IMG/VR virus record: IMGVR_UViG_3300050029_000047
Coordinates: 1 to 28,306 of that record
Direction: 5' to 3' (one strand)
DNA from: a virus
DNA: 28,306 nucleotides
Within the stretch, counting starts at the first letter, position 1. Each line of letters begins with the position of its first letter. The translations under genes were made by a program, and so were the position numbers. The notes beneath the pieces are model-generated. The model made no database searches and was not told the DNA's origin. It saw only the letters and a list, made by a program, of their open reading frames with translations. Shown in pieces: positions 1 through 28,306 of this stretch.

Positions 1-2
1 AA

Positions 3-1025
3 GCCGCTGCTCCGGATATTTACGAGACATCAAAGCCAGCGGTCGGGCAGATCCCGATTGACGCCTACAAAGCCAAGGACGCCGCATTGAATGCGGACAT
101 TTCTGGGAAGTATCAAGCATTGCGCGATGCGAACGCGGGGCAATTCCCGCTTGACGTTAAAGCGTTCGTCAATTCCGCAAATGACGCACTGCATAAGAAT
201 CTGCTTTTCGACCACGTTCCCGGAGCAATCAGAACCACGATGAATCGCCTACTAGAAAATAACAGCATGACATTCGAGAATTTTGAATCCATGCGGACTA
301 ATCTTGCGCGCATCATGCGCTCGGCCACGGCGGACGGAAATGAAAAGGCAGCGGCTGGAACCATCAGGAGCGCATTAGAGGCGTTGCCAATGACGCCAGC
401 GGCGGAAGCGGCTGGATTGAAACCGCTGGCAGATGCTGCTCGAGCAGCCGCGAAATCGCGTTTTGATTTGATCGGCGCTGATCCTGCTTATAAGGCCGTC
501 GTTAATGGGAAAGCGATTCCAGACAATTTCATTCAGAAATACGTTGTAAAAGCTCCACTAAAAGATGTGCAGACGATGAAACAGAACCTATCCGAAAGCC
601 CTGTAGCGCAGCAAGCGATGGCATCAGGAACTATAGATCATCTGCGCGATGCGGCGCGGATCGGCGGCGACAATACCGGGAATTTCGCTCAGGCTAGTTT
701 CAATAATGCCCTAGATTCTCTGCGGCCAAAATTGAGCGTAGTTTTTCAACCGGAACAGCAACAGCATCTTGAAAATCTTGGCTTGGTCGGCAGACTAGTA
801 AAGGGAATGCCAAGCGGTTCATCGGTCAATACATCAAATACGGCTGTAACGCTTTTGAAAGAGGCGGCAAAAAGTAGCGCAGAGGGAGCAGTTAATGTAG
901 CCGCTCATGGTATTCCTATTGGTACTTGGGGGCGCAAGGTCGCTGGCAGGATAAGCGATGCGCGGGCAGTAAGGGGAACGCTAGCGCCTGGGGCCGGAAT
1001 ACTTCTAAAGGACGTTGGTAAATGA
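3..1025 (+). CDS. Internal virion/DNA ejection protein, C-terminal part (cut by left edge)
   Basis: The reading frame is open from the first bases, so the start lies outside the window and only the last ~340 residues are seen. The visible part is alpha-helical and alanine-rich, with no membrane segment. The stretch DPAYKAVVNGK..DNFIQKYVV followed by a KDVQTMKQNL-like segment resembles the C-terminal region of large ejection or structural proteins of Bcep22- and P22-like podophages. Such proteins are packaged in the virion and leave with the DNA to cross the cell envelope. That assignment rests on remembered family resemblance. The glycine/alanine-rich end could be membrane-active. Its stop overlaps the next start by ATGA, so it belongs to the rightward late operon. 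Confidence 0.6.
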   Translation, partial: AAAPDIYETSKPAVGQIPIDAYKAKDAALNADISGKYQALRDANAGQFPLDVKAFVNSANDALHKNLLFDHVPGAIRTTMNRLLENNSMTFENFESMRTNLARIMRSATADGNEKAAAGTIRSALEALPMTPAAEAAGLKPLADAARAAAKSRFDLIGADPAYKAVVNGKAIPDNFIQKYVVKAPLKDVQTMKQNLSESPVAQQAMASGTIDHLRDAARIGGDNTGNFAQASFNNALDSLRPKLSVVFQPEQQQHLENLGLVGRLVKGMPSGSSVNTSNTAVTLLKEAAKSSAEGAVNVAAHGIPIGTWGRKVAGRISDARAVRGTLAPGAGILLKDVGK

Positions 1026-1225
1026 ACCTATTTCACAAGATGAAGTTTCGTAGGTGTGCGCTTTTGTGGAACTTCCTTGGGCGCATCGCAAACAATGCCA
1101 TCGTAATCTTTGATGACATATTCTTCGCTCTTGGAAAATTCGAGCATTCCGAAAAGGCTATGCCGAACTTTCAAAAGCAAAATGAGTATCAGGTAATCAA
1201 TGCCCATAAAGGAAGCCTAGCATGA
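1022..1225 (+). CDS. Small hypothetical protein between ejection protein and tail fibre
   Basis: A 67-residue basic protein with a hydrophobic aromatic middle (IANNAIVIFDDIFFALG) that could be a short amphipathic or membrane-associated helix. It is held in place by ATGA overlaps on both sides, with the ejection-protein stop at 1022-1025 and the tail-fibre start at 1222. This strongly suggests translational coupling and a real gene. I do not recognise the family. By position it may be a minor virion or tail-assembly protein, but nothing in the sequence proves that. Confidence 0.6.
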   Translation: MNLFHKMKFRRCALLWNFLGRIANNAIVIFDDIFFALGKFEHSEKAMPNFQKQNEYQVINAHKGSLA

Positions 1226-3135
1226 GCGTCTCACTTTGTCCAACCTTCGGTATCGGCTGGCAGGGCTTCACTTCCAGCGGCATTCCCCTCAATGCGGGGC
1301 TGATCAATACCTATGCGGCCGGCGGGACTACGCCACAAGCAACCTATACCAGCAGCACCGGCGGAACGCCATGCGCAAATCCTATCGTATTAGCTGCCGA
1401 TGGTCGTCCTACTACTGAGATTTGGCTTACCGATGGTCTGGCTTATCGTTTTGATCTTACCGATTCATTGGCTAATCTGATTAAGACGTATGACAATATA
1501 AATACTAGCACTCTGTCTAGCAATCTAGTTTTTACTAGAAACGAAACGGGAGCTGTAACGCGCACCGTAAAGGACAAATTGCTTGAGATAATGACCGCAG
1601 CGGACTTTTCTTCTGCGGGAAACTATGCGGCAGCCCAAGCGGCCCTTCTTTACAACCAGTTTGCAGCAACACCAGCCGGATCATGTGGAAACTTGACGGC
1701 AACCGGAAATGAGTTGACTGGCCTTGGGTTCGAGGCTCTTTCTTTAGTGACGACTAGCATAGGAAGTACGGCCGTCGGTGCAGAAGCCTTGTTTCAATTA
1801 ACGAGTGGAAATTACAATTCAGCTTTCGGACTGTCTGCATTACGCTTATGCACCACGGGGTATCTAAATACTGCGGTTGGCATATCAGCCGGAACCAATA
1901 CCACGTCCGGCTATGGAAATTCGTATTTTGGGTCCACTGCGGGGAAGGGCAACACAACAGGGCAGAGCAATACTGTGGTTGGGCTAAATGCCGCTTTGAA
2001 CGTGGCCACAGGAAGCGTGAACTCGGTGATTGGCGTTGAGGCTCTCACCGGGAACGTGGCCCGCGACTGGTGCCTGTTCAACACATTCGCGGCGGGACTT
2101 CCTAATTGGGTTCTCGGGGCGGGGTGGACGGATGGCGGTGGTAGTGCGGCCAAGAGTGCAGATGGGACGGGAACACTTACCCGCGTTGGCGATGACGCGC
2201 CAGCGAATGTCATGGTGGGGCTTGCATTCACCGTTACTTTTACGGTACTCAATTACTCCGTAGGCTCTGTGACCTGCACCGTTGGCGGGCTTACGTCGGG
2301 GGCTATCTCGGCTAATGGTGTGGTCACATTCAGCGGCACGACAACTACGACAGCGCCGCTCACCTTCACGCCAACGAATACATCGCGCTTCAACATCAAT
2401 ACCGTGACTATGTTTATGACTACTCCAGTATCGGCTAGCTCCAACGTGGCGCTCGGTAGTCAGTCAATGTGGTATCAAGTAACGGGCGGATATAACGTCG
2501 CTGTAGGACAATTCGCCCTGCATCTGAACGCCGTCGGGTCTAGAAATATCGCTCTCGGAGCATATGCCGGATTTTACGAATCACTCAGCGACAAGTTCTT
2601 CGTCAACAACCGGGACCAAACTACCGAGGCGCTAGATCGCTCGAACTCGTTGCTTTACGGCGTCATGGACGCCTTGGTGGACAATCAATCGTTAGCAATA
2701 AATGCAGGATTAGTCCAGGTCGGCACTAGATCAGTTGGCATCGGCATCGCAGCAAATTCTTTGCGGGCGCTCTTTTTGGGCGGCCCGATAAATGGCGGAA
2801 CAACAAGCTATGGGGCTGATATCGCTGCCGTGTTTGGTAGTGGCGTAACAACCCTCGGTATTGCCGAACACGTTGGAATTGTTACCAAAGCGGCCGCCTA
2901 CACCATGACGAACGGTTACGGCCTTCAGATCGACTCTCCAATCCTGGGGGCGGGGTCAGCAATAACGAACGCCTACGGATTGAAAATTGAGAATCAGGCG
3001 GCGGCTGGCACGCTCAACTATTCGATATACACCGGGACCGGTAGAGTACACTTTGGCGGCATTCCTACTTCCAATGCCGGGCTAGTGACCGGTGATATTT
3101 GGGCGAACTCGAACGTACTTACGATAATTCCTTAA
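1222..3135 (+). CDS. Tail fibre/receptor-binding protein with YadA-like repeats
   Basis: 637 residues. Residues ~1-95 match the N-terminal virion-anchoring module of many podophage fibres (GLINTYAAGGTTPQATYTS, then ADGRPTTEIWLTDGLAYRF and YDNI). Residues ~165-276 and ~405-455 carry repeats of the form NxAVGxxAL / NTAVGISAG, the left-handed beta-roll seen in trimeric autotransporter heads. Between them lies a ~130-residue insert (about 277-405) rich in G, T and V that looks like a beta-sandwich, possibly glycan-binding domain. The C-terminal part (NGYGLQIDSP, NAYGLKIENQ) has strand repeats typical of fibre shafts. It probably forms a trimer and recognises a surface glycan. The start is fixed by the ATGA overlap with the upstream gene. 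Confidence 0.8.
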   Translation: MSVSLCPTFGIGWQGFTSSGIPLNAGLINTYAAGGTTPQATYTSSTGGTPCANPIVLAADGRPTTEIWLTDGLAYRFDLTDSLANLIKTYDNINTSTLSSNLVFTRNETGAVTRTVKDKLLEIMTAADFSSAGNYAAAQAALLYNQFAATPAGSCGNLTATGNELTGLGFEALSLVTTSIGSTAVGAEALFQLTSGNYNSAFGLSALRLCTTGYLNTAVGISAGTNTTSGYGNSYFGSTAGKGNTTGQSNTVVGLNAALNVATGSVNSVIGVEALTGNVARDWCLFNTFAAGLPNWVLGAGWTDGGGSAAKSADGTGTLTRVGDDAPANVMVGLAFTVTFTVLNYSVGSVTCTVGGLTSGAISANGVVTFSGTTTTTAPLTFTPTNTSRFNINTVTMFMTTPVSASSNVALGSQSMWYQVTGGYNVAVGQFALHLNAVGSRNIALGAYAGFYESLSDKFFVNNRDQTTEALDRSNSLLYGVMDALVDNQSLAINAGLVQVGTRSVGIGIAANSLRALFLGGPINGGTTSYGADIAAVFGSGVTTLGIAEHVGIVTKAAAYTMTNGYGLQIDSPILGAGSAITNAYGLKIENQAAAGTLNYSIYTGTGRVHFGGIPTSNAGLVTGDIWANSNVLTIIP

Positions 3136-3144
3136 GAGGGAAAC

Positions 3145-3309
3145 ATGACACCTGAACAGATGACGATTGAACTACTGAAGATGCAGCGAAATATAGCAAT
3201 GGACCAGGCGCTCAATGCGGCCGTAATGGCGCAGCAGCAAAGCGACCGTGCCGATGCGTTGCAGAAGAAACTTGACGTGTTTGAGCCGAGGGAGGGGGCG
3301 GAGAAATGA
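3145..3309 (+). CDS. 54-residue coiled-coil protein
   Basis: A short gene with a good ribosome-binding site (AAGAGGGA, ~4 nt before ATG). Its stop overlaps the next start by ATGA (3306-3309). The product starts MTPEQMTIELLKMQRN and is almost entirely a charged, glutamine- and alanine-rich helix, so a coiled coil is likely. It sits between the fibre gene and a fibre-like exported protein, where small chaperone or adaptor proteins are common in phages. That role is positional inference only. Confidence 0.65.
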   Translation: MTPEQMTIELLKMQRNIAMDQALNAAVMAQQQSDRADALQKKLDVFEPREGAEK

Positions 3310-4067
3310 AAATAATACTCTGTCTGCTTACCGCCCTTCTAATATCAGGCCCCGCGCTTGCTCAGACCATCCCGTTTAATGTAGTCGATCCATCCGGCAT
3401 ATCCAGATTCGGCGTCAACAATGCGAACGTATCCGTCCTGGGCGACGTTCATCCATCTGTTGCCTTGGCGGTCGGATACAACAGCAACCGGCTCATATCC
3501 AATCATCAAGTAGGCGTCTATGTCCCCCTTCTCGGGAATGCTTATACAGGCGGTTCTTATGGGTATGTGATTGGTTATGAAACGGCCTTGGGAACAGCAT
3601 CTGGAAATTACCATCCTAGTCGAGTAGTGAGTTTCCTTGTTGGCGGAATTGCCAAGGGCGCAGGAACTTCAATCGGTCAGACTATCGGTCTTGTAACGGA
3701 GGATGAAACGGTCGGAGATGCTAATGCTTCAATCGCTGACTTCAATAATACTTTTACTGGAAACTGGTTTATCAACTACGCAGGAACTAGAGCAAGCCAT
3801 CTAAACGGCGACTTGATTCTTGGTGACAATAATAACGTCCCAATTCTAAGATTTGCAGCTTACTATCCCTATACCAGTGAAGGCGTGATCTATCGAAGCG
3901 GAAACAATTTGCTGATTGCGACTACCGGAATAGGCACGAGAGTCAGTATCGATCTTGGAACGGGCGCTGTCAGCATTCCCGGACTCGGATACGGCGGCGG
4001 CACGCTTTCTGTCAGCCCCTCCGACAGCGGTGGAACTGGCTACAGAATGGTTCGAGTTCCCAACTAA
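3306..4067 (+). CDS. Fibre-like beta-rich protein with a Sec signal peptide
   Basis: 253 residues. Residues 1-20 form a classic signal peptide: basic MK, hydrophobic core ILCLLTALLISG, then ALAQ with an A-x-A cleavage site before TIPFN. The mature part is G/N/S/V-rich beta structure like phage fibre or tailspike proteins. It ends in GGTGYRMVRVPN, a C-terminal motif I associate with proteobacterial phage fibre-type proteins. A signal peptide is odd for a virion component, which is assembled in the cytoplasm. The protein may instead be exported to the periplasm or surface, for example to mask a receptor. Coupled to the upstream 54-residue gene by ATGA. Confidence 0.6.
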   Translation: MKIILCLLTALLISGPALAQTIPFNVVDPSGISRFGVNNANVSVLGDVHPSVALAVGYNSNRLISNHQVGVYVPLLGNAYTGGSYGYVIGYETALGTASGNYHPSRVVSFLVGGIAKGAGTSIGQTIGLVTEDETVGDANASIADFNNTFTGNWFINYAGTRASHLNGDLILGDNNNVPILRFAAYYPYTSEGVIYRSGNNLLIATTGIGTRVSIDLGTGAVSIPGLGYGGGTLSVSPSDSGGTGYRMVRVPN

Positions 4068-4078
4068 AGGAGCGCGTG

Positions 4079-4411
4079 ATGACAACGGATGCGGAGTTTG
4101 AAAAGCGGCTAAATCAGCGCAGTTCTGATCGAGAATTAACCAATATTCATACTCGCATAAACGATTTGTCCGCAGACGCCGGAATGATGCGAAAGAACCT
4201 TGATGCGCTTCATCACGAAATGCGAGACATAAGAACGCAGACTACCTCTACGCAAAAATGGGTTGAGGATAACTCGAAGATAACGCGCGAGATTAGGGAC
4301 TTACTCGGTTCGTTTGCCGTTATCAGTTCATTCGCAAAATGGATCACTACAGTCGCGGCAGCGATAACGATAGCGTGGGCAATTACTAAGGGATGGTTTG
4401 TAGGTAAATGA
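4079..4411 (+). CDS. Coiled-coil protein with C-terminal membrane anchor
   Basis: About 110 residues. Residues 1-75 are a charged helix with heptad-like spacing (ELTNIHTRINDLSADAG, ALHHEMRDIRTQ). Residues ~84-105 are a hydrophobic span (ITTVAAAITIAWAITKGWF) with one predicted membrane crossing and a very short tail. AAGGAG lies 6 nt before ATG 4079, which I prefer to the in-frame GTG at 4076. Proteins of this build are common next to lysis genes and may act as holin-like or envelope proteins. It ends just before the DUF3309-type gene. Confidence 0.65.
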   Translation: MTTDAEFEKRLNQRSSDRELTNIHTRINDLSADAGMMRKNLDALHHEMRDIRTQTTSTQKWVEDNSKITREIRDLLGSFAVISSFAKWITTVAAAITIAWAITKGWFVGK

Positions 4412-4428
4412 CTGAAAGGAGATTCACC

Positions 4429-4596
4429 ATGAACATCTGGATCGTAATTCTCATCATCCTTCTGCTATTCGGCGGCGTCTCCATCGTGCCAGGATTCGGG
4501 TATTGGGGTGCGCATTCATACGGCTGGGGGCCAAGCGGCGGGATTGGGCTCGTCCTGCTGATTATCCTTATACTCGCGCTCACCGGGCGATTGTGA
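4429..4596 (+). CDS. DUF3309-family small membrane protein
   Basis: 55 residues: a hydrophobic N-terminal helix (NIWIVILIILLLFGGV), a glycine/tyrosine/tryptophan linker (GYWGAHSYGWGPSGG) and a second hydrophobic helix (IGLVLLIILILALTGRL). This arrangement matches DUF3309, small proteins common in proteobacteria and their phages. AAAGGAG lies 7 nt before ATG 4429, so this start is better than the upstream in-frame ATG at 4408. The stop overlaps the next ATG in TGATG. Its role is unknown; the location just before the holin candidate and endolysin suggests envelope or lysis work. Confidence 0.75.
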   Translation: MNIWIVILIILLLFGGVSIVPGFGYWGAHSYGWGPSGGIGLVLLIILILALTGRL

Positions 4597-4934
4597 TGGA
4601 CGATGTAACCAGACAAGCGCTACTCAGCGCAACCCGCACCCTGCTAGCAGCGGCTGGCGCATGGATGGCGACGCACAAGTACATCGACGCCGGCGCAGCC
4701 GATCAGATCGTAGGCGCAGTGATGGTCATTATCCCGATCGCTTGGGGCATGTGGCAAAAGTACAGCGCCGAGAAGAAAACGGCCGTCCGAGAAGTTGCTG
4801 CGGTCAATGCGGGAGCTGCGGCAGCAACAATGGGCGAAGTCGGTCCCACTGTGCGAACTGTCGACGTGCCCCAGATTATCGAGAAGTTTTCACCACCCGT
4901 AGTTCAACAACCGAAAGGAGCAACGCCCGCATGA
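4596..4934 (+). CDS. Putative holin, Pam3-gp28-like
   Basis: 112 residues beginning MDDVTRQALLSATRTLL. The first ~60 residues hold two hydrophobic stretches around a YIDAGAADQIVGA turn and end in IAWGMWQKYSAEKK. That layout is typical of the Pam3-gp28 family of putative phage holins. The C-terminal half is a hydrophilic A/V/P-rich tail ending in QPKGATPA, longer than in many family members. It starts inside the previous stop (TGATG) and its own stop overlaps the next ATG (ATGA). Being two genes before the endolysin supports a membrane-permeabilising role in lysis. Confidence 0.7.
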   Translation: MDDVTRQALLSATRTLLAAAGAWMATHKYIDAGAADQIVGAVMVIIPIAWGMWQKYSAEKKTAVREVAAVNAGAAAATMGEVGPTVRTVDVPQIIEKFSPPVVQQPKGATPA

Positions 4935-5302
4935 ACGCACTCGCGTCGTTTTTAGCACTACTCAATCCCTGGGCCTGTCTATTGGTTCAGGCCGTAACGA
5001 TGGTCGAACAGATCGCGCCGAAGGCCGCTACGCCTCCGACCGGACCGGACAAGAAAGCTGCGGCAGTCGCGGCTGTAATTACGGCAATCAATGTCGCGCC
5101 GGCTATCGGGCAGGAAGTAACCGATCTACAGGCCGCCATCAAGACGAACGACCCGGCTACCGTCACCGCTGGCATCGGCCACGGCATCGAAATGGCGCTG
5201 TCTATCTGCCGTGCGTTCGGGATATTCTCGAAGGCGGGGATTGTGCAGGCGGCGGCACCGTTGGCTACGGCTCCGGATAATAGCCTGACCCTCGGCGGCT
5301 AA
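4931..5302 (+). CDS. Small alanine-rich protein in lysis cassette
   Basis: 123 residues. The N-terminus (MNALASFLALLNPWACLLVQAV) is hydrophobic and may be a signal anchor. The rest is alanine-rich helix with the segment VTDLQAAIKTNDPATVTAGIGHGIEMALSI split over its middle. AAGGAG lies about 10 nt before ATG, and the start overlaps the holin stop by ATGA. I do not recognise a named family. Position between the holin candidate and endolysin suggests a lysis accessory such as an antiholin or spanin-like protein, but no lipobox is seen. Confidence 0.6.
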   Translation: MNALASFLALLNPWACLLVQAVTMVEQIAPKAATPPTGPDKKAAAVAAVITAINVAPAIGQEVTDLQAAIKTNDPATVTAGIGHGIEMALSICRAFGIFSKAGIVQAAAPLATAPDNSLTLGG

Positions 5303-5315
5303 ACGTCCACGCGCC

Positions 5316-5786
5316 GTGAACCGTTCCGACTTGCAGGCGGCGCTCGAACAGCCAAACGTGCGCGCCTTCCTGAAGGCGATCCGCCTGGGCGAGGGCACCT
5401 CAGACGATGCAGGCTACTATCGCATCGTCGGCGGGGGCGCCTTCACTGACGACGCGCAGCACCCGAATGTGCGCGTTTGGATCGAACGGTACAAGGTCTA
5501 TTCAACCGCGGCGGGCGCTTACCAGATCATCAACCCCACATGGCGCGCGCTGCTCAAGCAGTACGGCTTCCCGGATTTCAGCTCGGATTCACAGGATGAG
5601 GCGGCGGTCGCCCTGATTGCCGGCCGTGGGGCGCTCCAGGACGTGCAGGATGGCCGGTTTAAGGAGGCCGTGGCGAAGTGCAGCGCTGAATGGGCGAGTC
5701 TGCCGGGTAGCGCCGCAGGCCAGCGCGTCGAGGCGTACGATGCAGTCCTGGCCGTGTATCAGCAGAACGGCGGGACGGTGGCTTGA
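5316..5786 (+). CDS. Endolysin, GH104 lambda-R-like lytic transglycosylase
   Basis: 156 residues starting at GTG. The sequence follows phage lambda R closely in order: FLKAIRLGEGTSDDAGYYRIVGG, a DDAQHPNVRV segment, STAAGAYQIINPTW, DFSSDSQDEAAV, and CSAEWASLPGSAAGQ near the end. Glu26 in the GEGT motif corresponds to the catalytic acid of lambda R. The enzyme cleaves the MurNAc-GlcNAc bond of peptidoglycan, forming 1,6-anhydro ends. There is no signal peptide, so it needs a holin such as the product of 4596-4934. No strong ribosome-binding site precedes the GTG, so expression may depend on coupling to the upstream genes. Confidence 0.92.
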   Translation: MNRSDLQAALEQPNVRAFLKAIRLGEGTSDDAGYYRIVGGGAFTDDAQHPNVRVWIERYKVYSTAAGAYQIINPTWRALLKQYGFPDFSSDSQDEAAVALIAGRGALQDVQDGRFKEAVAKCSAEWASLPGSAAGQRVEAYDAVLAVYQQNGGTVA

Positions 5787-5787
5787 T

Positions 5788-6054
5788 GTGGTCCCCGGCT
5801 CCCCTGAATGGTGGGAAGCCGTCCGCCGGGAGCATAATGAGTTCTGGACGAAGATCGGCGCTAGGGGTGTGTGGGGAAAGTTTGCCGTCCATATCCGCAA
5901 AACGGCGCCCGCCAATGCGAAAAGGATTCCTCCACTTCCCAGGTCGCGCACACTTGATTGTATTCGGCGGCATCTTCCATCCCTTCTTGCGCGAAAGCTG
6001 GACACGGATAGGCTTACTCACGATGCCACCGTAAAGCAAATTGAACATTTATAA
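5788..6054 (+). CDS. Uncertain small ORF after the endolysin
   Basis: GTG 5788 lies 2 nt after the endolysin stop and opens an 88-residue frame containing PGSPEWWEAVRREHNEFW, which looks like genuine helical protein. After about residue 38 it runs antisense to a DUF4326-like remnant, and the amino-acid pattern becomes less natural. An alternative start in another frame, ATG 5786 in a TGATG overlap, gives an 82-residue product of unnatural composition. No ribosome-binding site supports either. It may be a real gene shortened or fused at its 3' end where two modules meet. Confidence 0.35.
   Translation: MVPGSPEWWEAVRREHNEFWTKIGARGVWGKFAVHIRKTAPANAKRIPPLPRSRTLDCIRRHLPSLLARKLDTDRLTHDATVKQIEHL
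5908..6021 (-). pseudogene. DUF4326-like N-terminal remnant
   Basis: Read leftward from GTG 6021, the frame gives SKPIRVQLSRKKGWKMPPNT followed by a CARPGKWRNPFRIGG segment. This is the conserved N-terminus of DUF4326 phage proteins (GWxMPPNTxxVxRPxxWGNPFxxG). Downstream the frame stays open to 5659, but the sequence no longer resembles the family: the usual C-terminal cysteine motif is missing and it runs antisense into the endolysin. I therefore read it as a truncated relic. It lies where rightward and leftward transcription units meet, a likely module-exchange point. Confidence 0.5.
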
Positions 6055-6071
6055 CGTTTATGAATGCCGCA

Positions 6072-6147
6072 TAAGCTTGAACCGTAGGCGGTCGATCCGG
6101 GATTAGCTTGCTCTGGACTCACATGCTTGAATCCGCCTTCAAGCTTA
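6072..6147. repeat. 10-bp inverted repeat between convergent operons
   Basis: TAAGCTTGAA (6072-6081) and TTCAAGCTTA (6138-6147) are perfect reverse complements separated by 56 bp. GGCGG (6087-6091) and CCGCC (6133-6137) can extend the stem after a 5-nt bulge. The right arm includes the stop codon of the leftward gene 6145-6582, and the left arm lies 17 nt past the last rightward stop. A bidirectional terminator or insulating structure is plausible, but no T-run follows either arm. Confidence 0.5.
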
Positions 6148-6582
6148 GCAATGGCAAAGCACACAGAACACAGAACAGTCAGGAACATTATGAATTTTAC
6201 AAACTCTAATTGACTGATACCAAGGACTAGCAACAGGTAACTTGCGCATTTCGTCAATCGTAGCCTTCAGTTCTGCAATCTTCTTGTCCTTTGCCCCATC
6301 TATCGCGTGTATGTACCCGGTAAGTTTCTCGTTGTCGTGTCGTTGCCGCTCTACTGTGTCAACGGCAACCTGATAATGCGTGGTCATTTGAGCAAGCTGT
6401 TCGAGGATATGTTTCTTGTCGTCAAACGACATAACTGCCGCTTCGCGCTCAATTTCTAGCAAATGTTCAAGATCGCGGATCGCAGCGATCAGATCGGTTA
6501 CTGTCCTGAACGTGAATTGCAATGGATCGCAAGCGTGTAATAAAACTTGAGCTTGCTTCAGCCGTCCGGTGTAGTTGCTCAT
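6145..6582 (-). CDS. Coiled-coil hypothetical protein
   Basis: 145 residues with an AGGAG site 7 nt before ATG. Most of the protein is helical (RDLEHLLEIEREAAVM, then VDTVERQRHDNEKL and KKIAELKATIDEM), consistent with a coiled coil. The last 25 residues contain clustered cysteines and histidines (CKIHNVPDC, CVLCHC) that could bind a metal. I do not recognise the family. It is the last gene of the leftward early block and is separated from the preceding gene by about 150 nt, so it may have its own regulation. Confidence 0.7.
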   Translation of the reverse strand: MSNYTGRLKQAQVLLHACDPLQFTFRTVTDLIAAIRDLEHLLEIEREAAVMSFDDKKHILEQLAQMTTHYQVAVDTVERQRHDNEKLTGYIHAIDGAKDKKIAELKATIDEMRKLPVASPWYQSIRVCKIHNVPDCSVFCVLCHC

Positions 6583-6733
6583 TTCGTTCTCCTAGCAACG
6601 CATTGAGAGAAAGGGTACGGGGATTGAGAGTTATTCCCCGCTCGTTTTAGCCTTGCGTAGTGCAGCGAAGAAAGGCTATATTTGTCAGTGTAACGCTGCA
6701 TTTTCAAGTTTCTTTCAGATTCGGCGTCTAGTG

Positions 6734-6934
6734 TCAGCAACGTATTGATTTGTGACTAATCCAGCCGGAAGATAGTTCTTGACAGCGACCTGTAGCGGTC
6801 TGCGTCTGCTGAACCACAATAGGTAGTGGGTCAACATACCTCACACCACTACGGACGGTAAATAGGCGCCGCTCTCCAGATTCGATGAAGTAGCCTCGAT
6901 AATCAGGATCAGTGAAGCGTTTTTGAATGTTCAT
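6734..6934 (-). CDS. Small hypothetical protein
   Basis: 66 residues starting MNIQKRFTDPDYRGYFIESG. GGAG lies 6 nt before ATG, inside the 3' end of the upstream helix-turn-helix gene, which it overlaps by 26 nt. The N-terminal half reads as a compact beta-rich domain; the C-terminal half is polar and less structured. No family recognised. Confidence 0.55.
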   Translation of the reverse strand: MNIQKRFTDPDYRGYFIESGERRLFTVRSGVRYVDPLPIVVQQTQTATGRCQELSSGWISHKSIRC

Positions 6935-7193
6935 TTTCGACTCCAGCCTTTCGGAAGCAGTTTCGTAATGCGGCTGCGCCGTCCGCCAATGATCCGGTCA
7001 AACTCGAAGCGCCAGCGGGATCGTTCTTTGCTGTAGTAGATCGGCATTTGGCTAGATGGGCGTCCAGGTCGTCACGGCTAAAGCGGATACGCCGAGCCGA
7101 GAGAGTATAGCGCGGAAGGTCGAGTTCGTAGATCGACCGAACCGGGATGCTCAGATGCGCCGCAGCTTCGCGCGCGGTAAGCAGATCAGCCAA
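6909..7193 (-). CDS. Excisionase-type helix-turn-helix protein
   Basis: 94 residues. Residues 1-50 (LLTAREAAAHLSIPVRSIYE, then a wing region with RRIRFSRDDLDAHLA) match the HTH_17/excisionase-like winged-helix family: a helix-turn-helix followed by a beta wing ending in a DLDAxL helix. Such proteins bind DNA as recombination directionality factors or small transcription regulators. No integrase is seen in the window, so a regulatory role is as likely as excision. The C-terminal 40 residues are low-complexity. Its start overlaps the upstream gene by 8 nt. Confidence 0.7.
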   Translation of the reverse strand: MADLLTAREAAAHLSIPVRSIYELDLPRYTLSARRIRFSRDDLDAHLAKCRSTTAKNDPAGASSLTGSLADGAAALRNCFRKAGVENEHSKTLH

Positions 7194-7563
7194 CGTCCAT
7201 CCCCACTATCTCAGCCGCCCGCTGCTTGTCCTGTTGCATCTTGGCTACGCATTCGCAGATGGTGCGATTTAGGTCAATATCCGCTGACAACGCAACACAG
7301 TCGCCGTCGTCTGTGCACGTGTAAGCGCGCCATTGACTGAGATACGTCTGGTTTGGGGCTATCAATTCCACTTGGAACTTCTTCACCAGCGCCATAGCCT
7401 GCGCGTCGTCGTGGAGAGGGTCGTACCAATTTCCCGTTGACAGCATCACGGCACCTGGTCGTTCAACGTTACCATTGCCACCGCCGAAAGAGGTTACATT
7501 CTCTCCGATAACATTAAATTCCATCACCTCAGCGCACAGTCGCGTAATCTCTAAGTCAGTCAT
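7186..7563 (-). CDS. Phage hypothetical protein, MTDLEITRLCAE-type
   Basis: 125 residues starting at ATG 7563, which has GGAG 7 nt upstream; the in-frame TTG at 7575 is less likely. It starts MTDLEITRLCAEVM, contains YDPLHDDAQAMALVKKF in the middle and ends with DLNRTICECVAKMQQDKQ. This start-middle-end pattern occurs in a common but unnamed family of short phage proteins from proteobacteria. No catalytic motif is seen. The last residues resemble the 31-residue product of the next upstream gene (MQDKQRAxEx), suggesting a local duplication. Confidence 0.7.
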   Translation of the reverse strand: MTDLEITRLCAEVMEFNVIGENVTSFGGGNGNVERPGAVMLSTGNWYDPLHDDAQAMALVKKFQVELIAPNQTYLSQWRAYTCTDDGDCVALSADIDLNRTICECVAKMQQDKQRAAEIVGMDVG

Positions 7564-7651
7564 GCTTATCTCCAATCAATTCGCTAGCTCTCTGCTTGTC
7601 CTGCATCGTGACCTCAGATGCAGGTCCGACGAAGGGGAGCAGGGCGGTCAT
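7556..7651 (-). CDS. 31-residue coupled microprotein
   Basis: ATG 7651 overlaps the stop of the upstream gene as ATGA (7648-7651). The frame ends at TGA 7558-7556, overlapping the next gene by 8 nt. The product ends MQDKQRASELIGDKHD, close to the MQDKQRAAEIVGMDVG end of the adjacent 125-residue protein, which suggests a partial duplication. The gene also carries the ribosome-binding site for that neighbour. It may be a real microprotein or a translational bridge that keeps ribosomes moving along the operon. Confidence 0.5.
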   Translation of the reverse strand: MTALLPFVGPASEVTMQDKQRASELIGDKHD

Positions 7652-7977
7652 GGTGCGACCTTGACTTTTTCATAGCCGCAATCGCAAGGTCCATTAGGAT
7701 ACGCAGGCATATTGTGGACAGCGCAATCGGAGGAGTGCTGACTAGCGCTCTTGGCTGCGATAGCATCTTCCATCCACATTACGGATTGGGCGTGTTCCTC
7801 TGCCAGATCGCGTTCGATTCTCCTAGCAATCTCAGAAGAGATAAGCTCCGCCTCACCTTCATAGAAGGAGTGCTTATCGACCCTTGGAGTCGGTATTCTA
7901 GGAATACATATAGGGCAAGATTCGTAGAAATCTGAGTCCCAATTAGTCCCGTGCTCATCACAACGCATAATGCTCAT
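7648..7977 (-). CDS. Small cysteine-motif protein, possible zinc ribbon
   Basis: 109 residues with GGAG 7 nt before ATG. The N-terminus MSIMRCDEHGTNWDSDFYES is followed at once by CPIC. This places a Cys/His pair and a CxxC together, as in small zinc ribbons. A second cysteine set (CAVHNMPAYPNGPCDCG) lies near the C-terminus. The middle is a charged helix. A structural zinc site is likely; the function is unknown. Both ends overlap neighbours by ATGA. Confidence 0.65.
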   Translation of the reverse strand: MSIMRCDEHGTNWDSDFYESCPICIPRIPTPRVDKHSFYEGEAELISSEIARRIERDLAEEHAQSVMWMEDAIAAKSASQHSSDCAVHNMPAYPNGPCDCGYEKVKVAP

Positions 7978-8069
7978 TTGTTTCTCCAGTCATGTTGGCG
8001 ATTTAGAAGGTCAACGGATTTGAGTATTTCATCCATGCCCGGCGGGTACTCTTTGGCATAGTTGCTCAT
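7974..8069 (-). CDS. 31-residue coupled microprotein
   Basis: ATG 8069 overlaps the stop of the upstream gene (ATGA, 8066-8069), and its own stop overlaps the next ATG (ATGA, 7974-7977). It starts MSNYAKEYPPGMDEILKSVD and ends in a charged tail, so it reads as a compact acidic helix. The exact ATGA fit at both ends makes this a gene rather than a gap. Function unknown. Confidence 0.65.
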   Translation of the reverse strand: MSNYAKEYPPGMDEILKSVDLLNRQHDWRNK

Positions 8070-8269
8070 ATCTGCCCCGAAGCGTAGTCGCACCAGATGC
8101 TGTAAACAGCCCTGCAAAGATCAACGTCAATCATGGCGTCTAGCTCATCTTTGGTGTAATTGCATTCCTCGAAACCAGCCGCTTCGTCTATTGCAGCGCT
8201 TCTTTCTTCATCGTCCAATGCGCGACCATCGTCTATGACGGACCACAAAAAGTCCTCTGTAATTTTCAT
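8066..8269 (-). CDS. Small acidic hypothetical protein
   Basis: 67 residues starting MKITEDFLWSVIDDGRALDD, strongly acidic and helical throughout. Its composition resembles DNA-mimic or inhibitor proteins of phages, although charge alone is weak evidence. It is coupled by ATGA to the genes on both sides. No family recognised. Confidence 0.65.
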   Translation of the reverse strand: MKITEDFLWSVIDDGRALDDEERSAAIDEAAGFEECNYTKDELDAMIDVDLCRAVYSIWCDYASGQI

Positions 8270-8526
8270 CCCTCAATCTCCCTTACCCAATCGTCTAACG
8301 GTTGAGGTGGCTGCAATTTCCCGTAGCAGTGGCGCAGGACTTGGCGTGCTTCTAGGTAGGCGGCTTTGAGATTGTTTATCTCTGTAGCGTAACAGTTGCA
8401 TTCTTCACTCCTATCGTCCGCGCTCCCTTCTTCGCTTAGCGGGCACGAGTACCAAGAATCCTCGCACTCTTGGTGCTTTTGTTGATGCGCCGCCCATTCC
8501 GTCGCGGCTTGATGATCTGCGCTCAT
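8266..8526 (-). CDS. Small cysteine-containing hypothetical protein
   Basis: 86 residues. The N-terminal half is rich in H, Q, E and C (HQECEDSWYSCPLSEEG, then SEECNCYATEI). The C-terminal half is a helix ending PPQPLDDWVREIEG. The cysteines could bind a metal but do not form a clear ribbon. It overlaps both neighbours by ATGA within the leftward operon. No family recognised. Confidence 0.6.
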   Translation of the reverse strand: MSADHQAATEWAAHQQKHQECEDSWYSCPLSEEGSADDRSEECNCYATEINNLKAAYLEARQVLRHCYGKLQPPQPLDDWVREIEG

Positions 8527-8996
8527 GGATGCTCCTTCAAGTAGTCGCGGAGGGCACGTTTTGCTTCTTGTTCTTGTGGCGATACTCCACTAGATGAATA
8601 TGCCAACACCTTCGCCAACTCGCGCAGTCGCTCGTTATCCGTCGCCAGTTCCGCGCAGGTTGCTACGCTGCGTTTTATGTCATGCTTGAGGCGCTGGATT
8701 TCTGCTTGCTCATACGCTAGTCCCTTACACGGCGCATCGCTGTTGAGGATGCAATTAGCTTGTCGTATGATTGAACCGCTGCGCAGGCGCTTGAGTTCGG
8801 CCTCTAGTTCTTCTGTACGGGTTTGCCAAGAATGGTCAGCGTTTTTCCATGCAGACATTTGAGCGTCACGCCCCCTTTGATATTCTTTAGAGTTAGCGGT
8901 TCGCTGCATTTCAAGATCGCTAATAAGGTTTTTATGTTCGTTGGCTAGTCGAGTTTCATCTTCTTCTTTATAGTGAATCTTCATATCTGCGTTCAC
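8523..8996 (-). CDS. Coiled-coil hypothetical protein
   Basis: 157 residues. It starts at GTG 8996, which overlaps the upstream stop as GTGA and has AAAGGAGG about 7 nt before it, a strong site that decides the start. The protein is highly charged helix (TRTEELEAELKRLRSG, EQAEIQRLKHDIKRS, ATDNERLRELAKVL), almost certainly a coiled coil. A similar coiled-coil protein is encoded at 6145-6582. No catalytic motif or family is recognised. Confidence 0.65.
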   Translation of the reverse strand: MNADMKIHYKEEDETRLANEHKNLISDLEMQRTANSKEYQRGRDAQMSAWKNADHSWQTRTEELEAELKRLRSGSIIRQANCILNSDAPCKGLAYEQAEIQRLKHDIKRSVATCAELATDNERLRELAKVLAYSSSGVSPQEQEAKRALRDYLKEHP

Positions 8997-9265
8997 GATT
9001 TCCTCCTTTCGATTTCAGCGCGGATAGCGTCAAAGCATGAAGTCAATGCTATTTCCTGCGCGCCATCGCAGCACTCTGGAATAACGTGATCGCGTTTCCA
9101 GTTAGCTACTAGATCAGCGCACCACTCCATCCCTTCCACCTTGGCTGCTGTGAGGGCGGATTCCGCTTCCTCCCGCGCCGTGCGCTCGGCCTCCAGCGTG
9201 TCCTGCGAAGGCGCGAGGGCGACATCGAACCACTCGTCTTTGTCATACTCATTAAGGTTGGTCAT
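8993..9265 (-). CDS. Small hypothetical protein
   Basis: 90 residues starting MTNLNEYDKDEWFDVALAPS, followed by a charged helix (LEAERTAREEAESALTAAKV) and a C-terminal region with CCDGAQEIALTSCFDAI. Proteins with a helix followed by an EGMEWCADLVANW-like segment are common as hypotheticals in phage early regions. Starts with an ATGA overlap with the previous gene. No function can be assigned. Confidence 0.6.
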   Translation of the reverse strand: MTNLNEYDKDEWFDVALAPSQDTLEAERTAREEAESALTAAKVEGMEWCADLVANWKRDHVIPECCDGAQEIALTSCFDAIRAEIERRKS

Positions 9266-9453
9266 GGCTTTGGCTCCAGTCCGTAGCGGCTACGAAGCAA
9301 GTTAGCAACTCGTGCCAAGGCTTCGTGAAAAGCATCGTTTTCAGCTGTGCAAGTTTCAATGAATGCTGCGCAGTCGCGGACGATGGCTTCATTTAGTTTG
9401 TCATCTGACGCCATAGCCATTTCGCGTGTTTGTAATTCCTCTGGCAGCTTCAT
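9262..9453 (-). CDS. Small helical hypothetical protein
   Basis: 63 residues, starting MKLPEELQTREMAMASDDKL and ending in a basic helix (VANLLRSRYGLEPKP). ATGA overlaps on both sides support it as a coupled gene of the early operon. No family recognised. Confidence 0.6.
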   Translation of the reverse strand: MKLPEELQTREMAMASDDKLNEAIVRDCAAFIETCTAENDAFHEALARVANLLRSRYGLEPKP

Positions 9454-10172
9454 ACTTCTCCCTTCTCGCGCATGGCGGCTCTGTAGGCGTCACAGAATTT
9501 CTTCGCCATCCAATCATTGTCTAGGTTGTAGGAAAAGTGTTGAACACCAGCATGACAGTGAACCCACACCCCATCTTGCCCTGCTTGCAATTTCACGTAC
9601 CGCTTCGCATCCAGATCGTCCTGCGGTGGGACGGGGATGACAGTGGCGGCAGCGAGAGAATTCTTAGCAATTTCGTACATTGCATTCCGCTCGGTTTCTG
9701 GAAAGTTGCGGAACTTGCCTGTTTCGTCTGTTCCATCCACTCCGCAGTCCTTTATCCACATTATGTGTTTAAGCGCATCCACCATCTCCTGCGGCGCTTG
9801 CTCGGCTGGTGGGGCGGCATATGGATGGAACTGGAAACCTCGCTGGTAAAGCATCATGCAAAAATTGGCTATGTCAACCGTGTCGCCTTTGGTGTAGTGT
9901 TCAAACAGGAGGTCACGCAGATGTTCAATTGCACATCTGTCCGGGTCATCCCATCCGTCGTATCCCTCGTCGCGCTTTTCGGCTAACTTCTCTTTCATCT
10001 TTTCGGCGAATAGATCAACCGCTATATCGTCGCTATGTACCGGCTCGCCTTGCTCGGCCATGAGGCGATGGGCAAAGTCAACAATCCACACATTACTGCT
10101 AGCATCACCATCGAAGTTGATTGACGTTTCTTCCGCTATCCGCAGCGCCCGTTGTTCCGGTGATTCAGCCAT
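9450..10172 (-). CDS. Hypothetical protein with GWDDPxxC-type phage domain
   Basis: 240 residues from ATG 10172, which has GGGAG 7 nt upstream; the in-frame ATG at 10178 is too close to that site. The middle contains EKLAEKRDEGYDGWDDPDRC, then HLRDLLFEHYTKGDTVDIAN and MMLYQRG. This module is widely shared by phage early proteins, but I know of no assigned activity. A P/A-rich linker separates it from a C-terminal region with repeated D, K and aromatic residues. It overlaps the upstream gene by 8 nt and the next by ATGA. Confidence 0.65.
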   Translation of the reverse strand: MAESPEQRALRIAEETSINFDGDASSNVWIVDFAHRLMAEQGEPVHSDDIAVDLFAEKMKEKLAEKRDEGYDGWDDPDRCAIEHLRDLLFEHYTKGDTVDIANFCMMLYQRGFQFHPYAAPPAEQAPQEMVDALKHIMWIKDCGVDGTDETGKFRNFPETERNAMYEIAKNSLAAATVIPVPPQDDLDAKRYVKLQAGQDGVWVHCHAGVQHFSYNLDNDWMAKKFCDAYRAAMREKGEV

Positions 10173-10347
10173 TTTCATTCTCCCTCGGCAATGAATTTAC
10201 TATAGCGCGATAACAATGCGCCGCTGATTCCGATCTATCCGCGCTCCGCCATGCGACCTTGCGATTCTCTGGCGGCAGGTCGAAGAACATCATCGCGGTC
10301 CGGAAGTCATCGCGTAGTTGCGCAGATTGCTGTGCCGATATACTCAT
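10165..10347 (-). CDS. Small hypothetical protein
   Basis: 60 residues starting MSISAQQSAQLRDDFRTAMM, helical, with an FDLPPENRKVAW turn in the centre. It overlaps the upstream gene by ATGA and the downstream gene by 8 nt. No family recognised. Confidence 0.6.
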   Translation of the reverse strand: MSISAQQSAQLRDDFRTAMMFFDLPPENRKVAWRSADRSESAAHCYRAIVNSLPRENENG

Positions 10348-10637
10348 ACGGATAGGTCCAGCGCCCCGGCACCAAGGGGAACGGATGAAGGCCGCTCCGG
10401 TGCTTGCGCGTCCGGAATGCTGCCGGGGGCTGGATTCATAAAATAGGTCTTGATGCGCTTCTTGCCGCTAGCAGAAACCAAGATGGTCCATTCGTCTAGT
10501 ATCGGCTCACCGGCGCGTCGATGCTCGTTAATGCGCTGCTGTCCCGCCGTTGTATGGAACCGTATCAGCATGTTCAGAACGGTCAATCGCTGGCCGGACT
10601 GAAGCGCTTGCAGGATGGAAGATTTTGCGTTCATCAC
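10344..10637 (-). CDS. Winged helix-turn-helix DNA-binding protein
   Basis: 97 residues. Residues ~4-45 (SSILQALQSGQRLTVLNMLI, then TTAGQQRINEHRRAGEPI) match the pattern of the phage helix-turn-helix family in which a LTxLxAL helix is followed by an AxRIxELRxxGxxI recognition helix. A basic wing (GKKRIKTYF) follows. It could start at GTG 10637 (GTGA overlap) or at ATG 10634 in TGATG. It sits next to the exonuclease pair and may regulate recombination or early genes. The C-terminal tail is proline-rich. Confidence 0.65.
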   Translation of the reverse strand: MMNAKSSILQALQSGQRLTVLNMLIRFHTTAGQQRINEHRRAGEPILDEWTILVSASGKKRIKTYFMNPAPGSIPDAQAPERPSSVPLGAGALDLSV

Positions 10638-11257
10638 GCCCCCGCTGCTATCTGCTTAAACGTCGCGTGCCTAGCCTCACCAATCGCCTTACGCTGCGCC
10701 TCGGTAATGGACAGCCACCACGCGCGATAGCGTTCTGTTCCTGTCGATGCAAATTCCTCTGCCTTAATAAGCAGTGCTTCATCCGCGCTAGGCTCCAATC
10801 CCGCCGCAGTGCCAGGAGAGACCGGGGAAGTCTGCGCATCTGGCGAGGGCTGCGACGGGCTGGAACTCTTTACAAGCGGCTTTACAGTAAATGGCTTCTT
10901 GTTCGCTCTGGTAACGGTAAGCGCCAGTGTAAGCGATTTTTCAATGTCGCTCATGTGGCTGATGCGAATGCCGCCGACTTCCATCCCGCCCCATTTTACC
11001 TTGGGATCACAGTACAGGGTGAGAGAGCGACCGATGTACTTGGCTGAGTCTGTGCCCCATGCAGAGACCAGAACCCGCGCCATGCTTTTGCAACAGCGGT
11101 ATGCCTTGTCGCTACCATCAAAATAGATTGAAACAGGCTGTTCTGTTCCGGGTGATACTTTTACGCTGGCAATCTTGATCGTTAACGGCCCAGACAACAA
11201 ATCATCCGCGTTAATCTGGTCCGAACGCGGGACAATAACTTTGGACATGTCGTTCAA
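10634..11257 (-). CDS. Recombination-associated protein, partner of YqaJ exonuclease
   Basis: 207 residues starting at TTG 11257, with GAGG 7 nt upstream inside the exonuclease gene; ATG 11248 is the alternative. Residues ~13-118 match a well-conserved phage family (SDQINADDLLSGPLTIKI, YIGRSLTLYCDPKVKWGG, VGGIRISHMSDIEK) typically encoded next to YqaJ-type nucleases. A P/S-rich linker and a helical C-terminal domain follow. A role in DNA annealing or single-strand binding during recombination is inferred from this neighbour, not from a known domain. Confidence 0.65.
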   Translation of the reverse strand: MNDMSKVIVPRSDQINADDLLSGPLTIKIASVKVSPGTEQPVSIYFDGSDKAYRCCKSMARVLVSAWGTDSAKYIGRSLTLYCDPKVKWGGMEVGGIRISHMSDIEKSLTLALTVTRANKKPFTVKPLVKSSSPSQPSPDAQTSPVSPGTAAGLEPSADEALLIKAEEFASTGTERYRAWWLSITEAQRKAIGEARHATFKQIAAGA

Positions 11258-11901
11258 AATATCACCTCATCACGGGTTTTGCGCTCAGTCGGAATAAGCC
11301 CTTTGATAGCGCCAGAATACGCAGCCAGATTACTCGCCAGCCGCGTCTCGAATCCAGTCGCCGCCTCAAGTATCGCATCCTGCACTTTTTGGATCGAATA
11401 GCAGCGCAGAACGAACATGGGCAAGCCGCCTGAATAACTGACAAAATCGCACCATTTGCGCTCGCTGACCATGAGTCCGGTTTGCAACTGAATCATGTAC
11501 TCTGGCGGAGTCACGCCTTCAACAATCGTCTGCACCTGGTACTTAGCGCGACGTGATTTGCATTCGACTTGACCGTCAGCGCCTACAAGCGCATCCGGGG
11601 AATAGCCGATAGTAAATCCGAACTTGTCATTTGTGATAAATCCGACGCGCTCGATCTTCGCATGATTCTCGCTGTACAGTTCTAGCGCGTCGATTTCGTC
11701 ATCCATTCCTCGCAGCATGTCGTCGCTCACATAGCGCGGCTCAACGTACTGTGTGATGCGTTGGGCGAGCAATTCGTACAAGTGGCCGCGCTCTTTGTCG
11801 TTGGATGCAGCTTTTAGAGTCGGCGTAACGATTAGGTGCATTTCGCTGGCGGTAAGCAAGCCGCAACGAGCAGCGGCCCATTCTTCCGATCCTTGGATCA
11901 T
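11254..11901 (-). CDS. YqaJ-family viral recombinase/exonuclease
   Basis: 215 residues. The N-terminal GSEEWAAARCGLLTAS (residues 4-19) is the family opening motif. The PD-(D/E)xK active site appears as Asp103 in GYSPDALV and Glu113-x-Lys115 in VECKSR. A Gln-containing helix (YMIQLQTGLMV) follows, as in lambda exonuclease. Such enzymes resect double-stranded ends 5'-3' for single-strand annealing recombination. It overlaps the upstream and downstream genes by ATGA and TTGA, so it is translated together with its likely partner at 10634-11257. Confidence 0.85.
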   Translation of the reverse strand: MIQGSEEWAAARCGLLTASEMHLIVTPTLKAASNDKERGHLYELLAQRITQYVEPRYVSDDMLRGMDDEIDALELYSENHAKIERVGFITNDKFGFTIGYSPDALVGADGQVECKSRRAKYQVQTIVEGVTPPEYMIQLQTGLMVSERKWCDFVSYSGGLPMFVLRCYSIQKVQDAILEAATGFETRLASNLAAYSGAIKGLIPTERKTRDEVIF

Positions 11902-12086
11902 TTCATCCCCTTAAGTATATGCACCTTCACGGCTTGCTCCACAGTAACCAGATCGGATGCAACTCGCTCGGCCTCTGCTTGCTCGCGCAATTTAGCGCGT
12001 ACCTTGTTGAACTTTTTCAGGAGATAGCCAGGTTTCCGGCTTTCCTCGGCGATAGAGTAATCGTATGCCCTGCATATCTTGCCCAT
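11898..12086 (-). CDS. Small basic helical protein
   Basis: 62 residues starting at ATG 12086, which overlaps the previous stop as TAATG and has AAGGAA about 8 nt upstream. The protein starts MGKICRAYDYSIAEESRKPG, followed by a basic helix (LLKKFNKVRAKLREQ). The basic helix could contact nucleic acid. It directly precedes the exonuclease gene with an ATGA overlap, so it may be a co-factor, but no family is recognised. Confidence 0.6.
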   Translation of the reverse strand: MGKICRAYDYSIAEESRKPGYLLKKFNKVRAKLREQAEAERVASDLVTVEQAVKVHILKGMK

Positions 12087-12316
12087 TATTTCGGTTCCTT
12101 TGCTAGACCGCGCCATAATTTGTCTTGAGCAGCGCAATTTCCGAAGTCAGTTAGATAACTTTTGTTCGCCATTTTTCCGACTTGATGCGACCACCGTTGA
12201 CCGTTCCAATTTGATATTTCGCCTTTGGTATTGCAAGAACAATTATTTATCCTTGTCTCGTATATGCCATTGCGCACCGGCTTAATCTCAGGCGGAAACC
12301 ACGGAGTCAGCTTCAT
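12086..12316 (-). CDS. Phage hypothetical protein, LTPWFPPEIKPVRNGIYETR-type
   Basis: 76 residues starting at ATG 12316 (or ATG 12319), with GGGAG about 7 nt before the first. The opening LTPWFPPEIKPVRNGIYETR and the closing WRGLAKEP are typical of a common phage and prophage early family that often reads WFPxxxKPVRxGxYE...WRGL. No activity is known to me. It is coupled to the membrane microprotein upstream. Confidence 0.65.
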   Translation of the reverse strand: MKLTPWFPPEIKPVRNGIYETRINNCSCNTKGEISNWNGQRWSHQVGKMANKSYLTDFGNCAAQDKLWRGLAKEPK

Positions 12317-12438
12317 CATATCGCTCCCATTAGGATTAGCACGATTATGCATATCACAGTCGCCCATACTATAGTATCGGCAACGTCGGACGGCTCGCGG
12401 ATGTTTTTTACATCAACTCCGAAGTAGCGCGGCATCAT
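12316..12438 (-). CDS. 40-residue single-span membrane protein
   Basis: ATG 12438 overlaps the upstream stop as ATGA (12435-12438), and the stop overlaps the next start at 12316-12318. The product has a polar N-terminus (MMPRYFGVDVKNIREPSD) followed by a clear hydrophobic span (TIVWATVICIIVLILMGAI), so it is a small single-pass membrane protein. The tight overlaps and membrane-protein pattern make it a real gene. A possible role in superinfection exclusion or early membrane change is speculation. Confidence 0.65.
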   Translation of the reverse strand: MMPRYFGVDVKNIREPSDVADTIVWATVICIIVLILMGAI

Positions 12439-12638
12439 GTAAGCTCTCCGTCCATCAGCGCGTCTAATTCATTTGCGATACGCCGGAGTAATTCGCCTCG
12501 CTCACGCAGAGATGCCCATTTGCGCGGCTCATTGAGTTGAACTATACCTGCCGCTTTCATACACGAATCCATGCCTTCAATGCGAAGTTGAAAAGCATAT
12601 TGGCGTATAGATGCCTTAGTTATGCGCTTACTCACCAT
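12435..12638 (-). CDS. Small hypothetical protein
   Basis: 67 residues with AAGGAGAG just before ATG. A basic N-terminus (MVSKRITKASIRQYAFQLR) is followed by helices ending NELDALMDGELT. Overlaps the previous gene by 7 nt and the next by ATGA. No family recognised. Confidence 0.6.
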   Translation of the reverse strand: MVSKRITKASIRQYAFQLRIEGMDSCMKAAGIVQLNEPRKWASLRERGELLRRIANELDALMDGELT

Positions 12639-12943
12639 TTCTCTCCTTTTTCCTCATCCCGCACCCGCCGCGCATCGGCGCGAAGCTGATCACGTTTTGC
12701 GGGATTTTCGTCTATAAGCATGACTGGAGACGGGGAATGCTTGGCGAGGATGGCGCGAGCATTATCCAACCATAATGGATTTCTTCCAAGCGCTAGCTCA
12801 TAGGTAACCGCGCCGAACAGTTCATCTACTAGGTCCGCTACCGCCGCAGCCTGTTCGCGCCTACCGATCTGGATTCCTTGCTTGAGAGATTCGGCTGCGA
12901 CATTTTGTGCTAGTCTCAGTCCTGTTTCCAAGTATTGAATCAT
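12632..12943 (-). CDS. Hypothetical protein
   Basis: 103 residues, mostly helical. It starts MIQYLETGLRLAQNVAAESL and ends in a highly charged segment (RADARRVRDEEKGEKW). The start overlaps the previous stop by ATGA. No domain is recognised. Confidence 0.6.
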   Translation of the reverse strand: MIQYLETGLRLAQNVAAESLKQGIQIGRREQAAAVADLVDELFGAVTYELALGRNPLWLDNARAILAKHSPSPVMLIDENPAKRDQLRADARRVRDEEKGEKW

Positions 12944-13113
12944 GCTTTCTTTCCCCTCGTTTTAACCTCACGCTCTAGGCCGCAGCGCAGACAGCGTTTT
13001 ACGCGGCGCAGAATGAGCGGCGATTTATCGAACGGTACGCCGATGTCCTTGGCGTGACTCCAGCGATGACCCTTGACGCGGCACCAGATCGCACCGATTG
13101 AGTAGAAGTTCAT
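12940..13113 (-). CDS. Small CxxC protein
   Basis: 57 residues from ATG 13113, which overlaps the previous stop as ATGA; the in-frame start at 13134 has no such support. It contains WCRVKGHRWSH, reminiscent of short phage proteins with a CxxxGHxW motif, and a CLRCG pair near the end, so a zinc ribbon is plausible. Strongly basic C-terminus (REVKTRGKKA). Function unknown. Confidence 0.65.
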   Translation of the reverse strand: MNFYSIGAIWCRVKGHRWSHAKDIGVPFDKSPLILRRVKRCLRCGLEREVKTRGKKA

Positions 13114-13733
13114 TTCAGCACATCCTCGAAGCATTCATAGATCAGTTCGTTAAAGGCGCTCCGTGCCGCGCTCCATGCCGCGCTCCGTGACGCGCTCCAT
13201 GCCGCGCTCTCTGCCGCGCTCCGTGCCGCGCTCTCTGCCGCGCTCCGTGCCGCGCTCCGTGCCGCGCTCCATGCCGCGCTCCGTGCCGCGCTCTCTGCCG
13301 CGCTCCGTGCCGCGCTCCGTGCCGCGCTCTCTGCCGCGCTCTCTGCCGCGCTCCATGCCGCTTCATCACCCGTAAGCAGCCATTCAAAAATTACTTGATC
13401 TGGCTCTGTTTCCCAATTATCCAGAACGGATAGCGCCTGCATTCTAGCGAAGTATCGCAGCGGTTCGGTTGCGTCCATCTTCGCAATGATCTTTCGCCGC
13501 GAGCAGACGCCCTTGCTTTCGTCTTGCTCCGTTACATTCTTGACTTCGACATAACAGAGTGTATCGCCCGGCGCATATTGCAGCGCATCCCAAGGCGTAG
13601 GCGAAAAGTGCAGGCCGCTTTTGCACATCTCCACTTTGCCGGTATATTCCAGCCACTCTCCCTCTGGCGGGATCGGTCTGCCATCGCGCAGAGTTGCGCC
13701 TACAAAGTGCCAGCCTCGGATCGGTTTATTCAT
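13110..13733 (-). CDS. DUF7666-like protein with AAXS tetrapeptide repeats
   Basis: 207 residues from ATG 13733; the ATG at 13739 is only 2 nt from the GGGG site, whereas 13733 has proper spacing. Residues ~1-115 resemble the DUF7666 domain (PIRGWHFVGATLRDGRP, YTGKVEMCKSGLHFSPTPWD). Residues ~124-195 are a tandem array of Ala-Ala-X-Ser where X is W, E or R, encoded by a 12-bp repeat. A short C-terminal helix (FNELIYECFEDVLK) follows. It is the first gene after the leftward promoter, so it is likely expressed first and strongly. Function unknown. Confidence 0.7.
   Translation of the reverse strand: MNKPIRGWHFVGATLRDGRPIPPEGEWLEYTGKVEMCKSGLHFSPTPWDALQYAPGDTLCYVEVKNVTEQDESKGVCSRRKIIAKMDATEPLRYFARMQALSVLDNWETEPDQVIFEWLLTGDEAAWSAAESAAESAARSAARSAAESAARSAAWSAARSAARSAAESAARSAAESAAWSASRSAAWSAARSAFNELIYECFEDVLK
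13165..13356. repeat. 12-bp tandem repeat, 16 units, inside the DUF7666-like gene
   Basis: Sixteen consecutive 12-bp units of GCCGCGCTC followed by CGT, CAT or TCT; one unit (13189-13200) starts GACGCG. Degenerate half-units flank both ends. In the gene frame only one codon varies (TGG, GAG or CGG). Because the unit length is a multiple of three, all other frames also stay open, which explains long shadow ORFs on both strands here. Copy number is likely to vary between relatives. Confidence 0.95.
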
Positions 13734-13764
13734 CTTCATTTCCCCTAGTAATTAATTGGTACTC

Positions 13765-13806
13765 GCCGCCCGCTCTTTGCCAGGAAAGACGCCGAATGCG
13801 GGCGGC
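13765..13806. promoter_or_regulatory. Hairpin in the leader of the leftward early operon
   Basis: GCCGCCCGC (13765-13773) and GCGGGCGGC (13798-13806) are perfect 9-bp inverted repeats. TCTTT (13774-13778) and AAAGA (13785-13789) extend the stem around a 6-nt loop, leaving an 8-nt bulge. For the leftward promoter at 13815-13842 the transcript would start about 2 nt before this stem. The structure would therefore cap the mRNA 5' end or act as an operator at the start site. Confidence 0.6.
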
Positions 13807-13814
13807 TTGAATGG

Positions 13815-13842
13815 ATGATACAGAAATCAATTTTCATTTCAA
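13815..13842 (-). promoter_or_regulatory. Sigma70-type promoter of the leftward early operon
   Basis: On the minus strand, TTGAAA (13842-13837) and TATCAT (13820-13815) are separated by 16 bp, with an A/T-rich spacer. It points at the DUF7666-like gene, about 75 nt before its start, and is the only good candidate for driving the 7.5-kb leftward block. Confidence 0.6.
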
Positions 13843-13901
13843 TTCGTTTGTTCTGATAGGCCCATTCACAAATCAAATGATCCGTTGCCGAAAGGTGTGC
13901 T

Positions 13902-13907
13902 TATAAT
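13902..13907 (+). promoter_or_regulatory. Consensus -10 box directly before gene 13915
   Basis: A perfect TATAAT ends 7 nt before ATG 13915, which would place the transcription start at or next to the start codon. No good -35 box lies 16-18 bp upstream. It may be a weak promoter that gives a leaderless mRNA. Confidence 0.4.
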
Positions 13908-13914
13908 TCGCGCC

Positions 13915-14085
13915 ATGCAAATAGAAGTAAAAGTAGGCAACAAATGGCGTACCTGCGATGCCGCAATCGACGCTCAGGGCCGCGCTATCGTGAAACTGCC
14001 GCGACCTTATGAGAGTAAGATTTTCGGCAAGGGGAAGTGGCGCAATATATCCTGCGCCGATTCTTCAATCGGACTACATAAATGA
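13915..14085 (+). CDS. Small basic hypothetical protein
   Basis: 56 residues, starting MQIEVKVGNKWRTCDAAIDA and continuing with IVKLPRPYESKIF. It reads as a small beta-rich, basic domain. No clear Shine-Dalgarno site precedes ATG 13915, and a TATAAT box ends 7 nt upstream. An in-frame TTG at 13885 would lengthen it by 10 residues but overlaps the presumed promoter. ATGA overlap with the nuclease gene downstream. Confidence 0.65.
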   Translation: MQIEVKVGNKWRTCDAAIDAQGRAIVKLPRPYESKIFGKGKWRNISCADSSIGLHK

Positions 14086-14600
14086 GCAATTGGCTCGGGT
14101 GGTCGGAAGATGATCTGCGTAAGCATCAAGCTCGCATCAAGGCTGCGCCTGGCCGCATCATCAGGCCGATGGATAAGCCGGCACCCAATCCGATAGCGAA
14201 GGTCAAGGAGATGTCAGAGCATCAATCGCAGGTCGCGGTGTGCGAGTGGTGGGCATTCATCTGCACAAGCTACAGCCTGCCTGAATTCGCCTTGTATGCT
14301 GTCCCTAATGGCGGCAAGCGCGCGATCAAGACAGCGACCAATCTAAAGGCCGAGGGCGTGCGTGCTGGCATTCCTGATCTGTTCCTAGCGGCTAAATCTG
14401 GACGCGATACAACTGCACGCGGGCTATACTTGGAAATGAAGCGCCGACCGAATAAGTGCAGCCCGGAGCAGGTGGCTGTTATCGACTATCTTCGGCGGGC
14501 CGGATATCATTGCGTTGTAGCGTGGAATAGCGACGAAGCGATTCGAGCAATTAAGGAGTATCTAGCGCATTCAACAATTCAACAGGAGTATGCGAAATGA
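14082..14600 (+). CDS. VRR-NUC domain nuclease
   Basis: 172 residues. The C-terminal ~110 residues carry the VRR-NUC signature: YAVPNGGKRAIKTA, EGVRAGIPDLFLA with Asp99, GLYLEMKRR with Glu118-x-Lys120, and a final GYHCVVAWNSDEAIRAIKEYL helix. These are PD-(D/E)xK nucleases, common in phages as standalone proteins and often linked to Holliday-junction or branched-DNA processing. The N-terminal ~45 residues (WLGWSEDDLRKHQARIK) are an extra helix. Coupled by ATGA to the genes on both sides. Confidence 0.85.
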   Translation: MSNWLGWSEDDLRKHQARIKAAPGRIIRPMDKPAPNPIAKVKEMSEHQSQVAVCEWWAFICTSYSLPEFALYAVPNGGKRAIKTATNLKAEGVRAGIPDLFLAAKSGRDTTARGLYLEMKRRPNKCSPEQVAVIDYLRRAGYHCVVAWNSDEAIRAIKEYLAHSTIQQEYAK

Positions 14601-14806
14601 ACGGCAAAGGTCTAGGCATATCAATCAACGCGGGCGGAACGAATAACAGCGTCCGGTTTAAGCACAATTTTACGGAGCAGGTATACTGCCCGCTGAAGAT
14701 TCGCAAGTTTGCGCCGCTCGTATCGTTCCCATTTAAGCGGCATGATAGGCAGGCGGAAATGGATGCTTACCGGGCTATCTGGTCAGCGTGCAATCAGCCA
14801 GCATGA
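14597..14806 (+). CDS. Small hypothetical protein
   Basis: 69 residues, starting MNGKGLGISINAGGTNNSVR, beta-rich then helical (AEMDAYRAIWSACNQPA). ATGA overlap with the nuclease gene and with the following 34-residue gene. No family recognised. Confidence 0.6.
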   Translation: MNGKGLGISINAGGTNNSVRFKHNFTEQVYCPLKIRKFAPLVSFPFKRHDRQAEMDAYRAIWSACNQPA

Positions 14807-14907
14807 AAACCTACGAACCAATCCATCCAAAAGACGAGCAAGCAGCCGGCCTAGCTCGCGTCAACAAATACGCACAATTGCGCGCCGATCCCGCATATAG
14901 CCATTGA
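14803..14907 (+). CDS. 34-residue protein
   Basis: ATG 14803 overlaps the preceding stop as ATGA. The short product starts MKTYEPIHPKDEQAAGLARV and ends QLRADPAYSH, a plausible helix. Its 3' end overlaps, in a different frame, the start of a broken gene remnant. It may be an intact microprotein, or a gene whose tail was lost when that remnant was joined on. Confidence 0.5.
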   Translation: MKTYEPIHPKDEQAAGLARVNKYAQLRADPAYSH

Positions 14908-15055
14908 AAATCCGATAAGCATTATTAGCAGCCGAATCCGCAAGCCGGATCAGATCATTCAGCCTTGGCAGTTTGGCCACGGCAAAGTCAAAGCGACATG
15001 CCTCTGGCTGAAAAATCTGCCGAAACTCACACCGGCGAATATCGTCGCCGGTCGT
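14879..15055 (+). pseudogene. Remnant of a Dcm-associated phage protein family
   Basis: The frame starting near 14879 encodes CAPIPHIAIENPISIIS, then RKPDQIIQPWQFGHGKVKAT and CLWLKNLPKLTPANIVAGR. This is the conserved C-terminal core of a phage family often annotated as DNA methyltransferase-related (AxENPxxxxS..RKPDQIIQPWQFGHGETKATCLWL). The N-terminal ~130 residues are absent: the frame stops at 14852-14854 and an unrelated small gene lies there. After VAGR the family sequence is lost. No start codon or ribosome-binding site is usable. I read it as a scar of recombination next to the inserted methyltransferase. Confidence 0.6.
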
Positions 15056-15095
15056 CTGACGCGTTGCCATTTCTGGAGCCACCGTAGATTTCATC

Positions 15096-15114
15096 CACCG
15101 TCAAATCGACGGTG
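15096..15114. terminator. Hairpin at the convergent junction before the methyltransferase end
   Basis: CACCGTC (15096-15102) and GACGGTG (15108-15114) form a 7-bp stem with a 5-nt loop. It lies 17 nt beyond the leftward methyltransferase stop and after the rightward remnant. No T-run follows on either strand, so termination is uncertain. Confidence 0.3.
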
Positions 15115-15130
15115 TCCAGATTCTTATCAA

Positions 15131-16132
15131 TCATTGGCGCGACGTGGCCGTTCTCAATCGCTTCGCCTTATTCGATTGCGCCGCGTCGATCCATTTGAAG
15201 ATTGCGGCCATGACTTCCGAGCAAACGCCGTTCCCGCACAGCTTCACCTTTTCCCGGCGGCTGCCGTGCGGCAGAAGATGCTCTTCGCCGCCACCCATCG
15301 CCTTGAGCAATTCGCTCGGTTGAAGCATCCTTAAATAGGGCTCCCCCTTTCGCCAAGTGACCAAGCCGAATCGGTCGATAGTGGTGACAGTGCGCAAGGG
15401 CACATCAAGTGTTTGCCAACCGCCGGCATAGTCGGAGCCGTAGTAGACAATTATGAACGGGACGTTTCGCCCTATCGCAGAAATCGCTCGATTGGCTCGT
15501 TCAAGGGTTCCTTTCGCCCTTCCCGCCTTGCGCAGACGGCCCGATAGGTACGGCGCTTCCCAATCGACGACATCATTGGCCGTGAGTGGCTTGTTGTCCG
15601 ACAATACCAGCAGATCTTCGCGGGTAACCAGGGTACCCTTCCTGTCGCAGATCAAGAACATCCGCTTTCGTGCCTGGGCCGATCCAAAATCGGCAGAATT
15701 GAGGAAGAGATTGCTAACTGCGTACCCCAACCCTTCGATGGTCTCCACCAGTTCGTTGTACCTGTCCCACTTTTTCATCCTGTTTACGTTTTCGACAATG
15801 ACCCAGCGCGGTTCCATCGACTCAATCCATGGAACGATACCGATTGCAGTCTCGCGACTACTTTCCGCCCCCGGCTTGGCTCCACGGGCGATAGAGTGCG
15901 CCGTGCACTCAGGGGAAGTCAAAAGAACATCCGGTCTGTAGCGCCGACCCAGTTTGCCGGCGTCCACATTTTCTATGTAGTCGGTAATGACATCCGATTT
16001 CGGAAAGTTGGCCTTGTAGGTCTTCGTGGCCAATTGCCATGCATCCAATCCCAACAAAGGCGTACCCCCACCCCGCACGGCGCCTCTGGCTCCGAATCCC
16101 CCACCGCAAAACAGGTCGACAAAGGTTGGCAT
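15131..16132 (-). CDS. DNA (cytosine-5) methyltransferase
   Basis: 333 residues with the motif order of C5 methyltransferases: motif I FVDLFCGGGFGARG (4-17, SAM binding), motif IV SPECTAHS with nucleophile Cys76, motif VI ENV at 114-116, motif VIII QARKR at 153-157, motif IX RTVTTIDRFG, and motif X GNGVCSEVMAA near the end. Motif IV is PEC rather than the usual PPC. It would methylate C5 of cytosine in a short target, perhaps to evade host restriction. No cognate nuclease is adjacent. It runs opposite to the flanking replication genes, with paired palindromes upstream. Confidence 0.93.
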   Translation of the reverse strand: MPTFVDLFCGGGFGARGAVRGGGTPLLGLDAWQLATKTYKANFPKSDVITDYIENVDAGKLGRRYRPDVLLTSPECTAHSIARGAKPGAESSRETAIGIVPWIESMEPRWVIVENVNRMKKWDRYNELVETIEGLGYAVSNLFLNSADFGSAQARKRMFLICDRKGTLVTREDLLVLSDNKPLTANDVVDWEAPYLSGRLRKAGRAKGTLERANRAISAIGRNVPFIIVYYGSDYAGGWQTLDVPLRTVTTIDRFGLVTWRKGEPYLRMLQPSELLKAMGGGEEHLLPHGSRREKVKLCGNGVCSEVMAAIFKWIDAAQSNKAKRLRTATSRQ

Positions 16133-16176
16133 CTGTTCCGTATGTTCACACGTGCGCGACTAGCTTACATCCAATG

Positions 16177-16200
16177 CGCGGTTACCGCGACAATTTGTCG
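16177..16200. promoter_or_regulatory. Two overlapping 13-bp palindromes upstream of the methyltransferase
   Basis: CGCGGTTACCGCG (16177-16189) and CGACAATTTGTCG (16188-16200) are each perfect 6-1-6 dyads and share 2 bp. They lie 45-68 bp before the methyltransferase start, where its promoter should be; a weak TTGTCG/TGTAAG pair overlaps the second dyad. They look like operator half-sites for a dimeric regulator or for self-regulation. Confidence 0.5.
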
Positions 16201-16329
16201 GAATCTCCGCCCCCAATGCTCATAAGGATACCAGGTGAGCGTTAATTCTGCCAAGCTGAAGCAATCAGTCCTATGTCAACAAACCACGCCAGCCAACTCC
16301 GTGTGCTTGGAGCCGCCTAGTTGTAGTGA

Positions 16330-16761
16330 TTACGCCTTGCCTTCCTTAGCCAGATCCTGGAGCAGTTGCTTTGCCAGGATCTCAGCCTGCGCCACGCCCC
16401 AGACAGTCTTGGGGTCCATACCAATCTGGCCGGCAATGTCCGTAAAGGACCGCTTCACGGACTGGTCCTGAATGAACTCGACGCAGCGCTTGGTCATGTG
16501 GCGCTTCTCGTCCAGGTCAGGCAGCGGTTGAAGGAACGTGACACCACAGGCGCGACAACGGTAGCGCTTGCGTATCAGGTTGACGCTCAGAGGCTTGCCC
16601 CACAGCGGCGCATCCCTGATGGTCTGGGCGCGAGTGCCGTGCTTGTAAAGCTCGCCTATCACGCCGCAGCTAATGCAGGCTTTAGGCTCAACGTCATACG
16701 AGCCTTCCACACGATATTCCCCGCTGACTTCTTTGCGGGAATGAATAGACCAATCAGGCAT
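16330..16761 (-). CDS. Free-standing ISL3-transposase-like zinc finger/HTH protein
   Basis: 143 residues. The opening (YDVEPKACISCGVIGELYKH, then DAPLWGKPLSVNLIRKRYRC and CGVTFLQPLPDLDE) is the zinc-finger domain of ISL3-family transposases, with two CxxC pairs. The next part (MTKRCVEFIQDQ, FTDIAGQIGMDPKTVWGVA) is the ISL3 helix-turn-helix. The frame ends at KEGKA. No DDE catalytic domain follows in any frame down to 16200 and no terminal repeats are seen. Either a truncated transposase remnant or a domesticated DNA-binding regulator. ATG 16761 lacks a strong ribosome-binding site and lies 18 nt after the upstream stop. Confidence 0.75.
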   Translation of the reverse strand: MPDWSIHSRKEVSGEYRVEGSYDVEPKACISCGVIGELYKHGTRAQTIRDAPLWGKPLSVNLIRKRYRCRACGVTFLQPLPDLDEKRHMTKRCVEFIQDQSVKRSFTDIAGQIGMDPKTVWGVAQAEILAKQLLQDLAKEGKA

Positions 16762-16779
16762 ATAAGTGAACTGCGCTGC

Positions 16780-17067
16780 TCATGCTGTCACCTTCCAATC
16801 ATGCGCTGCACCTTCTTGGTTGCGGCGGATGGCGATGGAGCCATCCTTGAAGTCCAAGATGGAGAAGTTGAAGGCGTCAGCCGGGTTGAGGATGTCGCGT
16901 TCATCCGGGCGCACCGACCAGAAACAGAAGTACGAAAGTTGGCCTGTATAATGGAACTCCGCGTATTCATGGAAATCCATCGCGTCGTGCCGGCTCGCTT
17001 CCTCGCGCTGGCTATAGCTTTCTACCCATTCCGCCTCAATCTCTACGAATTTCTGTGCCATGTTCAT
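16780..17067 (-). CDS. Hypothetical protein of the methyltransferase cassette
   Basis: 95 residues from ATG 17067, which has AAGGAGAG about 5 nt upstream; an in-frame extension to 17136 lacks such support. It starts MNMAQKFVEIEAEWVESYSQ and ends with a beta-rich part (FNFSILDFKDGSIAIRRNQE). Aromatic and acidic, no known motif. It is the first gene of the three-gene leftward cassette that interrupts the rightward units. Function unknown. Confidence 0.65.
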   Translation of the reverse strand: MNMAQKFVEIEAEWVESYSQREEASRHDAMDFHEYAEFHYTGQLSYFCFWSVRPDERDILNPADAFNFSILDFKDGSIAIRRNQEGAAHDWKVTA

Positions 17068-17269
17068 CGTTCTCTCCTTAGTAGATTCCACACTCAAATC
17101 CCTAGAAGGACTATGGCACACAATCATGGATTCCACCTAGGAACTTGCATGAAAGTTTTGGATGCGCGGATTAGGCGGGCTTATGCTTGACAATCGGATA
17201 ATGTAGGCAGAAGATACGGGTTCTGGCCGTGATGGGCTATTGCAGGGATTACCTTTTGACTCTTTCCAC

Positions 17270-17340
17270 CACCACCGCGCCCCATAGCCCTACGGTGCAC
17301 TCTTTGGCCGTCCATCACCTATGGGTGTTTAGCGGTGGTG
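17270..17340. repeat. Nested inverted repeats before the replication genes
   Basis: Outer arms CACCACCGC (17270-17278) and GCGGTGGTG (17332-17340) are perfect over 9 bp. Inner arms CCCATAG (17281-17287) and CTATGGG (17319-17325) are perfect over 7 bp, in register with the outer pair. The 31-nt loop holds further short complementarities. The structure ends 16 nt before ATG 17357 and just before its GAAAGGGG ribosome-binding site. It could be a structured mRNA leader, a small RNA or an origin element. Confidence 0.75.
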
Positions 17341-17356
17341 CTGAAAGGGGTTAGAC

Positions 17357-17521
17357 ATGGATCAAGCAACCGAGGCAAGGCTTAAAGTCCTCGAACAGAT
17401 GGCTTACGCTTATTGGCGCTATGGAAAACAAAAGCGGGAATGGCTGGAAACGCACCCTTTTGCTACCCCGATGGCTATAGCAAAAGCCTTGATCGAAATA
17501 GCTGAAAAACTCGGCCTTTGA
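17357..17521 (+). CDS. 54-residue helical protein preceding the replication initiator
   Basis: ATG 17357 has GAAAGGGG about 7 nt upstream. The product starts MDQATEARLKVLEQMAYAYW, has a HPFATPMAIAKALIE turn-helix in the second half and ends AEKLGL, so it is entirely helical. It is separated by 1 nt from the replication gene start (17523) and follows a strongly structured leader. It may be a small loader or regulator of replication, but no family is recognised. Confidence 0.6.
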   Translation: MDQATEARLKVLEQMAYAYWRYGKQKREWLETHPFATPMAIAKALIEIAEKLGL

Positions 17522-17522
17522 C

Positions 17523-18170
17523 ATGCCGATATTCGTCAAGAATTGGGCCAAATTCCAGCATTTCAGGAACCGCAGTTCGCCGTGGATTAAGCTGTATCGA
17601 GACCTCCTTGACGATCCAGACTGGCATAAACTTGATCCAAAAGCCGCAAAAACGCTAATAATGCTCTGGATGTCAGCTTTTGGACAGTCTGGCGAACTTC
17701 CAAAGGCGCACAAACTAGCGTTTAGGCTTAGAATGTCTGAAAAGGAGCTTAATCAGCAGCTTATCACATTAAATTATTGGCTGATACGAGATGATATCGA
17801 ATTGATATCAAATGGATTTAAGATTGATTCTACAGAGAGAGAGGGAGAGGAGAAGAGAGGAGAGAGAGACGCGCAATCCGAATTGATATCAAAGTCTGGT
17901 CGAAAGCACAAACCGTTAGCGAGAACCATTCCTGATAACTGGATGCCTTCGGAGAACACGCTTAACCGCCTCGGGAGTGAATTCAAATTCACGAACGGAG
18001 ACGCCGAAAGATACATCGCCGCTTTCTGCGATCAGTGCAAAGCCAAAGGTTACGAGTACCGCGATTTTGATGCCGCATTCTCAAACTGTGTGCGCCAAGA
18101 TTGGCCCAAGTTCCGCAATGGATTGCGCACCATGCCCAAGAATCAAGACCCGCGCCGCCCGGAGTATTGA
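17523..18170 (+). CDS. Replication initiation protein, DnaT/O-like
   Basis: 215 residues. The N-terminal ~90 residues (SPWIKLYRDLLDDPDWHKLD, LRMSEKELNQQLITLNYWLI) match the winged-helix module of phage replication proteins. A charged linker encoded by a purine run follows. The C-terminal ~75 residues (RTIPDNWMPSENTLNRLGSE ... DFDAAFSNCVRQDWPKF) match the DnaT-like C-terminal domain, which binds single-stranded DNA and helicase. It would load the helicase encoded immediately downstream (18174). Iteron-like repeats lie inside the gene, as in lambda O. Confidence 0.75.
   Translation: MPIFVKNWAKFQHFRNRSSPWIKLYRDLLDDPDWHKLDPKAAKTLIMLWMSAFGQSGELPKAHKLAFRLRMSEKELNQQLITLNYWLIRDDIELISNGFKIDSTEREGEEKRGERDAQSELISKSGRKHKPLARTIPDNWMPSENTLNRLGSEFKFTNGDAERYIAAFCDQCKAKGYEYRDFDAAFSNCVRQDWPKFRNGLRTMPKNQDPRRPEY
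17793..17893. repeat. Iteron-like palindromes and a polypurine run inside the initiator gene
   Basis: The 15-bp sequence CGAATTGATATCAAA occurs twice, at 17798-17812 and 17879-17893, 81 bp apart. Each contains the perfect palindrome TTGATATCAA. A third GATATC lies at 17793-17798. Between the copies, 17834-17869 is an uninterrupted 36-nt purine run. The layout resembles a phage origin placed within its initiator gene. Confidence 0.55.
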
Positions 18171-18173
18171 CCC

Positions 18174-19049
18174 GTGATTATTCCACACAGCCAAATCCAC
18201 GCCAAAGCCCGCGAGTTGTACGAATCCGGCGGTCTAAAGCCCGGACAGCGCACCGGCTGGCCCTCAGTCGATAAGCTATACACCGTAGCCATGCATCAGT
18301 GGACCATCATCACCGGAACGCCATCAAGCGGAAAATCCGAATGGCTTGACGCCCTCATGGTCAATCTAGCAAAGGGCGAAGAATGGCGCTTTTTTATCTT
18401 CAGCCCAGAGAATCAACCGCTCGCCCTGCATCATTCCAAGATCATTGAAAAGTACACCGGGAAGCCGTTCAATCCAGGCCCAACCCCACGCCTTGATCTG
18501 GACGAATTCGAGGAAGCTGAGAATTGGATGGCAGACAAGTTCTTTTTCTGCAAGCCCGAACATCCGGACATGGAATCAATTCTAGTCGAGGGAATCAATA
18601 GCATTTGCCATCCAGGCGCTGGGTTCAAGGCCGGCATCATCATTGACCCGTGGAACTTCCTCGAGCATCACCGGCCGCAATGGATGTCAGAGACGGAATA
18701 CGTCAGCGATTGCCTTAGCCGCGTGATTGAACACGTTCGCGGCAATCCTGTGCATCTGTGGCTGGTCGCCCATCCTGCCAAGCAATCACCGAACAAGAAC
18801 GGAGTCTATGCAATCCCTACGCCCCGTGATATATCAGGCTCTGCCCACTTCTGGAATAAAGCCGACAACTGCATCACGGTATGGCGCGATCAGACAGCAC
18901 AACATTCCAGCGAGGTCGAGATACACCTTCAAAAAGTCCGCTGGAAACACATCGGGCATCAAGGCATTGCAAAGCTCGATTACGATCTCGTTACTGGCAG
19001 ATACCGCGAGCAACTTGGAATGGCGAACTGGTATGAAAACAGAGTTTAG
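18174..19049 (+). CDS. Replicative DNA helicase, DnaB-like RecA-fold ATPase
   Basis: 291 residues from GTG 18174, with GGAG about 11 nt upstream. Walker A is GTPSSGKS (48-55) and the Walker B strand is GIIIDPWN. These are followed by a VHLWLVAHPAK motif and a C-terminal KVRWKHIGHQGIAKLDYD core, as in DnaB/Twinkle helicase C-terminal domains. The DnaB N-terminal domain is absent, so this is the short phage form. It would unwind DNA at the fork after loading by the upstream DnaT-like protein, 3 nt away. Confidence 0.85.
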   Translation: MIIPHSQIHAKARELYESGGLKPGQRTGWPSVDKLYTVAMHQWTIITGTPSSGKSEWLDALMVNLAKGEEWRFFIFSPENQPLALHHSKIIEKYTGKPFNPGPTPRLDLDEFEEAENWMADKFFFCKPEHPDMESILVEGINSICHPGAGFKAGIIIDPWNFLEHHRPQWMSETEYVSDCLSRVIEHVRGNPVHLWLVAHPAKQSPNKNGVYAIPTPRDISGSAHFWNKADNCITVWRDQTAQHSSEVEIHLQKVRWKHIGHQGIAKLDYDLVTGRYREQLGMANWYENRV

Positions 19050-19117
19050 AACGGCGGGGGCTTGAAAATGTTGAAATGCAAAAACAAATCATTATCGTTT
19101 ATGATAAAGGAGGGAAA

Positions 19118-19948
19118 ATGTACCTGATCGCAGAAATCGGAATTAATCACAACGGCAGCGAGGAATTAGCGAAGGCAATGATAAAATCCGCTGCTGATGC
19201 AGGATTTGACGCGGTGAAGTTTCAGAAGCGCACGATTGACAAGTGCTATACAAACGCTTTCCTTGATTCTCCTCGTGATTCTCCTTGGGGTACAACGCAG
19301 CGCGAGCAGAAGATGGCGCTTGAATTCACGCGAGCGAAATATGATTTCATTCACAGCTATTGCCGTGACGTTGGAATTGATTGGAGCGCGAGTTCATGGG
19401 ATATTGATAGCCAAGATTTCATCGCGAGTTATCATTGCGCGTTCAACAAAGTCGCATCACCCATGCTCAGCCATAAGCCGCTGTTGCATAAGATCGCCAC
19501 CGAGGGCAAGCGCACGTTTATCTCTACCGGCATGTCCTTTCTACGCGAGATTGACGAGGCAGTAAATATATTCACACAAGCCAATTGCCCGTTCGAGTTG
19601 ATGCATTGCAATTCCACGTACCCGATGCCGGACGATCAGGCGAACCTGCTGTGTATTCCGATGCTGCGCGAGCGGTATCAATGCGACGTGGGCTATTCAG
19701 GCCATGAAACGTCGCTCATCAAAGTCTGCGTTGCTGCTGCCGCGCTTGGGGCCACTTCAATTGAGCGGCATATCACGCTTGACCGGGCGATGTACGGCAG
19801 TGATCAGGCGGCGTCGATTGAAACGCACCACCTGAAAGACTTCGTTGAGGCTGTGCGCGCTGTGCCGGCGATATTGGGAAATGGTGTAAAGATGATTGCG
19901 GACAGCGAAGCGCCGGCGAGGGCGAAACTTAGACAGGAGGTAGCGTGA
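19118..19948 (+). CDS. NeuB-family nonulosonic acid synthase without SAF domain
   Basis: 276 residues from ATG 19118, preceded by a perfect AAGGAGG site; the upstream in-frame ATG 19076 is not used. The family pattern is complete: AEIGINHNG (5-13), AVKFQKR (32-38), ISTGMS (135-140), MHCNSTYP (162-169), VGYSGHE with metal ligand His196, and SIERHITLDRAMYGSD with metal ligand His218. Such enzymes condense phosphoenolpyruvate with an N-acetylhexosamine to give sialic, legionaminic or pseudaminic acid-type 9-carbon sugars. The usual C-terminal SAF domain (~60 residues) is missing. The exact substrate cannot be told. The next gene overlaps its stop. Confidence 0.88.
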   Translation: MYLIAEIGINHNGSEELAKAMIKSAADAGFDAVKFQKRTIDKCYTNAFLDSPRDSPWGTTQREQKMALEFTRAKYDFIHSYCRDVGIDWSASSWDIDSQDFIASYHCAFNKVASPMLSHKPLLHKIATEGKRTFISTGMSFLREIDEAVNIFTQANCPFELMHCNSTYPMPDDQANLLCIPMLRERYQCDVGYSGHETSLIKVCVAAAALGATSIERHITLDRAMYGSDQAASIETHHLKDFVEAVRAVPAILGNGVKMIADSEAPARAKLRQEVA

Positions 19949-20238
19949 TTAAATGGCTAAATGCGTTTAGGTGTTCGCCGCATAGCGTTTGCAGCATGTG
20001 CGGCGTTCATTTCGAGCCTGTTCCTGTTCAAGAGGAAAGGTGGAAGCGCTTGTGCGAGCAACATCGGCGTCCGTTGATTAATGAATGGCTACGCATGGAA
20101 ATGGTTGCAGGATGGGCGCGTGACAATTGGATAAAACTGGAACCGATTATGGTAGAGGAGAAGCAGAAGGAATATTACAAGCGCAGAGCTAACTTTCACG
20201 GTTTATCGCAGTCAGAAGCCGAACATTATGCTTCCTAA
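19945..20238 (+). CDS. Small cysteine-motif protein between NeuB and radical SAM genes
   Basis: 97 residues from GTG 19945, overlapping the NeuB stop as GTGA with AGGAGGT just upstream. The N-terminus contains CSPHSVCSMCGVHF and a later LCEQHRRP, giving a possible zinc site (C...CxxC...CxxH). The rest is helical (INEWLRMEMVAGWARDNWIK). Tight coupling to the NeuB homologue suggests joint expression, but no family is recognised and a role in sugar synthesis is unproven. Confidence 0.6.
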   Translation: MIKWLNAFRCSPHSVCSMCGVHFEPVPVQEERWKRLCEQHRRPLINEWLRMEMVAGWARDNWIKLEPIMVEEKQKEYYKRRANFHGLSQSEAEHYAS

Positions 20239-20303
20239 CAACGCGCCGCTCAAAGCTCATCGGCAACTACAGGAAACATTGCAAGCCAGTTAGGAGACGT
20301 GTT

Positions 20304-21098
20304 TTGTTTATGAACATCGCGCAGCTAAACATCGAGCTATCCAGCCGCTGCGACCGGAATACGCTGTGCGGCTTCTGCGGTCACCAGGATCGCAAGACGA
20401 ATCCGAACCTCAAGCTCGGGGATATGGACTTCGCCATGCTTCAATCCATTGCCGAGCAGGTTCCAGCAGACACAATCATTTCATTTCACAGGGACGGAGA
20501 CCCGCTTGTATATCCACGGCTCAGAGAAGCATTGCAATTGTTCCGCCATCATCCAACGAGTATTGTCACTCACGGCGAAGTATTGGGGCGTCGTGCTGCG
20601 GAAATAATAGACAACTGCACCACGGTCACGGTCAGCGTGATACCGAACGATAAGGACCGAACATTGCAGCTTGAGTCCGTGCGCGCATTCCTCGCCGCCA
20701 AAGGTGATCGACCGCCACAATTGCAACTGAAAGCGGTCGGTAATGTGGACGATATTTCGGCTTACGAATCCCTTGGCGTGCCGATCATCGGGCGTTCCCT
20801 GCACAACAAGCGCGTGAATCAGAACTATCAATCCGCTCCGTCCATCCCTGAAATCCGTGTCTGCTTGGACTTCCTCAGTCGCCCGACCGTGGACTGGCAG
20901 GGCCGCATGTTCTGTTGCAACCGCTTGGACACATCGGACGCTGGCCTGATCGGGGATTTGCGCCAGGACACGCTAAGGAATGTCTGGAATGGGCCTAGAA
21001 GGCGCGCAATGCTCGAAGCGCACCTCGCGGGAAGGCGCGACCTTGCGAACGCTCTATGCGCTTCCTGCACGTTTTGGGGAATACCGTCAGAAACTTGA
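20304..21098 (+). CDS. Radical SAM/SPASM-like enzyme
   Basis: 264 residues from TTG 20304 (GGAG 7 nt upstream); ATG 20310 is the alternative. The N-terminus LNIELSSRCDRNTLCGFCGH gives Cys16, Cys22 and Cys25: a CX5CX2C cluster motif instead of the usual CX3CX2C. A TIISFHRDGDPLVYP strand-loop fits the TIM-barrel GE region. C-terminal cysteines (187, 204, 205, 252, 255), with DWQGRMFCCNR, GDLRQDTLRNVWNG and CASC, match a SPASM-type auxiliary cluster domain. Such enzymes use S-adenosylmethionine radicals on peptides, sugars or metabolites. Substrate unknown. Confidence 0.8.
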   Translation: MFMNIAQLNIELSSRCDRNTLCGFCGHQDRKTNPNLKLGDMDFAMLQSIAEQVPADTIISFHRDGDPLVYPRLREALQLFRHHPTSIVTHGEVLGRRAAEIIDNCTTVTVSVIPNDKDRTLQLESVRAFLAAKGDRPPQLQLKAVGNVDDISAYESLGVPIIGRSLHNKRVNQNYQSAPSIPEIRVCLDFLSRPTVDWQGRMFCCNRLDTSDAGLIGDLRQDTLRNVWNGPRRRAMLEAHLAGRRDLANALCASCTFWGIPSET

Positions 21099-21123
21099 CA
21101 GTGTTGTAAATTCGGCATATAAA
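21095..21123 (+). promoter_or_regulatory. Strong sigma70 promoter before the co-chaperonin/packaging operon
   Basis: TTGACA (21095-21100), a 17-bp spacer and TATAAA (21118-21123). The -35 box overlaps the stop of the radical SAM gene. The predicted start is about 25 nt before GTG 21154. It should drive the GroES-like, terminase, portal and scaffold genes. Confidence 0.75.
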
Positions 21124-21153
21124 GCCGCTAATCCGCTTTGCCTTGGAGGCATC

Positions 21154-21468
21154 GTGTTCCGCCCTTTGTCCGACTACATCCTGGTTCGCCCCATTCCACG
21201 AAAGCAATCCGACCTGCTGTGGGTAGCGCCTGAGAAATTCAATCGCGGCGTCGTCCTCGCTTGCGGTCCTGGTGAGCGGCTCAAGAAAAAGAACGGTGAA
21301 GAGACCGGCGCAATCCGTCAGATGGAAGTTAAGCCTGGTGACTTCATCACTTACGGCGACCTGGATTGGATATTCCCCAAGTTCGACGAAGGCGGCGTTG
21401 AATATCGCATCTTGCAGGAAAAGGATGTGACGTTCATTTCCGAGCAGCCTTTCGAGCAGGCCGCGTAA
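21154..21468 (+). CDS. GroES-like co-chaperonin
   Basis: 104 residues from GTG 21154 with GGAGG 4 nt upstream. It reads FRPLSDYILVRPIPRKQSD, then NRGVVLACGPGE, an acidic/basic mobile-loop region, VKPGDFITYGD and EYRILQEKDVTFI. This order matches GroES/Cpn10, including the RPLxDxxLVRP opening and the KPGDxxxYxD strand. T4 gp31 and related phage co-chaperonins replace GroES to fold large capsid proteins in GroEL. It is the first gene of the packaging and head operon, which supports a role in coat folding. Stop overlaps the next gene as TAATG. Confidence 0.85.
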   Translation: MFRPLSDYILVRPIPRKQSDLLWVAPEKFNRGVVLACGPGERLKKKNGEETGAIRQMEVKPGDFITYGDLDWIFPKFDEGGVEYRILQEKDVTFISEQPFEQAA

Positions 21469-21782
21469 TGTCTGAGGCCGACGGCAGGTTTGAAGTAGGG
21501 AAAGGCGGTAAAGGCGCACCGCTCGGCAATCACAACGCGACGAAGAACAAGCCGTTCTGGGAAGCGGTAACGCGGGCGATTAAGCAGGAGGATGGCAAGC
21601 GCTTGCGCGAAGCCGCAGAGCAACTGCTGACAGCGGCAGCGAATGGCGAACCGTGGGCAATCAATACGCTGGCCGATAGACTGGACGGCAAGGCGCATCA
21701 AAGCGTTGATATCGCCAACCCGGACGGAACCGGGATATTCACGCATATCGAGCGCGTGATCCTAAAGAATGACAAAGCTTAG
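21468..21782 (+). CDS. Terminase small subunit-like protein
   Basis: 104 residues. It starts MSEADGRFEVGKGGKGAPLG and contains NHNATKNKPFW followed by helices (AIKQEDGKRLREAAEQLL, GEPWAINTLADRLDGKAHQ). This is a common type of small protein immediately before phage large terminases, usually annotated as small terminase or DNA-binding. It would recognise the pac site and recruit the large subunit. It overlaps the large-subunit gene by 14 nt and starts inside the co-chaperonin stop. Confidence 0.7.
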   Translation: MSEADGRFEVGKGGKGAPLGNHNATKNKPFWEAVTRAIKQEDGKRLREAAEQLLTAAANGEPWAINTLADRLDGKAHQSVDIANPDGTGIFTHIERVILKNDKA

Positions 21783-22986
21783 GATAGAGACTGCGCCCGC
21801 CTTCGAGTGTCTGCTCTATCCGGCCCGCTACAAGGGCGCACACGGCGGACGCGGTTCAGCAAAATCCCATTTCTTCGCCGGGTTGATGATTGAGGAAAAC
21901 ATCGCCCGCAAGCAGGATAATGTGTGCTTGCGCGAGATGCAGAAGTCTTTGCAATTCTCGGTTAAGAAACTGCTAGAGCAGAAGATTGAGGATATGAATG
22001 CGGGCATCTATTTCGAGGTGCAGGACAAGCGCATTCTGACCCGGCATAACGGCGTGATCATCTTTGAGGGGATGCAAAATCAGACAGCCGAAAGTATCAA
22101 ATCGCTTGAAGCTTTCGACCGCGCATGGTTCGAGGAAGCGCAAACCGCGAGTCAAAAAAGTATTGATATCTTGCGCCCCACAATCAGAAAGCCCGGTTCA
22201 GAAATGTGGTTCAGTTGGAACCCGAACAAGGCGACCGATCCTGTGGATGCGCTTCTACGCAGCAAAGTTCCGCCGCCTGATAGCGTGGTTATCGAGGTAA
22301 GCTACCGTGACAATCCGTGGCTCCCTGATGTTCTGATTCAGGAAATAGCATATGACCAGAAACGTGATCTGGATAAGTTCGCCCACGTCTGGCTTGGTGG
22401 ATATCAGAAGCATTCCGGAGCTAGAGTCTTTACAAACTGGCGCGTTGATGAGTTTGATTCTCCCGTCGGTTCATTATTTCGGATGGGAGCTGATTGGGGA
22501 TTTTCGGTCGATCCGTCATGTCTTATCCGAGGTTACACGGAGGGACGCACCTTGTACGTGGACCATGAAGCCTGGATGATTGGCTGCGAGATAGACCAAC
22601 TTCCAGACCTATTTGACCGTGTGCCAGATTCCCGCAAATGGTTCATCACCGCAGACAGCGCACGGCCCGAGACAATCAGCTACATGCAGAACCACGGCTA
22701 CCCGAAGATAAACGCCGCGATCAAGGGGCCGAAGTCAATCGAGGATGGCGTTGAATTCCTGAAGTCCTATGACATCGTTGTGCATCCGCGCTGCACACAC
22801 GTCATTGACGAACTATCGAGCTACAGCTACAAGATTGATCCGCAGACTGAGCAAGTGCTGCCGGTGCTTGAGGATAAGAAGAATCATACTATAGACGCGC
22901 TGCGTTATGCCTGCGAGGGATTGAGGCGCGCCCGCAAACCGGCTCCACCGCAGAAGGTGGAAGAACCTATGGGATGGATGAGTTAG
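21769..22986 (+). CDS. terL: Terminase large subunit
   Basis: 405 residues. The ATPase part has Walker A GGRGSAKS (26-33) and a Walker B-like FDRAWFEEA. The nuclease part has GADWGFSVDPS, FITADSARPET and KNHTIDALRYA, three acidic motifs of the RNase H-like nuclease. This matches the PBSX-type large terminase family (about 400-450 residues). It powers DNA packaging into the procapsid through the portal encoded two genes on and cuts the concatemer. The ATG lies inside the small-subunit gene. Confidence 0.92.
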   Translation: MTKLRIETAPAFECLLYPARYKGAHGGRGSAKSHFFAGLMIEENIARKQDNVCLREMQKSLQFSVKKLLEQKIEDMNAGIYFEVQDKRILTRHNGVIIFEGMQNQTAESIKSLEAFDRAWFEEAQTASQKSIDILRPTIRKPGSEMWFSWNPNKATDPVDALLRSKVPPPDSVVIEVSYRDNPWLPDVLIQEIAYDQKRDLDKFAHVWLGGYQKHSGARVFTNWRVDEFDSPVGSLFRMGADWGFSVDPSCLIRGYTEGRTLYVDHEAWMIGCEIDQLPDLFDRVPDSRKWFITADSARPETISYMQNHGYPKINAAIKGPKSIEDGVEFLKSYDIVVHPRCTHVIDELSSYSYKIDPQTEQVLPVLEDKKNHTIDALRYACEGLRRARKPAPPQKVEEPMGWMS

Positions 22987-22989
22987 GCT

Positions 22990-23220
22990 ATGAACAACAA
23001 TGACCCGTTTGTGTTGATGGCACGCACTGAAAAGGCAATGACAAAGCCTAATCTTGAATTGGACATGCTGCGCAACTTTTATGCTTGTTGGGAATCCCTG
23101 CATGATATCAAAGGAGATAAGCGTAATCCTGAGATAAGATCGCAATACGAAAATGCAGCGCAAGCCTTAGTTGACGCGGCGCATCCATTGCGGGCATTGA
23201 GGAAAGATAATGGCAACTGA
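22990..23220 (+). CDS. Small helical protein between terminase and portal
   Basis: 76 residues starting MNNNDPFVLMARTEKAMTKP, then helices (LDMLRNFYACWESLHDIKG, YENAAQALVDAAHPLRALRK). It starts 4 nt after the terminase stop and overlaps the portal start by 11 nt. Short proteins at this place are common in podophages; no function is known to me. Confidence 0.6.
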   Translation: MNNNDPFVLMARTEKAMTKPNLELDMLRNFYACWESLHDIKGDKRNPEIRSQYENAAQALVDAAHPLRALRKDNGN

Positions 23221-25291
23221 CGTACAAGAGGCAATTGAATTCCTGCGCGTTGCCAATGACGCGAGTTCGGACAATGTAGCGCGCGGCGAACTAGCCCTAC
23301 GCTTTCGATACGGCGACCAGTGGCCTGCGTATGCTTCCGCCTCTCGTGGTCTGGAACGCCCGCAGTTGACGATCAACGAGACGAACACGTACATCAAGAA
23401 AGTCTGCAATCAGCAGAGACAGCAGAGGCCGAGGGGAAAGGCATCTCCGGTTGATAGCTTTGCCGATCCGAAGATTGCCAAGGTCATTACCGGGCTTGGA
23501 AGGCATTGCGAAGTGAATAGCGATGCAGACAATGCTTACGATACCGCATTTGACTTCGCTGCAACGATTGGCTGGGGCTATTGGCGCATTCGTACCGACT
23601 ATATCAGCGAGGATCGGTTCGATCAGGACGTATTCATTGATGTGGTCAATAACCCGCTAGGCGTCCGGTTTGACCCTGATAGCATCCTGCCTGACGGTTC
23701 AGACGCCGAAAGATGCTTGCTGCCAACATGGATACCGAAGGCGCGATTCAAGAAAGAATGGCCCGGTGCGCAGCAGTCAGACTTCCAGATGGGCGATGGG
23801 AATAATGTACAGGATTGGATGACAACGAATGATGTATTGATTGCCGAGTTTTTCAAGGTCGAGCGCAAAGCCGCCAAGCTGGTGATGCTGTCTGACGGTA
23901 ATCCGGTATGGGAAGATGAGGCCAAGAGACTGTACGAATCCGGCCTACTCGCCATGCATGGCCTTACCGTTGCAGGCGAACGCGACAGCTTCAAGCGCAT
24001 CGTGAAGTGGGTAAAGCAGTCCGGTGCTGATGTACTTGAGGAAAAGACGCTACCGGGCCGCTGGATTCCAGTGGTTCCGGTCTATTGGTCAAGGGTTCGC
24101 ATTGACGGCAAGGACGTTATCCGAGGCCTGGTCTATGACGCTATGGACCCGCAGCGCATGGTGAACTTCTGGCAGACTAGCATCACGGAAACGCTTGCCT
24201 TAGCGCCTAAGCCGAAATGGTTGATAGCTGAAGGGCAGGACGAAGGCCACGAGGTAGAGTGGAAGAATGCCAATATGTCAGCGACTCCGACACTGCGGTA
24301 CAAGCCTACGGACGTAACCGGAAAGCCTGTAGCTCCGCCGCAGCGCATAGCGCCTGAGCCGCCCCCCTCTGGAGCGATAGAAGCCGCTTTCCTTGCCTCG
24401 CAGAACCTATCCCGTGTGATGGGCATATTCGACCCAGGCGTGCGTGGTGGCGCACAGCACAAGTCAGACAAGACGCTGAACGCAGAGCAAGGCCAGTCGG
24501 AAATGACTAACTTCGACGGCTACGATAATCTAGTCAGGTCGATCAAGCATAGCTGGCGCATCATGCTGTCCTACTTCCCTGTGGTCTATGACACGCAGCG
24601 AGCCGCTAGGATCATAGGTGCAGATGGGCGCGAGGAAATGGTTACGCTCAATGAGCGCACGCAGCAACGGGACGAGACCGGGCAGGCTATAGAAAAGGTG
24701 CTGAACGATATCACTGTAGGCACCTATGATGTGGTGATGGAAACCGGCCCGGGCTATCAGACGCAGCGCAAGGAAGGCGTTGTTGCAATGATGGAACTGT
24801 TGAACACGCCATTGGGTGAGAAAGTCGCGCAGGTTGGAGATGATCTTGTAGTCCGTGAAATGGACTTCCCAGGCGCTGATGTGCTCGCCGACCGCCTAGC
24901 CGCGGCTAATCCTCTAAGCCAAGTGGACGAAAAGAGCGATATACCGCCTAAAGTACAGATGCAGTTGAAAGCGCAAGAACAGCAGATTCAGCAACTACAG
25001 CAGCAATTGCAAGCTGCTGGCATGGAAATCAAGTTCAAGGCAGGGATTGCCGACAAGAAGAATCAGACTGATCTAGCTAAGGCGCACATGGCCGCAGTAA
25101 CCAAGGTGCACGACACAGAAACGTGGGCCGCGCAGGATAGCAAGCAATCTGACAAAGACAATGAAACGAAAGTGCTAGTCGAGGAAATCAAGGGCCATAT
25201 CGCCCTTCTGCTTGCGAGGATTGATGAGCGTACAGCAGAGAAAACCGCAGAGAAAGCTGAGAAATCCGAGAAACAGGAGGCAACACAATGA
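23210..25291 (+). CDS. P22-like portal protein
   Basis: 693 residues, in the size range of P22 gp1 (725), with GAGGAAAG just before ATG. Portal-type sequence blocks include FRYGDQWPAYASASRGLERP, QLTINETNTYIKKVCNQQRQ, YWSRVRIDGKDVIRGLVYDA and MGIFDPGVRGGAQHKSDK. The last ~110 residues are a Q/E/K-rich coiled coil (KAQEQQIQQLQQQLQAAG onward), a barrel or tail-like extension seen in this family. It forms the dodecameric ring through which DNA enters and leaves the head. The stop overlaps the next ATG (ATGA). Confidence 0.9.
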   Translation: MATDVQEAIEFLRVANDASSDNVARGELALRFRYGDQWPAYASASRGLERPQLTINETNTYIKKVCNQQRQQRPRGKASPVDSFADPKIAKVITGLGRHCEVNSDADNAYDTAFDFAATIGWGYWRIRTDYISEDRFDQDVFIDVVNNPLGVRFDPDSILPDGSDAERCLLPTWIPKARFKKEWPGAQQSDFQMGDGNNVQDWMTTNDVLIAEFFKVERKAAKLVMLSDGNPVWEDEAKRLYESGLLAMHGLTVAGERDSFKRIVKWVKQSGADVLEEKTLPGRWIPVVPVYWSRVRIDGKDVIRGLVYDAMDPQRMVNFWQTSITETLALAPKPKWLIAEGQDEGHEVEWKNANMSATPTLRYKPTDVTGKPVAPPQRIAPEPPPSGAIEAAFLASQNLSRVMGIFDPGVRGGAQHKSDKTLNAEQGQSEMTNFDGYDNLVRSIKHSWRIMLSYFPVVYDTQRAARIIGADGREEMVTLNERTQQRDETGQAIEKVLNDITVGTYDVVMETGPGYQTQRKEGVVAMMELLNTPLGEKVAQVGDDLVVREMDFPGADVLADRLAAANPLSQVDEKSDIPPKVQMQLKAQEQQIQQLQQQLQAAGMEIKFKAGIADKKNQTDLAKAHMAAVTKVHDTETWAAQDSKQSDKDNETKVLVEEIKGHIALLLARIDERTAEKTAEKAEKSEKQEATQ

Positions 25292-26319
25292 CTGATGCAG
25301 TAGAAGTACAAGCCCCGCCGATTGGTGCCGTAGAAGGGCGTCCCGGCGTGACAGTCGTAACGCAAGAGAATTGGAACGGTTACGTTGATCAGCAAGTCGG
25401 CGCGCCTGCCGAGGTTGTCGTAAATGATGATCTCGAGGAAGTTGCAGCCGCAGAAGCCGCGGTTATTGAGGAACAGCAAGCCGCCGCGAAGGTTGAAGCA
25501 GAAGCGCCTAAAGAGGGAGACATTAAAGGCGCGGACGTATTCTTCAAGGGTAAATGGGTAAAGAAGCATGACTTCAATTACCGCGTCCACCTGAAAACCG
25601 GGGAAGCTAAGGCCGAACTACAGGCCAAGATAGACGCAACAGCAGCCGAAGCCAAGACAGCCAAGGAAACCGCCGCTACCGCCGCCAAGGAGCGTGACGA
25701 GCTCCGCGCCAAGTATGAGCCGCCCGCATCGCTTGATCCTGGCGCAGAGCCGAACGAAGCCAATTATCAGGATATGGCGAAATTCAAAGCAGACTATCGT
25801 GAATGGGCAGCTAAATCTGCGCGAGCCGAGGATTCAAAGCAGCGTCAGGAAGCGCAGGCAAAAGCAGATACAGAAGCAGCGACGAAACGCTGGCGGGCAT
25901 CTGAGGCAGAACTGACCGCAGAAATACCAGACTATGCGCAACGGCTTGCCAATGCTCCGGGCGCAGCTATCGGCGTATCCAATGAATTACGCGACGCCAT
26001 TTTCGATAGCGACAACGGGCCGCGCCTGCGCCTGCATTTAGCCGAGAATCCGGAAGTCTTGCGGGCGTTGCTCGAAATGCCGGTAGGTAGAATGATGAAA
26101 CAGGTCGGAAAACTAGAGGACTCTATGGGTAAAGTAGAAGTCGCTCCGGCCAAGAAAGGCAATACGCTGGCCGATGTGCAAATGTCTAAGGCACCCGCGC
26201 CAATTACTCCTATTCGTGGGGGCAATGTTGTCACCGGCCTGAAGATCGACGCGGCAGGAAATTGGACCGGAACACCAGAGGAATTCAAAGCAGCGAGGCT
26301 GGCCGGAAAGATCAAGTAG
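25288..26319 (+). CDS. Scaffold-type head assembly protein
   Basis: 343 residues, acidic and A/E/K-rich, with a long predicted coiled coil (ELQAKIDATAAEAKTAKET and onward). It contains DVFFKGKWVKKHDFNYRVHL and ends with GNWTGTPEEFKAARLAGKIK. Charge, composition and position between portal and coat genes match P22-like scaffolding proteins, which direct coat assembly and then leave the head. It starts inside the portal stop. Its stop overlaps the GTG start of the NeuA-like gene by one base, tying that foreign-looking gene into the head operon. Confidence 0.75.
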   Translation: MTDAVEVQAPPIGAVEGRPGVTVVTQENWNGYVDQQVGAPAEVVVNDDLEEVAAAEAAVIEEQQAAAKVEAEAPKEGDIKGADVFFKGKWVKKHDFNYRVHLKTGEAKAELQAKIDATAAEAKTAKETAATAAKERDELRAKYEPPASLDPGAEPNEANYQDMAKFKADYREWAAKSARAEDSKQRQEAQAKADTEAATKRWRASEAELTAEIPDYAQRLANAPGAAIGVSNELRDAIFDSDNGPRLRLHLAENPEVLRALLEMPVGRMMKQVGKLEDSMGKVEVAPAKKGNTLADVQMSKAPAPITPIRGGNVVTGLKIDAAGNWTGTPEEFKAARLAGKIK

Positions 26320-26969
26320 TGGTCACAATTATTCCGGCGCGGGGCGGCAGCAAGGGGCTACCCGGTAAAAATATCCGCATGTTCTGCGGCAAGCCGCTCT
26401 TAGCGTGGTCAATCCTGCAAGCGCCGGAACCGGTCTATGTTTCCTCGGATGACGATGAAATCCTGGCCGTAGCGCGTGAATATGGGGCCACAGGCATCAA
26501 ACGACCGCCTGAGCTTGCCACTGATACCGCCTCAAGCGAAAGCGCGTTGCTGCACGCCCTAGACACGATTGGCGATGTGGATAAAGTCGTATTCCTGCAA
26601 CCTACTTCGCCTCTTCGCTGGCATACGGACGCAGTCCGGGCGATCAAACTATTCGACGATAGCGGCGCGGATTCACTCTTTTCCTGCTGCGAATTGGAGG
26701 ATTTCTGCGCGTGGACTGAGGATAACGGAACCTTACGCGGATTGACATTTGACCCGTTCAATCGCGGCCGTAGGCAGGATCGCAAGCCGATCCACCTTGA
26801 AAATGGTTCAATCTACATCTTTAAGCCTGAAGTCCTACGAAAAGGCAACCGGCTAGGCGGGAAAGTGGTGCGTTACCCTATGCAATACTGGCAATCTTTC
26901 GAGATTGACGATCAAGAGACGTTTGACCTATGCCGCTTCTATTTCAGGCGCAAGGAACTAGACCTATGA
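26319..26969 (+). CDS. NeuA-like CMP-acylneuraminate cytidylyltransferase
   Basis: 216 residues from GTG 26319. The nucleotide-binding motif IIPARGGSKGLPGKN (4-18) is the hallmark of CMP-sialate synthetases and relatives. VVFLQPTSPLR, LENGSIYIFKP and SFEIDDQETFDLCRFY follow in the usual order. Such enzymes transfer CMP from CTP to a keto-acid sugar such as sialic, legionaminic or pseudaminic acid, giving the donor used by sialyltransferases. It overlaps the scaffold stop (TAGTG) and the next ATG (ATGA). The NeuB homologue at 19118 could supply its substrate. Confidence 0.87.
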   Translation: MVTIIPARGGSKGLPGKNIRMFCGKPLLAWSILQAPEPVYVSSDDDEILAVAREYGATGIKRPPELATDTASSESALLHALDTIGDVDKVVFLQPTSPLRWHTDAVRAIKLFDDSGADSLFSCCELEDFCAWTEDNGTLRGLTFDPFNRGRRQDRKPIHLENGSIYIFKPEVLRKGNRLGGKVVRYPMQYWQSFEIDDQETFDLCRFYFRRKELDL

Positions 26970-27922
26970 GGCTCGTCAATTTCAATGGGCAGTTGATTCC
27001 GGAGTCGCGCGCCAAGATTAGCATTTACGATTCAGCGCTCATGTTTGGTGACATGGTATTCGAGATGACGCGCTCATTCAACGGCAAGCAATTCAAGCTG
27101 CGCGAGCATCTGGAGCGCCTCTATTCCGGAATCAAGATACTGCGTATTCCTGTCGGTATCGACATTGACGAAATGGAACGCCGCTGCCACGAAACACAAG
27201 AGGCTAACCAATTCGCTCCGGATGATGAGCATCGGCTGATGATAGATGTTTCGCGTGGAACGCTAGGTATATATCAGGATGTGGTCGGGCTACACAAAGG
27301 CCCGAATATAATCATTTCCGACTTCCCATTGCGCTGGACTGTTGCCGGCATGGGCCATCTTTTCGATTCCGGCATCAATGCGGTTATTCCAAGCCAGCGG
27401 GCCATACCGGCGAGCTTGCTTGACCCTAAGATCAAGAACCGCAGCCGGATTCACTATCAGATGGCAAATATCGAAGTTTCGCAGACTATGGGCGAGGATA
27501 ATTGGGCGCTATTGCTTGATCCTGATGGAAATATTGCAGAGGGAACGGGGGATAACTTTTTCATCATCAAAGATGGTTCCCTGATAACACCGGAACCGCG
27601 CAATATTCTGAGGGGGATTAGCAGGGATTACGTTATGCGTTTAGCTGGCTTGCAGGAATTGGGTTTAGAAGTAGTGGAGCGCAATATCAGCCCTTACGAC
27701 GTATATACCGCCGATGAAGCATTTATGACTGGCACGCCGTTCTGTATGCTGCCGGTCTGTACGCTGAATGGTATTCCGATTGGATGCGGCACGCCGGGGA
27801 CATACTATCAATCGATCCTTGGATATTGGTCAACTTTCGCCGGCGTGGACATAAAAGCACAAATCAAGGCTTGGGATAGCGGGAAAGCGGGAAATGGCCC
27901 AACTCCGTACCAATTCGCCTAG
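26966..27922 (+). CDS. Class IV (fold-type IV) PLP-dependent aminotransferase
   Basis: 318 residues from ATG 26966, which overlaps the NeuA stop. The N-terminus (FNGQLIPESRAKISIYDSAL, then MFGDMVFEMTRSF) and REHLERLYSG fit the branched-chain/D-amino acid aminotransferase family. Lys157 in KIKNRSRIHYQMANIE is the probable PLP-binding lysine. Downstream are NIAEGTGDNFFIIKDG, TPEPRNILRGISRDYV and DEAFMTGTPFCMLPV, in family order. Members act on amino acids and keto acids; the nonulosonic pathways I know use DegT-type enzymes instead, so the substrate here is open. Last gene before the coat promoter. Confidence 0.88.
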   Translation: MRLVNFNGQLIPESRAKISIYDSALMFGDMVFEMTRSFNGKQFKLREHLERLYSGIKILRIPVGIDIDEMERRCHETQEANQFAPDDEHRLMIDVSRGTLGIYQDVVGLHKGPNIIISDFPLRWTVAGMGHLFDSGINAVIPSQRAIPASLLDPKIKNRSRIHYQMANIEVSQTMGEDNWALLLDPDGNIAEGTGDNFFIIKDGSLITPEPRNILRGISRDYVMRLAGLQELGLEVVERNISPYDVYTADEAFMTGTPFCMLPVCTLNGIPIGCGTPGTYYQSILGYWSTFAGVDIKAQIKAWDSGKAGNGPTPYQFA

Positions 27923-27925
27923 ATG

Positions 27926-27954
27926 TTGACAATTCGACAGTTTAGGCATTTAAT
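27926..27954 (+). promoter_or_regulatory. Near-consensus sigma70 promoter for the coat gene
   Basis: TTGACA (27926-27931), a 17-bp spacer and TTTAAT (27949-27954). It begins 4 nt after the aminotransferase stop and would give a ~130-nt leader before ATG 28089. It should allow high, separate expression of coat protein. Confidence 0.72.
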
Positions 27955-28088
27955 GCCGTAATTGCAGCGGTTTCCGGCGTCCCTGCCGCCATAGTTTCAT
28001 TACGCCCGCCCAGCGTCACCGGGCTTGCGCGATTGCTCCGTGAGATTTGAGCTAAGGCTTACTTTCTCAACTTTTGGAGCAATCCGCA

Positions 28089-28306
28089 ATGGCACAAGAT
28101 ACCCTTCTAACCATTTCCATGATCACCAACGAAGCGTTGATGGTTCTGGAAAACGAACTTACCTTCGCGGGTAATGTTTCGCGCAAGTACGACGATTCAT
28201 TTGGAATCGACGGCGCGAAGATTGGCGACACAGTCAATGTCAAAAGGCCGCCGCGCTTCATCGGCACCAGCGGCCCCGCGCTGAACGTCGAAGATTATAA
28301 CCAGAC
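28089..28306 (+). CDS. P22-like major coat protein, N-terminal part (cut by right edge)
   Basis: The frame runs off the right end after ~72 codons. It starts MAQDTLLTISMITNEALMVL and continues with ENELTFAGNVSRKYDDSFG, AKIGDTVNVKRPPRF and ALNVEDYNQ. This matches the N-terminus of the P22 coat protein family (xxITNEALRxLENxLxFxxxVNRxYDxxFxxxGAKIGDTxxIRxPxR). GGAG lies 9 nt before ATG. The complete protein would be expected at 400 residues or more. It is the main building block of the icosahedral head and a probable client of the GroES-like protein. Confidence 0.85.
   Translation, partial: MAQDTLLTISMITNEALMVLENELTFAGNVSRKYDDSFGIDGAKIGDTVNVKRPPRFIGTSGPALNVEDYNQ

Follow-up and report, generated by a model that had tools for sequence, protein, structure and literature searches.

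In the IncI-alpha plasmid ColIb-P9, translation of repZ depends on a pseudoknot upstream of the ribosome-binding site, and an antisense RNA stops that pseudoknot from forming (excerpts of PMC8383071). In the satellite phage P4, the replication genes are repressed by premature termination via a processed antisense RNA, a trans RNA with two target sites (excerpts of PMC4825925). The RNA motifs noted for phages include manA, wcaG and c4, and these three carry Rfam numbers (excerpts of PMC2864571).

The locus considered here lies in the window, the 28,306-base stretch (positions 1-28,306) that was analysed from IMG/VR virus record IMGVR_UViG_3300050029_000047; as the nearest genes on its left run the opposite way, the element occupies a divergent spacer, and its features and those of the operon that follows are collected in Table 1. 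The stretch 17222-17356 is considered to be the replication operon's 5' untranslated leader, acting in cis as an RNA switch, with a probability of about 0.58. It resembles the repZ system in that both are replication-gene leaders in which an upstream hairpin offers its loop for pairing to a strand close to the ribosome-binding site; however, the ColIb-P9 pseudoknot activates, whereas in the window the pairing of the H1 loop with the tip of the long hairpin P1 (the kiss) should close the stem covering the Shine-Dalgarno (SD) sequence, since the kissing strand lies inside that stem, and no strong antisense promoter was found. What it has in common with the P4 CI system is an untranslated leader of phage replication genes that engages in RNA-RNA pairing, and at this place the larger leader class R1 described below has a terminator; in contrast to the processed trans RNA of P4, a single short leader here contains both partner strands, and where the terminator would be, the window has an SD.

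No Rfam family matched the window-type leader or the R1 leaders compared. With Rfam 15 at gathering score the whole window gave no match, c4 antisense RNA (RF01695), manA and wcaG included; with E values up to 10 the element itself gave only a microRNA model (E 6.2) on the opposite strand. No family was found for eight loci near the window, nor for 11 loci bearing R1 elements. The titles, abstract openings and passages covered in the literature contain no description of these leaders; this is a weak negative, as subscription journals are little covered.

Table 1. Features of the leader and of the operon that follows it (window coordinates).
Feature	Position	Strand	Basis or remark
Promoter-like pair TTGACA-17-GAAGAT (9/12)	17187-17215	+	ends 8 nt upstream of H1
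H1, 5-bp hairpin with 6-nt loop GUGAUG (17229-17234)	17224-17239	+	presumed RNA 5' end
P1 5' arm (includes arms 17270-17278 and 17281-17287)	17255-17288	+	fold, covariation
P2, small inner stem 17292-17296/17307-17311, 10-nt loop	17292-17311	+	fold; 4/5 pairs kept in L251
Kissing strand CAUCAC in P1 tip	17313-17318	+	complementary to H1 loop 17229-17234
P1 3' arm, carries SD-like AAGGGG (17345-17350)	17319-17355	+	fold, sequence
Small protein, 54 aa (HPxATP family)	17357-17521	+	first gene 3' of leader
Replication protein, phrog_26426	17523-18170	+	begins 1 nt past stop of gene 17357
Helicase, phrog_239 (DNA primase/helicase), DnaB-like	18174-19049	+	

The original prediction started from two arm pairs, 17270-17278/17332-17340 and 17281-17287/17319-17325, which are exact, perfect and both present in the minimum-energy fold; the long branched hairpin drawn from them is right in kind, the element being larger (17224-17355, H1 included) with the arms as its middle. 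In the minimum-energy fold of 17255-17360, P1 spans 17255-17355 and its foot pairs 17255-17265 with 17345-17355, so that the AAGGGG, which sits six bases upstream of the ATG of gene 17357, is wholly paired; in the original prediction the hairpin's base ended next to this ribosome-binding site. This fold has an energy of −45.7 kcal/mol (z −3.73; 0 of 200 shuffles equally stable). The fold energy alone of P1 is not exceptional: P1 does not rank among the window's 40 most stable 100-nt stretches, most of which lie in GC-rich parts; GC-rich stretches of the window equal or exceed it in stability, and no stem in the window exceeded the reporting score of 34 of a strict long-stem scan. That the repeats are too ordered for chance does not hold by energy; it holds because of the compensatory changes seen in relatives.

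H1 and its pairing with the P1 tip did not figure in the original prediction. The nearest relative found, L251, also has promoter-like boxes (TTGACA-17-CATTGT, 9/12), with the spacing and distance to H1 seen in the window; these boxes place the start of the RNA at H1, probably near 17222. A generic promoter scan of the window reported none. Shuffling confined to the bases before P1 (39 nt in the window) yields a chance kissing hairpin in 34 of 20000 trials; the same control with P1 held fixed gives 41, 61 and 64 of 20000 for the relatives L251, L022 and L023, and whole-leader shuffles give the plan in 1-2 of 4000 for all four leaders. The weight of the kissing descriptor comes from its position and not from its genome-wide frequency: it is frequent across genomes, without enrichment on the + strand (462 matches against 536 on the − strand), whereas scores of at least 15 occur in 5 of 118 near leaders with 0.65 expected and in 2 of 330 far gaps with 1.6 expected. 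A search for the exact loop pattern found no match. A second pseudoknot between the H1-P1 linker and the P2 loop (CAGGGA/UCUUUG) is possible in the window, with three of its six pairs broken in L251 (alignment A5). A direct repeat, GGCCGT, is present at 17225-17230 on the 5' side of H1 and at 17306-17311 in the 3' arm of P2, likewise in L251; this suggests an alternative pairing in which the two copies could compete for one partner strand.

Searches with the replication protein and helicase returned 19, 13, 80, 22 and 24 loci, partly overlapping. L251 (helicase 77%) carries the same leader before its own version of the 54-aa gene; both it and the window have GGCCGTGATGG upstream, where it forms part of H1, and GGCCGTCCATCAC in the P1 tip, and the H1 of L251 (UGGCC-GUGAUG-GGCCA) has a G-C pair for a G-U pair of the window. 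Over the 47 pairs of P1, P2, H1 and the kiss, three have two-sided changes that keep pairing, five one-sided changes that keep pairing and four are broken; all five pairing-preserving one-sided changes swap G-U with G-C or A-U. For the window and L251 alone the shuffle control failed, the score being reached in 58 of 500, while slid controls gave no two-sided changes. A covariance model, R2, was built from these two leaders without any pseudoknot; applied to 95 sources (831 kb), it returned one new locus, L258 (35 bits, E 2.4e-6), its other matches being the two leaders from which it was built and the opposite strand of L251. In L258 the H1 loop CUGAACA pairs with UGUUCAG in the P1 tip, the P1 foot carries the SD, and the next gene encodes a small protein (HPRSTPEEY, GTG start); its H1 is weak, with only three Watson-Crick pairs and an 8-nt loop, and such a loosened kiss appears in 533 of 20000 shuffles.

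Compensatory changes, for which the original prediction had asked that relatives be checked and whose absence would have told against it, are present among the three leaders: at 10 of the 47 pairs both bases differ with pairing kept, and the paired fraction of cells is 93.9%, in an alignment that was fitted to the nested structure of R2 so that its nested pairs lean towards that structure. Slid controls gave 0-1 two-sided pairs and none of 500 shuffles reached the observed value. The kissing pairs stand outside the model, and there L258 has letters in only four of six columns, one with a two-sided change. The features by which the window type is defined here (an R2 match, an SD in the P1 foot, a kiss between H1 and the P1 tip and an HPxATP gene next) were all found. 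R2 had no match in 78 R1-bearing or related sources, and the window leader had none in 50,697 phage records or in 399 Burkholderiales genomes.

Three candidates had been offered for the element: a structured leader controlling helicase and initiator translation, a small RNA, and a replication or partition site. The structured leader is the best supported, because of the covariation in relatives, the ribosome-binding site inside the stem and the promoter-like boxes at H1; the gene that it directly covers is the 54-aa gene 17357, and the helicase and initiator would come under it only by coupling. The product of gene 17357 has no PHROGs or Pfam match, and no relatives of it were found by pattern searches or in isolated phages; its homologues lie directly 3' of the leader in L022, L023, L251 and L258, giving a small HPxATP gene next in all five loci, and the replication protein and helicase genes follow within 1-3 nt. 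A stand-alone small RNA may be made from the element.

The structure, consisting of H1, P1 with the ribosome-binding site in its foot, P2 and the pairing of the H1 loop with the P1 tip, is well supported by sequence comparison; for its regulation and trigger, we infer the following course. H1 would fold first as the RNA leaves the polymerase, and its loop would then catch the P1 tip and lock P1 closed; with P1 closed, ribosomes should not start at gene 17357, and the replication protein and helicase would be held low by coupling to it. P1 would be opened, and replication turned on, by something that competes for either kissing partner; candidates are a protein of the phage or the host, an RNA, and the folding kinetics of early infection. 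The kiss should favour the closed form, with a paired SD in the window type and a formed terminator in R1; the switch could also work in the opposite direction, with the kiss opening rather than closing, as in ColIb-P9. The best reading of the comparison is that the leader masks the ribosome-binding site and gates entry into replication; that related phages keep its shape while the letters change suggests an RNA switch, so far uncatalogued, by which phage replication is started. The timing of the first replication round after infection is explained mostly by proteins; a switch of this kind, if real, would place an RNA-based control beside them, in metagenomic phages as well as in Burkholderia and Iodobacter isolates, testable in culturable phages, and the two covariance models (R1 and R2) could be used to search other genomes.

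The same plan in unrelated letters is present in L022 and L023, with an H1 of GCGCU-GUGAGA-AGCGC, a kissing strand UCUCAC in the P1 tip, a nearly unbroken P1 of about 27 bp whose foot carries the SD, and a homologous small gene next; the leader z scores are −6.9 and −6.0, respectively. Both were among the 95 sources searched with R2 and gave no match, only the architecture being in common. An unlikely alternative is that P1 is an RNase III processing site, cut to give a stable and efficiently translated mRNA in the manner of the intercistronic sites of T7 and the leader of lambda N. The length of P1 would fit this, above all in L022 and L023, where the stem ends at the SD; however, H1 and the kissing strand would be unneeded for cleavage, yet they are kept with changing letters, and P1 in R1 contains a mismatch and runs out into a U-tract.

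A search for the same plan elsewhere led to the larger phage leader class R1, whose H1-P1 kiss before homologous replication genes also speaks for the switch reading; it was noticed in L013 and L263 (MW202462) among leaders before relatives of the window's replication protein. In these two, an H1 loop UUGGCG can pair with CGCCAA in a three-way junction, and P1 and a U-tract follow before the replication gene; the likeness to the ColIb-P9 repZ leader extends to the loop letters UUGGCG, which appear in the title of Asano et al. 1998 (reference list of PMC10724649). A pattern scan of IMG/VR returned at least 120 stretches with about 10 expected by chance by our own estimate; at least 122 pattern matches reduce to at least 72 distinct strings, of which at least 67 were kept as members, and L285 (with its copy L302), L283, L299, L353 and L290 were removed from the 72 by eye as non-members. 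Alignment A4 holds 48 of the 65 usable distinct sequences (66 were listed, L302 being out as a coding match), the other 17 having been omitted for redundancy and not for poor fit. In A4, 34 of 42 pairs have two-sided changes, 96.4% of cells pair against 70.9% in shuffles, the covariation is 0.658 against 0.182, and a second pseudoknot of the linker with the P2 loop has two-sided changes in 7/7 pairs. The scan pattern fixes the kiss, so A4 can hold no variation in the kissing pairs, and the kiss is tested only by members found through the model or by similarity. The R1 model finds Iodobacter phage PhiPLPE, an isolate with Iodobacter sp. CdM7 as host (90.5 bits), and scores 96, 95, 94 and 80 bits on the Burkholderia phages DC1, CSP3, BcepMigl and BcepIL02, which were reached via DNA similarity to L304; all of these retain UUGGCG/CGCCAA. 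L387, a member found by the model alone in a Burkholderiales genome, has UUGGUC/GACCAA and with it two compensated kissing pairs. The GenBank record of BcepIL02 marks terminators elsewhere and no regulatory feature at the R1 element. The −10-like boxes of R1 cluster 5-10 bases upstream of H1, against 8 in the window; among the 67 members listed, 13 precede homologues of the window's replication protein, four the small HPxATP protein, and three have no called ORF.

The window is not a member of R1: the model scores 0.1 bits on it (E 2.1 in 351 bases, filters off). It shares with R1 an H1 at the presumed +1, the kiss between the H1 loop and the P1 tip, a place directly before the first gene, and the order of P2, then UCC, then the kissing strand (P2-GUCC-kiss), in otherwise different letters; it lacks the P3 stem with a GAAA loop of most R1 members, their U-tract (17313-17356 searched) and a supported second pseudoknot, which with the kiss UUGGCG/CGCCAA are the features of R1. 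Common descent of the two leaders is possible on this comparison. It is a tentative proposal, with odds well short of even, that the window type and R1 belong, as two branches, to a single superfamily of phage RNA switches that has gone unrecognised and in which a 5'-terminal hairpin kisses a junction tip, the same sensing core being fitted to a ribosome-binding-site clamp in one branch and to a terminator in the other, as in riboswitches; many phages could thereby detect, ahead of DNA replication, some signal or factor of the cell they have infected.

The terminator that P1 of R1 forms directly before the first gene also bears on a quite unlikely alternative of the P4 CI or plasmid type, in which H1 or a processed fragment would target the leader of a second copy in trans and shut off the replication operon, as attenuation or antisense immunity. 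The processed antisense RNA of P4 is a precedent (excerpts of PMC4825925), and the complementarity of loop and tip would work between molecules too; against this, no strong opposite-strand promoter lies over the element (the best promoter-like site is 8/12), and the subset of window ORFs scanned contains no integrase or repressor. The R1 model matches 1 of 399 Burkholderiales genomes and 0 of 369 genomes of its class among the sampled hosts, so a prophage role is not evident. The RNA switch acting in cis also accounts for the element better than a DNA site, the replication or partition site of the original prediction, in which the inverted repeats would be recognised as DNA in an origin or operator; the position before replication genes would suit such a site and an inverted repeat covaries as DNA too, yet it is very improbable because the five G-U exchanges described above pair only in + strand RNA, and the order promoter-H1-P1-SD is fixed. 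A chance hairpin in a GC-rich spacer, for which the unexceptional energy could be cited, is scarcely credible, being contradicted by the covariation, the kiss shuffles and the independent R2 match in L258.

Several other loci were considered and not counted. L027 has CCCTACGGTG like the window and was dropped, its leader being barely above shuffles (z −1.3; 22 of 200); L006 has the small gene inside an operon without a leader hairpin; and L002 and L003 fit the plan at 2.2 kb upstream of the replication gene. Nesting depth as a score gave no discrimination, and the pattern CACCACCGC-N{20,45}-GCGGTGGTG returned 120 loci that are background only, the true gap being 53. Intrinsic-terminator hairpins with a loop complementary to that of an upstream hairpin occur in L174 (3028-3138), L175 (3306-3430) and L206 (2199-2282); these are possibly further kissing leaders and possibly chance.

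The window also contains two metabolic genes: one of the NeuB family (sialic-acid synthase-like) at 19076-19948 follows the helicase immediately, and one for a class IV aminotransferase lies at 26930-27922 near the right end. Adjoining the spacer of the leader on the − strand (16330-16761) is a gene for a 143-aa protein in which the zinc ribbon and the helix-turn-helix are the sole parts of an ISL3-family transposase; it is either a stand-alone DNA-binding protein or a remnant. Arrays of short palindromes like CTAGGAATATTCCTAG are present in many phage contigs (L205, L207, L212-L219, L224 and L226-L228), mostly about 100-320 bases upstream of a gene of about 580-590 aa that is itself upstream of a helicase relative; these arrays look like operator or iteron arrays.

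Follow-up and report, generated by a model that had tools for sequence, protein, structure and literature searches.

A radical-SAM enzyme with a predicted twitch domain and its sugar-enzyme partners among phage head genes

The window analyzed here (28,306 nucleotides, the whole stretch taken from virus record IMGVR_UViG_3300050029_000047) encodes a radical-SAM enzyme (rSAM) whose gene is linked to sugar enzymes in phage late regions. The best supported reading is that it belongs to an optional oxidize-and-aminate module on a phage pathway to a CMP-activated, nonulosonate-like sugar. We give an even chance to the specific proposal that the protein, a twitch oxidoreductase, is the dehydrogenase half of an oxidize-then-aminate pair in a phage pathway of the nonulosonic acid (NulO) type, with the sugar put on the virion. 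The argument draws on the cluster sites, fold class, partner set, late-gene location and co-loss of the rSAM and an aminotransferase, all of them taken from sequence comparison. The features of the window are as follows.

15131-16132, minus strand: C-5 cytosine DNA methylase (PF00145)
19118..19948, plus strand: NeuB-family synthase, 276 aa from ATG 19118, NeuB domain only
19945..20238, plus strand: 97-aa, Cys-containing ORF between the NeuB and rSAM genes
20310..21098, plus strand: predicted radical-SAM/twitch enzyme gene, 262 aa, alternative start TTG 20304
21095..21123, plus strand: promoter-like TTGACA-N17-TATAAA, found by eye, overlapping the rSAM stop codon and upstream of the GroES and terminase genes
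21154..21468, plus strand: GroES-like co-chaperonin, first gene of the packaging block
21468..21782, plus strand: probable small terminase subunit, from its position and a weak DUF5681 match
21769..22986, plus strand: terminase large subunit
23210..25291, plus strand: P22-like portal protein
25288..26319, plus strand: head scaffolding protein, directly 5' of the cytidylyltransferase
26319..26969, plus strand: cytidylyltransferase (CTP_transf_3, PF02348), GTG 26319 overlapping the scaffold stop
26966..27922, plus strand: class IV PLP aminotransferase, 318 aa, ATGA overlap with the preceding gene
28089..28306, plus strand: start of a P22-type coat protein gene (weak match, E=0.011), directly 3' of the aminotransferase and cut by the contig end

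An earlier note on this DNA, made from the letters alone, had described an ORF at 20304-21098 that lies two genes after a NeuB homologue and ends in the packaging promoter, and this placement held in full. The frame is open from either TTG 20304, which has AGGAG 7 nt 5' of it, or ATG 20310 to TGA 21098, and the promoter-like sequence at its end was absent from a consensus scan because the scanner demands a final T. Residues are numbered here from ATG 20310 because homologues align from about there; adding two gives the TTG-based numbers of the earlier note. No homologue of the 97-aa ORF was found in relatives. A GroES-like co-chaperonin occupies the same place in Xanthomonas phage PBR31. Only the first 220 bases or so of the coat gene fall within the window contig.

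The description of the protein as radical SAM/SPASM-like was also borne out. SPASM (PF13186) scored 30.6 bits against a Pfam gathering score of 21.5; Radical_SAM (PF04055) gave no Pfam match in the window protein, and the NCBIfam matches were to radical-SAM/SPASM families, all sub-threshold. The GGEP-like motif is DGDP at residues 62-65. The AlphaFold model (pLDDT 81, pTM 0.82) matched the partial TIM-barrel radical-SAM fold of BtrN, EpeE, SuiB and MoaA with a Foldseek probability of 1.00. BtrN ranked first (E=2e-10, TM 0.61/0.64), with SpeY, EpeE, DesII and MoaA below it and CteB and SuiB also listed. BtrN was likewise the best match when the family profile was compared with PDB sequences (E=1e-11). 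The gene product is thus placed in the radical-SAM superfamily, and [4Fe-4S] binding and SAM cleavage are predicted from its sequence and model.

Nearest among known systems is BtrN, the 2-deoxy-scyllo-inosamine dehydrogenase of butirosin biosynthesis (PDB 4M7S/4M7T), the best PDB match by both profile and fold. The two proteins are of the same length class, each with an RS cluster and one auxiliary cluster (predicted in the phage protein), and the last three auxiliary cysteines align directly: Cys203, Cys250 and Cys253 correspond to BtrN residues 187, 232 and 235 in the profile alignment, where the chain as printed is offset by 20 residues. BtrN also has an aminotransferase partner in its own pathway. 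It differs in its RS motif (CX3CX2C, as opposed to CX5CX2C in the window) and in its setting, an aminocyclitol cluster compared with a phage-borne gene accompanied by NeuB and a cytidylyltransferase; identity is about 16% over the fold alignment, which falls short of a close, orthologous relationship. SpeY (PDB 7WZV and others), a twitch radical-SAM dehydrogenase among the fold matches, is less similar than BtrN and belongs to another pathway.

The earlier note had read Cys16, Cys22 and Cys25 (TTG numbering) as a CX5CX2C motif and had noted five further cysteines near the C-terminus. The motif, C-DRNTL-C-GF-C, was confirmed at Cys14, Cys20 and Cys23, and all five C-terminal cysteines are present, at 185, 202, 203, 250 and 253 (187, 204, 205, 252 and 255 from TTG). 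Lack of conservation had been named as grounds for refuting the assignment; on inspection, the seven cluster cysteines (14, 20, 23, 185, 203, 250 and 253) are invariant across 22 distinct viral homologues, and Cys103 and Cys202 are not. The suggestion of several auxiliary clusters did not survive: Cys202 is variable and the second half of the SPASM motif is absent. The seven-Cys SPASM motif is CX9-15GX4C-gap-CX2CX5CX3C-gap-C (PMC6231123). The window protein has CX12GX4C-gap-CX2C, formed by the invariant Cys185, Cys203, Cys250 and Cys253, and no cysteine beyond 253, so that it offers one cluster site and not the two of SPASM, although PF13186 exceeds its cut-off. Since this pattern corresponds to positions one to four of the SPASM motif, the C-terminal domain is assigned from sequence as a twitch domain with one predicted auxiliary cluster and four ligand cysteines.

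The longer spacing of the RS motif did not prove to define the family. CX5CX2C occurred in 16 of 23 aligned rows and CX3CX2C in the other seven, whose genes have the same context, and motif length was rejected as a family signature. A tree of trimmed rows needed a minimum of two changes in spacing; the variant may have had a single origin, and the alignment indicates that it is a tolerated length variant. HcgA of [Fe]-hydrogenase cofactor synthesis has CX5CX2C, binds [4Fe-4S] and makes 5'-deoxyadenosine (PMC10100467), so that such spacing can work. HcgA resembles HydE/HydG and biotin synthase rather than twitch enzymes, and the window-type CX5CX2C arose in a separate lineage, one that also keeps CX3CX2C.

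Homologues of the rSAM were found by way of its neighbors. Single-sequence scans of viral contigs, of 85,000 bacterial and archaeal genomes and of GenBank phages detected none, and the reading that no homologue exists proved false: viral contigs traced through the NeuB gene contained a 66%-identical protein (L005), and alignment-based scans then detected the family in 29 viral contigs. With the window these make 30 rSAM contigs, several of them near-copies, corresponding to about 20 independent cases. A genome scan with a six-row alignment, which was pattern-based and may miss distant members, detected no cellular member, and the subfamily is so far known only from metagenomic viral contigs. 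Plasmid matches were rejected as members, being distant, generic SPASM proteins. The nearest annotated cellular relative is one of these (L171, plasmid CP026658.1, 7929-10027; E=9e-5, 23%); the gene directly 3' of it encodes a perosamine synthetase, so that a radical-SAM enzyme and an aminotransferase are once more paired. Viral contig L009 contains a distant radical-SAM/SPASM gene with CX3CX2C (4880-5803) 4 kb upstream of NeuB, and also has transaldolase- and SIS-like genes.

The linkage of the rSAM to sugar enzymes is well supported by gene content. The neighborhood comparison proposed in the earlier note did reveal constant partners: in contigs with intact flanks, rSAM was always accompanied by NeuB, a cytidylyltransferase and a PLP aminotransferase of class IV or class III. 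The aminotransferase was detected in 28 of the 30 contigs, the other two beginning less than 500 bases from the rSAM gene, and NeuB and the cytidylyltransferase were absent only where a contig was cut on that side. All four enzymes are encoded in the window, in two parts: NeuB and rSAM precede the terminase genes, and the cytidylyltransferase and aminotransferase lie 5-7 kb downstream of rSAM, between scaffold and coat. In relatives the four genes usually lie side by side, either among or beside those for terminase, portal and coat. The type of terminase and of coat protein varies across the window, the L005/L015 group and the L016/L018 group; the cassette has therefore passed from one phage type to another while keeping its late-region position. 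The aminotransferase is of class III in the window relatives L005, L013 and L015 and of class IV elsewhere; two unrelated folds thus fill one role.

Several other features were seen in these contigs. A SIS-domain isomerase is encoded 5' of NeuB in L018, and HNH-type endonuclease-like ORFs lie between or beside cassette genes of L015, L017, L018 and L144. The terminase large subunit of L018 (3642-6251, 869 aa) has an apparent intein insertion (CHDDQTEVLTDIGW... VTPNHDMLYW). The coat gene of L016 (G004, 48347 bases) is split across both contig ends, so this record, though classed as linear, is probably a complete, circularly permuted genome.

The enzymes themselves fit a NulO-type pathway with one departure. 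The window synthase matched PF03102 (E=1e-66, below the NCBIfam equivalog cut-offs), and two predicted metal-binding His and other NeuB residues are conserved in 24 sequences; CMP-sugar synthetases (PF02348) are encoded at 26319-26969 and in all intact cassettes; and the aminotransferase Lys in PKIK is invariant in 25 homologues. The SAF domain is missing from the 276-aa synthase and from the NeuB homologues of the other cassettes. The product may therefore not be a classical nonulosonic acid, and the aldose may be unusual.

The rSAM and the aminotransferase are present or absent together. Seven sister contigs (about four independent, several being near-copies) have the coat gene, a Ser/Thr-rich ORF, a transferase, NeuB and the cytidylyltransferase, and a search of each whole contig (12-48 kb) detected neither an rSAM nor a class III or IV aminotransferase; the rSAM search had no positive control of its own in these contigs, and the same family's profiles did match in related ones. 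Their arrangement is of the following type.

L120:12249-15630 (also L118, L122, L123, L140, L148 and L151), directly 3' of the coat gene: minimal operon of Ser/Thr-rich ORF, methyltransferase-MptE fusion, NeuB and cytidylyltransferase, with neither rSAM nor aminotransferase

The two genes have therefore come and gone as a pair, as would be the case if one enzyme makes the other's substrate; to judge from gene content they behave as a unit.

An all-against-all comparison of four long rSAM phages revealed one extra common gene, encoding an MptE-like protein (PF01973). It was above cut-off in all four of these phages, which were the first to be found, and absent from three of three P22-like phages that lack the cassette. 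A separate search starting from the transferase detected ten contigs, one being the source of the query, and six of the other nine contained rSAM; these carriers were thus reached by a route other than rSAM similarity. In most relatives the transferase is fused to a methyltransferase domain, and the C-terminal half of its profile matches 5MU5, the Maf of Magnetospirillum, a putative pseudaminic acid transferase (PMC9298399). Aeromonas Maf1 is needed for pseudaminic acid on flagellin and binds pseudaminic acid directly (PMC4065374). The PF01973 and 5MU5 similarity belongs to the relatives only, as the window contig ends before the expected site; by analogy with them, the window phage's own transferase is predicted past the coat gene.

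No flagellin gene was seen beside the transferase; a Ser/Thr-rich, virion-like ORF adjoins it instead. This ORF, between coat and transferase, encodes 240-290 aa with 18-24% Ser+Thr, compared with 11-15% in the coat protein. Its model was of low confidence (pLDDT 68) and gave weak fold matches to capsid proteins of KHP30, Pam1 and GP4 (E about 0.1-0.2); the protein is possibly cement-like. L116 (3306-3998) and L139 (13082-13777), which have no MptE-like gene, contain another ORF after the Ser/Thr-rich one that looks by eye like a glycosyltransferase and has an LFLDDDV-type motif. A GT29 sialyltransferase was rejected as the cassette transferase, being absent from all rSAM contigs searched. In other viral contigs, GT29-type, eukaryote-like sialyltransferase genes lie near NeuB (L006:8546-9286 and L008:9332-9958).

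The cassette has much in common with bacterial NulO glycosylation of flagellin (NeuB/PseI/LegI, CMP transferase, Maf), in which a NeuB-type synthase, a cytidylyltransferase and a PF01973 transferase are likewise found beside a structural gene. It differs in lying in a head module, in a NeuB that lacks the SAF domain, in the added radical-SAM/aminotransferase pair, in a transferase that is often methyltransferase-fused and in a proposed acceptor other than flagellin.

From the fold, the cysteines and the gene partners we infer a BtrN-type alcohol oxidation by the rSAM. The substrate and the order of steps are likewise proposals, as is the virion-protein acceptor, for which Ser/Thr content, the adjacency of the genes and the weak capsid fold matches are indirect evidence. 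In BtrN the oxidation of the alcohol is a two-electron step, and the auxiliary cluster is the likely electron acceptor (PMC9012708); the pairing of rSAM with an aminotransferase follows the logic of BtrN, in which an alcohol is oxidized and then transaminated. Acting on a sugar intermediate, the phage enzyme would abstract a hydrogen atom from an alcohol-bearing carbon; the auxiliary [4Fe-4S] cluster would accept the second electron, and a ketone or aldehyde would form, as with BtrN. The PLP aminotransferase would convert this carbonyl product to an amine. Before or after amination, the NeuB homologue would condense the aldose with PEP to a 3-deoxy-ulosonic acid. The cytidylyltransferase would then form the CMP sugar, and the MptE/Maf-like transferase, encoded 3' of the coat gene in relatives, would transfer it to the Ser/Thr-rich virion protein.

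The same sugar pathway could employ the rSAM for other radical chemistry (epimerization, dehydration/deoxygenation or deamination; compare NeoN, AprD4 and DesII), the aminotransferase being independent. The fold search also listed DesII and the epimerase EpeE; peptide epimerases, thioether synthases and MoaA all belong to the twitch group, and neither a twitch nor a SPASM fold predicts reaction type (PMC6231123). We nonetheless regard this reading as unlikely, since oxidation followed by transamination is favored by the dehydrogenase BtrN as nearest match and by the finding that rSAM and aminotransferase occur, or are missing, together. The earlier note had left sugar, peptide and virion protein as possible targets and had seen no obvious precursor peptide. 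Most studied SPASM/twitch relatives do act on peptides, EpeE, CteB and SuiB among the fold matches included, but relatives of the window encode no conserved peptide beside rSAM, the 262-aa protein lacks any additional domain for binding a peptide, and the constant partners are sugar enzymes. The sugar option is thereby favored, the RiPP reading was rejected, and direct modification of a peptide or virion protein by the rSAM is very improbable.

Radical-SAM enzymes and sugars can feature in phage DNA modification systems, and DNA methylases lie near some cassettes (the window, L005 and L013). Synthesis of a hypermodified base or a DNA glycan is nevertheless scarcely credible here: the window methylase is of the C-5 cytosine type and on the opposite strand, methylase types vary among contigs, and the conserved transferase falls in the protein-acting Maf/MptE group. 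Somewhat less remote, if still improbable, is a cassette that alters host surface glycans, through serotype conversion or exclusion of other phages, and not the virion. Phage sugar genes are commonly taken as host surface modifiers (e.g., PMC7029224), and two weakly similar cellular proteins are encoded near surface-glycan genes. Against this, several unrelated phage types have these genes in their late head module and adjoining the coat gene; the transferase resembles Maf and MptE, and the substrates of Maf are proteins in the cytoplasm (PMC4065374); and inspection of the shared genes showed neither membrane export nor a lipid-linked transferase.

Oxidation and amination of a virion-bound sugar, our preferred reading, extends to a broader proposal, to which we give somewhat less than an even chance: that the head genes of several phage types hold a complete virion-glycosylation system, with an rSAM-containing amino-nonulosonate pathway, CMP activation and a Maf-like transferase acting on a capsid cement-like protein. 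Each component is already known on its own: twitch radical-SAM enzymes, pathways to NulO, Maf transferases and glycosylated phage virions. According to PMC12619734, which cites Freeman et al. 2023, mycobacteriophage virions have glycans on capsid or tail tube, and the passages concerned mention no nonulosonate-type cassette or radical-SAM enzyme. A search of the open-access literature, incomplete in coverage, found no report of a phage nonulosonate/radical-SAM/virion system, and there is a credible chance that the combined system is undescribed.

If the proposal is correct, phages would make a dedicated amino sugar for their particles using oxygen-sensitive radical chemistry late in infection, and Maf/NulO glycosylation would extend from flagella to virions. 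It would also yield a new enzyme of the BtrN-like kind, one whose aminotransferase partner is identified. L103, with coat, Ser/Thr-rich ORF, MptE-like, NeuB, aminotransferase, rSAM and cytidylyltransferase genes in a single operon, offers a compact system for testing the action of a twitch dehydrogenase on sugars. Phage glycan coats matter in immune recognition and in contact between phage and host.
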